This document shows, one piece after another, positions 1 to 62,666 of a stretch of DNA of 62,666 bases; positions within the stretch are counted from its first letter, which is position 1; each line of letters begins with the position of its first letter. A program made the position numbers and the translations under genes. The stretch is from Caedimonas sp. (lineage in GTDB: Bacteria; Pseudomonadota; Alphaproteobacteria; Caedimonadales; Caedimonadaceae). The DNA is taken from positions 1 through 62,666 of the forward strand of contig JAEUKR010000018.1 in NCBI GenBank assembly GCA_016794245.1. Direction: 5' to 3'. The notes under the pieces are model-generated. The model saw only the letters and a list, made by a program, of their open reading frames with translations. It was not told where the DNA came from and ran no database searches.

Positions 1-1
1 T

Positions 2-271
<270 letters not shown>

Positions 272-378
272 TAATGCCCAATTAAATTATACCAAAACTA
301 AGGCTTTTGAAAGTCGGCCAGTTCTCTTAATCTCAAGTTAATGCGAAGGATCCAAGCATGTACCCAAACCCCTCTCTC

Positions 379-414
379 ACATTGTACAGGAGGTTGTCAC
401 CGCCAGTACAATGT
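379..414. repeat. 15-bp inverted repeat in the 200-616 gap
   Basis: Two 15-base arms (379-393 and 400-414) are separated by 6 bases. The outer nine bases, ACATTGTAC and GTACAATGT, match perfectly, and the inner six carry two mismatches. No T-run follows on either strand, so it does not look like a simple terminator. It lies about 200 bp past the 3' end of the integrase gene, inside the mobile element. It could be a protein-binding site or a remnant IS end. The rest of the 200-616 gap holds only an unconvincing 71-codon minus-strand frame. Confidence 0.5.
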
Positions 415-616
415 TACCACAACTAACAAGAAAAGTGTTGATTATAGATGAAGACAGTATAATCGTTTCTTGTTTTTTAATGCAATGTCCTAAGCTGCCA
501 AATATACACTCTTTCCATGATATAAAGTCTCCAGCTTTGCGATTCGTAGGCATGATTTCAAAAATTTGAAAATTATTTAAGTTGTGAAACAAAACCAGAT
601 AAAAATAATCTGCGCA

Positions 617-1780
617 TTAACTAAATATTTCTGCTATCTTATTCGTTGCTTTCTTGAGATGATCTAACTCTAAATGGGCATAGCGAGTAGTGGTTTTAAT
701 ATTTTTGTGCCCTAAGAGCTTTGAAACTGTATAAAGATCAATGCCTTTTTTAAGGGCAAAGCTGGCAAAAGAATGACGTAAGTCATGCAGACGTACATCA
801 CAGACACCAGCAAGCTCTCTTACTTTACGCCAAGTGGTTTTAGTTTCTTTTAGGTGCTGCCCAAGGATGCTTCCACAAAAAACATAGGGGTTCCCTTCTT
901 GCTTCTCAAGAGAATATAAAACTTCCTTCGCTTTATCGTTGAGAGGAATCGTTCTAATTCCCACTTTACTGTCAGCTAGGTAAATGTAGCCATCTTCCAA
1001 ATGCACATCCTTCCATTGGAGTGTCAGGATTTCATTTTCTCGGCATCCTGTATATAAAAGCATCCAAAGAGCTGACAGGGTGTAAGGGGAAGATCGAGAA
1101 ACATAGCGACGCTCAAGAAGAATTTGTTCAAGCTTTACAAGCTCTTCATTGCGCAAAAAACGTTCTTTTAAGTTTTCTGGGTATTTCTTGACTCCACGAC
1201 ATGGGTTAGTATTCTCTTCCCGGTATCCCCATAATTCTGCTTGGTTAAATGCAACGCTCAAAAGCGTAAAACAGCTATTGGCCGCAGCCTTAAAATGTTT
1301 TAAGGAGTCAACAAAAGTTATAATATCTTTCCTGGAAATATCATCTATAAATTTTTTACTGAAAAATGGGATAATATGTTTTCTAATTTGTATATTGCTT
1401 CTATGAATTGAAGTTGGTTTATATCTTTGCATGACATATTTCTGAATAAAAAGTTCGAAAAAATCTTTCGCCATAATCGATTGCTTCCGCTCAATTTCCT
1501 CTTTCTGTTTTGCTTTTTTAGGATCAATATTATGGGCTAAATCTCCCGCTATTTTCTTAGCTTTTTCACGAGCAACCTCACAGGTGATGTTTCCAAAGAT
1601 GCCGATCTTAAGCTTTTGTTTCTTTTTGTTGCTATCATAATATCTAAATGAAAAAGTTTTACGACCAGAGGGAAAAACTGTTATGATTAATCCTTTAACT
1701 TCAGTGTCCCAGATATCATAAGGTTTATCTCTTAGTTCAATCGAGTCTAAAAGTTTTCTGGTAATTTTAATAGCGCCCAT
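617..1780 (-). CDS. Tyrosine recombinase / site-specific integrase
   Basis: This 387-residue phage/ICE-type integrase catalyses strand exchange between element and chromosomal att sites. Residues 1-90 look like the N-terminal DUF4102 arm-binding domain (KGLIITVFPSGRKTFSF), followed by a core-binding domain to about 200. The C-terminal catalytic domain shows R247 (YTGCRENE), H332 and R335 (LHDLRHSF), H358 (LLGHKN) and the nucleophile Y367 (TTTRYAHL), so it looks intact. Its start lies about 175 bp from a tRNA-Gly 3' fragment, the likely att site, and it reads away from it. The ATG at 1780 begins just before the conserved N-terminal block. Confidence 0.93.
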   Translation of the reverse strand: MGAIKITRKLLDSIELRDKPYDIWDTEVKGLIITVFPSGRKTFSFRYYDSNKKKQKLKIGIFGNITCEVAREKAKKIAGDLAHNIDPKKAKQKEEIERKQSIMAKDFFELFIQKYVMQRYKPTSIHRSNIQIRKHIIPFFSKKFIDDISRKDIITFVDSLKHFKAAANSCFTLLSVAFNQAELWGYREENTNPCRGVKKYPENLKERFLRNEELVKLEQILLERRYVSRSSPYTLSALWMLLYTGCRENEILTLQWKDVHLEDGYIYLADSKVGIRTIPLNDKAKEVLYSLEKQEGNPYVFCGSILGQHLKETKTTWRKVRELAGVCDVRLHDLRHSFASFALKKGIDLYTVSKLLGHKNIKTTTRYAHLELDHLKKATNKIAEIFS

Positions 1781-1955
1781 ATAATTCTCTCCTCATACAG
1801 CTAAGGGTTAAAAAGGTCTCTAGAAGGTCTAACAGAAAATAACACAAGCAAAAACAGAAAAACAAGTTTAATAAGGAAAACGATCAAAAACATTGAAAAA
1901 CATAGATTTTCCAAACATAGACAAATACAGAAAAATATAAAAAAACATATAATCA
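1781..1955. other. AT-rich integrase upstream region with recurring AAACAT words
   Basis: This A-rich stretch lies between the integrase start and the att fragment. The words AAACAT or AAACATAGA recur several times (for example around 1886-1925 and 1941-1950). Recurring short words beside an att core resemble the arm-type sites that integrases of this family bind. It would also hold the integrase promoter. This is inference from position and repetition only. Confidence 0.35.
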
Positions 1956-2006
1956 ATTACCTTGCCAAGGTTGGGGTCGAGGGTTCAAATCCCTTCGCCC
2001 GCTCCA
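1956..2006 (+). other. att site: displaced 3' half of tRNA-Gly(GCC)
   Basis: The sequence matches a tRNA-Gly from the anticodon stem to CCA: anticodon loop TTGCCAA with anticodon GCC at 1964-1966, T-arm GAGGGTTCAAATCCCTT, and acceptor strand CGCCCGC, then T and CCA. There is no 5' half; upstream is the AT-rich integrase leader. This is the standard footprint of a tRNA-integrating element: the intact tRNA, restored by the element's own copy, should lie beyond the left edge. The chromosome resumes at about 2007. Confidence 0.85.
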
Positions 2007-2144
2007 GGTCAATAGACAAAAGTTTAAATGTTTATTCCTAAGATTTATAGAGCTGATTTTTATCGATCAAGATTTACTCAAATTTGACAGCATATGATCC
2101 GTAGCATGTGTTCTTCGGTTTGAAGATTTTTAAGCCTGTTTTAT

Positions 2145-2918
2145 TCATTTTTTCCTCGCGACTGTAAGAATGCTCAAGGTTTTGTCTTTTACAAATTCTG
2201 CCCCATCCATTCCGTATTGAGCAACTGTTTCAAAGCCATGACGAGCCAGCATTTCTTGTAGCTCTTGTGCCGTATATATTTGCAAAGAGAATTTATGATG
2301 AAATCTTTCGGGCTTATCAACGTTCTTTTGAATCAAGTAATTATCATAAGATGTAAGAATACCCTTTGCCCTATCGAGAGTAGAGCATTGCGCGGCAAGA
2401 ATTTTGGTATCATCAATTTTTTTATGAACATGATATGCAAGACCAGCGACAGCCCTGTCGGTCATTGCCTCTAAATTCAATATGTCAAATACATAGATCC
2501 CTCCATCTTTTAAATTGTGGCGGATGTTTTTCATAGCTTTTCCAAAACCAGCTTTTGTAAGATGCCCCACGGCGTTGAAGATGGTGATAACCGCATCGAA
2601 CTGACCCACTTTCAGTGTACGCATGTCACCATCAATAAATTTGGCATCTATTTTTTCATTGCTGGCTCTCTTCCTTGCTATATCTAAAAGCGCTGAGCTG
2701 AAATCAGTGCCAGTAACTTTGTAACCATATTTTTCAAGAAAAAATACTTGCGATCCAGTACCGCAGGTAAGGTCCAGCACTGTTGAAACATTATGTGCCT
2801 TAAGCAGTTTTTCTATGACTGCATTTTTACCTTCCGTATCATCATTAACATTCCATGCATCAAAATATTGGGGTAATTTCTTGTATTCAAGGGGAAGTCC
2901 CAATTTACCTTTGCTCAT
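2145..2918 (-). CDS. Class I SAM-dependent methyltransferase
   Basis: This 257-residue protein has a Rossmann-type methyltransferase fold. Motif I, VLDLTCGTGS (47-56), binds SAM. TGTDFSSALLDIARKRA gives the acidic end of strand 2, and FIDGDMRTL and FDAVITIFNAVGHL are the following motifs. The substrate cannot be read from the sequence; small molecules are usual for this subfamily. It is the first chromosomal gene after the att junction and is followed in the same direction by an APH-type kinase gene upstream (3060-3887). The start is a clear ATG (MSKGKLG). Both genes may be acquired cargo, but that is inference. Confidence 0.85.
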   Translation of the reverse strand: MSKGKLGLPLEYKKLPQYFDAWNVNDDTEGKNAVIEKLLKAHNVSTVLDLTCGTGSQVFFLEKYGYKVTGTDFSSALLDIARKRASNEKIDAKFIDGDMRTLKVGQFDAVITIFNAVGHLTKAGFGKAMKNIRHNLKDGGIYVFDILNLEAMTDRAVAGLAYHVHKKIDDTKILAAQCSTLDRAKGILTSYDNYLIQKNVDKPERFHHKFSLQIYTAQELQEMLARHGFETVAQYGMDGAEFVKDKTLSILTVARKK

Positions 2919-3059
2919 TCAAAAACTCCTTGATAATACGTTTATGTTTCATTGCATCAAAACTTGATTTGTCGGCGAGGCTGCATAGCTCAAATCTCGC
3001 TTTCCAACCTCTTGCTCGTACCCAGTCCCTCGATTTGTTCTTGAGGAACGTTCAAGCCA

Positions 3060-3887
3060 TCACTTCAATTGATACGCCTTTTCGGCTAAGCCCATAAATA
3101 GGGTGCTGTCAATATTATCTTCAAGATTCCAACAAACAGCTAAAATGAGATGGACAAAATACCAATCTCGGACACCTTGCAAATCAAACCTGAAAAAATT
3201 GGCTATGAACTCCGTGTCTTTTTCCATATTCATGACGAACGCCCAAGTTTCAAAGATCGGTGGTCCAATCACACCTTTAGGATCAATTGCAATCCACTGA
3301 TCATCATTTTGCAGAATATTGTCATGGTGCAAATCCCCATGCAGTAGCACGTCTTGAGATGGCATTTGCAGTAATCTGTCACGTAGCTGTCTTGCTTTCT
3401 CAAGATACCGAAGCGGGACTTCCCAATCCTTGTCTAATGCTGCAAGCCAATCTTTGATATGAGGGAAACAATGCGTCTGCGGGACTTTCGCCTTATGCAA
3501 CTGCTTCATAACACGGCATGCAATCTCTATATTTTCAGCCTCTTTGGGGAGGAAACAGCTTTTGAGAGATGTCCCAGGCACTGCTCGCTCCAAAAGAATC
3601 AAACCATCTTCTTCTGCGATAACCTTCACTGCGCCTAAACCCGCAAAACATCTCAGAGCAAAGGCTTCTTTCTTTAAGCTGCAGATATCAAGGCCAACCT
3701 TTAGAATGATAGGACGGTCGCCTTGAAAGCCAGATAGCACATAATTATAGCTGAGATTAGAAATAGGCTTAAGATCACACAAACCAAGCCTTGATGCTGT
3801 ATTATCAATGAGGGTTGAAAGACTACGCAACCATGCTTTGCCTTTCTCGCCGTAGATGTTTTGGATATTGGATTCGAAAGTGGTCAT
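3060..3887 (-). CDS. APH(6)-type aminoglycoside/hydroxyurea phosphotransferase
   Basis: This 275-residue small-molecule kinase has the APH fold. The catalytic loop HGDLHHDN (183-190, Asp185) and Mg-binding IDPKG (201-205, Asp202) fit the streptomycin 6-kinase/hydroxyurea-kinase family (PF04655), where HGDLHHGN and AIDPKG are typical. The N-lobe lysine is likely in ILKVGLD (61-67). Chromosomal members of this family are not always resistance enzymes, so the physiological substrate is open. The gene starts where the Fic remnant ends (the 3884 end overlaps) and lies 140 bp upstream of the methyltransferase on the same strand. Confidence 0.85.
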   Translation of the reverse strand: MTTFESNIQNIYGEKGKAWLRSLSTLIDNTASRLGLCDLKPISNLSYNYVLSGFQGDRPIILKVGLDICSLKKEAFALRCFAGLGAVKVIAEEDGLILLERAVPGTSLKSCFLPKEAENIEIACRVMKQLHKAKVPQTHCFPHIKDWLAALDKDWEVPLRYLEKARQLRDRLLQMPSQDVLLHGDLHHDNILQNDDQWIAIDPKGVIGPPIFETWAFVMNMEKDTEFIANFFRFDLQGVRDWYFVHLILAVCWNLEDNIDSTLFMGLAEKAYQLK

Positions 3888-4211
3888 TCTCGACTCTCTG
3901 CACGAAAAGGTTCTGCCCCCTCTTCAAGGATATCAAGGTATTTTCGGTATACATATACCTTATCGCGCTTTTTACCGCTCATTTCCTCTATAACACCGAA
4001 TTCTACCATATGATTAAGGGCGCTTCTTGCCGTTGGCGCTGTCATGCCTAATTCCCTTGCGAGCAACGGCACTGTCACCTGTGGCAATCGCTTCATATAA
4101 TGTAATTTTATTTAGGACATGCTTAGCAATGATAATACCTGCCATCAAGGGACGTTGTTTAAATTTTAAAAGAATGTTAAGAGTCTTGTCATGATTGTTT
4201 TTAGAAGGCAT
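3884..4211 (-). pseudogene. Fic-family protein, C-terminal remnant (frameshifted)
   Basis: The frame ending at 3884 encodes a winged-helix tail found at the C terminus of Fic/DOC-family adenylyltransferases: LLARELGMTAPTARSAL, then KRDKVYVYRKYLDILEEG. The preceding residues (KITLYEAI) are in another frame, with the shift near 4080-4090. The Fic catalytic motif HPFxxGNGR is absent, so only the DNA-binding tail survives. The fragment abuts the APH-type kinase. Its original role would have been AMP transfer in a toxin or regulatory setting; it cannot do so now. Confidence 0.65.
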
Positions 4212-4230
4212 CGATTTAAGGACACAACCA

Positions 4231-4647
4231 ATGCTTGATCATTGCTCGATATCTGTGAAGGATTATTGTCAGAGCTTAACATTTTACGATCAAACGCTTG
4301 AAATCCTTGGGTATGAACGCATCGTAACCATTGATATTCCCGAAGAGCAGGTTAAAGGCGCAGCGTATGGCAAAGAAAGAAAACCCTGTTTCTGGATAGG
4401 TCCTATGGGTCAAGAAGATGAAGAAATAGGACGTGCGCGTGGTTTCCACATCGCTTTTCTAGCCCCTCATGTTCAAGCTGTTCAGGAGTGGTATGTAAAA
4501 TGTCTGGAGCTTGGCGGCGTTGACAATGGCGCCCCTGGACCAAGAGTACACTATCACCCCGGTTATTATGGGGCTTTTATTATTGATCCAAATGGTTGGC
4601 GTATCGAGGCTGCTATTCATCATTATGACGCACTGAAAAACACATGA
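4231..4647 (+). CDS. VOC-family (glyoxalase/bleomycin-resistance-like) protein
   Basis: This 138-residue protein has a single vicinal-oxygen-chelate unit. It begins MLDHCSISVKDYCQSLTFYD, the usual first beta strand with a metal-ligand His and the FYD motif. It ends YGAFIIDPNGWRIEAAIHH, carrying the Glu ligand of such proteins. The ATG at 4231 is chosen over an upstream in-frame ATG (4195) because AAGGA sits eight bases before it and the fold starts there. Members act as dimers in isomerase, dioxygenase or drug-binding roles; the substrate is not predictable. It is divergent from the Fic remnant. Confidence 0.85.
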   Translation: MLDHCSISVKDYCQSLTFYDQTLEILGYERIVTIDIPEEQVKGAAYGKERKPCFWIGPMGQEDEEIGRARGFHIAFLAPHVQAVQEWYVKCLELGGVDNGAPGPRVHYHPGYYGAFIIDPNGWRIEAAIHHYDALKNT

Positions 4648-4813
4648 TATAGTCAGCCTTCCTTCCCTGGCCCATCTTGGCCTTGGGGCGATATCATCGT
4701 TACGTTGGTCTCCCGAATCTTTTTTCACACAATCGACATGGAGGATATTTAGGGTTTGTTTACTATTTTCCAATAAAGTGAGTGCTGTGGAAACCTTTTT
4801 GAAGATCTAAAAA

Positions 4814-5722
4814 ATGAAAAAGAAAATTTTGCTTTCAACAGCTTTCGTTTTTACGTTGAGCAGCACTCCGCACCTTGCAACCGCAGGTGTCGATCGACAG
4901 ACTTTGTTCACCAACTTTCTGATAGCGATTTCTAACAGCACAGCGGCCTCAAAAATATGTCGCAAAGCAAACACTTTTGATAAAACATTCAGTATTCGTT
5001 CCTTTGATGGTCTGGCTTGTACGGTACCCATTGTCGCAGCTTTCGCTGAAACGGTTTGTCCTACCGTTCCTGGCGAAAATTATCAAGAGTCAAAGTGCCA
5101 TAAGATCTCACTAACAACCCTTAAAGGTCGAGATCCAAAGACCGCTCTTGCAGAGGAAATTTCAGGGTTGTCCAGTAAAGTAAAAAGTGAATTTTGCCTT
5201 AAAGCTGGCAATGTAAGCTCCGCTTTGGCGGTTGCATGCACCAAGGCTTCTTCAGGATCGTCTCAGGATGCAGCAAAGACGACTGTAACCACAACTTCGT
5301 CCGGCAGGATATCCACGCCGCCGCCGCCTCCTCCTGCTCCTTCTATAGGCACTCAGAACAATAGCCAAAAAGCAGCAGCAAAGGCGAAATTGATGAATGA
5401 CCTGACCCAGGAAAAGAAGCGACTGGAGACGCTTCAAAAAGGATTGTCTCAGGCTCCCAAAGTGGGTGTGCAACCAATGCAGGGACTTCAACAGGGAGCG
5501 GTGGAAGACCATAAAGCAGCTTTATTGGAAGAAGCACAGAAACTTAATACCGCTTTAAAGGATCTTCGTACCGTTTTGGAGAAGGCGCAAAAGAAACCAG
5601 AGTTAACGTCTGTTGAGGAAAAAGAGATAGAGCGTGATCTTCAGGGCTATCAATCTGTTGAGGATAAGATTGAACAAGATTTAGGCATAATCGTTAAAGA
5701 CGGTAAAGTCATCTATAAGTAA
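4814..5722 (+). CDS. Secreted proline-rich coiled-coil protein, function unknown
   Basis: This 302-residue protein was not recognised as a known family. A Sec signal peptide is clear (MKKKILLSTAFVFTL, cut probably after ATA, residue 24). The mature part has a cysteine-containing domain (about 25-150, six cysteines), then a Ser/Thr-rich linker, a PPPPPPAP run near 173-180, and a charged helical C-terminal half likely to form coiled coils (EKKRLETLQK; LNTALKDLRTVLEKAQKK). This architecture suits an envelope or exported protein. It stands alone between the VOC gene and a convergent methyltransferase. Confidence 0.75.
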   Translation: MKKKILLSTAFVFTLSSTPHLATAGVDRQTLFTNFLIAISNSTAASKICRKANTFDKTFSIRSFDGLACTVPIVAAFAETVCPTVPGENYQESKCHKISLTTLKGRDPKTALAEEISGLSSKVKSEFCLKAGNVSSALAVACTKASSGSSQDAAKTTVTTTSSGRISTPPPPPPAPSIGTQNNSQKAAAKAKLMNDLTQEKKRLETLQKGLSQAPKVGVQPMQGLQQGAVEDHKAALLEEAQKLNTALKDLRTVLEKAQKKPELTSVEEKEIERDLQGYQSVEDKIEQDLGIIVKDGKVIYK

Positions 5723-5794
5723 CAAGGTGCAGGTGCAGCTTTATAATAGACTTCATAACAGACTTTTTTCGTGACCTGAATAAGACTAAGCCAG

Positions 5795-6550
5795 TCATAA
5801 GGTTGTCACGAGGGAGGCTGGCGCTTGATGTGAAGAAGGGGTGGGAATAAAAATGCGTGAACGCCAGGGCTTGCGCCTGGGACACTCGCGGATAAATGAG
5901 ACTGCTTGCTTGCGTGCTTCAATAAGCGTTACGCCGCCGATTTTATTTGCCCAGGTAGATCCCATATGCTCAAGCGTCTCCGCGGCTCTTAATATCGCTT
6001 TCCATTGAGTCGGAGGCGTAAAAAGTCCGTACAAAACTTTAGAAGGAGTGAAAAGGCTTTCTTCAATCAATTCGTAAAGCTGACGGCCAGAATAGGGTTC
6101 TCCAACACCGAAGGGGGTTAAGGGATTGCGCGCCCAAAGTCCTTGCCGGTTAGGAACGACGATAAGAGCGCATCCGCCATCTACCAGAATTCGCCATGAT
6201 TCACGCAACAGTTGCGCAGGATTTTCTGAATGTTCCAACCCATGGACAATCAGAAGGCGGTTGACGGAATGATCTTGTAAAGGAAGATAATCGGCTTGCG
6301 TAAGTGCGACCAGGTTAGCATTTTCTTCTGGCCATGGAACCGCCCCCTGAAAGCAGGGCATCATGACAAGTACACGCTCGGCACATGATTTATATTGCTC
6401 AATATAGGGAAGAGGATAACCATACCCCACTACAACGTCATTGACAGTATCTGGCCAAAAACAGGCAATATGCCGACTTATATATCTTTGAGCGATTTTT
6501 CCCAGTCGGCTATCATAAAATTTATGTATGTCGGCAATATCGGTCTTCAT
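5795..6550 (-). CDS. Methyltransf_11-type SAM-dependent methyltransferase
   Basis: This 251-residue protein resembles a conserved alphaproteobacterial methyltransferase family of unknown substrate. The motif I region is atypical (DVVVGYGYPLPYIE, about 38-51) and lacks the usual GxGxG glycines. LLIVHGLEHSENPAQLLRESWRIL is a clear post-I/II block of Methyltransf_11 proteins. ALIVVPNRQGLWAR follows. It is divergently placed from the photolyase gene (start 6659), leaving about 108 bp for both promoters. Confidence 0.8.
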   Translation of the reverse strand: MKTDIADIHKFYDSRLGKIAQRYISRHIACFWPDTVNDVVVGYGYPLPYIEQYKSCAERVLVMMPCFQGAVPWPEENANLVALTQADYLPLQDHSVNRLLIVHGLEHSENPAQLLRESWRILVDGGCALIVVPNRQGLWARNPLTPFGVGEPYSGRQLYELIEESLFTPSKVLYGLFTPPTQWKAILRAAETLEHMGSTWANKIGGVTLIEARKQAVSFIRECPRRKPWRSRIFIPTPSSHQAPASLVTTL

Positions 6551-6658
6551 GGTATTTATTTTACCATAGCTTTTAAGGATTTCTGGAATAGATTATCATC
6601 TTTATAATTCAGCGTTTTCGCATCTTTGTAACTTTATGCGTTTGTAAGAGAGAACTTC

Positions 6659-8131
6659 ATGACAACGACGATTATATGGTTCCGGCAAGATCTGCGTTTG
6701 TCGGACCACCCTGCTTTACAGGCCGCTTCCGAACGCAATCTGCCCGTTGTCCCTGTTTACATTTTTGATGAAGTCACGCCTGGACAGTGGAAAATGGGCG
6801 GCGCTCAGCGGTGGTGGTTGCGGCATTCTCTTACCTCTCTCGCCGCATCTTTGAAGAAAAGGAATTTAAATCTTATCTTGCGGCGAGGCCCTGCGTTATC
6901 AATTCTTAAACAGCTTATGGTCGAGACGCAAGGATCAGCCTTGTATTGGAATCGTTGCTATGAACCGTATGCAATCCGCCGAGATCAAGAGATTAAAAAA
7001 TATTTTACCCAGCAAGGCATAGAGGTCGAAAGTTTTAATGGCTCTCTTCTTTTTGAACCCTGGAAAATCGCGAATCAAAAGAAGGAACCTTACAAGGTTT
7101 TTACTCAATTTTGGAAAGCGTGCCTGAAGGGAACAAATCCGGATCGACCCTGTGAAAAGCCGACGACGTTTGTTTCTTTTCCGACACCATTATATTCTGA
7201 TGTTCTTGACGACTGGCGTCTGCTTCCTGAATCCCCTGATTGGGCCAAGGCCTTTGCGCAAGAGTGGCAACCCGGAGAGGAAGGAGCTGTCAAACGACTG
7301 CAAGATTTTATCAAAGGGGGGACTCTTCAACGTTATCATAACGATCGTGATCGACCTGGTTGCGCGGGATCTTCCAAACTTTCGCCGCATCTTCATTTTG
7401 GTGAAATCAGCCCGCGTCAAATATGGTATGCGATTCATGAAACGACTGAAAATACTCCAGGTGTAGAAACGTTCCTGAGTGAAATAGGATGGCGAGAGTT
7501 TTCTTATAGTTTGCTGTATCATTTTCCAACCTTTCCCGAAGCGCCCTTTCGACCTGAATTTAATCACTTTGCATGGCATAAAAACCCCCAGCTTTTGAGG
7601 GCTTGGCAAAGGGGGATGACAGGTTATCCGATTGTTGACGCGGGGATGCGCCAGTTATGGACGACAGGGTGGATGCATAATCGCGTACGTATGATCACGG
7701 CTTCTTTTTTGACTAAAGATTTGTTGATCGATTGGCGCGAGGGCGAGAAATGGTTTTGGGATACTTTAGTGGATGCTGATTTGGCGAATAATTCGGTTTC
7801 TTGGCAATGGACAGCGGGAAGCGGGGTAGACGCGTCTCCTTACTTTCGAATTTTCAATCCTGTTTTGCAAGGCGAAAAGTTCGACCCGCAAGGAGAATAC
7901 GTACGCAGGTGGGTACCGGAACTTAAAGGATTGCCTGCTCAATTTATTCATCAACCCTGGACGGCTCCCGAAGGAATTTTACAAGCGGCTGGTGTAACTT
8001 TGGGGAAAACCTATCCTTCTCCTGTTGTTGATCATCGCCTGGCTCGTGATATTGCCTTGAAAGCATATGAAGGGATCAAGGGAAAAACAGATTGTTCCCT
8101 ATCATCATCAGAAACGAAGAAGTCAAATTAA
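6659..8131 (+). CDS. phrB: Deoxyribodipyrimidine photo-lyase (class I CPD photolyase)
   Basis: This 490-residue flavoprotein repairs UV-induced cyclobutane pyrimidine dimers with blue light. The N-terminal antenna domain begins IIWFRQDLRLSDHPAL. The C-terminal FAD domain contains GWREFSYSLLYHFP, GYPIVDAGMRQLWTTGWMHN and WQWTAGSGVDASPYFRIFNP, all hallmark stretches of the family. Length agrees with bacterial CPD photolyases (about 470-490). It is transcribed alone, convergent with the Bax-inhibitor-like gene, with a strong hairpin between them. Confidence 0.97.
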   Translation: MTTTIIWFRQDLRLSDHPALQAASERNLPVVPVYIFDEVTPGQWKMGGAQRWWLRHSLTSLAASLKKRNLNLILRRGPALSILKQLMVETQGSALYWNRCYEPYAIRRDQEIKKYFTQQGIEVESFNGSLLFEPWKIANQKKEPYKVFTQFWKACLKGTNPDRPCEKPTTFVSFPTPLYSDVLDDWRLLPESPDWAKAFAQEWQPGEEGAVKRLQDFIKGGTLQRYHNDRDRPGCAGSSKLSPHLHFGEISPRQIWYAIHETTENTPGVETFLSEIGWREFSYSLLYHFPTFPEAPFRPEFNHFAWHKNPQLLRAWQRGMTGYPIVDAGMRQLWTTGWMHNRVRMITASFLTKDLLIDWREGEKWFWDTLVDADLANNSVSWQWTAGSGVDASPYFRIFNPVLQGEKFDPQGEYVRRWVPELKGLPAQFIHQPWTAPEGILQAAGVTLGKTYPSPVVDHRLARDIALKAYEGIKGKTDCSLSSSETKKSN

Positions 8132-8247
8132 TCTGTGATAAATTTCTTTTGTAACATAACCTGTACCTGACAGACGTTTTCATATCCCTTGTCCTACATG
8201 GCTATGAAAGAAATCTATTGTGGAATGGAGAGCGCACGAAACACAAG

Positions 8248-8281
8248 AGCGAGAGCGTATCGCGGGAAATGCGCTCTCGCT
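8248..8281. terminator. Perfect 10-bp stem between convergent genes
   Basis: AGCGAGAGCG (8248-8257) and CGCTCTCGCT (8272-8281) form a perfect 10-bp GC-rich stem with a 14-base loop. It sits midway between the 3' ends of phrB (+) and the Bax-inhibitor-like gene (-). The T-run is short (three bases on the plus strand), so it is not a textbook intrinsic terminator. Its position suggests a bidirectional stop or mRNA-end stabiliser. Confidence 0.55.
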
Positions 8282-8312
8282 TTCGACAAAACGATTTTGT
8301 TTGCGCTTTATT

Positions 8313-9032
8313 CTAGTTCCTGCGATCTCCTATGAAGCGAAGAAGGTAGACGAAAAGATTGATAAAGTCCAGATAGAGCTGGAGCGCACCCATGATGGAC
8401 TTTTTCCCCATAGCCGTGCTGTCATCACCACTGTAGTATAACCCCTTGATCATTTGTGTATCAAAGGCTGTAAGTCCTGTAAAGATAAAGACACCCATGA
8501 CGGAAACAGCAAATTCAAGAGCTGAACTGCGCAGGAAGAGATTGACGAGGCTTGCCAGAATAATTCCAATCAATCCCATGAACAGGAACGACCCCATGGC
8601 TGACAAATCACGCTGGGTGGTATAGCCGTAAAGGCTCATCGCGGCAAACGTTCCCGCGGTAATGAAAAATGTTTTGGCAATACTTGCGCCTGTATACACA
8701 AGAAATATCGACGATAGCGATAAACCCATAGTCATCGCGAATGCCCAAAAGACCGTCTGTGCTGTTGACAAGGACATTGCCTGGATTCTAAACCCCAAAA
8801 ACAACACAAACCCCAGGGGAGCAAGCATCACAACATAATGAAGACCCGTACCAAAAATGGCATGCAGTATCGTAGGGCTTGTGGAAACCCAAAACGCGAC
8901 CAGTCCTGTCAAGGCCAATCCCAAAGCCATATAATTGTAGACGCCAAGCATATAGTTGCGCAACCCTTGGTCATAGGTAGCCGAAGACGCCCCCATCTTT
9001 TCAATGATACTGCGATCAAAATTGTTTCGCAT
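8313..9032 (-). CDS. Bax inhibitor-1 / YccA family membrane protein
   Basis: This 239-residue protein has about seven hydrophobic helices. The N terminus has the form usual for bacterial BI-1 proteins (YDQGLRNYMLGVYNYMALGLALTG). The family signature is present near the end: VFIFTGLTAFDTQMIK, and finally LQLYLDFINLFVYLLRFI. Members are inner-membrane proteins implicated in Ca2+/H+ leak and in FtsH-linked proteostasis. It is monocistronic. Upstream is a 190-bp gap with part of a repeat. Confidence 0.93.
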   Translation of the reverse strand: MRNNFDRSIIEKMGASSATYDQGLRNYMLGVYNYMALGLALTGLVAFWVSTSPTILHAIFGTGLHYVVMLAPLGFVLFLGFRIQAMSLSTAQTVFWAFAMTMGLSLSSIFLVYTGASIAKTFFITAGTFAAMSLYGYTTQRDLSAMGSFLFMGLIGIILASLVNLFLRSSALEFAVSVMGVFIFTGLTAFDTQMIKGLYYSGDDSTAMGKKSIMGALQLYLDFINLFVYLLRFIGDRRN

Positions 9033-9225
9033 GATTCAGACTCCTTATTGATTTTTTACAGATTGTAGCTGACGCAGGATCGAAAGACAAGAGGAGGGTA
9101 AAGATTTCATCCAAGACTATCTTAATCAAGGAATTTTGTGTACAAGATAAATACATCCTTCGTCTCTCAAAATCTCGGGGGTGTCGTATGGCGACGACTC
9201 GAAGGTCAAGCAATGGAGATAGTGC

Positions 9226-9900
9226 ATGTTAAGGTTAACGGTTATTATTATATTGATGGTTGCGGCGATCTTTTCCTTGGGAAAGGCGGGTGCCGTTTAT
9301 CTTGAAAATTATTACCCCCGTTTGGTGAAAATCCCTGAGAATGCCAAGGGTCTTATTTTGCTTGGAGGAAGTTTCCAAATGGAAAATTCTTCAGCGCGAG
9401 GGGTTATCTGTTACAATCCTCGCGGGGGTCGAATCATCGAATTCATGGAATTGGCGCAAAAGTATCCTCATTTGCCTTTGGTTTTCACAGGGGGAGCGAC
9501 AAAAGGCATTCCGGGGCGGCGCTCTGAAAGCGACATGGCGCGGCAACTTTTTGAAAATCTGAGATTGGATTTATCCCGCGTCCGCTTTGAAGATCAGTCG
9601 AATAATACCTTTGAAAATGCGACACTCACCTTCAAGATGGTTCAGCCTAAACCCGAAGATCAATGGGTTCTGGTCACTTCCGCCGTACATATGCCCCGAT
9701 CCGTTTCGCTTTTTCGTGCGGCTGGCTGGAATGTTATTCCTTATCCGGTAGACTATAATACGACAGGAAAAATCGGCGAAGTTCTGGATTTTGACATTTA
9801 CTCAGGATTTATAAGTTGGTCCCATAGTGTGCATGAATGGGGAGGTTTGCTAAACAGTCGTCTGAAGGGGGTAAGCCGGCAATTATTGCCGGATAAATAA
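9226..9900 (+). CDS. YdcF/SanA-like (DUF218) envelope protein
   Basis: This 224-residue protein has one N-terminal membrane anchor (about residues 4-24) and a periplasmic DUF218 domain. GLILLGGSF, PLVFTGGA, FEDQSNNTFENA and WVLVTSAVHMPRS are the conserved blocks. Members such as ElyC and SanA act in envelope and peptidoglycan precursor homeostasis. Upstream (about 9157-9185) lies the end of a family-A repeat (CCTTCGTCTCTCAAAATC), and a full family-A repeat begins exactly after its stop codon. Confidence 0.88.
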   Translation: MLRLTVIIILMVAAIFSLGKAGAVYLENYYPRLVKIPENAKGLILLGGSFQMENSSARGVICYNPRGGRIIEFMELAQKYPHLPLVFTGGATKGIPGRRSESDMARQLFENLRLDLSRVRFEDQSNNTFENATLTFKMVQPKPEDQWVLVTSAVHMPRSVSLFRAAGWNVIPYPVDYNTTGKIGEVLDFDIYSGFISWSHSVHEWGGLLNSRLKGVSRQLLPDK

Positions 9901-10012
9901 ACCCTTCGTCTTTCAGAATCCCCACGCCATCTTTGTCCACACAAAAAGTCTAAGGACGCGAGCAGGATGAAGCCCGATCCCCAACGCCCCTGAATTTTGA
10001 AAGACGACGGGC
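9901..10012. repeat. Family-A palindrome-ended repeat (full copy)
   Basis: This unit of about 112 bp has imperfect terminal inverted repeats: the left end is ACCCTTCGTCTTTCAGAATC, and the right end is GAATTTTGAAAGACGACGGG. Related copies occur in ubiA (14112-14228) and before pyrH (39725-39814), with partial copies near 9157 and 21919. Shared internal blocks include GCAGGATGAA/GCAGGACGAA. No open frame fills it. Size, inverted ends and dispersal resemble MITEs or Rickettsia palindromic elements. Confidence 0.7.
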
Positions 10013-10099
10013 ATAACAGTATTTCTCTGCCATTTTCTTTGCTTGCTCCTTTGCTTTCTTGCTATCTTGCCGCCTTGTTCATCAGGGAAAGGGGGCTTT

Positions 10100-11935
10100 T
10101 TATTCGACGGTTACCGACTTTGCGAGATTTCGGGGCTGATCCACGTCGGTTCCTTTGATCAAAGCCGTATAATAAGCGAGAAGCTGCACAGGAACAGAGT
10201 ACAAGACAGGAGACAGAATGCAGCAAGAAGACGTTGACGGTAAAACAAGACGTCTGATGTGAGGGTGGGAAAATTTTTTATGACCTTCCTCATCCGAAAT
10301 CAGGATCACCTGTCCCTTTCTGGCAATCACTTCCTGGACATTTGAAGCTGTTTTTTCAAACAGGGCATCCGAAGGCGCAATAGCAATAACCGGCACAGCG
10401 TCATCAATTAATGCAATCGGTCCATGTTTGAGTTCGCCTGCCGCATAACCTTCAGCGTGAATATAAGAGATTTCTTTCAGTTTTAAGGCTCCCTCCATCG
10501 CAATCGCATAGCTTGTGCCGCGTCCTAAATAAAGGATATCGTGCGCTTTTGTCAGCTGATAGGCGATTTCGCGACACTCCTGTTCACAGATGAGGACTTC
10601 ATCCATTAACGCGGGAAGTTGCGCAAGAGCTTTGCAGAAGTTTTGAAAGTCACCTTGAGAAATCGTTTGGCGCGCTTGTGCCGCCGCGATGGCAAGTACG
10701 GCAAGAACCGACAGTTGCGTTGTAAAGGCTTTTGTCGACGCCACCCCGATTTCAGTTCCGGCATAGGTCATAAATACGCAATCGGCAGCGCGGGCAAGAG
10801 AACTCTCAGGGACATTGACAATCGCCAGACAATGTTGTCCTTGCGCTTTGGCATAGGCTTGCGCCGCCAGGGTATCCGCGGTTTCCCCGGACTGGGAAAT
10901 AAAAATAGCCACGCCGTCTTTTGGCAAGGGTGGCGTGCGATAGCGAAATTCCGAGGCGATATCGATTTCGACAGGAAGGCGCGCAATGGACTCGAACCAG
11001 TATTTGGCGACCAAACCCGCATAATAGGATGTTCCGCAGGCGACAATGGTGACGCGCGGCGTATCGTGCCAGCTGAAAGGCAAGTCAGGATGCTGAAGCC
11101 CTGATTTGGCGTCATTAAGATATGTTCCCAGAGTTTGGCGGATGGTTTCCGGCTGCTCATGAATCTCTTTCGCCATAAAGTGGGCAAACGCGCCTTTGTC
11201 AGCAATCGTTTGGGACACGCGATGCTCGCGAACAGGACGCTGAACGCGCTCGCCTGACAAGCGCAGGGTCTCAACGCTGCGAGACGTTAAAACGACGATA
11301 TCTCCATCCTCAAGATAGGATAAACGATGGGTGAGATGGGCAAGAGCGGTAGCGTCTGACCCCAGATACATCTCATCTTGTCCATATCCCACCGCCAATG
11401 GAGGGCCGTGACGAGCGCCAATCATAACATCAGGGTGCTCTCTGAAAAGGAGGGCTAAAGCATAGGCGCCCTTGATTTTCTCAAGCGTCTTGCGTACCGC
11501 GTCCACAGGCGCCAACCCCTGCATTAAAGCCTGGTCGACAAGATGAAGGATGACTTCGGTATCCGTTTCGCTTTTAAACTGAACGCCGGCTGATAGCAAG
11601 GCGGGGCGAAATTCTTCGTGATTTTCTATAATTCCGTTATGAACGATCGCCACGCGCTCGGTCATATGGGGATGCGCGTTTGTCTCGTTCGGAATGCCAT
11701 GAGTCGCCCAACGGGTATGAGCGATACCCACGTTGCCGACAAGGGGAACCTCGGCTTGCAAGGCTTCCAGATTCACAAGCTTTCCAGAAGCCCGGTGACG
11801 GTGAAAAGATCCTTGCGAAAGTAACGCCATACCCGCGGAATCATATCCGCGATATTCAAGCCGCTTTAGTCCCGTGACAAGAGCGTTTGCAACGTCTGTG
11901 CTCGTTTTTCCCAAAATTCCGACAATTCCACACAT
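10100..11935 (-). CDS. glmS: Glutamine--fructose-6-phosphate aminotransferase (isomerizing)
   Basis: This 611-residue enzyme makes glucosamine-6-phosphate from fructose-6-phosphate and glutamine, the first step toward UDP-GlcNAc. The N-terminal Ntn glutaminase domain begins MCGIVGILGK with the nucleophile Cys2, and IAHTRWATHG follows. Two SIS domains carry the isomerase site (ACGTSYYAGLVAKYWFE; FISQSGETADTLAA; LGRGTSYAIAMEGALKLKE), and the C terminus DQPRNLAKSVTVE is canonical. It begins one base after the glmU stop, so the pair is an operon. No glmS ribozyme is seen. Confidence 0.98.
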   Translation of the reverse strand: MCGIVGILGKTSTDVANALVTGLKRLEYRGYDSAGMALLSQGSFHRHRASGKLVNLEALQAEVPLVGNVGIAHTRWATHGIPNETNAHPHMTERVAIVHNGIIENHEEFRPALLSAGVQFKSETDTEVILHLVDQALMQGLAPVDAVRKTLEKIKGAYALALLFREHPDVMIGARHGPPLAVGYGQDEMYLGSDATALAHLTHRLSYLEDGDIVVLTSRSVETLRLSGERVQRPVREHRVSQTIADKGAFAHFMAKEIHEQPETIRQTLGTYLNDAKSGLQHPDLPFSWHDTPRVTIVACGTSYYAGLVAKYWFESIARLPVEIDIASEFRYRTPPLPKDGVAIFISQSGETADTLAAQAYAKAQGQHCLAIVNVPESSLARAADCVFMTYAGTEIGVASTKAFTTQLSVLAVLAIAAAQARQTISQGDFQNFCKALAQLPALMDEVLICEQECREIAYQLTKAHDILYLGRGTSYAIAMEGALKLKEISYIHAEGYAAGELKHGPIALIDDAVPVIAIAPSDALFEKTASNVQEVIARKGQVILISDEEGHKKFSHPHIRRLVLPSTSSCCILSPVLYSVPVQLLAYYTALIKGTDVDQPRNLAKSVTVE

Positions 11936-11936
11936 C

Positions 11937-13328
11937 CTAGCTGGTTTCCTTCTTCTTGACGCTCAATCTGGCTTTCTTCCGTTCATGAAAGAACTTTCCT
12001 CCGTGCGCAATGTCTACCTGCTTGCTTCGTCCTATGGTCAAGGCTTCTTCGGCTACGTTTTTTGTGACAGTCGTTCCCGCGCCGATGACGGCGTGATCTC
12101 CAATCGTGAGGGGCGCTACAAGGGAACTGTTGGCGCCGATCAGAACATCCCGACCGATTCTGGTCCGCCATTTATCGTAGCCATCATAATTGCAGGTGAT
12201 GGTACCGGCGCCGATATTGGTTCCTTCGCCAACTTCCGCATCTCCGACATAACTCAAATGGCTGGCTTTTGCGCGGGAGGCGAAAGTTGTATTTTTCAGT
12301 TCGACGAAATTTCCAACACGCGCATCTTCCCCAATGATTGTTCCGGGGCGAAGACGGGCATACGGACCAATTTTAGAGCCTGTTCTAATGTGCGTTCCTT
12401 CAAGATGCGTGAAGGGCATAATGTCCACACCGCTTTCGATTTTAACGCAGGGGCCGAAAAAAACATGCGGATAGACCGTAACATCCGCCGAGAGTTGCGT
12501 GTCATAACTGAAATAGACACTCTCAGGATCCATGAGCGTCACCCCCTGCGCCATCGCCGCTGTACGCCAACGATGTTGCAATTGCGCCTCTGCCCAGGCT
12601 AATTCGCTGCGACTGTTGATTCCTTCAAGTTCCACCGCGTTTTCGGCTCTATAAAGTCCTATGCGATGGCCTTGACGACGCGCGATCCTGACAACATCCG
12701 TCAGATAATACTCGTTGCCGAGAGGGTTTCTCTCAATAGCCCGAAGAAGCGATAAGGCATGGCGTCCATCCAGAATCATCATACCTGAGTTGCACAGGGG
12801 AATCGTCAGGATTTCAGGCGAGGCGTTTTTGGCTTCAACAATATCGATAACGTCTTCCGTTTCACCGAGGATAAGCCGACCATAGTTTTTTGCGTCTGAA
12901 GGAATCATGCCCACGATCATGGCAGCCACAGGAGAAGAGGAAAGAAAGGACGTGAATGTTTCTATCGCTCTCTCTAAAGTTTCAGGGCGGATCAAAGGCG
13001 TATCGCCAAACAGAACAAGAACAGGACCCGTAAAATTTTGCAGGTAAGGTTCGGTGCAAAGAACCGCGTTGCCTGTGCCGGATTGTTGATGCTGATAGGC
13101 AATCTCAGGAGACAGGGAATGGCCTTTCGCGTATTGTTCAACGGCGGGCGTTTCGGCGGAAAGAACCAACACTGTCTGTTTCGACTTTATCTTTTCGACC
13201 GCATTTAAAACATGCCCCAACATGGGAAGTCCTCCCAAGCTATGCAATACTTTGGGCACAGCCGATCTCATGCGCGTGCCTTTGCCTGCGGCCAGGATGA
13301 TGGTAAGGATATTTTTCCGTATCGTCAC
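11937..13328 (-). CDS. glmU: Bifunctional GlmU (uridyltransferase/acetyltransferase)
   Basis: This 463-residue enzyme converts GlcN-1-P to GlcNAc-1-P and then to UDP-GlcNAc. The N-terminal pyrophosphorylase has LAAGKGTRMRSAVPKVLH (about 13-30). QQSGTGNAVLC and LFGDTPLI follow. The C-terminal left-handed beta helix has hexapeptide repeats (IGPYARLRPGTIIGEDARVG; TNIGAGTITCNYDG). It is the first gene of a glmU-glmS operon and is divergent from ubiA. Both halves look complete. Confidence 0.98.
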   Translation of the reverse strand: MTIRKNILTIILAAGKGTRMRSAVPKVLHSLGGLPMLGHVLNAVEKIKSKQTVLVLSAETPAVEQYAKGHSLSPEIAYQHQQSGTGNAVLCTEPYLQNFTGPVLVLFGDTPLIRPETLERAIETFTSFLSSSPVAAMIVGMIPSDAKNYGRLILGETEDVIDIVEAKNASPEILTIPLCNSGMMILDGRHALSLLRAIERNPLGNEYYLTDVVRIARRQGHRIGLYRAENAVELEGINSRSELAWAEAQLQHRWRTAAMAQGVTLMDPESVYFSYDTQLSADVTVYPHVFFGPCVKIESGVDIMPFTHLEGTHIRTGSKIGPYARLRPGTIIGEDARVGNFVELKNTTFASRAKASHLSYVGDAEVGEGTNIGAGTITCNYDGYDKWRTRIGRDVLIGANSSLVAPLTIGDHAVIGAGTTVTKNVAEEALTIGRSKQVDIAHGGKFFHERKKARLSVKKKETS

Positions 13329-13462
13329 AACGATGACCTTGATAAGGACTCAACTTAACAAAAGATCATCAGTGACATAAATCTGGTTCTTTGCCAAGTT
13401 TTTATTTGTAACAAAAGATTTCATTGGACTGTTCTTCGTCATGCCGTCAGAATCGCGGAATC

Positions 13463-14470
13463 ATGGGAAAGAAAATCACTTTTGTTATGAACCGTTTCAG
13501 TCCTTATGTTCAATTGGCGCGCCTGGATAAACCCACGGGGATCTGGTTATTGCTTCTGCCGTGTTGGTGGGGGCTTTTTCTCAGCAAGCCTGCTGAAATG
13601 CCTGTCAAAGAGATGACCTTGTTTCTATGGGGGGCTGTCCTGCTCAGAGGCGCAGGGTGCACCTATAACGACATCGTTGACCGCAAGTATGATGCGAAAG
13701 TGCGTCGGACGGCCTCAAGACCTTTGGCGGCGGGGGCTTTGACGCTCCATCAGGCCATCGGTTTTCTTGGCGTGCAACTCGTCGGCGGGTTCTGTGTGCT
13801 GATCTGTTTTCCCTCCCTTACGATACAACTTGGTCTTGCCTCGCTTATCCTTGTGGGACTTTATCCCTGGATGAAGCGCATAACCTGGTGGCCGCAAGCT
13901 TTCCTGGGTCTGACGTTTAATTGGGGCGTCCTTGCGGGATGGGCTTCCCTCAACCCCTCGCTCAGCAGCGCACCGGTTTTGCTTTACCTTGCAGGAATAT
14001 GCTGGACACTGGGGTATGATACGATTTATGCCTATCAAGATATCGAAGACGATATGCGTATCGGCGTTAAATCCTCTGCGATCGCCCTCCAACAACATCT
14101 CCCCAAAACATTTCGCCGAGTGGTCAGGTTCGGGCAAGGGCTTGGCAAATCCCGCGCGGTGTATGATCAGGATGTAAGCCGGACGACATCCGACACTCAA
14201 CACTCCCACAGTTTGAAAGACGAAGGGTATACATATGTTTTTTTGGGGATCACGTATGTCTTCATGGTGTTTTTCCTCACTCTCGCAGGCTTTTTGGAGG
14301 ATTTCTCGTGGCTGTATTATGCTGGCCTTGCTATCCTGGCTTTTCAGTTGGCCTGGCAAGTTGTGATGCTCAATATTCATAATCCTGATGACTGTATGGC
14401 CAAATTTAAATCTAATGTCTTGGCAGGCTTTTTAGTGCTTTTAGCCTTAATCTGCGGAAGCGCTCGGTAG
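13463..14470 (+). CDS. ubiA: 4-hydroxybenzoate polyprenyltransferase (UbiA) with repeat-encoded insertion
   Basis: This membrane prenyltransferase attaches the isoprenoid tail to 4-hydroxybenzoate in ubiquinone synthesis. Both Asp-rich Mg/diphosphate motifs are present: YNDIVDRKYD (68-77) and YDTIYAYQDIEDD (185-197). It has 335 residues from the ATG at 13463, where the family is usually about 290-300. The excess is a hydrophilic block at about 217-256 (ending SHSLKDEGY) between two membrane segments, encoded by a family-A repeat in frame. The start is uncertain: an in-frame upstream codon (13424) and an ATG at 13487 are alternatives. It is convergent with ligA. Confidence 0.93.
   Translation: MGKKITFVMNRFSPYVQLARLDKPTGIWLLLLPCWWGLFLSKPAEMPVKEMTLFLWGAVLLRGAGCTYNDIVDRKYDAKVRRTASRPLAAGALTLHQAIGFLGVQLVGGFCVLICFPSLTIQLGLASLILVGLYPWMKRITWWPQAFLGLTFNWGVLAGWASLNPSLSSAPVLLYLAGICWTLGYDTIYAYQDIEDDMRIGVKSSAIALQQHLPKTFRRVVRFGQGLGKSRAVYDQDVSRTTSDTQHSHSLKDEGYTYVFLGITYVFMVFFLTLAGFLEDFSWLYYAGLAILAFQLAWQVVMLNIHNPDDCMAKFKSNVLAGFLVLLALICGSAR
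14112..14228 (+). repeat. Family-A repeat inserted in frame within ubiA
   Basis: The right end TTTGAAAGACGAAGGGT matches the ends at 10012 (minor change) and 39814. The internal block ATCAGGATGTAAGCCGGA aligns with GCAGGATGAAGCCCGA of the 9901 copy and GCAGGACGAAACCTGA of the 39725 copy. The left boundary is approximate. It keeps the ubiA frame open and adds about 39 mostly polar residues after the second Asp-rich motif. Confidence 0.65.
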
Positions 14471-14512
14471 TCTTCTTTCATAAAACGAAGGATATAAGCT
14501 TCTTCCCGGTTG

Positions 14513-16672
<2,160 letters not shown>

Positions 16673-16683
16673 TCAGGTATGAT

Positions 16684-16776
16684 AACAGGCTTCTTTCATA
16701 AGCGGATCTGGCGCGGGGATTTTGAGGCAAAAGCACCGACCAAAAGCGCTGACCAGATACAGGTTAGGAAAGAGTC
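16684..16776 (+). repeat. Family-B repeat copy in the ligA-GT9 gap
   Basis: This block starts AACAGGCTTCTTTC and ends AGATACAGGTTAGGAAAGAG. It aligns, inverted, with the copy at 57966-58046 (CTTCTTTCTTACCTGGA to TCTGGTTAGAAAAGAAG) and more loosely with 43089-43180. The shared core is GATCTGGCGCGGGGATTTTG and related forms. It occupies the divergent gap between ligA and the glycosyltransferase gene, which otherwise has a family-C element (about 16808-16850). Confidence 0.6.
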
Positions 16777-16807
16777 CTCATATAGAAAACGAAAATGTTA
16801 TCAGAGT

Positions 16808-16850
16808 TCCCGGATATACCCAAAGGATTTCAAAATTCGGCTGCATTTGA
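16808..16850 (+). repeat. Family-C repeat fragment
   Basis: TATACCCAAAGGATTTCAAA here recurs as CCAAAGGATTTCAAAACGTG near 30794 and, more loosely, near 22355 (TACCCGGCCGATTTTGAAAT). It is short, has no coding frame, and lies downstream of the family-B copy. The pattern suggests a third class of dispersed intergenic repeat. Confidence 0.45.
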
Positions 16851-16949
16851 AAATCATTCGGCTTAATCAGCCTTATCCATCGACGCATCAGGCGATTAAG
16901 TTTTCTCAATTTTCATGACAAATAAACATAAACTTTGTATAGAGGAGGC

Positions 16950-17906
16950 ATGAGTATTCTTTTTATCACCTGTTCTCGCCTGGGAGACGCCATTTTATCT
17001 ACAGGCGTCCTGGAAACGGCCCGTCGCGCCTTGCCCGAAGCCCCCGTGGTGGTTGCTTGCGGACCGATCGCGGCGCCCCTGTTTGAAGACTGGCCACATC
17101 TTGAGCAAATTATCGAAATCCACCGCAAGCCTTTCTCTGCTCACTGGGCTTTGCTGTGGCGTCAAACAATCGCGCGGCGTTGGGATTGGGTTATCGACAT
17201 CCGGGGCAGCGCGTTGAGTTATCTGTTGCGGGCGCAAAAGCGGTTGGTGTGGCGCTCTTCATCTTCTCCCATTCATCACGTCGAGAAACTTGGACAGGTC
17301 CTTGGGTTTTCGGAGCCGCCACTTCCCACATTGCATGTCTCCTCTGTTCGGCGAGAGCGTCTTCAAAATCTTTTGCCTCCCCATCGGCCTGTCATCGCTG
17401 TTGCTCCGGTTGCCAGCTGGCGGGGAAAAGAATGGCCTCAAGAGAATTTTATCGCATTGATTCAACGTCTTACCTCGTCTCAAGGATTATTTCCAGAGGG
17501 ACTGGTGGCTGTATTCGCGGCGCCTTCCGAACGGGATCGCGTCAAGCCCCTGCTGGAAGCCTTGCCTCAGGATCGTGTTCTGGACTTCGTGGGGAAGCTG
17601 GACCTTCTGGACATATTTACCCTTCTCCAGTCTTGCGCTTTTTTTATAGGAAATGATTCAGGGTTGATGCATATGGCGGCGGCTTCTGGCGTTCCCACCC
17701 TGGGTCTTTTCGGGCCTAGCCCCGCGATTCATTATGCCCCTTATAGTCCCAAAGCTTCTTATGTGAGGACTCCGGAAGACGATAAAACACTTATGCGGCG
17801 CTTTCGAGCAACGCACGATCATGATTTGATGCGTTCTCTTTCAATAGAAAAGGTGCAAGAGTCTGTGTGGGATCTTTGGCAGCGCGTGCAAGAGGATCGT
17901 CCCTGA
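16950..17906 (+). CDS. Glycosyltransferase family 9 (heptosyltransferase-like)
   Basis: This 318-residue ADP-heptose:LPS heptosyltransferase-type protein has the N-terminal motif ILFITCSRLGDAILSTGVLE and the C-terminal FFIGNDSGLMHMAAASGVPTLGLFGPS, where the conserved D and GxxH contact the nucleotide sugar. It likely adds a core sugar to LPS on the cytoplasmic face. The ATG at 16950 has AGGAGG only one base upstream, an unusually tight spacing; a TTG at 16935 is the alternative. Its stop overlaps the next start (TGATG), so GT9-GT4-asnB form an operon. Confidence 0.92.
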   Translation: MSILFITCSRLGDAILSTGVLETARRALPEAPVVVACGPIAAPLFEDWPHLEQIIEIHRKPFSAHWALLWRQTIARRWDWVIDIRGSALSYLLRAQKRLVWRSSSSPIHHVEKLGQVLGFSEPPLPTLHVSSVRRERLQNLLPPHRPVIAVAPVASWRGKEWPQENFIALIQRLTSSQGLFPEGLVAVFAAPSERDRVKPLLEALPQDRVLDFVGKLDLLDIFTLLQSCAFFIGNDSGLMHMAAASGVPTLGLFGPSPAIHYAPYSPKASYVRTPEDDKTLMRRFRATHDHDLMRSLSIEKVQESVWDLWQRVQEDRP

Positions 17907-18949
17907 TGCGTGTTCTCCAGGTTATGGCGGGCGCGGAAAAAGGAGGTGCGGAAAAATTTTTTGACCGGTTAGTTCCTGCTCTCGCACGTCATGACCTTGA
18001 TCAGCACGTTATTTGCCGTCCTTTTCCGGATCGTCTCAGCCATTTGAAAGCGTGCCATATTCCTTTTACCACAGCATCCTTCCATCGATTGCTGGATTTT
18101 CAGACCCGTCGCATCATTCGGCAAACGATTCATTTCTATCAACCGGATATCGTCCTGACATGGATGAGCCGCGCAAGCCATCTTTGCCCAAAGGAGGATT
18201 TTATTTTTGTGTCGCGTTTGGGTGGATATTATGATTTGAAGTATTACAAAAAAGCGGATTATTTAGTCGGCAATACCCCCGATATACAGAACTACTTTAT
18301 AAAGGAAGGATGGCCTGCCGAGCGGACGGCGTACTTGCCTAACTTTGTCGATGCGCCCCGACCAGAGGTGCTGCCGCAGGATCGGGCTGTTTATTGTACG
18401 CCAGAGAAAGCGCCTTTGTTGCTCTCTCTGGGTCGGTTTCACGATGATAAAGCCTTTGATGTATTAATTTCTGCCCTGTCCCATTTGCCCGGCGTTTATT
18501 TATGGCTGGCGGGAGAGGGAGAACGCGAAAAGCGGCTGCGCTGCCTGGCGCAGGAACATGGGGTGCATGGACGAATTCGCTTCATTAAATGGCAAAAAGA
18601 TGTCGACGCGCTTTATAAAGCCGCTGATGTTTATGTTTGTCCATCGCGCGTTGAACCTCTTGGAAACGTTGTGATTGAAGCCTGGTCGCATGGCTTGCCC
18701 GTTGTCGCGGCGGAAAGCGCCGGCCCCAAGGGGTTGATCCAGCATCAGGAGAATGGTCTGCTGGTTCCTGTCGATCATGCGGAAGCTTTGGCGCACGCCA
18801 TCAAAGAAGTGCTGGCGTCAAAAAGTCTCCACCGTAAGCTTGCTGCGCGAGGTTTGGCCACATATCTTGCGAACTACACCGAAGAAAGGGTGTGCGCCCG
18901 TTATGGAGACTTTCTTGAAAAGATTTACCGCAAGAAAAAGGAGCGTTGA
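17906..18949 (+). CDS. Glycosyltransferase family 4
   Basis: This 347-residue GT-B fold transferase starts VLQVMAGAEKGGAEKFFDRL, the acceptor-side glycine loop of GT4 enzymes. LLSLGRFHDDKAFDVLI and DVYVCPSRVEPLGNVVIEAW (the E-x7-E region) with GLPVVAAESAGPKGLI form the nucleotide-sugar site. It probably acts after the GT9 enzyme in LPS core or another surface glycan. The ATG at 17906 overlaps the upstream stop by one base, which fixes the start; translational coupling is likely. Confidence 0.92.
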   Translation: MRVLQVMAGAEKGGAEKFFDRLVPALARHDLDQHVICRPFPDRLSHLKACHIPFTTASFHRLLDFQTRRIIRQTIHFYQPDIVLTWMSRASHLCPKEDFIFVSRLGGYYDLKYYKKADYLVGNTPDIQNYFIKEGWPAERTAYLPNFVDAPRPEVLPQDRAVYCTPEKAPLLLSLGRFHDDKAFDVLISALSHLPGVYLWLAGEGEREKRLRCLAQEHGVHGRIRFIKWQKDVDALYKAADVYVCPSRVEPLGNVVIEAWSHGLPVVAAESAGPKGLIQHQENGLLVPVDHAEALAHAIKEVLASKSLHRKLAARGLATYLANYTEERVCARYGDFLEKIYRKKKER

Positions 18950-18951
18950 CC

Positions 18952-20703
18952 ATGTGCGGCATTGCTGGAATTTATATGAAACGTTCTTCTCCTTCTTGTG
19001 CGCATTTACGGTTGATGGCTCATGAACTCTCTCATCGAGGACCTGATGGAGAATCGATTGAAATATGCGATCATGTCGGGTTGGTGCATCGTCGGCTTTC
19101 GATTATTGACCTTGAGACAGGGCAACAACCTCTCAAAGATGATGAAGGCCGTTTGCTGATCGTTAATGGAGAGATCTATAATTACCTTGAACTGAAAAAA
19201 GAATTCTCTCCAACCTCTTTTAAAACGCACTCAGACAGCGAAGTCATTTTGCCGCTTTATCAGCGTCAAGGAATTGATTTTACCAAATCCTTGCGGGGGA
19301 TGTATGGGCTGGCGCTGTATGATCCTCGATCCAGGGATTTGGTTCTGGCGCGTGATCTCTTCGGCATGAAACAGCTTTACTATGCCCGGACATCTCAAGG
19401 CATTCTGTTCGCTTCAGAGGCAAAAGCGATTCTCGCGACCGGTTTTGTGTCGGCGCAAGTTAATCCCACCGTTCGGACAGAGCTTTTGCAGCTTCGCTAT
19501 ACGACAACGCGCGCAACCATTTTTAGCGGCATCGAGCGACTTCTTCCTGGTGAAATCATCATCATACGAGACGGTGAGATCGTTGCACGCCATCAGGAAG
19601 CCAAGCACGTTTCTGCCGCGCCTGTCCTCAATCAGGAAGAAGCATTGTCGTTATTTGAGAAGACCTTGCAAGAAAGCGTGCGTCTTCATTTGAGATCAGA
19701 CGTTCCCTATGGCTTGTTTCTTTCAGGCGGACTGGATTCGGCAAGTCTTCTCGCTTTGATGCGTCAGGAAACGGATCAAAGACTGAAGACCTACACCATC
19801 GGTTTTCAAGAAGCTAAAATGCACGATGAGCGCCCCCAGGCTGCAAGGCTGAGCCAACACTTTGGCACAGATCACACAGAGATTGATTTTTCCGAGCAGG
19901 ATTTCTGGTCTCTTTTGCCGGCGGTGGTGGAGGCGCACGACGATCCCGTTTTCGATCAGGCTATGGTACCCACTTTCAAGCTGGCGTCAGTGGCTAAACA
20001 GGATGTCAAAGTCGTTTTGTGCGGCGAAGGGGGAGACGAGATGCTTGCCGGATACCGCCGGTATCAAAAAGCGAATTGGCCTTCCTGGCTTGGCGGTCGA
20101 CTTTTCCGTCAAAGAGGCGTGTTTGATGAAACGCCGCTCAAAGGCGCATTCATCCCCTGGCGTGAGGGTATAGAAAAAATAAAAGAGGAAGCGGTTGTTC
20201 GTGTCTTTTCAAAGCTTCAAGCGGCACAAATGAACGACCTTGAAACGTGGATGCCCAACAATCTTTTAATCAAGCTGGATCGATGTTTAATGGCGCATGG
20301 ACTGGAAGGGAGAACACCTTATCTCGACCGTTTCGTTTTTGAGCATTTATTTTCATTGCCAGACACCTTCAAGATCCGTCGACGACAAGGAAAATGGATC
20401 TTGCGTCAGTGGCTTGCCAAACATTTGCCAGAAGCGGAACCTTTCGCCAGAAAACGGGGGTTCACGGTTCCTGTTGCTGGGTGGATCCAGAAAAAGGCGC
20501 CGTGTTTGGGGGCGCTGGTCGCACGCCAACCTGGTATTGAAGAATTTTTGCCTGCCGAGAACGTGATCGAGATTTTTATGAAAGAGAAAAAATCTTATGC
20601 GTTCGCGGCGTGGGTGTTGCTCATTTATGCTTTATGGCATCAACGGCATATCATGAGGATTTCACGTGTCGATGATGCGCTTTCGTTTTTGGCGATGCGG
20701 TAA
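18952..20703 (+). CDS. asnB: Asparagine synthase (glutamine-hydrolysing)
   Basis: This 583-residue amidotransferase has an N-terminal Ntn glutaminase (MCGIAGIY; nucleophile Cys2, so the ATG at 18952 must be the start) with LSHRGPDGE and LVHRRLSIIDL. The synthetase domain has the ATP pyrophosphatase loop LFLSGGLDSASLLAL and GEGGDEMLAGY. It either makes asparagine or, given its place at the end of a glycosyltransferase operon, amidates a sugar or glycan, as seen for several AsnB-like proteins in O-antigen clusters. The AT-rich 250 bp that follow show no feature. Confidence 0.93.
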   Translation: MCGIAGIYMKRSSPSCAHLRLMAHELSHRGPDGESIEICDHVGLVHRRLSIIDLETGQQPLKDDEGRLLIVNGEIYNYLELKKEFSPTSFKTHSDSEVILPLYQRQGIDFTKSLRGMYGLALYDPRSRDLVLARDLFGMKQLYYARTSQGILFASEAKAILATGFVSAQVNPTVRTELLQLRYTTTRATIFSGIERLLPGEIIIIRDGEIVARHQEAKHVSAAPVLNQEEALSLFEKTLQESVRLHLRSDVPYGLFLSGGLDSASLLALMRQETDQRLKTYTIGFQEAKMHDERPQAARLSQHFGTDHTEIDFSEQDFWSLLPAVVEAHDDPVFDQAMVPTFKLASVAKQDVKVVLCGEGGDEMLAGYRRYQKANWPSWLGGRLFRQRGVFDETPLKGAFIPWREGIEKIKEEAVVRVFSKLQAAQMNDLETWMPNNLLIKLDRCLMAHGLEGRTPYLDRFVFEHLFSLPDTFKIRRRQGKWILRQWLAKHLPEAEPFARKRGFTVPVAGWIQKKAPCLGALVARQPGIEEFLPAENVIEIFMKEKKSYAFAAWVLLIYALWHQRHIMRISRVDDALSFLAMR

Positions 20704-20952
20704 GTTCTTGCCAGCTTTGGATCAGAAAAGATGTCTAATGAGTTTTGCGATGAACATAATATCTGCTTGGCATTTAATAAAGTACTCATAATTTAATGTT
20801 CATAACATTTTTATCTTTTTAATAAAATGTAAAAAACAAAAAGAATTATAAAATTTTATTGAAAAAGATGTGAGATTATATTATAGGAAGATGATAAATT
20901 TTTGTTTCTTAAGAGAGACATTAATTTTTTATTTCCATTTTGATACGAAAAT

Positions 20953-21906
20953 ATGACCTCCTTTAACGCAAAATCTATATCGAATATTGTGACAGCTCCC
21001 ATAACCAAACCCGTGACCATTTCATTTTTGAATCCTCAGGAACTTGAGACATGGCAACCCGCTCTGGAAGAATTTGATCAGCAATTCACCTACCCTCTCG
21101 ATGCCGAGCGAAAATTCCGCGTGTCACATGGCGCCGATTACAACGCTTATTTTGATCGGATCGGCGAGGCGCGTCATGCTTTAATGCATACAAAGGACGG
21201 TAAGGTTGTCGCTATTATGTCTTTTATCCGCAAGCTGGTTGATCTTGGAGGACGGCCTTATTATGCGATGTATGTCTCTGATCTTAAGGTTGATCAAGCC
21301 TATCGCGGCAAGGGGGCAACGCAACAGTTTTACGCTTATCTTTTATCGAATCCCCGCAGCCTGTGGTTTTATGCTGGCTGCCCTCTTCTTTTTTTCGTTG
21401 GCATGCAAGGGGCAAAAGGCAACATTATGCGTAGCTTCAAGGGTTTTTGGTCGCGTACCTTTTTAAGGCCTTTGGGAACGATGAAACTTTATCTTGTTTC
21501 GCCCCAGGAACTTTTAAAGAAATTTCCTCGCAAGGCGACTGAAACTATTGGCCCTGTCTATAATCTCTCCGCCGCGCAAAATGCGTCCATTGCAACCCCT
21601 TATTTTGATTGCAGCGGCGTGCTGGATTTTTATTTCGATACCAGCCCTACAAGCTCAAAGGTTGCGCATTTAAATGCGGGGATTGAACAGGGCGAGGCAT
21701 TCTTGACAAAGCTTCACGCCGTAGCCCAAACGATAAAAAATGATTTCGAGTTTGTTTCTTTTGCGCTTGATGAAAGACGGCAAGAGCTGATTTCAGCTTT
21801 TGAATCAAGCGGGATTACAACAAAAACATGTACCGTGGTGGGTGGTCTTTCCTTTATTCCCCGTTTGCGACGCGGCATTATAAGTCTTAATACAGATGAA
21901 ATTTAA
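20953..21906 (+). CDS. GNAT-like N-acetyltransferase, substrate unknown
   Basis: This is a 317-residue protein. LKVDQAYRGKGATQQFYAYL (111-130) is a good match to the GNAT acetyl-CoA-binding motif A (R/Q-x-x-G-x-G/A). The preceding strand YYAMYVSD supports the fold. The C-terminal half (150-317) is not recognised and may be a second, degenerate GNAT unit. It is preceded by a strongly AT-rich promoter region and followed by SemiSWEET. Possible roles are protein or amino-sugar acetylation; no specific function is claimed. Confidence 0.7.
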   Translation: MTSFNAKSISNIVTAPITKPVTISFLNPQELETWQPALEEFDQQFTYPLDAERKFRVSHGADYNAYFDRIGEARHALMHTKDGKVVAIMSFIRKLVDLGGRPYYAMYVSDLKVDQAYRGKGATQQFYAYLLSNPRSLWFYAGCPLLFFVGMQGAKGNIMRSFKGFWSRTFLRPLGTMKLYLVSPQELLKKFPRKATETIGPVYNLSAAQNASIATPYFDCSGVLDFYFDTSPTSSKVAHLNAGIEQGEAFLTKLHAVAQTIKNDFEFVSFALDERRQELISAFESSGITTKTCTVVGGLSFIPRLRRGIISLNTDEI

Positions 21907-21962
21907 CGTTTATATTATACTCTTCGCCTTTCGGAATACTCTGGGTATAACTTCAAAGGAAA

Positions 21963-22349
21963 ATGTCCATGCAACCTGACTCTGTAAAACAATATACATA
22001 TTATGGCGAGAAAGCATTCGCTGAAGAGAAGACGATCACTCAATTTCCAGGTTCAGGAAAAGAGACTGATGCCAAGCGTTCGTCTTCGCCGCTTCTTTAT
22101 TATTATACAAAGTTTATGATTCTGATTGGCATTTTGGGGCAATCGCTTTACTACCTGCAAGCGTTTAAGATTTACACGCAAGGAAGCGCTCAGGACGTTT
22201 CTTTGGAGGGGTTTTTAATCGCTTTTTTCTCTTTAGCCTGTTGGTTGATCTATGGAATTTTAATCAAGGACAAAGTGTTGATTATCGTCAATATCGTCGC
22301 GGTGTTCGGGGCAGGTCTCGCGAGCGTCGCGATCCTTTCGGTTTCCTGA
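21963..22349 (+). CDS. SemiSWEET-type sugar transporter (MtN3/PQ-loop)
   Basis: This 128-residue protein has three membrane helices after a polar N-terminal tail of about 40 residues. GILGQSLYYLQAFKIY with GSAQDVSLEGFL is the SemiSWEET triple-helix bundle pattern (the P-Q motif is replaced by YLQ), and the last two helices follow (AFFSLACWLIYGILI; IVNIVAVFGAGL). SemiSWEETs dimerise to pass sugars down gradients. The long N-terminal extension is unusual for the family (about 85-95 residues). A partial family-A repeat (about 21919-21945) sits directly before it. Confidence 0.85.
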   Translation: MSMQPDSVKQYTYYGEKAFAEEKTITQFPGSGKETDAKRSSSPLLYYYTKFMILIGILGQSLYYLQAFKIYTQGSAQDVSLEGFLIAFFSLACWLIYGILIKDKVLIIVNIVAVFGAGLASVAILSVS

Positions 22350-22490
22350 AATCATATACCCGGCCGATTTTGAAATCTGGACAGTTAGATAAGCGAGGAG
22401 TCCTGTACAGCGTAAAAAGAGCATATGAGGATATCGAGTGAGCTTTTAACGCCACAATATCCGCCAGATTTAGTCCAAGCAAGAAGTCCG
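22350..22490 (+). repeat. Mosaic of family-C and family-B repeats
   Basis: The first part (about 22350-22400) resembles family C (TACCCGGCCGATTTTGAAAT, then AGTTAGATAAGCG as near 30815). The second (about 22411-22488) matches inverted family B: GAGCTTTTAACGCCA and CCGCCAGATTTA recur at 43089-43180 in reverse as GAGCTTTTAACGCCA and CCGCCAGATATA. The block follows the SemiSWEET stop directly. Confidence 0.6.
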
Positions 22491-22813
22491 GGGGTTTAAG
22501 CAAGATGAAGATCTTCTGAGCGCGACCTAATTAGATTAATTGCAGATTTGTATGATCTTTCGAAATCAAATAAAGTTTTTCTTAAGAATCTGGCGGACGG
22601 TGTGGGTTTTCTGTAAGCTGGGTGCTTCCGGCTCCGCGCTCGCCAAAACCACTCTCTTGGTGATGTGAATGCCGCGCGGCATTCGCATTTGGGATTGCAG
22701 CCATCGTTTCTTCTTTAGTGATTGCCGCCCTGGAAGCGGCTTTGTGAGTTTGATTACGTTTTGTTCTTGTCCCTTTAATAATCAGGGTCTAAAATTGATC
22801 TAACAGATAGAAA
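22491..22813. other. Gap with an orphan protein fragment and an 18-bp palindrome
   Basis: On the plus strand about 22517-22600 reads ERDLIRLIADLYDLSKSNK and then VFLKNL, a pattern seen in a conserved hypothetical family with an LIxLIxxLYxLSxxNKxFL block. There is no start codon and a stop follows at the end of GVGFL, so it looks like a gene fragment. GAATGCCGCGCGGCATTC at 22667-22684 is a perfect 18-bp palindrome. The rest shows nothing further that I can name. Confidence 0.4.
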
Positions 22814-23791
22814 ATGTTAATTAAAATGGACAAAAAGCTCGGTCGTATCGAACAAGTTGATTTGCGCAGCATATGGACAAGTGAAAGCCGCGATTTTACT
22901 CCTTGGCTGGCGCAGGAAGAAAATTTGGCTGAGCTGGGCGCAACTTTGGGCATAGATCTGGAATTAGAAGCGCAAGAGAAAGAGGTTGGCCCTTTCAGCG
23001 CCGATTTGCTTTGTAAAAACACCGCCGATGAAAGCTGGGTCGTTATTGAAAACCAGCTCGAAAAGACAGACCACAAACACTTTGGCCAGCTTCTCACTTA
23101 TGCCGCTGGATTGAAGGCCGTAACCATTGTGTGGATCTGTGCTGAATTCAGCGAAGAGCATCGCGCCGCACTCGACTGGCTTAACCAGATGACGGTTGAA
23201 TCCGTTCGCTTCTTCGGCCTCGAAATCAAATTGTGGCGGATCGGCGACTCTCCAGCAGCACCGCGCTTCAACATCATCAGTCAGCCGAACGATTGGGAAA
23301 ACAATGTCAGAGATGTCGCTATTGCATCTGAACGGTCACGTCCCTCTGAAATTCTGCGTATGAAATACTGGACAGCATTCAGAAACTTCCTTCAAGAAAA
23401 TAAGAGCAAGCTGCGTCCGCAAAAACCTGGAAAAAACCATTGGTACAGCTTCGGCATTGGCACCAGCCTTGCGCATCTTTCGGCGCTTCTTATCGCTAAG
23501 GAAGATAAGATCGGGGTCGAGTTGTGCATTAACTCTGACAATGCAAAATTTATCTATGGCGAACTGTTTAAGCAAAAAAATGAAATTGAAGTCAAAACTG
23601 GCGCGGCCTTGGAATGGAAAGAGTTGCCCGACAAGAAAACCTCCCGTGTGCTTTTATACAAGTCCGTTCAAACGGACAATGAAAGGACATGGTCTGAGCA
23701 GTTTGCATGGCTTCAAAACACCTTAGAAAAATTTGATCAGACGTTCCGTTCTATTTTTACGAACCGTGGTTTGGAGTTTCGTGGTCTGTAA
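22814..23791 (+). CDS. DUF4268-domain protein, PD-(D/E)XK nuclease-like
   Basis: This 325-residue protein has an N-terminal half with the arrangement SADLLCKNT then WVVIENQLEKTDHKHFGQL (about 55-95), consistent with the D...ExQ core of PD-(D/E)XK nucleases. The following YAAGLKAVTIVWIC fits the same family. The C-terminal part (about 170-325; MKYWTAFRNFL, FGIGTSLAHLSALL) fits DUF4268. Members are often near restriction or mobile genes; here it stands alone in an accessory stretch. ATG 22814 or 22826 could be the start. Confidence 0.8.
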   Translation: MLIKMDKKLGRIEQVDLRSIWTSESRDFTPWLAQEENLAELGATLGIDLELEAQEKEVGPFSADLLCKNTADESWVVIENQLEKTDHKHFGQLLTYAAGLKAVTIVWICAEFSEEHRAALDWLNQMTVESVRFFGLEIKLWRIGDSPAAPRFNIISQPNDWENNVRDVAIASERSRPSEILRMKYWTAFRNFLQENKSKLRPQKPGKNHWYSFGIGTSLAHLSALLIAKEDKIGVELCINSDNAKFIYGELFKQKNEIEVKTGAALEWKELPDKKTSRVLLYKSVQTDNERTWSEQFAWLQNTLEKFDQTFRSIFTNRGLEFRGL

Positions 23792-24173
23792 CGTCTTCAA
23801 GCACGACCACAGTCTTTACGCTTTTTGATCCGTATTCGAATTCCGCCTGCGTGCAGGAATCCGATTTTGTGCAATCTTCGATAATCATTTTATAAGTCAT
23901 TTTCTTGCTCGTTCTTTTCTCCTCGGATGACCATGAGTGCTTCAATTCGCAGAACAATCCAGTGAATAAGGGTCAGTGGTTGAATAAAAAGGCTTTGATA
24001 ATTTGTTCGAGCAGCGCGTCTGCGATGGCACCCGGAGCTAGCACGACCGATCCGCCCGTGGGGTATGCTCGCCAAGGTACCGCCGGAATGGTGGCACCCA
24101 CGGCGCGGTCTCGACGACGATCTGCTAGGGTAGCAATATGTGCGCAAGACGCAGCTGCCCAACCTTCCCCCAG
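23792..24173. other. Accessory gap before the IS remnant
   Basis: No gene can be supported here. A minus-strand frame from 23900 to 23757 (starting MTYKMIIEDC) and a longer one from 24293 to 23973 are open, but neither resembles a known protein. The first overlaps the DUF4268 3' end, and the second runs antisense through the transposase remnant. Confidence 0.4.
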
Positions 24174-24500
24174 CAGGGGAAGCTGATTGAGCATTTTGTG
24201 GCAGGAATTGCGGTCGGCGGACGAAATACTGAGACTGAATGTAAAAAGCGCCACGTTTTTCTTCATGCGGCTGTGATAGTTGATTGCAAGCAACCTTCCA
24301 GGCTACGAGCTATCGGATTTGGTAGTGTGTGCAAAGGCCAAACGAAGTCTTGCTACCACAGTGACAGTGGCAAGGTGTATACTGCTTAACCGTATCAAGA
24401 ATTTCTGGAACCAAGCAAAGCGATACTTGGGCAAGTTCGACGGGATCAAACCAGAGAATTTTTACTGGTTCCTGAAGAAGTACTTTATAGTAAAGAGGAG
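24174..24500 (+). pseudogene. IS1016-type (IS1595 family) transposase remnant
   Basis: Three separate pieces align in order with IS1016 transposases. KLIEHFVAG (near 24180) matches the N-terminal LIELFVAG. A neighbouring frame then reads RLNVKSATFFFMRL (about 24225-24270), like the VNKNTAAYYFHRLR block. GKVYTA (about 24375) is followed by KNFWNQAKRYLGKFDGI and a C-terminal FYWFLKKY, like the FWNQAKRHLRKFNGI region. Frameshifts and a large internal deletion remove the DDE core. It lies just past the alaS 3' end. Confidence 0.7.
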
Positions 24501-24535
24501 AAAATCAGGGGGTGGTTCTTTGAACAATTACAATC

Positions 24536-27190
24536 TTATCTCTGATCTAGGCGTCGTTCAATCGCCTCCATCGCCTCATCAAGGCAATGACCGTCAGGAC
24601 CTCCCGCCTGCGCCATATCAGGACGTCCGCCGCCGCCTTTGCCTCCCATCGCTTCGGCTGCGGCTTTAACATAGTCCACAGCATTCAGGGTGCCAGCAAG
24701 ATCTGGTGTAATGGCGACAACGATACAGCCTTTTCCATCCGTTTTGGACCCTACCGCGACCACGCCTGATCCCACCTGTTTTTTAAGATCATCGGCAATC
24801 GACTTGAGATCTTTGGCCGACACGTCCTCAAGTGTGCGGCTTAAAAACTTTACTCCACTGATTGTTTTCGTCGCTTGAGTATTGCCGCCGCTGTTGCCTT
24901 TGGCCAAGCTCATTTTGAGGTCTTTTAGCTCTCGTTCAAACTGGCGGCGTTCTTCCTGAAGCGCCTTTATGCGAGAGGCAAGGTCTTCAGGGCATGTTCC
25001 CAACGCCTGAGTCGAAGCCTGTAGAATCGTCTCCAGCTTGCAAACATAAGCTTCCGCGCCTGGCCCGGTCATAGCTTCTATGCGACGAACACCCGCCGCG
25101 ATCCCGCCTTCGCTTGTGATTTTAAAATATCCGATATCGCCGGTTCGGCTGACGTGCGTACCACCACAAAGTTCGATGGAATAGTCAGTTGATTTTTCGC
25201 TCTGGTGTTCCTCTCCCATTGAGACGACGCGCACCTCTTCGCCATATTTCTCGCCAAACAGCGCCATGGCTCCTGCTTCAATGGCGGCGTCAGGCGCCAT
25301 CAAACGGGTCAAAACTTCTGTATTGGCGCGGATCAAACGATTGACTTCCTCTTCAATCTCACGCAAAGTCCCGGAAGAAATCGGCAACGAATAGCTAAAG
25401 TCAAAGCGAAGTCGATCAGGCGCCACGAGCGATCCTTTTTGAACCACTTGTTCTCCTAAGGCGCGCCTCAGCGCCGCATGTAAAAGATGGGTGGCGGAAT
25501 GATTTGATTTTAAAAGCGTCCGATTCTGAACATCCACCTTGAGTTTAAAGACTTGTCCAACCTTGAGTTTTCCAGAGATCACGCGCCCCTCGTGGACATG
25601 AAGAGTGTTAAGTTTCTTAAGGGTACCGGTAATCTCAACCACTGTATCATACTCGCCGGTTATGATGCCGATGTCACCCATTTGACCGCCGGATTCGCCA
25701 TAAAAGGGCGTCTGATTGAAAATCAGTTGAACTTTCTGAACACCCTGAGTTTCTTCTTGAAGCGTTTCTTCGATCACAATCGCTTGCAGAACGGCTTCTG
25801 CCTCTGTTGTGCTGTAGCCCATAAATTCGGTTGAACCTGCTATGTCATGAATTTTAAACCATATCGCTTCGTTTTTCCGTTCTCCTGAGCCTGTCCAGGA
25901 GGCGCGAGCTTCCGCTTTTTGCCTGGCCATCGCAGCGTCAAAAGCCTGCAAGTCAACGGAACGGTTTTCTGTGCGCAGAATATCGCGCGTTAAATCCAGC
26001 GGGAAACCATACGTATCATAGAGTTTGAACGCCACTTCACCCGCGAGAGGCTGATCCGTTGAAAGTTTGCCGGTTTCTTCCTCTAACAACCTTAGTCCAC
26101 GACCAAGGGTTTGCCGGAAACGCTCTTCTTCAAGGCGAAGGGTTTGCGTTATCAAAGCTTGCGCCCGACCCAGCTCTGGATAGGCTTCTCCCATTTCAGT
26201 AACCAGAACGGGAAACAAACGATACATCAGCGGCTCTTTTACGCCCAGCAAATAAGCGTGACGCATGGCGCGACGCATGATTCGACGCAGAACATATCCT
26301 CGCCCCTCGTTAGAAGGCACGATGCCGTCCGCGATCAGGAAAGCGCTAGTGCGCAGATGATCCGCAATCACTCGATGAGAATTTTGTGATTTTCCTTCCG
26401 CCTTGACGCCCGTCTCTTCTACGGAAGCCTGAACAAGCGCTTTAAAAAGATCAATGTGATAATTATCGTGAACGCCTTGAAGAACGGCGGAAATCCGTTC
26501 CAAACCCATACCTGTGTCGATAGAAGGCTTTGGCAGGACGATACGCCGATCTGGAAGCTGTTCATATTGCATAAAGACGAGATTCCAGATTTCGACAAAG
26601 CGATCTCCGTCTTGATCAGGGCTGCCGGGAGGGCCTCCTGGAATAGAGGCGCCATGATCGTAAAAAATCTCGGAACAAGGCCCGCAAGGCCCAGTGTCCC
26701 CCATTGCCCAAAAATTGTCAGACCCCGAAATGCGCAGAATTTTGCCGTCAGGAAGTCCCGCAATCTTCTTCCAAAGGGCTGCCGCTTCTTCATCATCCAC
26801 GTAAGTTGTTACAAGCAACCGTTCAGGAGGAAGATCAAAATCTTTCGTGACCAGGTTCCATGCGAATTCGATCGCTTCGGCTTTGAAATAATCGCCAAAG
26901 GAAAAGTTCCCTAGCATTTCAAAGAAGGTATGGTGTCGCGTCGTGTATCCCACATTCTCAAGATCATTGTGTTTACCGCCGGCGCGAACGCATTTCTGAC
27001 TTGTCGCAGCGCGGGGATAAGCGCTTTTTTCCATACCGGTAAAAATGTTCTTGAACTGAACCATTCCGGCAGCTGTAAACAGCAAGGTTGGGTCGTTGCG
27101 CGGCACCAACGGACTTGAGGCAACGATCGTATGACCCTGTTTCTCGAAATATTCAAGGAAATGCGTGCGAATGCGTGAGGTTGTCCACAT
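24536..27190 (-). CDS. alaS: Alanyl-tRNA synthetase
   Basis: This 884-residue class II synthetase is counted from the ATG at 27190, where the conserved N terminus begins ([20 protein letters not shown]); a longer frame to 27292 lacks conserved residues. Aminoacylation core: [18 protein letters not shown] and DTGMGLERI. Editing domain: [13 protein letters not shown] and [15 protein letters not shown] with the Zn-binding His/Cys. C-Ala domain ends with [14 protein letters not shown]. It sits 22 bp after the recA stop in the same direction; recA-alaS adjacency is common in Alphaproteobacteria. Confidence 0.98.
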
Positions 27191-27212
27191 GATTTGACAC
27201 TCTACTCTATGT

Positions 27213-28253
27213 TCAGGCGGCTTCCGTATCAGAAGATGAATCTTCAAAAGGTGATCCGGCAAGCGCCTGCGCCACCATACCGGCATTCGCACGAATCGCT
27301 TGCTCGATCCTGTCGCGCGTCTCCGGATTGTCTTTCAGGAATTGCCGGGCGGCTTCCCGACCCTGCCCGATGCGTTGACCCTCATGAGAATACCAGGAGC
27401 CTGATTTCTCGATCACTTCCGCTTTGACCCCCAGATCCAGGATTTCTCCTGTTTTAGAGATCCCTTCACCATACATGATATCAAACTCGACCACTTTAAA
27501 GGGCGGCGCCACCTTATTCTTGACTACTTTCACGCGGGTCTGATTGCCGACCACTTCATCACGGCTCTTGATCGCCCCGATGCGGCGAATGTCGATACGG
27601 ACAGAAGCGTAGAATTTCAGCGCATTGCCTCCCGTCGTCGTTTCAGGATTACCAAACATCACGCCAATTTTTTGTCGAATCTGGTTGATAAAAATGACTA
27701 TACCGCCCGATTTGGCAATGGATCCTGTCAGTTTTCTCAAAGCCTGGCTCATCAGGCGCGCTTGCAGACCCATATGAGAATCTCCCATGTCTCCTTCAAG
27801 CTCCGCCTTTGGCACCAACGCGGCAACGCTGTCAACGATCAACACATCAATACTGCCTGAGCGAATAAGGGTGTCCGCGATTTCCAAGGCTTGCTCCCCC
27901 GCGTCTGGCTGTGAAATCAGAAGTTCATCCACATTGACGCCCAGCTTGCGCGCGTATAGGGGATCCAAGGCGTGCTCGGCGTCTATAAAAGCGCATAAGC
28001 CGCCCTTCTTTTGAGCTTCCGCGATACAGTGCAAGGCAAGAGTGGTTTTGCCTGAACTTTCAGGACCGTAAATTTCAATGATTCGTCCTCTGGGCAAGCC
28101 GCCAATGCCCAAGGCGATGTCCAAACCAAGGGAACCTGTTGAAATGGATTCAATTTCAACAGCATCCTGTTGACCCAACTTCATGATCGATCCTTTACCA
28201 AAGGCGCGTTCAATCTGCGAGAGAGCGGCTTCCAACGCTTTTTGCTTGTCCAT
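27213..28253 (-). CDS. recA: Recombinase RecA
   Basis: This 346-residue strand-exchange protein and LexA co-protease has Walker [13 protein letters not shown], the DAEHALD block, Walker [12 protein letters not shown], loop L1 [19 protein letters not shown], and L2 within [20 protein letters not shown]. All are intact. The C-terminal tail is acidic, as usual. It is upstream of alaS and divergent from a PAS histidine kinase. I did not find a clear alphaproteobacterial LexA box (GTTC-N7-GTTC) in the leader, although GAAC words occur near 28360 and 28381. Confidence 0.98.
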
Positions 28254-28578
28254 GTAGATGCTCCAAAAGACTATATACCCAACCTCTCCTGAAAGGCAAA
28301 GGGCAGGGGTTCGAAATCCATGCGGCTGATTCTTTCACATCGGTTTTGAAAACGCAAGAGAACAACAAGATTTGTTTAAGGGAACAGTTGCCTGTTTCGC
28401 CAAATAAGCAAAAATGCGCAATTTTTTTACAGTTGATTTAGTATCGGTTAATCTTGATCTAAAACAAACTCTCTTTATTTTTTAAAAATTTTTTGATAAA
28501 TCTTTACACAGCGTATAATTATTTTCATGTTTTTAACAGTCAATAAATACTTCACAATAACATTGACACGGTTATGGA
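28254..28578. other. Divergent promoter region, recA / histidine kinase
   Basis: This 325-bp gap is GC-moderate near recA and strongly AT-rich in its right half (28420-28560). It must carry both promoters. AGAGAACAACAAG near 28358 and GGGAACAG near 28379 are loosely like SOS half-sites, but the spacing does not fit the known alphaproteobacterial box. Nothing else is seen. Confidence 0.35.
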
Positions 28579-29688
28579 ATGACTAAAAAATTAAGTTTTT
28601 ACAAAGACTTATTCGAAAACTCACCTGACATGATTGCAGTGGCGGATTATCGTACGCAAAAAATCATAGAGTGTAACCAAACTTTATTGGACAGTTTGGA
28701 ATATACTAGGGAAGAACTCCTCAGTCTTTCTTCTGTGGCTGAGTTATATCATCCGCAATGTCATAAAATCCTGAAGAGCGCTTTAAAATTGTACACCGGG
28801 CAGGGGTGTTTGACAAACCTGGAATTGATTCTCAAAACGAAATCAGGAAATATGCTTCCGGTCTCCCTAAATGTTTCTGAGATAAAAGATGAAAAAGGGA
28901 ATCTTGCGTTTTTCAGGAACGTCTATCGGGATCTCTCTGAGTTTGTCAAAGCGCATAACGACATTGCTGAACAAGTCAAGAGCTTCAAACGTAAATGTCA
29001 AGAACTGGAAAAACGAAATCAGGATTTGGATACTTTTACCCATCTTGTCGCTCATGACTTGCGCGAACCTTTGAGATCGATAAATTTCCTGACTGCCTTA
29101 ATGAAAGAAGATCACAGCAACACCTTATCCGCCGAGTCAAAAGAATGCCTTTTGTGTCTGGAAAAGATGACCCATAAAATGAATAATTTGATGAACGACA
29201 TTATATTTTATTTCCTTCTTGACAGAGACGCCAGAGATATGGAAACAGTCAATCTCAAGGATTTTATTGCCACTATCCTTGAAATTATGTCTGTTCCTGC
29301 AGGGTTTAACTTTAAGATTCAGTCTCATTTGCGGCACCTGACGATTAAAAAACTACCGTTGCAACAGGTTCTTTATAATCTGTTGAATAACGCGATCAAA
29401 CATCATCATCATCCTTCCAAGGGTGAGGTAAAAATTAAAGTGGAAGATACGAAGGAATACTATGTTTTCCATATTTCCGATAATGGTCCTGGCATACCTG
29501 TTCGATTTCAGGACTATGTTTTTCAGGCGTTTAAAACGTTAAAGAATCAGGGTGACGATGAAGGAAGTGGTCTGGGGTTGACGATTGTCAAAAAAATTGT
29601 TGCGCAGGAAGGTGGCGAAATCAGTTTAAGCACATGCGAACAGAAAGGGACAACTTTTACCCTGAATTGGCCAAAGTTGGAGACTTAG
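28579..29688 (+). CDS. PAS-domain sensor histidine kinase (soluble, orphan)
   Basis: This 369-residue protein has a PAS domain at 1-118 (YKDLFENSPDMIAVADY; FFRNVYRDLSE), a coiled-coil linker at 120-150, a HisKA-type H-box HLVAHDLREPLRSI with phospho-acceptor H159, and a HATPase_c domain with N-box LLNNAIKHHHHPSKG, G1 ISDNGPGIP and G2 GSGLGLTIVKKIV. There are no transmembrane segments, so it should sense a cytoplasmic cue. No response regulator gene is adjacent. The HHHH run in the N-box is unusual but leaves the essential Asn in place. Confidence 0.93.
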   Translation: MTKKLSFYKDLFENSPDMIAVADYRTQKIIECNQTLLDSLEYTREELLSLSSVAELYHPQCHKILKSALKLYTGQGCLTNLELILKTKSGNMLPVSLNVSEIKDEKGNLAFFRNVYRDLSEFVKAHNDIAEQVKSFKRKCQELEKRNQDLDTFTHLVAHDLREPLRSINFLTALMKEDHSNTLSAESKECLLCLEKMTHKMNNLMNDIIFYFLLDRDARDMETVNLKDFIATILEIMSVPAGFNFKIQSHLRHLTIKKLPLQQVLYNLLNNAIKHHHHPSKGEVKIKVEDTKEYYVFHISDNGPGIPVRFQDYVFQAFKTLKNQGDDEGSGLGLTIVKKIVAQEGGEISLSTCEQKGTTFTLNWPKLET

Positions 29689-29722
29689 CCTGATAAGTCC
29701 TTTATCTGGTTTCGCAAGCTCT

Positions 29723-30673
29723 TTAGTGGAATTCCAACCATTCAAGGGTTTTAGACATGTCGACAGGAAGAGGGGCGACGAATGTTTTTGTTTCGCCCGT
29801 CGGGAACGTAAGTCGCACAGATTGTGCATGAAGGCAAAGCCGCGTTCGTTTTGCAAATGGATGAGCCTTTTTCCCACCATATTTGCCATCTCCTAAAAGG
29901 GGACATCCCAGGGCGGCGCTATGAACACGGATTTGATGGGTACGACCTGTTTGAGGATAAAATTCGATCCATGAAATGCCTTGCTTTTGTTGTTTGACGC
30001 GATAGCGGGTACGCGCTCTGACCCCTTGTAAAGTGTCCACATCCATTTTTTCACCCGTCTTGCCGGGACGCTTGGCAAGAGGAAGATCGATCAACCCCTC
30101 AGGTTCCTGAGGATTTCCTACCACGAGTCCCCAGTAAGTTTTTTCAATCTCATTCCGTTTAAAGCACGCGGTAATCCAGGCAGCATCACGCGCCGTCTTC
30201 GCCAGAATCAAAACGCCGCTTGTATCTTTATCCAATCGATGGGTCAGCCTTAAATCCGCGGCACAGTCCAAGGGAAGAAAATGAACAATCTCATCAAGGG
30301 AGACCCTTGTCCCTGTTCCTCCTTGTACGGCTAAACCGGTTGGTTTGTTGATCACCAGAACATGATCGTCTTCATGCAGAATGGCTTGTTGTATGACTTG
30401 CACCCACTTTGGGTCGATGGTTTGTTTTGGCGTTGTCGTTCGATCAGGTGATGAAAGAGGGAAAAGATGGGGAGGAAGGCGCACCTCCTGTCCCATTTCC
30501 AAAATCGTATTTGCTTGTGTGCGCTTTCCTTCGATGCGGATCTGGCCCTTGCGAATGAGCTTTTGCAGTCCACTGTAATTTGCTTGAGGAAACTTTTGTT
30601 TCAGCCATCGATCGAGGCGTAATCCTGCTTCCGCAACGATAATGTTGATTTTCTGGGGAGGGCTCACGTTCAT
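29723..30673 (-). CDS. rluC: RluA-family 23S rRNA pseudouridine synthase (RluC-like)
   Basis: This 316-residue protein has an N-terminal S4 RNA-binding domain (RLDRWLKQKFPQANYSGLQK). The synthase domain's active-site loop is HRLDKDTSG (145-153, catalytic Asp148), and KTYWGLVVG and GRTHQIRVHSAALGCPLLGD are further family motifs. RluC modifies U955, U2504 and U2580 of 23S rRNA in E. coli. RluC rather than RluD is my choice by analogy with alphaproteobacterial RluC proteins and is less certain than the family. Confidence 0.92.
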   Translation of the reverse strand: MNVSPPQKINIIVAEAGLRLDRWLKQKFPQANYSGLQKLIRKGQIRIEGKRTQANTILEMGQEVRLPPHLFPLSSPDRTTTPKQTIDPKWVQVIQQAILHEDDHVLVINKPTGLAVQGGTGTRVSLDEIVHFLPLDCAADLRLTHRLDKDTSGVLILAKTARDAAWITACFKRNEIEKTYWGLVVGNPQEPEGLIDLPLAKRPGKTGEKMDVDTLQGVRARTRYRVKQQKQGISWIEFYPQTGRTHQIRVHSAALGCPLLGDGKYGGKKAHPFAKRTRLCLHAQSVRLTFPTGETKTFVAPLPVDMSKTLEWLEFH

Positions 30674-30779
30674 AAGGGGCGCACGTTACTGTTTCACTGT
30701 TTAAAGAAGTCTAATTTAATCCATGCTAACCATTTTTACCAATCGGTATTTATCAAGAGTTTCTGTTCTCAAATTTTTG

Positions 30780-30860
30780 CGGTACGCCCAACCAAAGGAT
30801 TTCAAAACGTGGAGAGTCAGACAAGCGGACGCAGGATGCGCTGATGACGTTTTTGGCTGG
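30780..30860 (+). repeat. Family-C repeat upstream of tssF
   Basis: CCAAAGGATTTCAAAACGTG begins a block that continues GAGAGTCAGACAAGCGGACG. The first part matches about 16820 (CCCAAAGGATTTCAAAATTC) and the second resembles 22380-22400 (GACAGTTAGATAAGCGAGG). It fills most of the rluC-tssF divergent gap, so it may influence tssF expression. Confidence 0.5.
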
Positions 30861-30914
30861 TAAGGTCTGGCTGATTATGTCATCCTGAAAATAAAAAAAC
30901 AACAGGGAAAAGTC

Positions 30915-32729
30915 TTGGAAGACCTTGAGCCTTTTTATGATTATTATAGTCGGGAACTGACGTATTTGCGACATCAGGGGGCACAGTTTGCCAAAAAGTA
31001 TCCCCAAGTCGCACAAAGACTTGATTTTACCTTGCAGGAATCGTCTGATCCCCATGTTGAACGTCTTTTGGAAAGCTTTGCTTATCTGACAGCGCGGTTG
31101 CAGCGGGATATCGACGATCAGTTTCCCAGATTGACGAATGCTCTTTTAAGCATTTTGTATCCCCAATTTGTTCATCCTCTTCCTTCACTTTCGATTGCCG
31201 AATTCGTTTTGTCTCCTGACAAGGGAAAGCTTTCTGATCTTTACGCCATTCCAAAAGGGACGCCTCTTTTTATCAACACGAACGAGAGCGAAACTTGTCG
31301 ATTCCAGACATGCTATGATATCGTTCTAGGCCCGTATGAACTTGTTTCGGCTGAAATTATCACGCCTTCTTCTCATCCTTCCTGCGCTTCGATGCTTGCT
31401 TCGCCGCGTGCGCTTAAACTTTGTTTGCGCTCATTTGGAGAAGGATTTAAGAGAATGAATCTTAAATCGCTGCGGTTTTTTCTGGAAGGATCCCGGCTCT
31501 TTAAAAACAGTATGTATGAAGGGTTGTTTGCCCAAGAGACAAAGATCGTGGCATTGCTGGGCGATCCTGAGGCGCCTGATGCCGTTTACGAATTGCCTTC
31601 CGGATCTCTCTCGCAAGTGGGTTTCAAGCCTCATGAATCTGTTATTCCTTATCCCGGACATGCTCATCCCGGATATAGACTTATGTTCGAATATTTTCAT
31701 TTCCCTGAGAAATTTTATTTCTTTGATATTGAAAATATCTTTCTTCCCCAAGAAGCGCGGATGCTGACATTTTTCATTTCTCTGTCCGACGCTTTTACTT
31801 TTAAGGCGACTGATATCACGGCACAGCATTTCAGATTGCATTGTTCTCCTGTCGTGAATTTATTTAGCAAGATCTCGGAGCCTGTTCGTCTGAATCATCG
31901 CGTGCATGAGTACCGACTGATTGCGGATTTAAAACATGAAAAAACAACGGAAATTCATTCAATCTCTGAGGTCAAGGCCACTGTTGACGGGTCTTCTCGC
32001 CTTGAAACCTTTGATCCTTATTTTTCATACAGTCATCAAACATCGAGAGAAAAGAGCGCTTTCTGGATTTCAAGGCGTATGCCGTCATTGAATCCGGATT
32101 TTGGAGGAACGGATGTTTTCCTCTCTTTTATTGACCAACACATGGATCCCCATTTGCCCCCTGCTCATACCGCATTTGCCCACATTTTGTGTACCAATCG
32201 GTTTTTGGCACATGAAATTCCCGTCGAAGCGCTTTTGGAACCTGAACGGGAAAATCCCGCGGCGCGGATCGTATGTTTATATAGACCAACGTTACAGTAT
32301 TATCCGACGTCTGAAGGAACAAGCCAGTGGCGTCTCATTTCCCAGCTTGGCTTAAATCATTTATCGCTTTCAAATGACCATACCTCCCTGCTGGCGCTTA
32401 AAGAGATTGTCCATCTTTACGCAGATGCCCAGGCGTCAGGATCTTTGCCGGAACTTGATGCCATTCTCAAAATGGAGACGTCTTCCGTCATGCGCCGTTT
32501 TGGTCTGGATGCGTGGCGCGGATTTATTGCAGGCACCCGTATCCGATTAACGGTGGATCCTGAAAGGAATACGCAAAAAGATCTGTTTCTATTCACTTCG
32601 GTTCTCAATCATTTCTTCTCGCTCTTCGCCGGTATAAATTCATTCACTGAACTTGAGCTTTACAATCAAAACAGCAATGAGGTTTGGAAAACATGGCATC
32701 CGATCGCAGGCAGCAAACCCCTTCTCTAG
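30915..32729 (+). CDS. tssF: Type VI secretion baseplate subunit TssF
   Basis: This 604-residue TssF/VasA (ImpG) protein forms with TssG and TssK the wedge of the T6SS baseplate. The N terminus LEPFYDYYSRELTYLRHQG is the family signature, followed by FAKKYPQVAQRLDF and ARLQRDIDDQFPRLTNALL. Late blocks include ILCTNRF and FLFTSVLNHFF. Length is normal (about 590-620). It overlaps tssG (start 32693) and so is translationally coupled. The start codon is the TTG at 30915, with AGGGAAAAG upstream. No other tss gene is in the window. Confidence 0.95.
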   Translation: MEDLEPFYDYYSRELTYLRHQGAQFAKKYPQVAQRLDFTLQESSDPHVERLLESFAYLTARLQRDIDDQFPRLTNALLSILYPQFVHPLPSLSIAEFVLSPDKGKLSDLYAIPKGTPLFINTNESETCRFQTCYDIVLGPYELVSAEIITPSSHPSCASMLASPRALKLCLRSFGEGFKRMNLKSLRFFLEGSRLFKNSMYEGLFAQETKIVALLGDPEAPDAVYELPSGSLSQVGFKPHESVIPYPGHAHPGYRLMFEYFHFPEKFYFFDIENIFLPQEARMLTFFISLSDAFTFKATDITAQHFRLHCSPVVNLFSKISEPVRLNHRVHEYRLIADLKHEKTTEIHSISEVKATVDGSSRLETFDPYFSYSHQTSREKSAFWISRRMPSLNPDFGGTDVFLSFIDQHMDPHLPPAHTAFAHILCTNRFLAHEIPVEALLEPERENPAARIVCLYRPTLQYYPTSEGTSQWRLISQLGLNHLSLSNDHTSLLALKEIVHLYADAQASGSLPELDAILKMETSSVMRRFGLDAWRGFIAGTRIRLTVDPERNTQKDLFLFTSVLNHFFSLFAGINSFTELELYNQNSNEVWKTWHPIAGSKPLL

Positions 32730-33763
32730 CGGAACAGCTTTTTACGCAAGGGTATGACTTCGAGTTTCATCAGGCCATTAAGATTCTGGAGACGCTTTCT
32801 CCTCAGGCTGTTCCTTTGGGTCGAGGCTCGATCCCTGAACAGGAAGCGGTCGTCCTTAAATCAAGAATCCTGTTTTCTTATCCGCCGAGCGATATTTATG
32901 AAGCGATTCAGGAAGAAACCCATGAACATTCAGATAATCGCGCCCGAATCTCCCGCGTGACACTTAAGGTCAATTTCCTGGGCATTGCAGGTGTAAACGG
33001 ACCTTTGCCCTTGCCCTATAGCGAGAAAATTTTTGAACGCCTTAAATCAGCGGATCATGCCGCCGCTGATTTCCTGGATATTTTCAATCATCGGTTGCTG
33101 TCGATTCTGCATCGGATACGGCGCAAGCATTGGGCAGGGCTTGATCCCGCCCGTCCAGACAAGACGCGCCTGGCTCAGGTGCTTTATTCTTTTGCGGGAT
33201 TGGCGACAGAACATCTACAGGATCGTATGTCCTTTCCAGATCGAGGCTTGTTGTTTTATGCAGGGTTGTTTTGGCAACAGCCTAAATCGCAGGAAGGCCT
33301 TCGGATCATACTTAGCCATTATTTTGGACTTCCTGTAACGATCGTCCCTTTCAGAGGCGGGTGGGAGCAGATTGAATCCGCACAAGTTTCAAGAATCGGC
33401 GACAAAGGTCAATTTAATCGTTTGGGACAGGATGTAATGTTGGGCGAGCGTGTCTGGAATGCTGTGCAAAAGCTCATTGTTCGTATCGGCCCCCTTACGA
33501 ATAGCCAGTTTCGCTCGTTTCTACCCGGAGAAGGCCACACATATCAAAAGCTCTGTGAGATCATCAGGCTTTATCTGGGAATTCAACAAAAATTCGAGAT
33601 TAATCTTATCATGAAGGCTCATGACGTTGAAGCTGCCGGCTTGAGAGGACAGACCCTCTTAGGTTGGACCTCCTGGCTTAAGAAGCACCGTTTTCAGGAA
33701 GATGACGGGCAAGTTTCTTTTCAGGGGAAAACAGATTTTTTTCCTAAGCAGATGCAGATATAG
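32693..33763 (+). CDS. tssG: Type VI secretion baseplate subunit TssG
   Basis: This 356-residue TssG/VasB (ImpH) family protein is the partner of TssF in the baseplate wedge. Early blocks: LFTQGYDFEFHQAIKILE and ISRVTLKVNFLGIAGVNGPLPLPYSE. Late blocks: RIILSHYFGLPVTIVPFRGGW and IGPLTNSQFRSFLPG, then LGWTSWL. The ATG at 32693 (GAGG upstream) is preferred over the TTG at 32684. It overlaps tssF by 37 bases. Nothing downstream is a T6SS gene that I recognise; the next gene encodes a secreted protein 150 bp away. Confidence 0.95.
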   Translation: MASDRRQQTPSLAEQLFTQGYDFEFHQAIKILETLSPQAVPLGRGSIPEQEAVVLKSRILFSYPPSDIYEAIQEETHEHSDNRARISRVTLKVNFLGIAGVNGPLPLPYSEKIFERLKSADHAAADFLDIFNHRLLSILHRIRRKHWAGLDPARPDKTRLAQVLYSFAGLATEHLQDRMSFPDRGLLFYAGLFWQQPKSQEGLRIILSHYFGLPVTIVPFRGGWEQIESAQVSRIGDKGQFNRLGQDVMLGERVWNAVQKLIVRIGPLTNSQFRSFLPGEGHTYQKLCEIIRLYLGIQQKFEINLIMKAHDVEAAGLRGQTLLGWTSWLKKHRFQEDDGQVSFQGKTDFFPKQMQI

Positions 33764-33916
33764 CTTAGGAAAGAAGGCTCATATAAAAATTCTTTTGTCG
33801 TATATTTTATCTTATATCTAAACTGTCATCGTTTTTCATCTGTCAAAAATTTTGCTTGAAATTTTCCAACCAGGTATGTATATAAGAGGCATGTCTAATA
33901 CATGGAGATCGTTTTG

Positions 33917-34603
33917 ATGATGAAAAAAACCCTCACTTCTGGCGTTGCCTTGAGCGTGCTCTTGAATCTGTCGCTCGCGCAAGCAAAAAATTCGGAAGAG
34001 TTTGAGAATATTAAATTCACCCATATTTGCCCTGGTATCGTGATGACGGAATCCCAGTTGGCTATAGCTCCCCTCGAAGAAGTAAATTTCTTGAAAGAAT
34101 ACGGGGAAAAAGTGCGTCGTTATGCGCAACCCACTTCTCTTGAAAGGGGCTATGATCTGACAAGGGCTTCTGTCGTTACGACTGCCAAAATCGCGTTTAA
34201 TGTTGGGTTATGGGGTGTTGACAAGACTTTTCGTTATGGCACTGCCTATCTGGCATCTTATTATGGTGAAGAGGCTGTTGTCCAAGGAATTTCTCTTGCT
34301 GCACGCGGCGCTACTACACTCGTAACAGGTAATCCTGTTGCCGGAAAAGCTATAGGAGATGCAATTGTAGGGATTTACAAGTTTGCACAATATATCCCTG
34401 GTTCAAGGGGAGCTGTCGCATGTCTTGCAACGCCTTTCACAAAGATAGCAACAGACTTGACAATAGATTATGGGCCTTATGTGGCCACTCAAACAGCAAA
34501 AGCAGGTTATAGAGTTGCAAAAACAGGTTACAATCTTGCTTCTGGCACAGCTTCCGCTGTTTCAAATCTTTCAAAATGGTTCGCCAGATCAAGTAGAATC
34601 TAA
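33917..34603 (+). CDS. Secreted Ala/Gly-rich helical protein, function unknown
   Basis: This protein of about 228 residues has a signal peptide (KKTLTSGVALSVLLNLSLAQA). The start is the ATG at 33917 or 33920, nine bases or so after GGAG. The mature part has a short N-terminal domain, then amphipathic Ala/Gly-rich segments (GISLAARGATTLVTGNPVAG; AKAGYRVAKTGYNLASGTAS) that could insert in membranes or pack as glycine zippers. No known family was recognised. It follows tssFG with its own AT-rich promoter and ends in a strong terminator, so it is probably a single transcript. Confidence 0.75.
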   Translation: MMKKTLTSGVALSVLLNLSLAQAKNSEEFENIKFTHICPGIVMTESQLAIAPLEEVNFLKEYGEKVRRYAQPTSLERGYDLTRASVVTTAKIAFNVGLWGVDKTFRYGTAYLASYYGEEAVVQGISLAARGATTLVTGNPVAGKAIGDAIVGIYKFAQYIPGSRGAVACLATPFTKIATDLTIDYGPYVATQTAKAGYRVAKTGYNLASGTASAVSNLSKWFARSSRI

Positions 34604-34633
34604 GGTTAGAACAAAAAAGCATTATACACGCTT

Positions 34634-34674
34634 CTCCCATTCGTCAAATTGTTTTGCGGATGGGAGTTTTTTTT
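34634..34674 (+). terminator. Intrinsic terminator after the secreted protein
   Basis: CTCCCATTCG (34634-34643) pairs with CGGATGGGAG (34657-34666) with one mismatch, and eight T residues follow immediately. This is a classic Rho-independent terminator for the gene ending at 34603. Confidence 0.85.
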
Positions 34675-34880
34675 GACTACAGGGCTTCAAGTCTTTTTCT
34701 ATACCTCTAAGCCACCAAAAATTCATAAAAGCTCTTTTTAAACTATTGGGTTGAGGGATCACAAGATATCTATGGTGTGGTTTGCCTGAAAGTTTGATTG
34801 ACTCTTTCCGCGTGGTCGTTTGTCGAGAGAGATCAAAGTAGCATCAATTTATGCTGATGTTGAAGTTCTGGTAAACGTTG

Positions 34881-35669
34881 TCAATCCTGGCCTGGAGAAA
34901 TAAGAGAAATAGCGGAAAATTGATTGCCAAAGATGTTCTCTTGGCGATGTTGAGCGCGGCGATAGCTGAAGAAATGATCTTCATCGGCGTAAGTATTCAT
35001 TTCAAGAAAGTCAATTTCTCTCAAGCCAGCCGTCTGAAGCTGATGTCTCACCAGTCCTGGAAGGTCAAACCAATACCGTTCGTTATTTTTTCCTTGTTTG
35101 AAAAATGTTGCCCAAAAGGGATTCGCTTCTTTAAACAGTTGAAAAACATCCTCTTGTATCTCAAAATTCTTTTGATGAATGCAGGGGCCAATCGCGGCCA
35201 AAATATTTTGAGGATTTGCCCCATGTTTTGCCATGACTTTTATCGTCTCGTGGACAATATTGCGTAAAGCGCTTTTCCACCCCGCATGAACGGCAGCGCT
35301 CATGTGAGAGAAAGGATCATACAGCAAAATCGGCACACAATCCGCCGTACGGATACATAAAATAAGGCGAGGACACTGTGTTACCAGTGCATCTGCTTCG
35401 GGCATTTTTCCGAAAGAGCGCGTTTTTTCAATCCAAAGCACAGTGTTTCCATGTACTTGCCTGACCAGCAACAGCTGTTCGGGTGAAAGGTCGAACCATG
35501 CACTGACGCGTCTGCGATTTTCCTCCAGGTTTTCTTTTGTTTCCGTTGCGTCATCACGACCATTGAGGGAAGCGAGTAACCCTTGGGAAACCCCACCTTG
35601 ACGCGAAAAAAAACCATGTCTGATAGTGGTCTGTCTTGAGAGAAGAACGGATTGAAAAGGGTCAGTCAT
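34881..35669 (-). CDS. pgeF: Peptidoglycan editing factor PgeF (laccase-domain, YfiH family)
   Basis: This 262-residue protein has metal-site blocks VRQVHGNTV (His73), IRTADCVPILLYD (Cys111) and AAVHAGWKSALRNIV (His128), which are the Cu/Zn-binding His-Cys-His set of the family. PgeF removes non-canonical L-Ser from peptidoglycan precursors; other members have been called multicopper polyphenol oxidases or purine nucleosidases. It overlaps midA by eight bases, so lgt-midA-pgeF are one operon, an order typical of Alphaproteobacteria. About 200 bp after its stop contain no recognised gene. Confidence 0.93.
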   Translation of the reverse strand: MTDPFQSVLLSRQTTIRHGFFSRQGGVSQGLLASLNGRDDATETKENLEENRRRVSAWFDLSPEQLLLVRQVHGNTVLWIEKTRSFGKMPEADALVTQCPRLILCIRTADCVPILLYDPFSHMSAAVHAGWKSALRNIVHETIKVMAKHGANPQNILAAIGPCIHQKNFEIQEDVFQLFKEANPFWATFFKQGKNNERYWFDLPGLVRHQLQTAGLREIDFLEMNTYADEDHFFSYRRAQHRQENIFGNQFSAISLISPGQD

Positions 35670-36705
35670 GATGACGTTTTTCGATTTCCAGAACTTTAAA
35701 AAGGATACCCATTTCTTGGGAAGATATCAACTTATGAAACTCAAGCGCAAGCTGATCCTTCTGAGCCTCAGAAGCTTTTCGCGTATGTGCCTGCACCAAT
35801 TTGACAATACCATGACGAATCAAAAATTCAGCCTGGGTCGTCAGGGTGCTTTTTTCGCCTGCTATGTTTTGCAATGCCTTGAAATCAACATGAGCTGTTA
35901 TATCAACGGCGCCAGGATTTTGCAACACGGGAACGCAGCGTTGTCCTGACACCGCCTGCAAGGTGTCTCCATAGCCGTCCAGATACCCATAGTCAACAAT
36001 AAGCGCCGCTCCTGAATCCCGGCTCAAATGACGGATCATATTTTCCAGAATGCGCTGAGCGGCGGGTCTATATTCAAAGATATCGTTTGGCCGCGCCGGA
36101 GGAAAGGGAATATCGTTCTCGTCGATACTTTTGCACTCAAAAGTCAAGCGATCGTCTTGAGAAAGAACAACCCCTCGCTCCGCCCATCCCGCAAGGGTTT
36201 TTTGAAATTGTCGAACAGGAAGGGCGTCAAAGAATTCATTGGCGATCATGAGCGCCGGCAAGCCTTTTATCGCCTGCATCGCTTCCTCCGCATCAGAATG
36301 CCAGCAAATTTCAGGACAGGAGATGACATGCCGCTGGACCTCTTGCATCTTGGGGCTTATCTCTACCAGATGGATGTCGAGGGCGTTAAAGAAATCCGGG
36401 AGCAACCTTGCGGTGCGCAAAAAGTCAGTCATCAAAGCGCCTCTTCCCGGGCCCAGTTCCACCAGAGCAATTTTTTGAGGCCGATAAAGACGATGGTATC
36501 GTTCAATCGCCCAAAAGCAAATAATCTCGCCAAACATCGCGCTTGCCTCAGGGGCTGTTATAAAATCAGCGTCAGCGCCCAAAGGTTGGCGTGTCATATA
36601 ATAGCCAAATTCAGGATGATAAAGGGCGATCATCATAAATTCAGCGATAGTAATAAAGGTTTTTTCCTGAATAAGTCCTCGAATATGGCCTTCACAGGAC
36701 ATCAT
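35662..36705 (-). CDS. MidA/NDUFAF7-type SAM-dependent methyltransferase
   Basis: This 347-residue member of the DUF185/MidA family has as its human homologue NDUFAF7, which dimethylates an arginine of complex I subunit NDUFS2. The motif ALVELGPGRGALMTDFLR is the SAM-binding loop. HPEFGYYMTRQPLGADADF and TAPEASAMFGEI form the family-specific N terminus. It may methylate NuoD in the bacterium, which is inference. Start at 36705 (MMSCEG), overlapping the lgt 3' end by 14 bases. Confidence 0.93.
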   Translation of the reverse strand: MMSCEGHIRGLIQEKTFITIAEFMMIALYHPEFGYYMTRQPLGADADFITAPEASAMFGEIICFWAIERYHRLYRPQKIALVELGPGRGALMTDFLRTARLLPDFFNALDIHLVEISPKMQEVQRHVISCPEICWHSDAEEAMQAIKGLPALMIANEFFDALPVRQFQKTLAGWAERGVVLSQDDRLTFECKSIDENDIPFPPARPNDIFEYRPAAQRILENMIRHLSRDSGAALIVDYGYLDGYGDTLQAVSGQRCVPVLQNPGAVDITAHVDFKALQNIAGEKSTLTTQAEFLIRHGIVKLVQAHTRKASEAQKDQLALEFHKLISSQEMGILFKVLEIEKRHHD

Positions 36706-37534
36706 GGGAAGACGACTTTTGAGGGACAGACGAAAATCCAGATTTATGAAGGCGTGCGTTCACGATAAAGACAATCCCCGCAAGGATCAGGGGAAGAGAA
36801 AGCCATTGCCCCAACGTCGTACCACCCATCAAATAGCCAATATGACGATCAGGTTCACGGAAGCACTCAACGAAGACGCGCACGCATCCATAGCCTGAAA
36901 AAAACAGTCCGCAGATAAAGCCAGGGCTTCGACGTCTCAGGTCTGTGCGCGTTGCGGTGAAGTGAAGAATGACGAACAGAAGAACGCCTTCGAGAGCGGC
37001 TTCATATAACTGGCTGGGATGGCGCGGAAAAGAATCCACCCTGGGGAAGATCATTCCCCACGACACCGTGGTGGGGCGCCCCCATAGCTCTCCGTTGATG
37101 AAATTGGCGCAACGCCCGAAGAAAAGACCGATCGGCGCGCTTGCCGCAAGCAAATCCGCTAATTCCAGCAACGGCAGTTTTTTTCGATGACAATACCAGA
37201 CAGTTGCTGTGACGACCCCCAGAAGACCGCCGTGAAACGCCATCCCTGGCCTCCAGATATAAAAAATTTCAAGAGGATGGCGAGCGTAATAGTCAATATT
37301 ATAAAACAGAGCGATTCCAAGACGACCCCCCAGGACAATCCCAAAGATCACCCAGGGAATGTAATCGCTTAAAGCTTTCTGAGACACATTTAAAGGCATT
37401 CGACGTATCAGCCACAGGCAATACCGCCATGCCAGCAGAATCCCCACAGCGTAGGCAATCCCGTACCAATGGATCTTGAGAACCCCCAGGTCGACGGCAA
37501 CCGGATTAAAAGAAGGATAAACAAAAGAAAGCAT
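36692..37534 (-). CDS. lgt: Prolipoprotein diacylglyceryl transferase
   Basis: This 280-residue inner-membrane enzyme transfers diacylglycerol from phosphatidylglycerol to the lipobox cysteine of prolipoproteins, the first step in lipoprotein maturation. Seven or so membrane segments are visible. The Lgt signature GRCANFINGELWGRPT is present, with HPSQLYEAALEGVLLF afterwards and LGGRLGIALFYN earlier. It is the first gene of the lgt-midA-pgeF operon. The ATG at 37534 has the typical short FVYPSFNPVAVDLG N terminus. Confidence 0.97.
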   Translation of the reverse strand: MLSFVYPSFNPVAVDLGVLKIHWYGIAYAVGILLAWRYCLWLIRRMPLNVSQKALSDYIPWVIFGIVLGGRLGIALFYNIDYYARHPLEIFYIWRPGMAFHGGLLGVVTATVWYCHRKKLPLLELADLLAASAPIGLFFGRCANFINGELWGRPTTVSWGMIFPRVDSFPRHPSQLYEAALEGVLLFVILHFTATRTDLRRRSPGFICGLFFSGYGCVRVFVECFREPDRHIGYLMGGTTLGQWLSLPLILAGIVFIVNARLHKSGFSSVPQKSSSHDVL

Positions 37535-37894
37535 GGATCAATTTTACCTATATATTTTCAAGCTGTGAAGGTATTAAAGAAGGGCTTAAAACCAAATCAC
37601 GTCCTTATATAAGCATATCTGAGAGTTAAGGCAACCTTACCCTTCTTCCCGAAGGATCCTTTAGTCCACGAATCCCATAAGTTTCCATACCTTTCCATAA
37701 GTTGCTATACTTTCTCAAATTGCTTGATCTTCTGTCAGAGAAATTCTATAAGAACAGGAAACCTGATAATAATATTATTTATTATTGAATATCACACACA
37801 GGTTGCGGAGAGAATAAACTCAAATTCACTCCGCTCCGGTGCAACAAAGGTTGCAACACCTGTGGAGGATCAACCGGAGAAAGGAAGAAAAAAA
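37535..37894. promoter_or_regulatory. Divergent lgt / rpsB leader region
   Basis: This 360-bp gap has to carry promoters for lgt (-) and rpsB (+). CCTTC-TTCC-CGAAGG near 37638-37653 is a small hairpin. TTGCTATACTTT near 37697-37708 looks like a -10-type box (TATACT). A long untranslated leader before rpsB is plausible and could serve S2 autoregulation, but no known leader motif was matched. An in-frame upstream extension of rpsB (to 37724) is not conserved. Confidence 0.4.
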
Positions 37895-38734
37895 ATGGCT
37901 TTGCCAAACTTTTCCATGCGCGATTTAATGCAGGCGGGTGTACACTTTGGTCATCATCCGCGTCGCTGGAATCCAAAAATGTCCCCTTATCTTTTTGGAG
38001 TTCGCAATAACATTCATATTATTAATCTTGAAAAAACCTTTCCCATGCTGCGTCAGGGATTGCAGGCCATTCATGAAGTCATCCTGAGCGGCGGGCGTAT
38101 CCTTTTTGCCGGAACCAAACGGCAGGCTTCGGATATCGTTGCGGAGTCAGCCAAACGCTGTGGACAGTATTATGTCAATCATCGTTGGCTAGGCGGCATG
38201 ATGACCAACTGGAAGACGATTCATCACTCAATCCATCGTTTGAAGGAGCTGGAGGAATTCTTGCAGCAACAAAACCTGAGAATGACGAAGAAAGAACTTT
38301 TGCAGTTGACGCGCCAAAGAGAAAAACTTGAACTCTCGTTGGGAGGAATCAAGGATATGGCGGGATTGCCGGATATTATTTTTGTCCTTGACGCGATCAA
38401 GGAACGTATCGCTATCCAGGAAGCGAACAAGCTGGGAATTCCTGTGGTGGCGATTATCGATAGCAACTCTGATCCAGAGGGGATAGATTATCCGATCCCG
38501 GGAAATGATGATGCGATCCGCTCTATCGAATTTTACTGTCGTCTTGTCTCAAATACAGTGCTGGACGCTCTGCAAGGTCAATTGCGCGCGGCGGGAGTTG
38601 ATGTAGGCGCTTCGGCGGAAATCACAGAAAAGATGGAAGAAACGTTGGAAGAAGCGCCTGAACTTTCCGAGGAACAACATGCAGGTGAAGAATTCCATGA
38701 AGAAGCTCAGACAACAGAACCTGGCGTGGTTTAA
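37895..38734 (+). CDS. rpsB: 30S ribosomal protein S2
   Basis: This 279-residue S2 starts [20 protein letters not shown], the invariant N terminus, with AAAGGAAG upstream. [14 protein letters not shown] and [18 protein letters not shown], then [13 protein letters not shown] and [17 protein letters not shown], are universal blocks. The tail ([18 protein letters not shown]) is a long acidic extension beyond the E. coli protein, seen in other Alphaproteobacteria. It is the first gene of the rpsB-tsf pair. Confidence 0.98.
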
Positions 38735-38771
38735 GGCTTTAAAAACATCTTTTAGAGTAAAGGAATGAATG

Positions 38772-39701
38772 ATGAGTGAGATTACTGCGGCGGCTGTGAA
38801 AGAACTGCGTGAGCGTACAGGCGCGGGAATGATGGATTGTAAAAAAGCATTGGCCGAAGCGAAGGGCGATATGGAAGCCGCGATTGATTGGCTGCGGACC
38901 AAGGGATTGGCGGCGGCGGCCAAAAAAGCAGGGCGGACAGCCGCCGAAGGACTCGTAGGTGTAGCGACGGCAGGCCCAATCGGCGCCATCGTGGAAGTAA
39001 ACGCCGAGACGGATTTTGTCGCGCGTAATGACAAGTTCCAGGACTATATCAGGCAAGTAACGCAAATCGCTCTTCAAAAAGGGGGTGATATCGCGGCGCT
39101 CTCTTCCGCCGTTTACCCGGAGACAGGGCGGAACGTGAGTGAAGAATTATCCAATTTAATTTCCGTTATTGGCGAAAATATGACGCTTCGTCGCGCCAAG
39201 GTTCTGAAAGTCAATCAAGGCGTCGTGACAACTTACATTCACAATGCTGTTCAGCCAGGTTTAGGGCGGATCGGTGTCCTGGTCGCTCTTGAGTCTGCGG
39301 GAGACCCCACCCAACTTGAGGCGACCGGAAAACAGATCGCGATGCATGTCGCGGCGGCGATGCCTCAAGCTTGTACGATTGATGAGCTTGATCGTGAGGT
39401 GGTAGAGCGAGAGCGCAAGATTTTTGCCGAACAGGCGCGCGCTTCAGGAAAAAAGGAAGAATTTATTGAAAAGATGATTGAAGGTCGTCTGCGCAAATTT
39501 TACGAAGAAGCCGTATTGTCAGAGCAGATTTATCTGATTGATGACACTAAGCGACGGGTTTCGCAAGTCATCAACGATGTGGCTCAACACATCGGCGCTT
39601 CGATAAAGCTTACCGGTTTTGCTTTGTTCAAACTAGGTGAAGGCATTGAGCGAGAAGTGAAAGATTTCGCTTTGGAAGTCGCTCAACAACTCGGGAGATA
39701 A
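38772..39701 (+). CDS. tsf: Elongation factor Ts
   Basis: This 309-residue nucleotide-exchange factor for EF-Tu has an N-terminal UBA-like domain, ITAAAVKELRERTGAGMMDC with KKALAEAKGDMEAAIDWLR. VEVNAETDFVARND is the core signature contacting EF-Tu. The start may be 38769 or 38772 (two ATGs in tandem); the second has better spacing from AAAGGAA. It follows rpsB by 37 bp. Confidence 0.98.
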   Translation: MSEITAAAVKELRERTGAGMMDCKKALAEAKGDMEAAIDWLRTKGLAAAAKKAGRTAAEGLVGVATAGPIGAIVEVNAETDFVARNDKFQDYIRQVTQIALQKGGDIAALSSAVYPETGRNVSEELSNLISVIGENMTLRRAKVLKVNQGVVTTYIHNAVQPGLGRIGVLVALESAGDPTQLEATGKQIAMHVAAAMPQACTIDELDREVVERERKIFAEQARASGKKEEFIEKMIEGRLRKFYEEAVLSEQIYLIDDTKRRVSQVINDVAQHIGASIKLTGFALFKLGEGIEREVKDFALEVAQQLGR

Positions 39702-39724
39702 TAGGCAACCATAAAATCAGCTGT

Positions 39725-39814
39725 CAGATTCAAGCTGGGAAAGAAATCTGCGAGGAATGTGAGCAGGACGAAACCTGATGCACAACACCCCCCGGATTTT
39801 GAAAGGCGAAGGGT
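39725..39814 (+). repeat. Family-A repeat between tsf and pyrH
   Basis: The right end GGATTTTGAAAGGCGAAGGG matches those at 10012 and 14228. The internal GAGCAGGACGAAACCTGA aligns with both. The left terminal repeat is weak here, so this copy may be truncated. The element inserts an in-frame ATG (39778) upstream of pyrH, which produces a spurious longer frame, and it splits an otherwise compact translation operon. Confidence 0.65.
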
Positions 39815-39840
39815 CTGGTAAACAGAAAGTAGAAAGAGAG

Positions 39841-40626
39841 ATGACCAATCCTTCCTCACCTTTCCCGTATCGGCGCGTTCTGCTGAAGCTTTCGGGAGAA
39901 GCGCTCATGGGCGAGGGAAATTATGGCCTTGATCCCGCTACTGTCATGCGGATTGCCTCTGAAATCAGGGATGTTCATGACAGCGGCGTACAGGTTTGTC
40001 TGGTCGTGGGGGGAGGAAATATCTTTCGCGGCGTGAATGGCGCCGAACAGGGGATTGATCGCTCCACTTCAGACTACATGGGTATGCTGGCGACCATCAT
40101 GAATGCGCTTGCTCTTCAGAGCGCTCTTGAAAAAAAAGGGGTTCATACCCGCGTGCAATCGGCTATCCCCATGGAAACGGTATGTGAGCCTTATATTCGA
40201 CGAAAAGCTATTCATCACCTGGAAAAAGGTCGTGTCGTCATCTTCGCAGCCGGTACGGGCAATCCTTTTTTCACGACGGATACGGCGGCTGTTCTGCGTG
40301 CCAGTGAAATGGAATGCGATGTCTTGATGAAAGGAACAAAAGTTGATGGGGTGTATACAGCCGATCCTGTCAAAGACCCTTTGGCAAAACGCTATGAACA
40401 CTTGCCGTATTTGCGAATCCTTTCAGATAATCTTCGGGTGATGGATATGGCCGCTATTGCTTTGGCCCGCGACAATAATCTGCCGATTATCGTTTTCTCC
40501 ATTCAGGAAAATGACGGGTTTGTCCAGGCCGCTCAAGGGGCAGGCCGCTTTACTTCCGTGAGCGATGATGTGCATGGCCTTCGCCTGTCTCATTCACGCT
40601 CTATCAAACGAGGGGATCACACATGA
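39841..40626 (+). CDS. pyrH: Uridylate kinase (UMP kinase)
   Basis: This 261-residue hexameric UMP kinase converts UMP to [18 protein letters not shown] is the N-terminal phosphate-binding block. [13 protein letters not shown] and [16 protein letters not shown] are further signatures, and [15 protein letters not shown] is the ATP-site region. The ATG at 39841 (after AAAGAGAG) is the start; the upstream in-frame ATG lies in a repeat. The stop overlaps the frr start (ATGA), so the two genes are coupled. Confidence 0.97.
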
Positions 40627-41177
40627 GTTTTAATCTTGACGAATTAAAAAAAAGAATGAACGGCGCACTTGATGTGCTTTCCAAAGAGTTTATGGGGTTA
40701 CGCACGAGTCGTGCTTCCACAGCCTTGCTGGAACCCCTGATGGTTGAAGCGTATGATGGTAAAATGCCGATAACCCAGGTGGGGAGTATCAGTACACCCG
40801 AAGCGCGACTGATCACTGTACAGGTCTGGGATAAATCTTTGGTAAAAAACGTTGAAAAAGCCATTCGGGATGCTGGTCTGGGACTTAATCCCATGGCAGA
40901 GGGTCAGACGATTCGTGTGCCGCTTCCTGACCTTTCGCAAGAACGTCGCCAGGAAATCGCGAAGATTGCGGCGAAATATGCTGAACAAGGACGGATTGCC
41001 ATCAGAAATGTGCGTCGAGATGGTATGGATCTTCTTAAAAAACTTGAGAAGGAAGGCGAAATCTCCGAAGATGAACATCATCGACTTTCTCATGAAATTC
41101 AATCGTTGACGGATGATTACATCAAGAAAATCGATCAGCATCTCGCACAAAAAGAAAAAGATCTTTTACGAGTGTAA
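40623..41177 (+). CDS. frr: Ribosome recycling factor
   Basis: This 184-residue RRF, with EF-G, splits post-termination ribosomes. [20 protein letters not shown] and PLDLSQ-like [17 protein letters not shown] are the family blocks, and [20 protein letters not shown] with [20 protein letters not shown] makes the last helices. Normal length. Coupled to pyrH by a four-base overlap; uppS starts 10 bp later. Confidence 0.98.
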
Positions 41178-41186
41178 GAAGGATCA

Positions 41187-41942
41187 ATGATAAAACCTGC
41201 CCTTGCGTCTTACGCTTCTCCTCCTTTATCCATACCCCGCCACATCGCCATTATCATGGACGGTAACGGCCGATGGGCGCAAAAACGAGGACTTGATCGT
41301 TTCAAAGGTCACTATCAAGGGGCCGAAGCGCTTAAACGCACGATCCAGGGATGTCAGGATCTCGGCATTGAATATTTGACCGTCTATGCGTTTTCCACGG
41401 AAAACTGGAAGAGATCCAAGGAAGAAATCGGCATCCTTATGTCCCTTTTGCGTCGCCATCTAAGATCAGATCTTGCTGAAATCAATCAAAATAATATCCG
41501 CGTTCGTTTTATTGGTCACTATCATCACCTGGATACAGACCTGGTTGCGCTTATTGATCATGCGATCAAGCTGACCCAGAATAATACGGGTCTTCACTTG
41601 ACGATCGCTTTCAATTATGGAGGGCGGGCGGAAATTATCAGAGCCGCTCAAAAACTGGCGCACAAAGTCCGAGAGGGAAAACTGGCGCCGGACGAGATTA
41701 CCGAACAAACTTTCTCTCAAGAGCTTTTTACGCATGATTTGCCCGATCCTGATCTTTTCATCAGAACAAGCAACGAATCGCGCATCAGCAATTATCTCTT
41801 ATGGCAGCTCGCTTATACTGAGTTAGTTATTGTTGAAACGTATTGGCCTGATTTTACAAAGGATGATTTAGTGAATGCCATCGTACAATATCAAAGCCGC
41901 GAACGACGATTCGGCGGATACGCTACCGCTCAAAGCCGCTAA
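41187..41942 (+). CDS. uppS: Isoprenyl transferase (undecaprenyl-diphosphate synthase)
   Basis: This 251-residue cis-prenyltransferase makes the C55 carrier for peptidoglycan. HIAIIMDGNGRWAQKRG carries the catalytic Asp, and YLTVYAFSTENWKRSKEE, then LTIAFNYGGRAEI and PDLFIRTSNESRISNYLLWQ, are the conserved regions III-V. In most homologues the last reads RTSGExRxSNFLLWQ; here GE is NE. It overlaps cdsA by 68 bases. Confidence 0.97.
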   Translation: MIKPALASYASPPLSIPRHIAIIMDGNGRWAQKRGLDRFKGHYQGAEALKRTIQGCQDLGIEYLTVYAFSTENWKRSKEEIGILMSLLRRHLRSDLAEINQNNIRVRFIGHYHHLDTDLVALIDHAIKLTQNNTGLHLTIAFNYGGRAEIIRAAQKLAHKVREGKLAPDEITEQTFSQELFTHDLPDPDLFIRTSNESRISNYLLWQLAYTELVIVETYWPDFTKDDLVNAIVQYQSRERRFGGYATAQSR

Positions 41943-42615
41943 TTTTCGGAAGCGGGTTATCTCTGGACTCATATTAGGCCCTCTCAGTCTGTGGATGATA
42001 TGGTCTGGTTATCCCTTTGATCTTTTTATAGCGACAGTGGCAACCACAGGGGTTTTCTACGAGTGGATAAAATTGAGTCGCCGCTATAAAGGATGGTTTT
42101 TCTGCGGTTTGATTTATCTTTCCTTCGCGATGATCGGGCTTGGCGCTTATCTTGTGTCTCACAAACGTTTTTTCTTGGGGTTGCTTCTCACGACATGGGT
42201 GACGGATAGCAGCGCCTATCTGGTGGGCAGCACATGGGGCGGACTTAAACTCGCGCCCTCCATCAGTCCCAACAAAACGTGGTCAGGGTCGTTGGGAGGA
42301 CTCGTGATAGGGACGATTGGCGGCTCTTTTATCTTCTCTTTTATTCTCACAGCCGATCAAACCCTCTCTTATCGGGGGGCGCATTTATTTGCAACCATGA
42401 TCCCTTTGACCGCTTTTTTTGTGGTAGTGGCTCAGGCGGGAGATCTGCTGGAATCCTGGGCAAAAAGATCCCTGGGGGTTAAAGACAGCGGAAACATTAT
42501 CCCAGGTCATGGCGGTTTTCTGGACAGGCTGGACAGTTTAATCGCTATCGGCTTCCTTCTGTTTCTTGGGATCGCATTTTCGCACTTTATACCGGTATTG
42601 GCGAGATTAATGTGA
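41875..42615 (+). CDS. cdsA: Phosphatidate cytidylyltransferase
   Basis: This 246-residue membrane enzyme makes CDP-diacylglycerol. The family signature near the C terminus is fully present: WAKRSLGVKDSGNIIPGHGG with FLDRLDSL. About seven membrane helices. ATG 41875 lies within uppS (68-base overlap); a later start would cut the N-terminal tail but leave the first helix intact. The usual next genes dxr, rseP and bamA do not follow. Confidence 0.95.
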   Translation: MPSYNIKAANDDSADTLPLKAANFRKRVISGLILGPLSLWMIWSGYPFDLFIATVATTGVFYEWIKLSRRYKGWFFCGLIYLSFAMIGLGAYLVSHKRFFLGLLLTTWVTDSSAYLVGSTWGGLKLAPSISPNKTWSGSLGGLVIGTIGGSFIFSFILTADQTLSYRGAHLFATMIPLTAFFVVVAQAGDLLESWAKRSLGVKDSGNIIPGHGGFLDRLDSLIAIGFLLFLGIAFSHFIPVLARLM

Positions 42616-42654
42616 TTGATATGATGGTTTCACATTATTTTCCTGTTTTGGAAC

Positions 42655-43080
42655 ATGGTCGCCAATCTTGAAAAATGGCTTGCAGGAAAATGGAAACTCC
42701 GCAAAGAAATCCATGATGATCTTGCAGGACGACAAGGCTGTTTTGAAGGGATGGTTTTCTTTGAAGAAATAAACGATCACCGCCTTCGATATCATGAGGA
42801 GGGGACGCTTTATTATGGGCATCATCACGGCCCTGCGACCCAGGAATACCTTTACGTGTTTCCCCACCCCTATGAAGCCAGAATCTACAGGTCTCAACAT
42901 CGTTTCTTTCATGATCTTGATTTGAGGTCAGGCTTCTGGCAAGTCGAACACATGTGCGCGCGTGATTGTTACAAAGGGCGCTTTGTTGTTGAATCACAAA
43001 ATGCCTGGTCAGTATTCTGGGATATCAAGGGTCCTCGCAAGAAACTGACCATGACATATTGTTACCAACGGCAGTCATAA
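42655..43080 (+). CDS. DUF6314-family protein
   Basis: This 141-residue protein has the pattern of DUF6314: KWLAGKWKLRKEIHD, then FEGMVFFEE and LRYHEEGTL near the middle, and DCYKGRFVVES with WSVFWDIKGPRKKLTM near the end. It is a small beta-rich, lipocalin-like domain conserved in Alphaproteobacteria, with no assigned function. It lies 39 bp after cdsA in the same direction and may be cotranscribed. A family-B repeat follows within 10 bp of the stop. Confidence 0.8.
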   Translation: MVANLEKWLAGKWKLRKEIHDDLAGRQGCFEGMVFFEEINDHRLRYHEEGTLYYGHHHGPATQEYLYVFPHPYEARIYRSQHRFFHDLDLRSGFWQVEHMCARDCYKGRFVVESQNAWSVFWDIKGPRKKLTMTYCYQRQS

Positions 43081-43088
43081 ACTTCTTT

Positions 43089-43180
43089 AGACCTCTTGCA
43101 TAACCTATATCTGGCGGATTCTTTTGGCGTTAAAAGCTCGCTCGAAATCCTCACGCCATATCTGGTTCTGCAAGAGGTCT
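43089..43180. repeat. Family-B repeat with perfect 12-bp terminal inverted repeats
   Basis: AGACCTCTTGCA (43089-43100) and TGCAAGAGGTCT (43169-43180) are perfect inverted ends of a 92-bp unit. The similarity continues inward: AACCTATATCTGGCG on the left and, in reverse complement, AACCAGATATGGCG on the right. The interior GAGCTTTTAACGCCA (reverse strand) recurs at 22440. No coding capacity. A MITE-like or palindromic element, or a dual-strand terminator for the gene before it. Confidence 0.75.
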
Positions 43181-43315
43181 TTTGACAACCCAAACAAGAG
43201 GTAGGGTAGGAGATTTTTAAAGATCAAAGTTATAAACCTTTTTTCTTTATGAAAAAAAAGGTATTTATAAAGATACCTGAAAATCATAAACTATTTTGAA
43301 AGAAAATCGGTTTTC

Positions 43316-44536
43316 ATGAAGATAGTAAAATCCTCCCAACGTCTCTTGTTTATTGATCATTGTCGGGCATTTCTGGTGTCTTTGGTGGTGCTGGATCATG
43401 CCATGCACGCTTATTCCGAGCATTACGCAAAATACTGGTTTCTCCCTGATTTCGACCGCAGCATCTTTTTTGATGTTCTGCATTTACATAATGACAGTTT
43501 CATGATGCCTTCCCTGTTTTTTCTGGCGGGGCTTTTTATTCTTCCTTCGCTGCAACGGCGGGGCTACCTGGATTTTCTCAAAGAACGAGCGCTGCGCCTA
43601 GGGGTTCCTTTTATTATCGGCGTTCCCCTGATTTGTCCCTTATTGTCTTATCCAAAATACAAAATGTATGAAGATCCGACGATCGGCTATTGGGAATATG
43701 TGTCTACCGTTTTCATCGACAAACCCCAAGCCGGTCCTTTCTGGTTCCTGTATTATCTATCGCTTCTCACGATCACAGCCATCATCGTATATGCGATTTT
43801 TCCAAAATTTTACAAGGGGCTTGGCGCATTCTGCCGTTGGTTCCTGAAAAAACCTCTTTATGGATTCGGCATCGTTTTTCTTGCGGGAGCCGTGATGATG
43901 GGGTTGAGCGATCTTATATGGGGCGCTCCCTGGTGGATTGGATTTGGGAAGCTTTTCTATGTCCGCGCGTCGCGCTTTATGCTAAAGACTTTTCTGTTTT
44001 TCCTGGGAATCGGATTCAGTGAATGCGGACTCCTGCAAAATCAGGTGGCGTGGAAGAACTTAAGCGATCATTGGAAAGAGTGGACTCTGTTTGCCGTGAC
44101 CATCGGGATTATCTATATTTCCTATTCCCTGCTTTATTTCGATGCGGGAGCCTATAATAACGGGATCCGCCTATACTTCCATCAAGGGGGAGAATGGAAA
44201 GGTTTTTGGCCTGTTTTTGGGGAATTTGCGCCTCCTGTGCTGACACGAACAACGTTATTGACGCTTTTTATCCTGGGACAACTGATGGCTTACCTGGCTA
44301 TATTCCATCGTTTTATAAATCATGCGTCTCCTTCCTGGCAATCTCTTGCCATGGCTTCTTACGGGGTTTATCTCATTCATGAGCCTTTTGTCGTTTGGAC
44401 ACATTCGTTCTTTCATGGCACCGACGTGCCGATCCTGATCAGGTTTGTTATCAGTGGCTTTGGCTCTCTCTTCATTTCATGGGCGATCGTCAGTCATGGC
44501 TTGCTTAAAATCCCCCTTTTCAGACGTATCTTGTAA
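43316..44536 (+). CDS. Membrane acyltransferase-3 family protein (OpgC-like), copy 1
   Basis: This 406-residue integral membrane protein has about ten helices. The N terminus LLFIDHCRAFLVSLVVLDHA with the catalytic-type His and the following MPSLFFLAGLF are typical of Acyl_transf_3 (OpgC/OafA group). GAPWWIGFGKLFYVRASRF and ASYGVYLIHEPFVVW, near the C terminus, also fit. Such enzymes acylate periplasmic glucans, LPS sugars or other exported carbohydrates. The next gene is a clear paralogue (GAPWWIGF also present). Confidence 0.88.
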   Translation: MKIVKSSQRLLFIDHCRAFLVSLVVLDHAMHAYSEHYAKYWFLPDFDRSIFFDVLHLHNDSFMMPSLFFLAGLFILPSLQRRGYLDFLKERALRLGVPFIIGVPLICPLLSYPKYKMYEDPTIGYWEYVSTVFIDKPQAGPFWFLYYLSLLTITAIIVYAIFPKFYKGLGAFCRWFLKKPLYGFGIVFLAGAVMMGLSDLIWGAPWWIGFGKLFYVRASRFMLKTFLFFLGIGFSECGLLQNQVAWKNLSDHWKEWTLFAVTIGIIYISYSLLYFDAGAYNNGIRLYFHQGGEWKGFWPVFGEFAPPVLTRTTLLTLFILGQLMAYLAIFHRFINHASPSWQSLAMASYGVYLIHEPFVVWTHSFFHGTDVPILIRFVISGFGSLFISWAIVSHGLLKIPLFRRIL

Positions 44537-44550
44537 GGACTTTTATCATC

Positions 44551-45801
44551 ATGCGCGCACGCGAAACCTATATCGACCATTTGCGAGGCTTTATGTTCGC
44601 CTTGATGGCCTTCGATCATGCTCTCCATGCTTATGCCCAGAACTGGGGACGTTTCTGGTTTATTCAGGACTTTGATCGCAGTCTTGTCTGGGACGCGCTC
44701 TATCTGTTCGATCAAAGTATCATCATGCCAATGATTTTCTTTATGTCCGGTTTATACGTGTTGCCCTCTCTTGAAAGGCGAGGGATCAAAGAGTATCTGA
44801 AACATCGGTTCGTAAAGCTTGGCATCCCTTTTATTGTCTGTATTCCGTTGATTGTGCCTCTTTTGTCTTTTCCTCGCCATCGACTTACCGTCGATCCTTC
44901 CATGGATTACTGGACATATTGGGCAAAGGTTTTTTTCTTCGATAAAATGCAGGCAGGGCCTCTTTGGGTTTGCTATGCTCTCTTCCTTTTCAGCTTTGTA
45001 TTGATCTTTCTGAATGCTCTTTTCCCTTCCCTTGTTCCAGTCCTCGGTCGATGGATGAAGCGTGTGGCCACTCAAAAGCCTCTTCAGGGTCTTCTTGTCG
45101 TTATGGCGACAAGCGCATTCATTCTGGGGATCACAGACCTTATATGGGGCGCGCCGTGGTGGATCGGTTTCTGGAAAGTGTTCTACTTTCAGGGGGCACG
45201 ATTTTTGCTTTATGTTCTCTATTTCGTTTTGGGTGCCGGCATTCGTGCTTCAGGATTGCTGGACGACAAGTCTTTCCTTGAGCATTTCTCTGGTCGATGG
45301 CGCCTGTGGCTTGGGCTTATGCTTGTCGCAGGACTCTGTTACGCAGGCTATGCCATACGTTTTTTCGATGGCGGAGCCTACAATGACGATTTCCGACGCC
45401 ACACGCTGGCATTCTTTGCCCAAGGCGGATCATGGGTCGACTTCTGGTCTTTCATGTCAGTTTATGGATTTGAAATTTTAAAGGTTGCTGCGCCAGGAGT
45501 CTTGATACGAACCTCTTTACATGGCGTGTTGTGCATATTCCAAGCATTATTTTTGCTGAGTGTCTTTTATCGGTTCTGCACCAAACCAACGTACATGTGG
45601 CAATCGCTCGCGCGTTGCTGTTACGCTATTTTCCTGACACATGAAATGATGGTCATTTGGCTTCAATATGGACTCATCGGGGTTGAATGGCCAATTTTTG
45701 TAAAGATTTTCATTGTTTTTGGGCTAGGGTTTGGCGGCTCGTGGCTCATTTCTGACAGGATTCTGTTAAAAATCCCGGTTCTGCAAAAGGTATTGGGATA
45801 G
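44551..45801 (+). CDS. Membrane acyltransferase-3 family protein (OpgC-like), copy 2
   Basis: This 416-residue paralogue of the preceding gene shares its helix layout and stretches such as ITDLIWGAPWWIGFWKVFYF and LPSLERRGIKEYLKHR. YIDHLRGFMFALMAFDHALH matches the family's N terminus and LARCCYAIFLTHEMMVIW the C-terminal His-containing helix. Only 14 bp separate the two genes, so they form an operon made by tandem duplication. The two proteins have diverged widely, which suggests different acceptors or donors. Confidence 0.88.
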   Translation: MRARETYIDHLRGFMFALMAFDHALHAYAQNWGRFWFIQDFDRSLVWDALYLFDQSIIMPMIFFMSGLYVLPSLERRGIKEYLKHRFVKLGIPFIVCIPLIVPLLSFPRHRLTVDPSMDYWTYWAKVFFFDKMQAGPLWVCYALFLFSFVLIFLNALFPSLVPVLGRWMKRVATQKPLQGLLVVMATSAFILGITDLIWGAPWWIGFWKVFYFQGARFLLYVLYFVLGAGIRASGLLDDKSFLEHFSGRWRLWLGLMLVAGLCYAGYAIRFFDGGAYNDDFRRHTLAFFAQGGSWVDFWSFMSVYGFEILKVAAPGVLIRTSLHGVLCIFQALFLLSVFYRFCTKPTYMWQSLARCCYAIFLTHEMMVIWLQYGLIGVEWPIFVKIFIVFGLGFGGSWLISDRILLKIPVLQKVLG

Positions 45802-45838
45802 GGGGAACTGCGGCGAGATATTAATACCTGAACCTCTG

Positions 45839-46438
45839 TCAAGCGACCAGATTTCGTCGTGCCCGTATGGCTGCGCTTAGAGTTCCGTCGTCCAGATAAT
45901 CAAGCTCACCGCCAATCGGAACCCCATGTGCAAGAGCCGTCACCTGAACGCCCGCCTCCTCCAAACGATCCGCCAGATAATGAGCCGTCGTTTGTCCATC
46001 GACTGTCGCATTCAGGGCCAGAATCACTTCCTGAATGCCTGTCTGTTGAAGACGACGCAACAGTTGAGGAATCTTCAAGTCCTCTGGCTGAACTCCTTCA
46101 AGAACAGAGAGCGTGCCTCCAAGCACATGATAGCGCCCCCTGAAACATGCCGCGCGTTCCAAAGCCCAAAGATCCGCCACGCTTTCAACCACACAGACCA
46201 GATGATCATCGCGTCCCGGATCCTTACACAGTTGACAAGGATCGGTGGTGTCATAATTTCCGCAGAGGCCACAGGATCTGATTCGCTCTCTCACCAAAGT
46301 CAATGCTTCGATAAGAGGATGCATCAGGTCTTCGCGATGTTTGAGCAAATGAAGCGCGGCGCGTCGTCCTGAGCGTGGACCCAACCCTGGAAGCTTTGCA
46401 AGGTATTGAACGAGAGTCTGAAGGTCTTTGCCGTACAT
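45839..46438 (-). CDS. recR: Recombination protein RecR
   Basis: This 199-residue RecFOR-pathway protein begins [20 protein letters not shown] with the HhH, then has the Cys4 zinc finger ([16 protein letters not shown]) and the Toprim domain with [15 protein letters not shown] and [37 protein letters not shown] ends it. It is the last gene of the dnaX-ybaB-recR operon, 32 bp after ybaB. Confidence 0.97.
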
Positions 46439-46470
46439 CTGTCCTCGATTCCATCATTCATGTCTTGATC

Positions 46471-46794
46471 TCAGAAAGGAAGCTGCATTCCTCCGGGAAG
46501 CTTGATCCCTCCGGTAATCTTTGCCATTTCCTCTGAAACGCGCGCTTCGGCTTTTGCTTTGGCGTCATTGGAAGCCGCCAGAATCAAATCCTCAAGGATG
46601 TCCACTTCTTCAGGATTGACAAGTCCGGGATCGATTTTGATCTTTTGCATCTCGCCTTTGCAGTTCATCGTCACCGTAATCATGGATCCGCCAGAATAGC
46701 CCTCTACGGTAAGCTTCGCGAGGTCTTCCTGCATTGTCGCCATTTTCGCTTGCATCTCTTGCGCTTGTTTCATGAGTTGCCCAATATTTTTCAT
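46471..46794 (-). CDS. YbaB/EbfC-family nucleoid-associated protein
   Basis: This 107-residue protein begins MKNIGQLMKQAQEMQAKMA, with TVEGYSGGSMITVTMNCKGE and LEDLILAASNDAKAKAEARV, all family landmarks. It binds DNA as a dimer with tweezer-like helices. It sits 21 bp after dnaX and before recR, the most conserved position for this gene. Confidence 0.95.
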   Translation of the reverse strand: MKNIGQLMKQAQEMQAKMATMQEDLAKLTVEGYSGGSMITVTMNCKGEMQKIKIDPGLVNPEEVDILEDLILAASNDAKAKAEARVSEEMAKITGGIKLPGGMQLPF

Positions 46795-46815
46795 GATGTC
46801 TCTCCTTCTTCTTCT

Positions 46816-48513
46816 TTAAGGCTGATCGTCAATATGCTCTATTTCCGCTTCCGGGAAAGTTGCCAAGGCTGTCTGTACCAGCGGATCCGCAAGTAATTGA
46901 GCGCGTATTTCGGCACGCGCCTTTTGTGTGCTCTCACGTATCGTGGGCACCCCTTGCTCATCACCTGTTTTAACGTCCCACGGCATTCCTGTCCACAGCG
47001 TCAGAAGATCGCGCAGACGTCTTGCCGTCTCTTTAGGAACAGCAGGCAGGAACCTAAGCCTGATTTGCCCCGGTTCATAGGAAATCAGGTGAGTGTCATT
47101 TTCAAGACAGTTTTTCAGCAACATCTCGCGTTTTTCTCCAAGCAATGCCAGGAGAGCTTCAAAAGTATCCGGCACAGCGACCTGTCCTTGCCCCTGCCGT
47201 TCCCTTTCCCTGGATGATGAAGGAACCGGAGAAGGCCCGGGCAGCGCCGCAGAGGGTTGCGCTGCGGAAGCTGCTCTGGAAACTCCCGCCCCCACTACAG
47301 GCGGTGATTGAGAGGGCTGTGGCTGGAGGACAGCGCCCTCTTCATCCCTTGCGCGTTCGATAATTTCATTCGGCGTAGGAAGAGCGGCAAGGTAACACAG
47401 CCTCAAAAGAATAATATCAACGGCCTGTTTGACCGAGGGCGCAAAGGCCGCTTCCTGCAATCCTTTGGTCAGAGTCTGCCAACATCTTGAAAGAGTGGGA
47501 AAAGAAAGGGAAGAGAGAAGAGCAAGGGCTTTGGACTTTTGGTCTTCGCCAAGACCCACGTTATCATTTTTTCCGATCTGCATTTTCTGCAACATCATCC
47601 AATGTGTAAAATCAAGCAAATCCTGAACGACTATTAACGGATCCGAGCCAGCAATATACATCTGTTGAAAGACGGCAAGAGCCTCTTGCGGAACACCGCG
47701 AATACAGGCTTCAAACAACCTGAAAAGAAGGGTACGGTCACTCAGACCCAACATGTCGGCAACCGCCGCTTCCCGGATCACACCTTCGCACAAGGCCATC
47801 GCCTGATCAAGCAAAGAGAGGCCATCCCGCACCGACCCTTCCGCCGCGCGTGCGATAAGCGTCAAAGCCGCAGCGTCGATCGTCATTCCTTCCCGCCTGG
47901 TAATCTCATCAAGATAGGATTTCAACACCTCAAGATCAATCCGCTGCAACTGAAGACGCATACAGCGAGACAAAACTGTTTCAGGGACTTTGCGAAGCTC
48001 GGTCGTCGCGAAAATAAATTTCACATGGGGGGGTGGTTCTTCCAGTGTTTTTAAAAACGCATTAAACGCATTCCTGGATAACATGTGCACTTCATCAACG
48101 ATATATACTTTATAACGTGCGGAAACAGCTTTATAACGTGCGCCTTCGATAACGCTTCGCACATCGTCAACACTGGTTCGACTCGCCGCATCCATTTCAA
48201 CGACATCAATATGGCGATCTTCCGCGATGGCCTTACAATGCTCACACATCCCGCAAGGAGAAGGCGTTGGCCCTGCCTGTCCATCCGGTCCTATACAATT
48301 CAACGCCCTGGCAATAATGCGGGCAGTCGTCGTCTTTCCAACGCCGCGAATGCCGGTCAGGATAAAGGCATGGGGCAGCCGTCCCATCTGAATTCCATTG
48401 GTCAGGACCCGCACCAAAGCCTCTTGCCCGATCATATCCTCAAAGGTCGAGGGGCGATATTTACGCGCCAGCACTCTATAAGAAGATACTTGCAAAGAGG
48501 AAGAAGAAGTCAT
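46816..48513 (-). CDS. dnaX: DNA polymerase III subunits gamma/tau
   Basis: This 565-residue clamp-loader ATPase is counted from the ATG at 48513 (MTSSSSLQVSSYRVLARKYR). The frame continues upstream to 48675, but that part is repeat-derived and not conserved. Walker A: GIRGVGKTTTARI. Zn finger: CGMCEHCKAI. DEVHMLSRNAFNAFLKTLEE is Walker B/sensor 1. A Pro/Ser/Gln-rich linker at about 400-455, encoded by tandem-like short repeats, precedes the tau-specific domain. No frameshift slippery site was looked for in detail. Confidence 0.96.
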   Translation of the reverse strand: MTSSSSLQVSSYRVLARKYRPSTFEDMIGQEALVRVLTNGIQMGRLPHAFILTGIRGVGKTTTARIIARALNCIGPDGQAGPTPSPCGMCEHCKAIAEDRHIDVVEMDAASRTSVDDVRSVIEGARYKAVSARYKVYIVDEVHMLSRNAFNAFLKTLEEPPPHVKFIFATTELRKVPETVLSRCMRLQLQRIDLEVLKSYLDEITRREGMTIDAAALTLIARAAEGSVRDGLSLLDQAMALCEGVIREAAVADMLGLSDRTLLFRLFEACIRGVPQEALAVFQQMYIAGSDPLIVVQDLLDFTHWMMLQKMQIGKNDNVGLGEDQKSKALALLSSLSFPTLSRCWQTLTKGLQEAAFAPSVKQAVDIILLRLCYLAALPTPNEIIERARDEEGAVLQPQPSQSPPVVGAGVSRAASAAQPSAALPGPSPVPSSSRERERQGQGQVAVPDTFEALLALLGEKREMLLKNCLENDTHLISYEPGQIRLRFLPAVPKETARRLRDLLTLWTGMPWDVKTGDEQGVPTIRESTQKARAEIRAQLLADPLVQTALATFPEAEIEHIDDQP

Positions 48514-48599
48514 AGAGAGTCGCAACACACTTGTGCAAATTTGGATCTGATTCTGTTTGCTACCATAATTCCTGTCAGCGAACAAGGGAGAGGAGAAAA

Positions 48600-48665
48600 G
48601 GGGAAGGAAAAACCCCTGCCCGAATCTCGCAAATCTGGTCAGGAAAGAAGTCTGTTTCGTAAATC
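48600..48665. repeat. Partial family-B repeat between dnaX and rpe
   Basis: Read on the minus strand, this contains AGACTTCTTTCCTGACCAGA and then TTTGCGAGATTCGGGCAGGG. The first matches the end of family B (GGCTTCTTTCATAAGC near 16690; CTTCTTTTCTAACCAGA, reverse strand, near 58030). The second resembles CAGGTTCGGGCAAGGG at 14125 in ubiA. It fills most of the divergent dnaX-rpe gap and is open in the dnaX frame. Confidence 0.5.
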
Positions 48666-48709
48666 CCGAAACCATGTATAGTAATTGCTATATGATAAAA
48701 TACCATGCG

Positions 48710-49381
48710 ATGAATAATTCACACAAAAATATGCTGCCATATCCCGTCAAGATAGCCCCCTCCCTTCTTTCCTGTGATTTTGCAAGGTTGGGCGCCGAGG
48801 TTGCAGCCGTTACCCAGGCTGGCGCCGATATGATTCATATTGATGTGATGGACGGTCATTTCGTGCCCAATCTCAGCATAGGACCGGATATCGTCAAGGC
48901 GATCAGGCCGTATTCTTCTCTTCCTTTTGATGTGCACCTGATGACGAGTCCTGCCGATATGCTGATTGATCTTTTTGCAGAAGCGGGCGCCGATCTCTTG
49001 ACCATCCATCCTGAGGCGGGACCTCATCCGCATCGCAGCCTGCAAAAAATTCGCGCCCATCGCAAGAAGGCTGGACTTGCTCTGAATCCGGCCACGCCCC
49101 TTAATGTGCTTGATTATGTTCTGGATGAACTGGACCTCATTTTGGTGATGAGCGTCAATCCAGGTTTTGGGGGTCAGGCTTTTCTGGACTCTCAGCTGAC
49201 AAAGATCAAGGCTGTACGCGAAAGAATTGGCGCTCGTCCTGTTGATCTGGCTGTAGATGGAGGAATCGGACTGGAGACGGCGCCCAAGGTGATCGCGGCA
49301 GGCGCCAATGTTCTGGTGGCAGGAACCGCTATTTTTAAAACTCCTGATTATGCGCAAAATATAAAAGCTTTACGCGTCTGA
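48710..49381 (+). CDS. rpe: Ribulose-phosphate 3-epimerase
   Basis: This protein of about 223 residues interconverts ribulose-5-P and xylulose-5-P. The TIM-barrel blocks are [30 protein letters not shown] (metal His and Asp), [10 protein letters not shown] and [20 protein letters not shown]. The start is between 48674 and 48731; the ATG at 48710 or 48731 is best, since the conserved part begins [10 protein letters not shown]. It is divergent from dnaX and convergent with the GGDEF gene. Confidence 0.95.
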
Positions 49382-49410
49382 AGCAAACGAGCCTTATACA
49401 GCTTCGGTCT

Positions 49411-50439
49411 CTAGCCCAGAGGAACAGAAGAAGCGCCATTTTCCTTCAGCTTGAGGCCGGCGTCTCGCGTTCGGCGCTTGCCTTGAACATTTTCCACAGG
49501 CCGTTTAAGTTCCGGCATCGTGTTCATGCTGTAAGGCGTGCCTGCGATGTTGCTTCCCTTGATACTTTGCGCTTCAAACAGATATCTCTCCGCACGTTGC
49601 ATGACTTTTCTCGCTTCAAGAGATTCACCCGGAAAGACCAACGCTCCCAGAGAGATCGTCGCGCTGACCTCTACACCGTCCTCAAGGACAAACTTCTTCT
49701 GCTGAACTGCTGAAATCAAACGATCCGAAGTGCGAACGATACCCCACCGATCACAATCTTTCAGGATGATGCCGAAACAACACCCGCTTGTTCGTCCCAT
49801 AAAATCGTTAAAGCGAATAGCGCTTCGAATAGCTTCGGTCACTTCTTTAATCAATACTTCTGTCGCTTTCAATCCATAGGTGCAGGAAAAAAGCGTCAAC
49901 CGATCGATCGTGACGGCCAGATAAGCCCCAGGAACGCCTGATTGTTGCGATTGTTCAAGATGAGATGTCAGAGTTTCCAACACGACTTCCTTTTCTGAAA
50001 AGCCTGTCAGGGGATCATATCCGCTCAGATTTTGTCGGAATGTATTGTCGGCATCTTCATCCAGGAATTTTAGAGATCCCCGAATGCCGATGGCTTGGCC
50101 TTGTCCGTCATAAAGCACTTCTCCTCTGTCTTCGACAGGGCAACGCGCGTAACCTGGCAGAGACAGATGATAGCGAATACTGAACTGCGGACTTTTGGGT
50201 GAGGCTTGAATCAATGCCTGAAGCCGCAACCAGAAATTTTCAGTATCCAACATATTGTTAAAACTGCTTCCCAATGTCAGGGGCGTTTCAGGGCTTAACA
50301 GCTTATTAATGGGGCCGCGCCAATCAATCATGTCAATCCGTAAATCCCACTGATAGTCAATAAGACCATAGAGCCTGATAAGATCAATCGCCTCCATCTT
50401 TTTGGCCGTATTCGCTTCCAAAGTCCCCCTCCATCGCAC
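49411..50439 (-). CDS. PAS-GGDEF protein with a degenerate active site
   Basis: This 342-residue protein has a PAS-like region at about 20-130, then a GGDEF fold starting DPLTGFSEKEVVLETL (142 onward). Where active cyclases have GGDEF/GGEEF, this one has SGCCF (218-222, in GRTSGCCFGIIL). The metal and catalytic acids are lost, so c-di-GMP synthesis is not expected. It may act as a GTP or ligand sensor, or a scaffold. The start is a GTG at 50439; an ATG at 50397 is an alternative. Confidence 0.85.
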   Translation of the reverse strand: MRWRGTLEANTAKKMEAIDLIRLYGLIDYQWDLRIDMIDWRGPINKLLSPETPLTLGSSFNNMLDTENFWLRLQALIQASPKSPQFSIRYHLSLPGYARCPVEDRGEVLYDGQGQAIGIRGSLKFLDEDADNTFRQNLSGYDPLTGFSEKEVVLETLTSHLEQSQQSGVPGAYLAVTIDRLTLFSCTYGLKATEVLIKEVTEAIRSAIRFNDFMGRTSGCCFGIILKDCDRWGIVRTSDRLISAVQQKKFVLEDGVEVSATISLGALVFPGESLEARKVMQRAERYLFEAQSIKGSNIAGTPYSMNTMPELKRPVENVQGKRRTRDAGLKLKENGASSVPLG

Positions 50440-50536
50440 TCTGACTTCATCATCAGTTTAGGACGCATTACTTTCCAATGGATTAATTTTTGAGAGAAAA
50501 ATAAAAAGGCGAAGGATATATAAAGCTATATAAAAG

Positions 50537-53500
50537 TCAAAGAGCCATAGAGGCTAATTCTTCCAGGATCTTTCTCACTCCCTCGACCTTTGAGCGAGCG
50601 TTTTTCCATACTTGAAGGAAAACCAGTTTCTGATCAGGGCGCAATCGAACCGTTCCCTGTCTTTGCGTGATGTAATGTATCAAAGCGCCAGGATTGCTAA
50701 AACTTTGATTAAAGAAGGAAATGGCGCATCCTTTGTTTCCGGCATCGATCTTTTCAACCCCCACTTTTCGACAAAGTTGCTTGAGGGTCAACACGTCAAG
50801 AAGATTCATGACTGTCTCAGGCAATGCCCCAAAGCGATCCATCAATTCCTGCTCGAAGTGATGAATATCCTCTTCGGTCTCCAGTGTTGCAAGACGCCGG
50901 TAAAGATTGAGCCGCACAGAAAGATCAGAGACATACGTATCGGGAATCATGACGGCAAGCCCTAAATTTAACTGGGGCGACCATGAAGCACGCAACGACT
51001 TTTCATGCTTTTCATCCTCGCCAGGGTCTTTGCGCTCTGTGTAGTTTTCTCCATGGTTTTTACGGTTCTCTCGGACTTCATTGACGGCTTCTTCAAGCAT
51101 TTGCTGATAAAGTTCAACTCCGACTTCCCGGATGTGACCGGACTGCTCCTCTCCCAAAAGATTGCCCGCGCCGCGAATGTCCATATCATGGCTTGCAAGT
51201 TGAAGACCCGCCCCCAGTGTATCCAGAGTTTGCATCACTTCCAGGCGCTTTTGCGCCGCGCCGCAAATGACCTGACGCTCAGGCAAGGTAAGGTAGGCAT
51301 AGCCGCGAACCTTGGCGCGCCCCACGCGACCCCGCAGTTGGTAAAGCTGTGCCAGACCGAAAAGATCAGCCCGATGAATAATCATGGTGTTGACCGATGG
51401 CATGTCCAGACCAGACTCTATAATATTGGTTGAAAGTAAAATCTCGTACTTTTTATCGTAAAAATCATTCATGACCTGCTCAAGAACCGTTGCGGACAGT
51501 TGGCCATGCGCGATGACCGCCCGAGCTTCCGGCACCAGTAATCGCAAGCGTTCCGCCAGCTCCTGAAGGTCGTCAACACGAGGAGAGACATAAAACACTT
51601 GGCCGCCTCGATAAATCTCACGCAAGATGGCTTCCCGTATCACCACGGGATCAAAAGGCATGACAAAAGTTCTTACCGCCAGCCGATCAACAGGAGGGGT
51701 GGTGATCAGGGAAAGATCCCTGACGCCGGATAACGCCATCTGGAGCGTCCGGGGAATCGGCGTGGCGCTCAGGGTCAGAAGATGAACGTCCTTTTGCAAT
51801 TCTTTCAGGCGCTCTTTCTGTCTGACACCAAAGTGCTGCTCCTCATCGACAATCACCAACCCCAGATTTTTAAAGTGCAAGGTGGCGCTTAAAAGGCTAT
51901 GGGTACCGATAATGACATCCACCGTACCTTTGGCAATCCTTTCCTTCACAAGTTTTGTGTCTTTGGTCGAAACGAGACGGGAAAGCTGTTCGATATGCAG
52001 ACCCGATCCCTGAAAACGAGCCTGAAAATGTCGGAAGTGCTGTTGACAGAGAAGAGTGGTAGGCGCGATGATCGCCACCTGCTTCCCAGCCGCAGCTACC
52101 ACAAAAGCCGCTCGCAGAGCCACTTCTGTTTTGCCAAAACCTACATCGCCACAGATCAAGCGGTCCATCGGTTTGCCTGACCTGAGATCTTCAAGCGTCT
52201 CTTCAATCGCGCGGGACTGATCTTCTGTTTCGCTATAGGGAAAACGCGCTGCAAATTCCTGATAGAGACTTTCATTGCACTGAAAGGTTTCCCCCGCCCG
52301 AAGTTGCCGCTCTGCCGCCAAGGCAATCAGATGCTGGGCCGTTTCCAGAAGTCGTTTCCTGATTTTGGCCTTGCGGTTCTGCCAGGCGCCGCTTCCCAGT
52401 TTATCCAGAGTAACGAAACTGGACTCGCCGCCATAACGCGACAGGACGTCCAGATTTTCCACGGGAACGAAAAGCTTGTCTCCTCCCTCATACGCAAGAG
52501 CCACGCAATCATGGGGGATGCCCTCTACGCTGAGCGTCAAAAGTCCCTTGAATTGACTGATGCCATGTTCCTGATGCACGACATAGTCGCCTTCACTTAA
52601 AGAGGAGACTTCGCCAATCAATAGATCCGAACGCCGTTGACGCCTGGTCGGACGAGTTTGACGTTCTCCCAAAATATCCTGTTCCGTCATCAGGACAAGA
52701 TCAGGGGTTTCAAATCCATACTCCAGAGGAAGCCGAATCAGCCCGACATGACGAGGGTCAAGGTTTTCAACCTCGCTGAAATGAGACAACAGTCGAGCCG
52801 TCAGTTCCCGTTCTGCTAAAACTTTTAAAAAACGATTTTGCGATCCCGTACTGACACACGAAAGAATGACTTTTTTTCGATGGTGTTGCGCTGTCAGAAT
52901 ACGCTCCCTCACATGATCAAAGAGATTAATATCCTGACGGTGACGGGAAGCAGAAAAATCTGCAATCGGGCGAGCGGCCAAATCAATCTCGCGGTCGGAC
53001 GGCGCAGCAAACGGAGAAAAGTGAAAAACCTTCAGATTCTCAAGTTTTTGTTCCATTTCCGCCATTGAAGGATATAAAAGCTCAGGAGGAAGAGGATGAT
53101 AGGGAAGACCGCCCTTTTCTTTCTCCGCCGCCTTAAATTTGATACGCGCCTCGTAGTATTCCCGCACCTGTTCCAGATGTATCTTCGCGGCTTCCAAAGC
53201 GCGTTGATCAAAACACACGACGGGATCCCCGACATAATCCAGAAGCGTTTCTCGTGTATCATAAAATAGGGGAAGCCAGTGCTCGGCTCCTGGATAAGTC
53301 CTTCCCGCGCTGATGGCCTGGTAGAGAGGGTCTTGATATCCCGCGGTACCAAAATACTGGCGGTACGATTTTCGGAAATGCGTGATCGTTTGATCATTGA
53401 TGAGAACTTCATGGACAGGACTCAACGAAACGTGCTGAACCTCCTCCTGACTGCGCTGGGTCAGCGGGTCAAAAGTTTTAAGCTCTTCCACCTCTTCGCC

Positions 53501-54067
53501 AAAAAAATCGAGACGGTAAGGCATGTCATGAGAAGCAGGAAAAAAATCTATGATCCCCCCGCGAAGGGAAAATTCCCCCGGCTCCCTGACAGTCATCACA
53601 GGACTGAATCCATGAGAGAGAAAATAGTTTTCCAGCGCTTTCCGGTCGATTATTTCTCCTTTCGCAATCCTGAACGATCTATCCTGATAAACGATACGGG
53701 GCGGAACACGCTGGAAAAAACTGGCGGCACTGGCGAGAATGACACGAGGCAAGGTCTGGGGTTTGAGAAGATGGACAAGAGTTTCCACACGCTTCCCTAT
53801 GATATCCTTCTTGGGAGAAAGACGATCATACGGCAAGCAATCCCAAGCGGGAAAAACCAGAATATCAATCGTTGGCGCCAGAAATTCAAGTTCCTGAGCC
53901 AAGAGGGCAAGACGCGCCTCGTGACGGCAGACATGCAAAACAGAACGTTGGGGATGTTGTGCCGCAAGAGCCGCGAGAACAAAACCGTCAAAGCTGTCGG
54001 TAACGCCATAAAATGTTTTATGACCTTGATCCTGGGTCAGCGGAAGAGAGCGAATGAGGGTTTGCAT
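50537..54067 (-). CDS. mfd: Transcription-repair coupling factor Mfd
   Basis: This 1176-residue translocase removes RNA polymerase stalled at lesions and recruits UvrA. UvrB-like module at 1-340 (MTVREPGEFSLRGGIIDFFP). RNAP-interaction domain with LSEGDYVVHQEHGISQFKGL. RecG-like motor with Walker A CGDVGFGKTEVALRA and DEEQHFGVRQKE, then TATPIPRTL-like LSATPIPRTLQMALSG. C-terminal TRCF domain (LGLAVMIPDTYV, then LRLNLYRRL-type residues). Full length. Confidence 0.98.
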   Translation of the reverse strand: MQTLIRSLPLTQDQGHKTFYGVTDSFDGFVLAALAAQHPQRSVLHVCRHEARLALLAQELEFLAPTIDILVFPAWDCLPYDRLSPKKDIIGKRVETLVHLLKPQTLPRVILASAASFFQRVPPRIVYQDRSFRIAKGEIIDRKALENYFLSHGFSPVMTVREPGEFSLRGGIIDFFPASHDMPYRLDFFGEEVEELKTFDPLTQRSQEEVQHVSLSPVHEVLINDQTITHFRKSYRQYFGTAGYQDPLYQAISAGRTYPGAEHWLPLFYDTRETLLDYVGDPVVCFDQRALEAAKIHLEQVREYYEARIKFKAAEKEKGGLPYHPLPPELLYPSMAEMEQKLENLKVFHFSPFAAPSDREIDLAARPIADFSASRHRQDINLFDHVRERILTAQHHRKKVILSCVSTGSQNRFLKVLAERELTARLLSHFSEVENLDPRHVGLIRLPLEYGFETPDLVLMTEQDILGERQTRPTRRQRRSDLLIGEVSSLSEGDYVVHQEHGISQFKGLLTLSVEGIPHDCVALAYEGGDKLFVPVENLDVLSRYGGESSFVTLDKLGSGAWQNRKAKIRKRLLETAQHLIALAAERQLRAGETFQCNESLYQEFAARFPYSETEDQSRAIEETLEDLRSGKPMDRLICGDVGFGKTEVALRAAFVVAAAGKQVAIIAPTTLLCQQHFRHFQARFQGSGLHIEQLSRLVSTKDTKLVKERIAKGTVDVIIGTHSLLSATLHFKNLGLVIVDEEQHFGVRQKERLKELQKDVHLLTLSATPIPRTLQMALSGVRDLSLITTPPVDRLAVRTFVMPFDPVVIREAILREIYRGGQVFYVSPRVDDLQELAERLRLLVPEARAVIAHGQLSATVLEQVMNDFYDKKYEILLSTNIIESGLDMPSVNTMIIHRADLFGLAQLYQLRGRVGRAKVRGYAYLTLPERQVICGAAQKRLEVMQTLDTLGAGLQLASHDMDIRGAGNLLGEEQSGHIREVGVELYQQMLEEAVNEVRENRKNHGENYTERKDPGEDEKHEKSLRASWSPQLNLGLAVMIPDTYVSDLSVRLNLYRRLATLETEEDIHHFEQELMDRFGALPETVMNLLDVLTLKQLCRKVGVEKIDAGNKGCAISFFNQSFSNPGALIHYITQRQGTVRLRPDQKLVFLQVWKNARSKVEGVRKILEELASMAL

Positions 54068-54073
54068 CGGTGC

Positions 54074-54868
54074 TTACTCCGGAAGTCCTTTTTTTCTGTC
54101 TGGCTTGTCTGATTGGCTTGAAAGTGCTTCCTTGTGCGAAGATATCCCTTTTGGCTTAGATAAATCAGCGACAATACCGCGCAGCGTGCGCACTTCCTGA
54201 GCTGTGAACGGCACACGGGAAAACATCGTATGGATGGAACGAACCATTTTGGGACGTTTATGGGCAGTTCGGAAATAGCCTGCCTTATCAAGTTCTTTTT
54301 CCAGATGTTCAAACAAACCCATCAATTCTCCTTTCGTTGCAAAGTCGCTTTCTCCCTGTTTCAAATGAAGTTTAGGTGTTTCTATGGTCGTTTGATAAAA
54401 CTCGTAGGCGACCAGCAAGACAGTTTGCGCCAGGTTGAGCGAACTGAAGTGAGGATTAACCGGAACCGAAATAATGCCCGTACACAGAGCAACATCTTCG
54501 TTATTAAGCCCCGCACGTTCGGGTCCAAACAGCACGCCAAAACGCGTATTCTCCAGAACATGCCTGTGCATTGTCTCAGCCGCCTGGCGCGGCGTCATAT
54601 GCAATCCCACCATATCTCGAAGACGCGCGGTTGTCGCATAAGCGCAATGCAGATCAGCCAAGGCATCCTCCACCCTGTCAAAGATTTCCGCATGTTCCAG
54701 AACGTCATCGGCGCCCGCCGCCAAAGCGCGCGCCTCTTTGGACAGAGGATCCGCAAAGGGCCTGACCAGCCGAAGCTTCGTCAGTCCGAAGTTTGCCATG
54801 GCGCGTGCTGTCGTGCCTATATTCTGGGCGATCTGCGTTTCAATCAGGATGATGACAGGTTGAGACAT
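54074..54868 (-). CDS. TrmH-family RNA methyltransferase (TrmJ-like)
   Basis: This 264-residue SPOUT methyltransferase begins VIILIETQIAQNIGTTARAM. GVLFGPERAGLNNEDVALC and VPVNPHFSSLNLAQTVLLVA form the knotted SAM site. This variant, with NPHFSSLNLAQTV, is close to TrmJ, which 2'-O-methylates position 32 of tRNAs. The C-terminal extension (about 160-264; YFRTAHKRPKMVRSIHTMF) is the dimerisation tail of TrmJ-like proteins. It lies 7 bp after the cysS stop and just before mfd. Confidence 0.92.
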   Translation of the reverse strand: MSQPVIILIETQIAQNIGTTARAMANFGLTKLRLVRPFADPLSKEARALAAGADDVLEHAEIFDRVEDALADLHCAYATTARLRDMVGLHMTPRQAAETMHRHVLENTRFGVLFGPERAGLNNEDVALCTGIISVPVNPHFSSLNLAQTVLLVAYEFYQTTIETPKLHLKQGESDFATKGELMGLFEHLEKELDKAGYFRTAHKRPKMVRSIHTMFSRVPFTAQEVRTLRGIVADLSKPKGISSHKEALSSQSDKPDRKKGLPE

Positions 54869-54875
54869 GAGAGAA

Positions 54876-56420
54876 TCAAACGCGCCGCCAGGTTGTCCCT
54901 GAGGGCGAATCTAGCAAGATGACGCCTCGCGCCGCAAGCATGTCGCGAATATGGTCGGATGCCGCAAAATCTTTTGACTGACGTGCGACGCTGCGCCGAC
55001 CGATCCATTCTTCAATTTCTTGAGGCGAAAGCTCCTGATCCTGAACCTCCCTGGGCGAAAGCCCCTGGGACGACGATTCCTGCCCCTGAAGCCATTCTTG
55101 CGGATCACTTTGAAGAAGTCCCAGAATAGCCGCGCTCGCCCACAACCTGTGTTGCAAAACGCGCCGCTCCGACTCACCCAGAGACAATTTATAAATTTCG
55201 CTCGCCAACGCATGAAGTCGCGCAATCGCCAGAGGCGTATTTAAATCGTCTTCAAGCGCCGCAATAACCTCGGGATCTGTCTGTCTCTCTGCATCGCTGT
55301 CCATCCCCTCATCCTCAGGACCTGTATCGACATCCATATCTACCCTATCCAGGTCTTCCCGTTCTTCATCCCGTCGAGAAGGATCAAGAGAACTGAGAGA
55401 AAGAATAGAACTCTGAACAGGACGGCGAGAGATGCTCTCCGTCATTCCCTCCAAAGCGCCGTAAAGACGATTCAGGGCCGCACGCGCACGCGGCAACGTT
55501 TCATCCGTCAGATCAAGCGGTTGACGATAATGCGTTGACAGCAAGGCAAAGCGGATCGTCTCCCCCCGCGCTTTCTGAAGCAGCTCGCTCAACACAATAA
55601 AGTTGCCCAATGACTTTGACATCTTCTCCCCGTTGATCGTCAGCACGCCGTTGTGTAGCCAATATCTTGCAAAAGTGCCATGACCATGAACGGCGACGCT
55701 TTGAGCGATCTCATTTTCATGATGAGGAAAGATTAAATCCTGCCCTCCCGCATGAATGTCAAAAGTCACCCCCAGATGCTTTAAACTCATGGCGGAACAT
55801 TCGATATGCCACCCTGGCCTGCCGCGTCCCCAGGGACTATCCCATCCCGGCTGCGTTTCATCCGACGGTTTCCACAACACAAAATCGGCGGGATCTTTCT
55901 TGTAGGGAGCCACCTCCACTCGTGCACCCGCCATCATTTCCTCACGACGCATGTTTGAAAGCTCGCCGTAACGCGGCAGACCAGGCACATGAAAAAGCAC
56001 ATGATGTTGCGCTTCATACGCGATTCCCTTATCAAGAAGCGCCTTGATAAAGTCAATCATCTCGGCAATGTGAGTCGTCGCACGCGGCTCAACGGTTGGC
56101 TGAAGCGCAAGCAACGCCCTGGTATCTTCCTGGAAAAATCGGATTGTCTCTTCTGTCAGGACATCAACAGGCTTTTTCAGGTCATGAGACGCTTTAATGA
56201 TTTTGTCATCGATATCCGTAATATTACGAACATACGTGACTACGTACGATCTTTTCAGCAACCGATACAGGACATCGAACAGAACGACCGGCCGGAAATT
56301 TCCCAGATGCGCCCGACCATAAACGGTGGGGCCACAAACGTACATGCCCACATGACCAGGACGAAGCGGTCGGAATTCTTCCAGTTTTCGTGTCAGGGTA
56401 TTATGTAAATGAAGTGTCAT
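54876..56420 (-). CDS. cysS: Cysteinyl-tRNA synthetase
   Basis: This 514-residue class I enzyme is counted from the ATG at 56420 (MTLHLHNTLTRKLEEFRPL). VYGRAHLGNFRP is the HIGH region, YVCGPTVYG has the Zn Cys, and GEKMSKSLGNF is the KMSKS loop. An insert of about 45 acidic residues (RRDEEREDLDRVDMD, then TGPEDEGMDSD) precedes PEVIAALEDDLNTPLAIA, and a second Gln/Ser/Glu-rich stretch sits near the C terminus (SSSQGLSPREVQDQEL). Both make it longer than usual (about 460). It heads an operon with the TrmH-type gene. Confidence 0.97.
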   Translation of the reverse strand: MTLHLHNTLTRKLEEFRPLRPGHVGMYVCGPTVYGRAHLGNFRPVVLFDVLYRLLKRSYVVTYVRNITDIDDKIIKASHDLKKPVDVLTEETIRFFQEDTRALLALQPTVEPRATTHIAEMIDFIKALLDKGIAYEAQHHVLFHVPGLPRYGELSNMRREEMMAGARVEVAPYKKDPADFVLWKPSDETQPGWDSPWGRGRPGWHIECSAMSLKHLGVTFDIHAGGQDLIFPHHENEIAQSVAVHGHGTFARYWLHNGVLTINGEKMSKSLGNFIVLSELLQKARGETIRFALLSTHYRQPLDLTDETLPRARAALNRLYGALEGMTESISRRPVQSSILSLSSLDPSRRDEEREDLDRVDMDVDTGPEDEGMDSDAERQTDPEVIAALEDDLNTPLAIARLHALASEIYKLSLGESERRVLQHRLWASAAILGLLQSDPQEWLQGQESSSQGLSPREVQDQELSPQEIEEWIGRRSVARQSKDFAASDHIRDMLAARGVILLDSPSGTTWRRV

Positions 56421-56528
56421 CAACCATTCTCTTATGCTGTCGTTCTGGGCATCATAGTCTGTCGCCAAACTATGACCTCTCTGCCGTATGCGTCTCTCTG
56501 CCGCATACTATATAGATTATGTATGCTG

Positions 56529-57881
56529 TTATGCTGTCATGCCTTGCAACCGCCTTGCGGCTTTTTCCCGTCCTATCAACGGAAGCAAGTCCTTCATTTC
56601 CGGGCCATGCAGCTCGCCTGTCAGCGCCAGGCGCAGGGGCATAAACAGCTCTCTTCCTCGGCGGCCTGTTTCTTCCCTAAGAAGCGTTGTCCATTTTTCC
56701 CACGTTTTACAATCCCAAGGCATGGACGGTAAAAGCTCAAGGGCTGTTCTAATGTAGTCATGGTCTTCGATTTCAGGCTTCACGTGTCCGTGACATACTT
56801 CTGTGAAGTGACGCAGGTCAACGAGTTTATTCAAATTCCCGCAGACGGCTTGCCAGAACACGTCATCCACCTTTTCCAGTGAAAGCTCTTCAAGGCGTGG
56901 TCTGACGGCTTCATACGACCAGTGATGCAATAACTTTGCATTTAACCTGTTCAACATTTCAGGCGAAAACCGTGGAGAAGAACAACCAAAATGACCGATG
57001 TCAAAGTCTTCAATCAATTGCTCAAGCGATAGCGCAGGCGCAATGTCATCCGATGTACCCAATTTGACCAGATAACTGGCAATGGCAAGGCTTTCCAGTC
57101 CCTCTTCGCGAAGGCTTTGCAAGGTAAGGCTGCCAAAACGCTTGGACAGCGACTCGCCATGCTCGCCGACAAGGAGGGGGAAGTGACCAAACGTAAAGTG
57201 GTGCGGATCGGCTCCCAGCGCTGCGAAAAGTTGAATCTGCACAGCGGTATTGCTGATATGATCCTCGCCTCGCAGGATATGCGTAACGCCAAGTTCAATA
57301 TCATCCACAACAGAAGACAGAGTGTATACAGGCGATCCGTCTTCCCGAAGGAGAATGGGATCGCTCATCGTGTTGCGTTCAAACCTTAATTCGCCGCGCG
57401 AAAGATCATGCCAAGCCACGGGTTCTGACTTTAACAGAAAGCGCCAATGAGGTTTGCGGCCTTCATCCTCATATCTTTTCTTGTCCGCAGGAGAAAGCTT
57501 TAATGCCGCGCGATCATAGATGGGAGGCAATCCCTGCGACCGTTGCAATCGACGCTTGAAATCAAGCTCAAGCTGCGTTTCATAACAGGGGTAAAGTCGT
57601 CCTGCCGCTTTCAGTTTGTCCGCGGCAAGATCATACCGCTCTAAACGTTTCGATTGAGCATGAAACTCATCATGCGTCACTCCAAGCCACGCCAGATCCT
57701 GAAAGATCGCGTTTGTATAGTCCTCTTTTGATCGTCCAGGATCAGTATCATCAAGCCTCAGAACAAAAGTGCCGTGATGATGGCGCGCAAACAACCAATT
57801 GATCAGAACGGTACGGGCATTGCCAATATGCAAAAGGCCCGTTGGACTCGGGGCAAAACGGACAACCGGTTTTGGTTTCAT
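56529..57881 (-). CDS. gltX: Glutamyl-tRNA synthetase
   Basis: This 450-residue class I synthetase has RFAPSPTGLLHIGNARTVL (HIGH motif) and GESLSKRFGSLTL (KMSKS equivalent KRFGS). The Rossmann core LRLDDTDPGRSKEDY and HILRGEDHISNTAVQIQLF are complete. Many Alphaproteobacteria have two GltX proteins, one charging tRNA-Gln; which one this is cannot be decided from sequence alone. It is followed by cysS on the same strand. Confidence 0.97.
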   Translation of the reverse strand: MKPKPVVRFAPSPTGLLHIGNARTVLINWLFARHHHGTFVLRLDDTDPGRSKEDYTNAIFQDLAWLGVTHDEFHAQSKRLERYDLAADKLKAAGRLYPCYETQLELDFKRRLQRSQGLPPIYDRAALKLSPADKKRYEDEGRKPHWRFLLKSEPVAWHDLSRGELRFERNTMSDPILLREDGSPVYTLSSVVDDIELGVTHILRGEDHISNTAVQIQLFAALGADPHHFTFGHFPLLVGEHGESLSKRFGSLTLQSLREEGLESLAIASYLVKLGTSDDIAPALSLEQLIEDFDIGHFGCSSPRFSPEMLNRLNAKLLHHWSYEAVRPRLEELSLEKVDDVFWQAVCGNLNKLVDLRHFTEVCHGHVKPEIEDHDYIRTALELLPSMPWDCKTWEKWTTLLREETGRRGRELFMPLRLALTGELHGPEMKDLLPLIGREKAARRLQGMTA

Positions 57882-58223
57882 GGTTCCTCTGAATAACGGA
57901 ATCTCACTCTCCCCTATCCCATAGCATATTCTGCGCCCAACACCAACCGGGAAGCGCTGCTATCATACTTCTTTCTTACCTGGAATCTGGCGCACGCTTT
58001 TGCCTTAAAATCCCCACGCCATATCTGGTTAGAAAAGAAGCCTATTAAAAGCCGCATAAATTGCGGTTTCTTGCCTTTTGATCCTCTATCCTTGGAGCTG
58101 TTTCAACTTCATTGTGATTCATGTCTCATATTGTTATAGAATGCTTTAAAGTCGTTTGATCTTCGTGTACATATGGTTTGACATGAAATTTTTTGTCAAA
58201 ATGCCTAAGAAGCAGGATTTTCC
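57882..58223. other. gltX / MFS divergent gap with a family-B repeat
   Basis: This 340-bp region contains a family-B unit at 57966-58046 and an AT-rich stretch before the MFS start (58140-58200). The MFS ATG at 58224 is preceded by AAGCAGGA. No RNA gene or small protein gene is evident. Confidence 0.45.
57966..58046 (-). repeat. Family-B repeat copy between gltX and MFS
   Basis: CTTCTTTCTTACCTGGAATC and, at the other end, TATCTGGTTAGAAAAGAAG are roughly inverted. On the minus strand it reads CCAGATATGGCGTGGGGATT and AAGGCAAAAGC, nearly as GGATCTGGCGCGGGGATTTT and AGGCAAAAGC at 16702-16733. These two copies are the closest pair of the family. Confidence 0.65.
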
Positions 58224-59495
58224 ATGACCGAAAAAAAACTGGCTTTTGAGAATCACCCTTCCGCCAAATTGTTGTTTCATATTCCAGTCCTTGTCTGGAT
58301 GTTGGGGGGTATGATGTTTCTGGTCAATCTCTCTTACATTATGGTTTACAGCTATATAGGGATTTATATGAAATCCCTTGGCGTCACGATGGGATGGATC
58401 GGCGTGGTAGAGGGCATCGCCGAGGGTTGTTCCTATCTCATGAAGCTTTTCTCAGGAATGTTCAGCGATTATTTGCGCCATCGAAAACCCGTCATGCTGG
58501 TTGGGTATAGTATGATCGTGATTTCTCGCCTTATTTTTTCCTTGCCACTAGGTTTTTTCCCCTTGTTTGCAGCGCGTCTTGTCGAGAGAATCGGCAACGG
58601 CATTCAATCCACGCCTCGCGATACTATGGTGGCGGACGTCTCTCCACCTGATCGAATCGGAACCTGTTATGGCTTGAAAAGGACATTAGCTCAGGCAGGG
58701 TCCCTGGTGGGGGCGCTATGCGGGATAGGAGCGATGATGTGGGCAGCAGGCGATTACCAAAAGATTTTTCAGATTGCGGCCATTCCCGCTTTTGTTGCTT
58801 TCCTGATTTTGATTTTCTTCATCCAGGAGCCAAAAAAGTTTGCTCACTCAGCCGTCTCTTCAGAAATTCCCTTGCCTGAAGAAAAGAAGCGCGCCCCTGT
58901 TCGTTGGTCAAACCTTGGCAATCTCGGCTCATCTTTCTGGTTGTTGATGGGGCTGACAGCTGTCTTTATGTTGTCTCGTTTTGGAGAAACGTTTTTAATC
59001 ATTCACGCCTCCATCAATTTTAACCTGGACATAAAATACGCTTCAACCGTTATGCTGGTCATGAATGCTGGATGGTGTCTTTCTTCCTATCCGGTGGGCG
59101 TCTTGGCGGATCGTATGAACCGGTACTTGTTTTTAGCCATGGGGATCTTGTTTTTGATTTTAGCGGATCACTTTCTGGCGAGTGCAACAACTCTGTTCTG
59201 GGTTTATGCAGGATGTTTTTTTTGGGGCGTTCAATATGGCGTCACGCAAAATGTCTTTCTCTCTTTAATTGCTGAAACAGTCCCTTCGGATCTGCGAGGG
59301 ACGGGTTTTGGATGCTACTATATTATTTGCGCCATTTCCGCTTATTTTGCCGATTGTATGGCGGGAATTCTCTCTGAAAGATATGGCGAGGCTGCCGCTT
59401 TTTCCGTCAGCGGCGTCATCGCGATGGTCGCTCTTCTTTTTTTGATCATGATGATCGGCCGCAAGAATTTCATCCCAAAGTTTCTTAAAAAATGA
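58224..59495 (+). CDS. MFS transporter
   Basis: This 423-residue protein has 12 predicted helices. The loop 2-3 motif A-like DYLRHRKPVMLVGY and RLVERIGNGIQSTPRDTMVA after helix 4 resemble a group of bacterial MFS proteins with a PRD motif. A central cytoplasmic loop (about 205-230) divides the halves. Substrate unknown; in intracellular bacteria such MFS proteins often import host metabolites, which is inference. It is a single gene followed by tRNA-Ser. Confidence 0.9.
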   Translation: MTEKKLAFENHPSAKLLFHIPVLVWMLGGMMFLVNLSYIMVYSYIGIYMKSLGVTMGWIGVVEGIAEGCSYLMKLFSGMFSDYLRHRKPVMLVGYSMIVISRLIFSLPLGFFPLFAARLVERIGNGIQSTPRDTMVADVSPPDRIGTCYGLKRTLAQAGSLVGALCGIGAMMWAAGDYQKIFQIAAIPAFVAFLILIFFIQEPKKFAHSAVSSEIPLPEEKKRAPVRWSNLGNLGSSFWLLMGLTAVFMLSRFGETFLIIHASINFNLDIKYASTVMLVMNAGWCLSSYPVGVLADRMNRYLFLAMGILFLILADHFLASATTLFWVYAGCFFWGVQYGVTQNVFLSLIAETVPSDLRGTGFGCYYIICAISAYFADCMAGILSERYGEAAAFSVSGVIAMVALLFLIMMIGRKNFIPKFLKK

Positions 59496-59606
59496 GAGCT
59501 TTGTTTGCAGAAGTTAAAAATATACATATTCGATGAACAATTGATTGACACATCGCTCGTGCCTTTGTACACACGAGTTAGGTATTTTTATGCTTGTTCG
59601 TTTCAT

Positions 59607-59698
59607 GGAGGGGTGGCCGAGAGGCTGAAGGCGGCGGTTTGCTAAACCGTTATACGGTTCATCCCGTATCGTGGGTTCGAATCCCATCCCCTCCGCCA
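59607..59698 (+). tRNA. tRNA-Ser(GCT)
   Basis: This 92-base type II tRNA has a long variable arm. The acceptor stem GGAGGGG (59607-59613) pairs with CCCCTCC (59688-59694), followed by G and an encoded CCA. The anticodon loop TTGCTAA gives anticodon GCT. The variable arm is ACGG-TTCATC-CCGT, and the T-arm is GTGGGTTCGAATCCCAT. The region to its right is mobile, so its 3' end could be the att target of that element. Confidence 0.96.
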
Positions 59699-60078
59699 TT
59701 TTCAAGAGTTTTTTAACTTAATATATTTCTCTTTAAAAATTTAACTGTACCATAAATGTACCAATTGGCTGGAAGATTTACCAACCTTAGGAAAGTCAAA
59801 TTCCTTCCAAAAATCCTTTTTGTCTCTCTACATGATAATTTTCCCAGACAGCAGCTTGTAGCAACTCCACAGGATTTAACTAAACATCATTTAAAAACTT
59901 CCAATATCGTAAAGATAAATCTATCGTCTTGTCTTTTATCCTTTTTTGTAGAAATCTGCTCTTTGAGCGTTTGCGCTGTGTCCTATAAAAACCCTCGCAT
60001 CATCAGGCGAAGCAAGAAATAAAACATGTTCACCAGTAAAGAGTGTAAAATTGACACCTTAAAACGAGGAGAAATCCC
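59699..60078. other. Gap between tRNA-Ser and the mobile-region genes
   Basis: This is a 380-bp AT-rich stretch. TGTACCATAAATGTACCA (about 59748-59765) has TGTACCA twice, 11 bases apart. There is an open frame of 88 codons (59756-60022) on the plus strand, but its composition does not suggest a real protein. No integrase gene remains recognisable, though this is where one would be expected if the tRNA is the att site. Confidence 0.4.
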
Positions 60079-60693
60079 ATGAACATGGTCAGCTTTTATG
60101 ATCTTTTTCTCAAGATTATCAAGTTTCATCATACAGAAGAGATGACGGCCATCAATCATTACTACCTGGCAAAGAAGCACTTATTCTATAGCGATCAGGA
60201 AAAATACATTATCGAGAAGGAACCCGTCCATCTTACGATCCTCAATATTTTTGGTTACATCAATATGCTTGCTTCCCACAAAGGGGTAAAGATTATCTAT
60301 AAAGATTTTCCCTATGATGAGACAGGGAAAGAAATCTGCTATTCCCAATTCTGGGAGGAGAGTCGTCTGTTTTATAAAGGGGTAGGGAAGACAACGCAAT
60401 TGCCGGGTGATCCTGCCCTGTTCTTTACGTCCAATATCTCGGATGATGTGTATGCCAAAGCCACCAATACTCTTTTCAATCATTCTATTCATACAAACAG
60501 CCTGGTGAAAAGGCTGGAAAATGTAAAGGACAAGCTTATGCAGACCTATAAAGGAATTCCTGTTTTAAGTCGCAAAGAGATCAACCGGCATATTCGGGAG
60601 CTTTATCCGGAAATTTCCGATAATGAAGCGTATGTGATCTTCAGGATTTTCAAGAAAGACGAATCCCTGGAAGAAGAAGGCTCTCTCTCATAA
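60079..60693 (+). CDS. Hypothetical protein of the mobile region
   Basis: This 204-residue protein was not recognised. The ATG at 60079 has AGGAG eight bases before it, and the codon use looks coding. The N terminus is aromatic and basic (MVSFYDLFLKIIKFHH), and the C-terminal third reads SRKEINRHIRELYPEISDNE, perhaps a helix-turn-helix or a dimerisation domain. There is no signal peptide. It is the first gene after the tRNA-Ser. Confidence 0.65.
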   Translation: MNMVSFYDLFLKIIKFHHTEEMTAINHYYLAKKHLFYSDQEKYIIEKEPVHLTILNIFGYINMLASHKGVKIIYKDFPYDETGKEICYSQFWEESRLFYKGVGKTTQLPGDPALFFTSNISDDVYAKATNTLFNHSIHTNSLVKRLENVKDKLMQTYKGIPVLSRKEINRHIRELYPEISDNEAYVIFRIFKKDESLEEEGSLS

Positions 60694-60792
60694 AAACTGG
60701 CGTCCCCTTTCTTTCTTCGACTCTACTTCTTTAATACTCTCCGCGTTTATTTTTAAAAAAGCGTTCCACCTGTTCATCCCCTGAACCCAGAT

Positions 60793-60841
60793 ACCCCTAA
60801 AATAGGGGGGTTGAACCTGTTTGACCCTAAAATGGGGTCAA
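60793..60841. repeat. Paired hairpins with the direct word CCTAAAAT
   Basis: Two units lie about 30 bp apart: ACCCCTAAAATAGGGGGGT (60793-60811) and TTGACCCTAAAATGGGGTCAA (60821-60841). Each is a near-perfect palindrome about the shared TAAAAT. They sit 107 bp upstream of the broken excisionase gene. Repeated operator-like palindromes here suggest a repressor or replication-initiator binding site. Confidence 0.5.
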
Positions 60842-60947
60842 GGCTTTAACCTCTTTTGTCTCCAAAAGGATTCAAGGATGGAACCCCTTTTCTTTTTTTA
60901 TTTTTCCTTTTCTTCTGTACTGAAGTTGGGAGAAAGGAAGTCAGCAT

Positions 60948-61250
60948 ATGCAGCATCATAGGGAAGGTCTTAAAAAGACGATTGAAACAATTGAAGATCT
61001 CAACGCTCTGGTCTCGAGAGTTGAAAAGGCCAGACAGTCCTCAAAAGATTTCCGAAGCAAGATTCTCCTGACCGAAGCAGCAGCTTGATTGCTACATGTT
61101 TCACAATCTTTTCTGAGAGAAAACCGCTACCGGGGAGAGCCGCCCGTCTATTACAAACTGGGAAGCGTGGTGCGCTATGATTACTTTGAATTAATGGACT
61201 ACATTGATTCCTGCCGCCGCCATTCCACCAGTGAAGGAAGTCTTTCATGA
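60948..61250 (+). pseudogene. Excisionase/AlpA-like DNA-binding protein with a premature stop
   Basis: The ATG at 60948 (GAAAGGAAG upstream) opens a frame whose residues LLTEAAA are stopped by TGA (61086-61088). In the same frame LLHVSQSFLRENRYRG and PPVYYKLGSVVRYDYFELMD continue to a TGA at 61248-61250. Together they form a winged-helix excisionase (HTH_17-like) domain; the stop replaces one residue in its first helix. TGA is a normal stop elsewhere in the window, so this is a nonsense mutation. Reinitiation at TTG 61089 would give only part of the helix. Confidence 0.65.
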
Positions 61251-61271
61251 TTTCCCTGTAGATTCTCATAC

Positions 61272-61556
61272 ACACGAACGCGTGCGCGGAAGCTGTGCCA
61301 CGGATGCTGGAGATCTGGAATCAGACACTCCGTCCTGCTGTTCCTGTGCAGGAGACGCCTTTTCGCGTTGCAAAACTCAGTGCCGTTCTTCAGGAGCATT
61401 TCCGGAACAGCCTGGAGGAATGGCAAGCGTTTTGCCGGGATCTCTCGCAGAGTTCGTTTCTGATGGGCAAGGGTCAACGGGGCTGGCGGGTGACGCTCGA
61501 CTGGATTCTGGAGCCGCCCAACCTGCGGAAAGCGCTTGAAGGCAATTATAGACTTG
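61272..61556 (+). pseudogene. C-terminal fragment of a plasmid-type replication protein
   Basis: The frame (with internal ATG 61295) reads PRMLEIWNQTL, then a helical part, FCRDLSQSSFLMGKG and GWRVTLDWILEPPNLRKALE ending in GNY. This C-terminal pattern is common in replication proteins of plasmids and prophages. The N-terminal part is missing. At about 61550 the sequence switches to the antisense of the traA fragment. The fusion frame to 61777 is an artefact of that junction. Confidence 0.55.
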
Positions 61557-61832
61557 AGAATCCTTTCTCTTCTCGGCTTGTTCTACTAAATCAGAAAATT
61601 TCTGAACTCCCTTTTGCCGATTTTCAGAAATTTCTTTTTGCAGTTCCTTCGCCCATAAAGGAGCATCCTTGGGAAGAAGGATTTCCACATGAGCTACATT
61701 CTTATCAGAATGATAAAACCACTGACCGGTTTTGGCATCATAGAGATCTGTCCCTGTACGGTAAGCAACAGCCTTGACCGTATTGCGGTTGCTGCGGGAT
61801 AAATACCTGATTGTGGCATGATAAAGAGCCAA
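61555..61832 (-). pseudogene. traA: Truncated TraA/MobQ-type relaxase, N-terminal piece
   Basis: From a TTG at 61832 (AAGGA upstream) it reads LYHATIRYLSRSNRNTVKAV with AYRTG and HVEILLPKDAPLWAKELQKE: the N terminus of TraA/MobA relaxases of the Ti/RSF1010 type. It keeps about 92 residues to AEKRKDSQ, then breaks into unrelated sequence, the replication-protein fragment on the other strand. The histidine-triad motif and the helicase part are absent, so it cannot nick DNA. Confidence 0.75.
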
Positions 61833-61918
61833 GTGATTTTCCTTATTTCCTTAAAGATCACCAATTTTCTGAGCTATTACTCACTGTAGTTGAAGAAAAA
61901 TATTTTTAACGTCAGTGA

Positions 61919-61973
61919 TTGTCGCTTGCGACAAAGTGCGTGTTGTAATTTATTACAACATATAAGCGCGCCT
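61919..61973 (+). other. Probable origin of transfer (oriT) with nic-like core
   Basis: Two perfect hairpins, TTGTCGC-TT-GCGACAA (61919-61934) and TGTTGTAAT-TT-ATTACAACA (61941-61960), are followed at once by TATAAGCGCGCCT (61961-61973). RSF1010/pTi oriT nic regions have an inverted repeat directly before TAAGTGCG/CCCT, and TAAGCGCGCCT differs from this by one substitution and one missing C. The location, between divergent traA and traC-traD, is that of the pTi oriT. Confidence 0.65.
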
Positions 61974-62098
61974 GTCATCTCTCCGTTCAACAGGACTTGC
62001 CGATTTTTCCTTTTTATTTTATAGTCTTCCTGACTCCTCCTCTGAAAGGGGGGGTTAAAGGGGCGACAAAGTCCCTTGCCAAAAGTAGAGAAACAAAC

Positions 62099-62377
62099 AT
62101 GAATAAAATTCAAGGCATTAATGATAAAATTAATAAACTTAAAAACCTTAAACTTCAGGTCGAAACAAGACTGGCGCGTGAGCTCTATAAGAAAATAGAA
62201 GCCACCCTCGGAGAAGATTTTACCCCTCAACTGACTATGGCTATTGTGAACGAAAACTGGAACAACGCTTCCCGGGAACAAAAGGAGAAATGGCGATCAA
62301 ACGCCCGCGCCTTTTCCTCCTCTCAAGCAACAAAAATATCTACAGGCGCTCAAGAGAAAATTCACGCAACTCCTTAA
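62099..62377 (+). CDS. TraC-like small conjugal transfer protein
   Basis: This protein of 92 residues starts at the ATG 62099 (MNKIQGINDKINKLKNLKLQ); the frame upstream contains an extension that is probably not translated. It has a coiled-coil N terminus and KKIEATLGEDFTPQL. Similarity to Ti TraC is weak; position directly before traD and after oriT supports the name. A small accessory role at oriT is plausible. Confidence 0.6.
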   Translation: MNKIQGINDKINKLKNLKLQVETRLARELYKKIEATLGEDFTPQLTMAIVNENWNNASREQKEKWRSNARAFSSSQATKISTGAQEKIHATP

Positions 62378-62390
62378 CAGGAAAAAGGCC

Positions 62391-62666
62391 ATGATCTATC
62401 GATCAGACTATAACCCCGCCAAACTCAGAAAAGCCAGAACAAGAACCCTCATCCAGCTTGGAGGGCTTGTGGAAAAAGCGGGGCTTCTTGATCTGGTGGA
62501 GCTGGAAACAGGGCAGGACTTGCAGAAAGACCCCGAAACTTTTGACGCTGCCGCAACCCTTATGGGGGCGCTCCTTTCTCTGAAAGAAGCTTTCCTGTCC
62601 GAAGAGGCACAAGCCCAGAAAATGATCTGGAAAGTCCAGGGCAAAAAAGAACTCGCAACCGCCAAA
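62391..62666 (+). CDS. traD: Conjugal transfer protein TraD (partial at right edge)
   Basis: The ATG at 62391 (AGGAAAAAGG upstream) opens a frame of 92 codons to the window end. RKARTRTLIQLGGLVEKAGL is the signature of the Ti-type TraD family (PF06412), and LMGALLSLKEAF fits its LLGAL segment. TraD is a small protein encoded between traC and the coupling protein gene traG, which would be expected next, outside the window. Confidence 0.75.
   Translation, partial: MIYRSDYNPAKLRKARTRTLIQLGGLVEKAGLLDLVELETGQDLQKDPETFDAAATLMGALLSLKEAFLSEEAQAQKMIWKVQGKKELATAK

Follow-up and report, generated by a model that had tools for sequence, protein, structure and literature searches.

An ERIC-type family of palindromic MITEs in the genome of an alphaproteobacterium

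ERIC, also called IRU or RU-1, is a repeat of gut bacteria that serves in strain typing. Excerpts of six sources place it in Enterobacteriaceae and Vibrionaceae (PMC10969869, PMC2229807, PMC2267715, PMC2759123, PMC3751351, PMC11909080), and the excerpt of a 2024 MITE review among them gives these two families as its host range (PMC10969869). When transcribed, ERICs are known in Yersinia to affect mRNA stability, as stated in sections of PMC2229807 and PMC10969869. Movement of ERICs by transposases is without experimental support according to the pertinent section of a 2007 review, which in another section describes RPEs as elements of 105-146 bp that have TIRs and insert in frame into genes (PMC2229807).

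The window analysed here, i.e., the whole stretch of 62,666 bp, is contig 12 of a 1.33-Mb genome in 56 contigs (95.7% complete, 0.12% contamination). The AlaS of this host was closest, among the matches listed, to that of Caedibacter sp. 38-128 (68%), and the remaining 79 AlaS loci among these matches, nearly all from named Alphaproteobacteria, gave 58-64%. Because its closest named AlaS relative is Caedibacter, the host was taken to be an alphaproteobacterium. The initial annotation had reported dispersed, palindrome-ended repeats at five places in the window (9901, 14112, 39725, 9157, and 21919), and a repeat was present at all of them. The window was scored with R1, a covariance model built from 16 full-length copies of this family (family A) with no ERIC in training, and with nhmmer and end patterns. 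The features of family A and of a second element, B, were as follows.

9152..9192, minus strand: solo A right end of about 40 bp (3-mismatch end match; outer limit set by eye)
9152-10015, and L177:4028-4923: DUF218/ElyC-like genes between inverted A right ends
9898..10015, plus strand: family A copy, mosaic (R1 58.7 bits, E 8.8e-12)
9917..9952, minus strand: B-derived piece in the 9901 copy, AATCCCCACGCC...AAGTCTA, the left part of B in reverse (direct-repeat family D2)
13424..14470, plus strand: ubiA ORF, 4-hydroxybenzoate octaprenyltransferase, interrupted by an A copy (TIGR01474 and PF01040, the match having a break at residue 225)
14098..14231, plus strand: family A copy of 134 bp (132 + TA), in frame in ubiA (R1 69.7 bits, E 1.3e-14)
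21916..21949, no strand assigned: 34-bp form, both A ends joined without the interior (2-mismatch right end and sequence)
22355..22429, plus strand: left portion of A, model positions 1-76, in an A/B chimera (nhmmer E 1.7e-7)
22407..22488, plus strand: B right part of the A/B chimera, with the junction to A inside the core common to both (nhmmer B 62-144, E 1.3e-10)
39745..39817, plus strand: family A right half between the tsf-side and pyrH-side ORFs (R1 33.8 bits, E 2.3e-5)
43088..43181, minus strand: short form of element B, 94 bp, TAGACCTCTTGCA...TGCAAGAGGTCTT (both ends, sequence, nhmmer E 5.9e-9)
50504..50520, plus strand: 17-mer resembling the A right end (3 mismatches; R1 without a match there)
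58008..58053, plus strand: element B remnant (repeat family D3, 76% to the 43145 copy)

The copy at 9898..10015 starts at the TAA stop of an upstream ElyC/DUF218-like ORF (9226-9900). For the right half at 39745..39817, nhmmer gave an E-value of 8.7e-12 over 39753-39814; the R1 boundaries were 39652-39817, of which 39652 is a forced left end, and real similarity begins near 39745. The two places that had been annotated as partial copies do carry repeats of the family, and they are more precisely a solo right end (9152) and a form made of the two ends only (21916-21949). In addition, the A/B chimera at 22355-22488 and the second MITE (43088-43181, with a remnant near 58009) had been missed. Two different DUF218/ElyC-like genes are each flanked by A right ends in inverted orientation, at a distance of some 0.9 kb, which may be coincidence.

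The consensus of the aligned family A copies is a 128-nt palindrome with TATACCC at its left end and GGGTATA at its right end. R1 matched at least 149 places of the 1.33-Mb genome at the E≤1 cut-off, all but three of them below 0.01, and this count is a lower bound because 150 of the 921 candidates were scored. A blastn search with the 9901 copy alone gave 64 matches genome-wide (E≤10). Moreover, the right-end 17-mer GAAAGACGAAGGGTATA, with up to 3 mismatches, was found 209 times genome-wide vs. 8 times for a control pattern read backwards, and 7 times in the window vs. 0.12 expected from 100 shuffles. With 64 blastn and 149 R1 matches, the concern that few further copies might exist, or that they might align no better than shuffled DNA, does not apply; the palindrome-ended repeats are indeed dispersed, and the family is much larger than had been noted, with a density of about one copy per 9 kb in the host genome. 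Chance or low-complexity similarity was ruled out by the shuffles, a scan of E. coli DNA (below), and the reversed and shuffled end controls.

The anatomy of family A was evaluated in the 75 best-scoring long copies out of 148 R1 matches. The limits were sharp in these copies, similarity beginning with TATACCC and ending with GGGTATA between unrelated flanks; the modal length was 128/129 nt, and TA was present at the left end in 52 and at the right end in 47 of the 75. Shorter forms of about 80-94 nt were also found, as well as the 34-nt form with both ends alone, which occurs in L042, L157, and L182 in addition to the window. Among the top 13 copies (139-149 bits), whose sites are unrelated, the majority are near-identical and two agree in every letter. 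About a dozen near-identical copies at unrelated sites thus form a young subfamily and point to recent movement. The mean pairwise identity among 53 length-matched copies was 0.70. The earlier description of the copies as diverged and old was right, with the young subfamily to be added. Family A is short, non-coding, and multicopy, with TIRs and TA ends, as MITEs are. No Rfam family matched family A in the window or in a young copy (L142).

Family A was further compared with the 127-nt E. coli RU-1/ERIC consensus, as given in an excerpt of PMC2759123. The two consensus sequences were identical in 86 of 133 columns (z 10.8), with an alignment score of 32.0 vs. -17.6 ± 4.6 for 5000 dinucleotide shuffles (best 4.5) and a score of 4.5 in the reverse orientation. 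Furthermore, when R1 was applied to 80,088 bp of two E. coli chromosomes, in stretches chosen since each is known to carry one ERIC, exactly two matches were obtained up to E 5; both were ERICs, and both spanned model positions 1-128 over 127 bp. The likeness extends to the length (127 vs. 128), the TATACC..GGTATA ends, the fold into one long hairpin with the same apical loop, and the intergenic location with rare in-frame gene fusions. Unlike ERIC, family A resides in an alphaproteobacterial host, is about 35% diverged, reaches about one copy per 9 kb in its 1.3-Mb genome, and forms mosaics with B. Since this host lies outside the reported ERIC host range, we speak of an ERIC-type element, or homologue, and reserve the plain name ERIC for the narrower group. 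Searches of the open-access literature showed no mention of ERIC from Alphaproteobacteria, nor any of the common core described below. In addition, Rfam RF02818 V_AS5 (Vibrio RNA AS5) matched the E. coli ERICs and the ERIC-type loci of the f97 genomes end to end, all of these matches being below the gathering score, and V_AS5 therefore describes a Vibrio ERIC; it gave no match at E≤1 to the young copy L142.

Given its homology to ERIC, its exact common boundaries, its high copy number, and its young subfamily, family A is a real repeat, and its assignment to the ERIC-type MITEs, here with an alphaproteobacterial host, is well supported. The full explanation that we favour, with a probability of roughly 0.8, is that family A forms a branch of the ERIC-type elements in Alphaproteobacteria and moves as a TA-inserting MITE.

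Folding, which the initial annotation had proposed as a check, gave -54.1 kcal/mol for one family A copy (z -5.86) and a single long hairpin. When A copies, E. coli ERICs, and the elements of two genomes of the order were folded separately, the same apical hairpin was obtained. A joint alignment of 15 sequences yielded a 38-pair structure with 88.8% of cells paired and 20 pairs changed on both sides; both-side changes were counted in 75 cells vs. 30.9 ± 4.6 after shuffling, with slid controls reaching 19, for a structure derived from the very alignment on which it was scored. RNAalifold on 53 own-genome copies returned three pairs only. Own-genome pairing was in slight excess (81.3% vs. 79.0% ± 0.3 shuffled), and both-side changes numbered 82 vs. 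44 ± 6. Young copies kept 95% of the consensus pairs and older copies 77%, the structure used being the fold of their own consensus, which the young copies resemble more in any case. Because of this difference, most copies look like decaying passengers, and the hairpin seems to persist as long as copies multiply and to decay later. A resemblance to the hammerhead ribozyme, noticed by eye in one copy, was dropped as the consensus does not preserve the core letters.

Element B is a second MITE of 145 bp, TAGACCTCTTGCA...TGCAAGAGGTCTA, which also exists as a 94-bp form; its end pattern was found in 61 places of the host genome vs. 4 for the control. In the 9901 copy, the left 17-20 bp are the A right end reversed, followed by a B piece, grouped in direct-repeat family D2 with the B copies at 43146 and 58009, and then by the normal A right half. 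Because it is a mosaic, this copy is a poor type copy. At two other loci (L010 and L011), a complete B lies within the loop of an A copy, and insertion of B in A loops explains the make-up of the 9901 mosaic. The nested B has TA on both sides in L010, and in L011 the left-side letter is changed at the exact point; nesting with flanking TA fits TA insertion for B. Moreover, A and B have 24 nt in common at the core, with a score of 16 that only 2 of 3000 shuffles attained (mean 8.5). The B end pattern was also seen in the genomes G714 (76 places) and G554 (25 places). Inverted B-like ends were observed 2.2 kb apart around a pepA-like gene and a further ORF (L275, G000:C55:2976-5183), and a small SRP RNA gene (RF00169, L278:29-126) lies about 50 bp from a B copy.

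The core was followed beyond A and B with R2, a superfamily model trained on family A, ERIC, and relatives from the order. Its weaker matches were palindromes with other ends and the same centre, so that a core hairpin is common to family A, B, and palindromes with other ends. The pattern GAGCGTACN{2,8}GTACGTGAG was found in 25 of 398 Pseudomonadota genomes (144 places vs. 3 for the control). In the class, the pattern GSAGCGTACN{2,8}GTACGTGAG matched 257 places vs. 0 for the control, spread over 23 of 385 genomes; these place totals were summed from tables, and the patterns carry no information on ends. The E. coli ERIC core is a variant, GAGCTTAC..GTAAGTGA, that the strict patterns miss. In 30 of 34 places, the arms outside the core were more complementary than in any of 300 shuffles, though their letters differ, and three of the other four places were clearly without complementary arms. 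In one genome (G116), at least two end types surround the same centre of about 50 nt. Furthermore, 25 diverse cores were compared, after 11 of 36 candidates had been dropped for lack of the strict motif. Their 12 pairs were 91.7% paired, with 52 both-side changes vs. 18.4 ± 3.2 shuffled, and the internal loop, in which GSA faces GA, was nearly invariant, an invariance that is partly built in because the strict motif selected these cores. A kink-turn reading of this loop was dropped, since the second G.A is not kept. No core match was found in phages, and a literature search by core strings returned primer-like noise alone. The 0.9-Mb genome G554 had 122 exact core matches with more than one end type.

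A core-like 46-mer was also matched in 5217 of 5426 E. coli genomes (median 3 places), and the three matches examined (L304, L305, and L306) all lay between pheM and pheS. Like family A, the palindrome there is a long hairpin whose tip carries the core, CCGGAGCGTAC..GTACGTGAGGATTTCGAG; unlike family A, it is longer and has different arms and ends. This palindrome of the pheST leader region is unannotated there and possibly belongs to the RSA family.

The part of these findings most likely to be new is a possible grouping in which ERIC, A, B, the pheM-pheS palindrome, and numerous palindromes between genes of Alphaproteobacteria and of further Pseudomonadota make up one previously unrecognised superfamily, defined by the core hairpin with its purine-rich internal loop and not by the ends. 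We give this grouping nearly even odds. The central hairpin is a separate module, present in palindromes with other ends as well, and under this grouping it would act as a bound RNA or ssDNA module recombined with different terminal repeats. The comparison separates the element into ends and core, the core being the part common across Pseudomonadota, and the question of what ERIC does becomes a question on one hairpin of about 22 nt with a fixed internal loop.

Somewhat more doubtful, though a serious alternative, is the reading that the core hairpin (stem GCGTAC/GTACGT, GSA/GA loop) functions, as RNA or ssDNA, as a binding motif for a conserved host factor, with the ends as interchangeable vehicles; the elements would persist because binding of the putative factor helps the host or the element. 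The occurrence of the core in the class and phylum samples with controls near zero, the nearly invariant loop letters, the covariation of the core arms, and the complementarity of outer arms that differ in their letters all speak for such a function. However, old own-genome copies lose pairing, the invariance comes partly from the selection of the 25 cores by the strict motif, and conservation could also come from the need to move.

The spread of ERIC-type elements across Proteobacteria bears on the origin of family A. In 10 named alphaproteobacterial genomes, one of them Caedibacter, R1 had no match below E 0.6, and it was positive in 3 of 57 relatives, the own genome among them. Over 10 genomes of the order, R2 was positive in 3, with 91, 50, and 3 matches at E≤1e-4, where some places were counted on both strands and all three positive genomes were in training. 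The order members G017 and G019 carry the element, and three same-family genomes were without it according to R2. With 8 or 9 candidates scored per genome, R2 was positive in at least 39 of 398 genomes of the phylum sample and in at least 18 of 385 of the class sample, in which some matches (e.g., L242 and L245) are not complete-looking elements. Members outside training with TATACC-type ends were found in G631, G704, G635, and G124, and two G631 copies agreed with A in 100 and 104 of 130 columns. Recent horizontal transfer of an ERIC-type element into the host from a gammaproteobacterium would suit the patchy distribution, with three same-family genomes lacking the element and G017, G019, and a few other alphaproteobacterial families carrying it. 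Such a transfer is nevertheless unlikely, as the consensus is about 65% identical to ERIC, the alphaproteobacterial members are closer to each other (104/130 for G631 and A), and the host has many diverged copies, with a mean pairwise identity of 0.70. An alphaproteobacterial branch of the ERIC-type elements remains our preferred reading.

A core-carrying palindrome was observed within an alphaproteobacterial tmRNA gene in G478 (L250/L301; L250:1501-1616 inside 1271-1833, Rfam alpha_tmRNA, E 2e-67). Insertion in the tmRNA gene is a reported habit of RPEs in Rickettsia. In addition, a different palindrome beside an ERIC-type copy (L237:1695-1867) resembles Rfam WsnRNA46 (Wolbachia sRNA 46), on both strands and below the gathering score.

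As for mobility, family A would move as a MITE: a transposase acting in trans would excise it at the terminal TA and insert it at another TA, and the gene for this enzyme may be lost, missed, or outside the assembly. TA was observed on both sides of B nested within A, and no empty site of A was seen. The initial annotation had suggested looking for a transposase with matching ends, and none was found: a genome-wide search for an IS630 DDE transposase (DDE_3) gave nothing over the cut-off, the 27 intervals between A ends within the analysed 29% of the genome held non-transposase ORFs only, as judged by eye from their translations, and the 2.2-kb interval between B-like ends held the pepA-like ORF and others with no transposase seen. 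An autonomous parent among the intervals bounded by A or B ends was dropped for the same lack of a transposase ORF. Spread as a REP-like hairpin by a Y1/HUH (RAYT-type) enzyme, and not by a TA-specific DDE transposase, would be in keeping with the strong hairpin and with a genome that has no IS630-type transposase over the cut-off, but TA at both ends and the TA-flanked nested B fit DDE insertion at TA better, and we regard the Y1/HUH route as quite unlikely. By analogy with Yersinia ERIC, transcribed copies may act as RNA hairpins that alter mRNA processing or decay. The near-identical subfamily, in a genome of 1.3 Mb, offers a small system for seeking the ERIC mobiliser.

The location of family A is near-wholly intergenic. 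Although 84% of the sequence examined lies in ORFs, 71 of the 75 copies were outside called ORFs and 4 inside. The gaps between neighbouring genes that hold a copy were tandem in 34 cases, divergent in 25, and convergent in 12, vs. 169, 65, and 66, respectively, among all pairs of neighbours in the sequence examined. In the tandem gaps, where copies are often no more than some tens of bases away from the upstream stop, 13 were sense and 21 antisense, indicating no strong strand preference; these location and orientation counts rest on crude ORF calling. Under a slightly different rule, 5 of the 75 copies were spanned by an ORF, and Pfam supports three of these ORFs. In ubiA (14098-14231), where the insertion reads as ...RAVYDQDVSRTTSDTQHSHSLKDEGY..., and in a CAF17/ygfZ-like gene (L176), translation passes through the element, in both genes in one and the same frame (QHxHSLKDEGY); these are the two clear in-frame cases among the 75 copies. 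In a TPR ORF (L172), the copy is confined to the N-terminal region and touches none of the domains, and the true ORF start is therefore doubtful. The ygfZ/CAF17-like gene (L176:955-2076, reverse strand) also has a second extra stretch of about 45 residues in its C-terminal domain, perhaps another in-frame repeat.

The initial annotation had called the repeats old or fast-evolving and compared their size and habit with the RPEs of Rickettsia. The comparison holds for size and occasional in-frame insertion, but most copies (71/75) lie outside ORFs, and the sequence relative that could be demonstrated is ERIC. That family A is a Rickettsiales-type RPE family unrelated to ERIC is very improbable: its size, TIRs, and in-frame insertions into conserved genes resemble the described properties of RPEs, but the copies are mostly intergenic, the in-frame location that is frequent in RPEs was clear in two of 75 copies, the host is not Rickettsia by AlaS, and family A matches ERIC in sequence and boundaries, although kinship with ERIC and kinship with RPEs need not be exclusive. 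The chance that the likeness between A and ERIC reflects palindrome convergence or coincidence is practically negligible: palindromes do have compositional features in common, but none of the 5000 dinucleotide shuffles came near, the reverse orientation scored 4.5 vs. 32, and R1 found the two ERICs alone in 80 kb of E. coli DNA. Family A is thus best described as a branch of the ERIC-type elements.

Apart from the repeats, an rpsB sRNA (Rfam RF01815, 43.9 bits) was observed at 37793-37891 of the window, upstream of rpsB.

Follow-up and report, generated by a model that had tools for sequence, protein, structure and literature searches.

The ubiA gene in the window, by which we mean the whole stretch of 62,666 nucleotides analysed here, contains an in-frame copy of a dispersed palindromic repeat. 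Very probably, this block goes back to an old insertion of a MITE of the ERIC/IRU/RU-1 kind, a non-autonomous and long-palindromic element that has multiplied to at least 146 copies in this reduced genome and whose in-frame landing, in the +1 frame, adds a tolerated polar loop to the protein. The host is taken to be a member of the Alphaproteobacteria, because the best plasmid-borne relatives of both GlmS and LigA of the window all belong to this class. The case links two literatures, namely that on the enterobacterial ERIC repeats and that on the protein-coding palindromes of Rickettsia, and offers a second, apparently independent instance in which parts of conserved proteins are built by a mobile repeat. 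It also touches on the assumptions about taxonomic range that are made in ERIC-PCR.

The ubiA open reading frame spans positions 13424-14470, and its likely start is the ATG at 13463 (Table 1). The product scores above the cut-off of the TIGR01474 (ubiA_proteo) model. An earlier note, made from the sequence alone, had proposed that a repeat was inserted in frame into this gene with both Asp-rich motifs intact, and this is borne out by the covariance-model match and by comparison with relatives. The block is a 134-nt copy of the repeat, and a chance match is excluded. In 16 of 16 UbiA homologues, taken from other genera and including three of the same family, a clean gap of 44 columns lies opposite the block, and none of them carries a homologous loop. 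Likewise, BLAST alignments of UbiA to 57 genomes break at about query positions 222-270. The extra block is therefore confirmed, but the extent first given for it (39 residues, 14112-14228) was too short, since the copy covers 14098-14231. The insert begins about 15 residues past the second Asp-rich motif and is markedly polar (GRAVY -1.08); the C-terminal hydrophobic helices come next, and both the C-terminal membrane part and the C-terminal motif are intact. Its predicted translation includes the peptides AVYDQDVSR and TTSDTQHSHSLK. The block is presumably translated, and the enlarged UbiA is presumably functional and active. Alignments to the solved homologues 4od4, 6m31 and 4tq3 reach the insertion site and no further, and an AlphaFold model from the single sequence was of unusable quality (mean pLDDT 46). 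The hairpin has been lost from the ubiA copy (folding z +0.9, as against -5 to -7.5 in more intact copies) while the intact copies still fold, and for this reason the ubiA copy is probably an old one.

Table 1. Features of the window that bear on the ubiA insert and on nearby copies of the repeat.
Feature	Position	Strand	Remarks
ubiA, 4-hydroxybenzoate octaprenyltransferase with insert	13463..14470	+	335 aa; PF01040 and TIGR01474 (320 bits, cut-off 275)
First Asp-rich motif of UbiA, NDIVD, residue 69 onward	13667..13681	+	intact
Second Asp-rich motif of UbiA, YQDIEDD, residue 191 onward	14033..14053	+	intact
ERIC-like copy, in frame within ubiA	14098..14231	+	residues ~212-256, 44-45 aa added; 80 bits, E 2.5e-16
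Intergenic ERIC-like copy, variant 5' part, downstream of glmS	9898..10015	+	covariance model, 60.6 bits
ERIC-like copy between tsf and pyrH	39715..39817	+	40.8 bits; 3' end open in frame with pyrH from upstream ATG 39778

A blastn search with positions 14100-14240 found 42 other places at E<0.004. A covariance model (R1), built from 26 copies that all come from the genome of the window, detects at least 146 copies at E<0.002 in this 1.33-Mb genome; this figure is a minimum, as the scoring covered only 150 of the 916 first-look candidates and more copies were seen in further stretches. The repeat is a long imperfect palindrome of about 128 bp with the consensus TATACCC...GGGTATA, and the consensus of about 128 nt from the first aligned copies has matching ends (TATACCCAAAGGATTTC...TTTGAAAGACGAAGGGTATA). 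Intact copies fold end to end as one hairpin (-42 to -59 kcal/mol, z -5.3 to -7.5), and 86 of the 146 copies start with TA, while 83 end with it. Nearly all copies are intergenic and dispersed, and about five of the 146 are internal to conserved genes.

The earlier note had also suggested looking for the same inserted peptide in other genes, and this genome proves to have at least four to eight genes of this kind, ubiA among them. Besides ubiA, in-frame copies with homology on both sides are found in ygfZ, folC and murG. YgfZ/CAF17 and FolC show a gap against their relatives of the same kind as UbiA, and in MurG the block interrupts the N-terminal glycosyltransferase domain (model match E 4.8e-6). 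In-frame copies are probably also present in rsm22, an amino-acid permease gene, a DUF2155 gene and the tail of tolR, which were placed by domain matches rather than by comparison with homologues: in the first three the block lies beside recognised domains, and in TolR it forms the C-terminal tail. The copies in FolC and Rsm22 are of a form of about 80 nt with an internal deletion. Each protein gains about 26-45 residues, with no visible damage. Long antisense or 5' open reading frames over other copies were considered as further internal insertions and rejected, as by eye they are upstream extensions of xseA, thiolase, lipoprotein and frataxin-like genes. As a separate observation, the C-terminal CAF17 domain of YgfZ has a second extra stretch (MRCEPRASSLSPKETSEASRDDTRQ...), for which no repeat match was found among the genome stretches compared.

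All the gene inserts are read in one frame, which gives a peptide of the form ...PKGFQ..HPHSLKDEGY. The consensus has three open frames, +1 and two antisense, of which +1 encodes the most hydrophilic peptide (GRAVY -1.31, no cysteine); those of the antisense frames have GRAVY values of -0.43 (with three cysteines) and +0.76. Every one of the five gene-internal copies from the frame-blind model search lies in +1, the permease copy weakly so owing to indels. With three frames equally open, the chance of one shared frame is about 0.012 for the four firm copies and 0.004 for all five; MurG, DUF2155 and TolR were left out of this count, because the peptide search that added them is biased to +1. 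In addition, divergence from the consensus at codon positions 1, 2 and 3 is 0.24, 0.19 and 0.30 in the in-gene copies, as against 0.21, 0.22 and 0.24 in the intergenic ones (resampling P 0.017, from five in-gene copies only). Because only five copies contribute, this is modest evidence, which may point to weak purifying selection.

In Rfam, the element gave a subthreshold match over its full length to one family, V_AS5, and to no other, and because of this match the element was tested against ERIC. Public records were searched with the classical core of ERIC, which yielded eight enterobacterial copies, from E. coli, Klebsiella, Pantoea and Salmonella. In 16 kb of sequence, R1 gives a match to every one of the eight that covers positions 1-128; the E-values of seven of them run from 4.8e-13 to 7.6e-5, and the eighth has 0.0025. 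Pairwise alignment against dinucleotide shuffles gives z 9.9-19.8 for six of the eight, while two align poorly (z 2-3). A joint alignment shows common blocks along the full length, namely TAtACcC, AGGCGG, TCCC, TAAGTAnGTGA, CCAAC and TTGAAagacGAaGGGTATA. Judged by these alignments, the homology of the element with ERIC/IRU/RU-1, a 127-bp MITE of the Enterobacterales, extends over its whole length. We call it ERIC-like rather than ERIC in the strict sense, because its host is alphaproteobacterial and thus lies outside the Enterobacterales and Gammaproteobacteria. With ERIC it shares its length (127-128 bp), its TA-ended TATACCC...GGGTATA termini, a palindrome over the whole length and its mostly intergenic, dispersed and multicopy occurrence, and ERIC open reading frames, too, are at times fused in frame to genes, as Delihas described for enterobacterial genes in 2007 (PMC2759123). 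It differs from ERIC in its host, in a mean identity of about 56% (this is the value to enterobacterial and other-class copies; it is 66% to those of the alphaproteobacterium G480), in its density of at least 146 copies in 1.33 Mb, in a main form that would add 126 nt and hence whole codons, and in its internal in-frame inserts, all in one frame, in several conserved genes. The earlier note knew of no such case for its repeat family and missed that in-frame ERIC insertion has been known since 2007; the alphaproteobacterial ubiA case is a variant of it. No report of ERIC-type elements in alphaproteobacteria was found in a partial literature search. As for the Vibrio sRNA family V_AS5 (RF02818), which matches the element from end to end, it may itself be an ERIC copy and not a distinct RNA gene.

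The mechanism that we propose starts from the known behaviour of ERIC, which inserts at TA and duplicates it (PMC2759123). An insertion of this kind, with its 2-bp duplication, would add the length of the element minus 2 nt, so that the 128-nt and 80-nt forms would add 126 and 78 nt, i.e., whole codons. The copies within genes measure 134, 137, 83 and 80 nt, each of which leaves a remainder of 2 on division by 3, and at positions 34144-34145 of contig C18 two tandem copies share 2 nt; both observations would agree with a TA target duplication. Only one of the frames is open and at the same time hydrophilic (IPKGFQNVGRRTSGESRAAYNKYVSRTNPDVQHPHSLKDEGY); a copy that lands in it would give the protein a polar loop, and such a loop would be tolerated at sites within surface loops. 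In UbiA, this site would be the loop that leads from the second Asp-rich motif to the following transmembrane helix. Copies that land at other places or in other frames would be purged, and the survivors would therefore be rare and share a frame. The small number of copies within genes would thus reflect selection against insertion, with tolerated loops as survivors. Should the bias in frame and length be genuine, it would become testable whether such elements are selected for tolerance inside proteins. Mobilisation would presumably depend on a transposase supplied in trans. A search of the genome for candidates found neither Y1_Tnp (RAYT) nor DDE_3 (IS630-type) domains, and to our knowledge no transposase of ERIC's own has been described. 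A REP/REPIN element with its RAYT was rejected on the absence of the Y1 transposase (PF01797) from the genome, which is 95.7% complete.

Several other explanations of the UbiA loop have been weighed against an ERIC-like insertion. Loops past the second Asp-rich motif vary somewhat in length in the UbiA family, and the block might accordingly be an ordinary lineage-specific extension with a coincidental likeness to the repeat; however, the chance of this is practically nil, as the profile match, at E 2.5e-16 to a repeat of at least 146 copies, refutes it, and the gap in 16 of 16 homologues and the recurrence of its peptide in further proteins, YgfZ and FolC among them, also speak against it. 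It is improbable that the insertion inactivated ubiA and that the gene is decaying, still free of stop codons by chance. The genome is indeed reduced and the ubiA copy old and diverged, whereas the 335-residue frame is open, both Asp-rich motifs and the C-terminal motif are kept, the TIGR01474 score is still over its cut-off, the in-gene copies carry a codon-position signal, and the sole other UbiA-superfamily match in the genome is a paralogue, 29% identical. The repeat peptide might instead have been co-opted for a function common to the host proteins, such as interaction, localisation or stability. We consider this quite unlikely: although up to eight proteins share the C-terminal peptide HPHSLKDEGY and the in-gene copies may be under weak purifying selection, the proteins that carry it have neither place nor role in common, and the recurrence of the peptide follows from the element's own sequence.

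The Rickettsia palindromic elements (RPEs), which the earlier note had named as the precedent, call for a closer comparison. RPEs are palindromes of 105-146 bp that occur in frame inside conserved genes of reduced alphaproteobacteria (PMC2229807, PMC10969869), and nearly half of those reported sit in genes (PMC10969869). The size class, the long palindromic stem-loop, the reduced alphaproteobacterial host and the in-frame insertion in conserved genes are all common to the element described here, and thus the precedent stands as regards behaviour. It very probably fails as regards sequence family, since the element is of ERIC type, matching enterobacterial copies from end to end, and in addition most copies here are intergenic. 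NCBIfam includes RPE-domain models, and the consensus insert peptide has no match among the models of that collection. There is, on this evidence, only a slight likelihood that the element represents a genuine RPE family, or that it is RPE-like, arose independently and resembles ERIC by convergence.

The distribution of the ERIC-like element is patchy, which could reflect transfer or loss. Among 249 species across the phylum, six others have matches, five of them from other classes, with genomes of 3.6-5 Mb, and one from the same class. Among 385 species of the class, five others have matches (G480, G555, G484, G022 and G114), all with genomes of 1.6-2.3 Mb. G007, from the same order, has a version with a diverged internal part, and a search of three family mates found no element. 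The elements of G480, G555, G484, G114 and G007, which are small-genome alphaproteobacteria, are matched end to end by R1, but these genomes hold fewer copies than that of the window (1-21 at E<=1e-4). Related ERIC-like elements were observed in five stretches from other small-genome alphaproteobacteria, with up to 21 copies in G480. A pattern scan of genome contigs found no other carrier, and its one match in Bacteroidales looks like chance; plasmid records held no near copy of the element. In a small tree, the elements of alphaproteobacteria are separated from those of other classes, which group together. As a tentative scenario, to which we give somewhat less than even chances, the ERIC superfamily would not be peculiar to Gammaproteobacteria. 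It would represent a MITE lineage, either older or spread horizontally, that entered alphaproteobacteria with small genomes, which are probably associated with hosts, and there evolved a whole-codon form (net gain 126 or 78 nt) whose frame is open, hydrophilic and protein-compatible, repeatedly lengthening housekeeping enzymes independently of RPEs.

Several further observations concern the repeats themselves. The ATG inside the copy between tsf and pyrH would, if used (39778-40626), extend the N-terminus of PyrH in the frame of the gene inserts. Three other stretches of the genome and the copy downstream of glmS combine different 5' parts (GGATTTTTAGGCAAAAG..., CCAGATTTAGTCCAG... and CAAAAAGTCTAAGGA) with an ERIC-like 3' part, which suggests modular or recombined repeats. 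A second dispersed repeat family is present at 43145-43190 and 58008-58053 of the window and in other stretches of the genome, where it is sometimes joined to ERIC-like copies; CACGCCATATCTGGTT occurs in 9 and AGACCTCTTGCA in 12 of the 114 own-genome stretches. Finally, an 85-nt direct repeat in the window (43899-43983 and 45125-45209; 72% identity, 1226 bases apart) probably represents duplicated genes.
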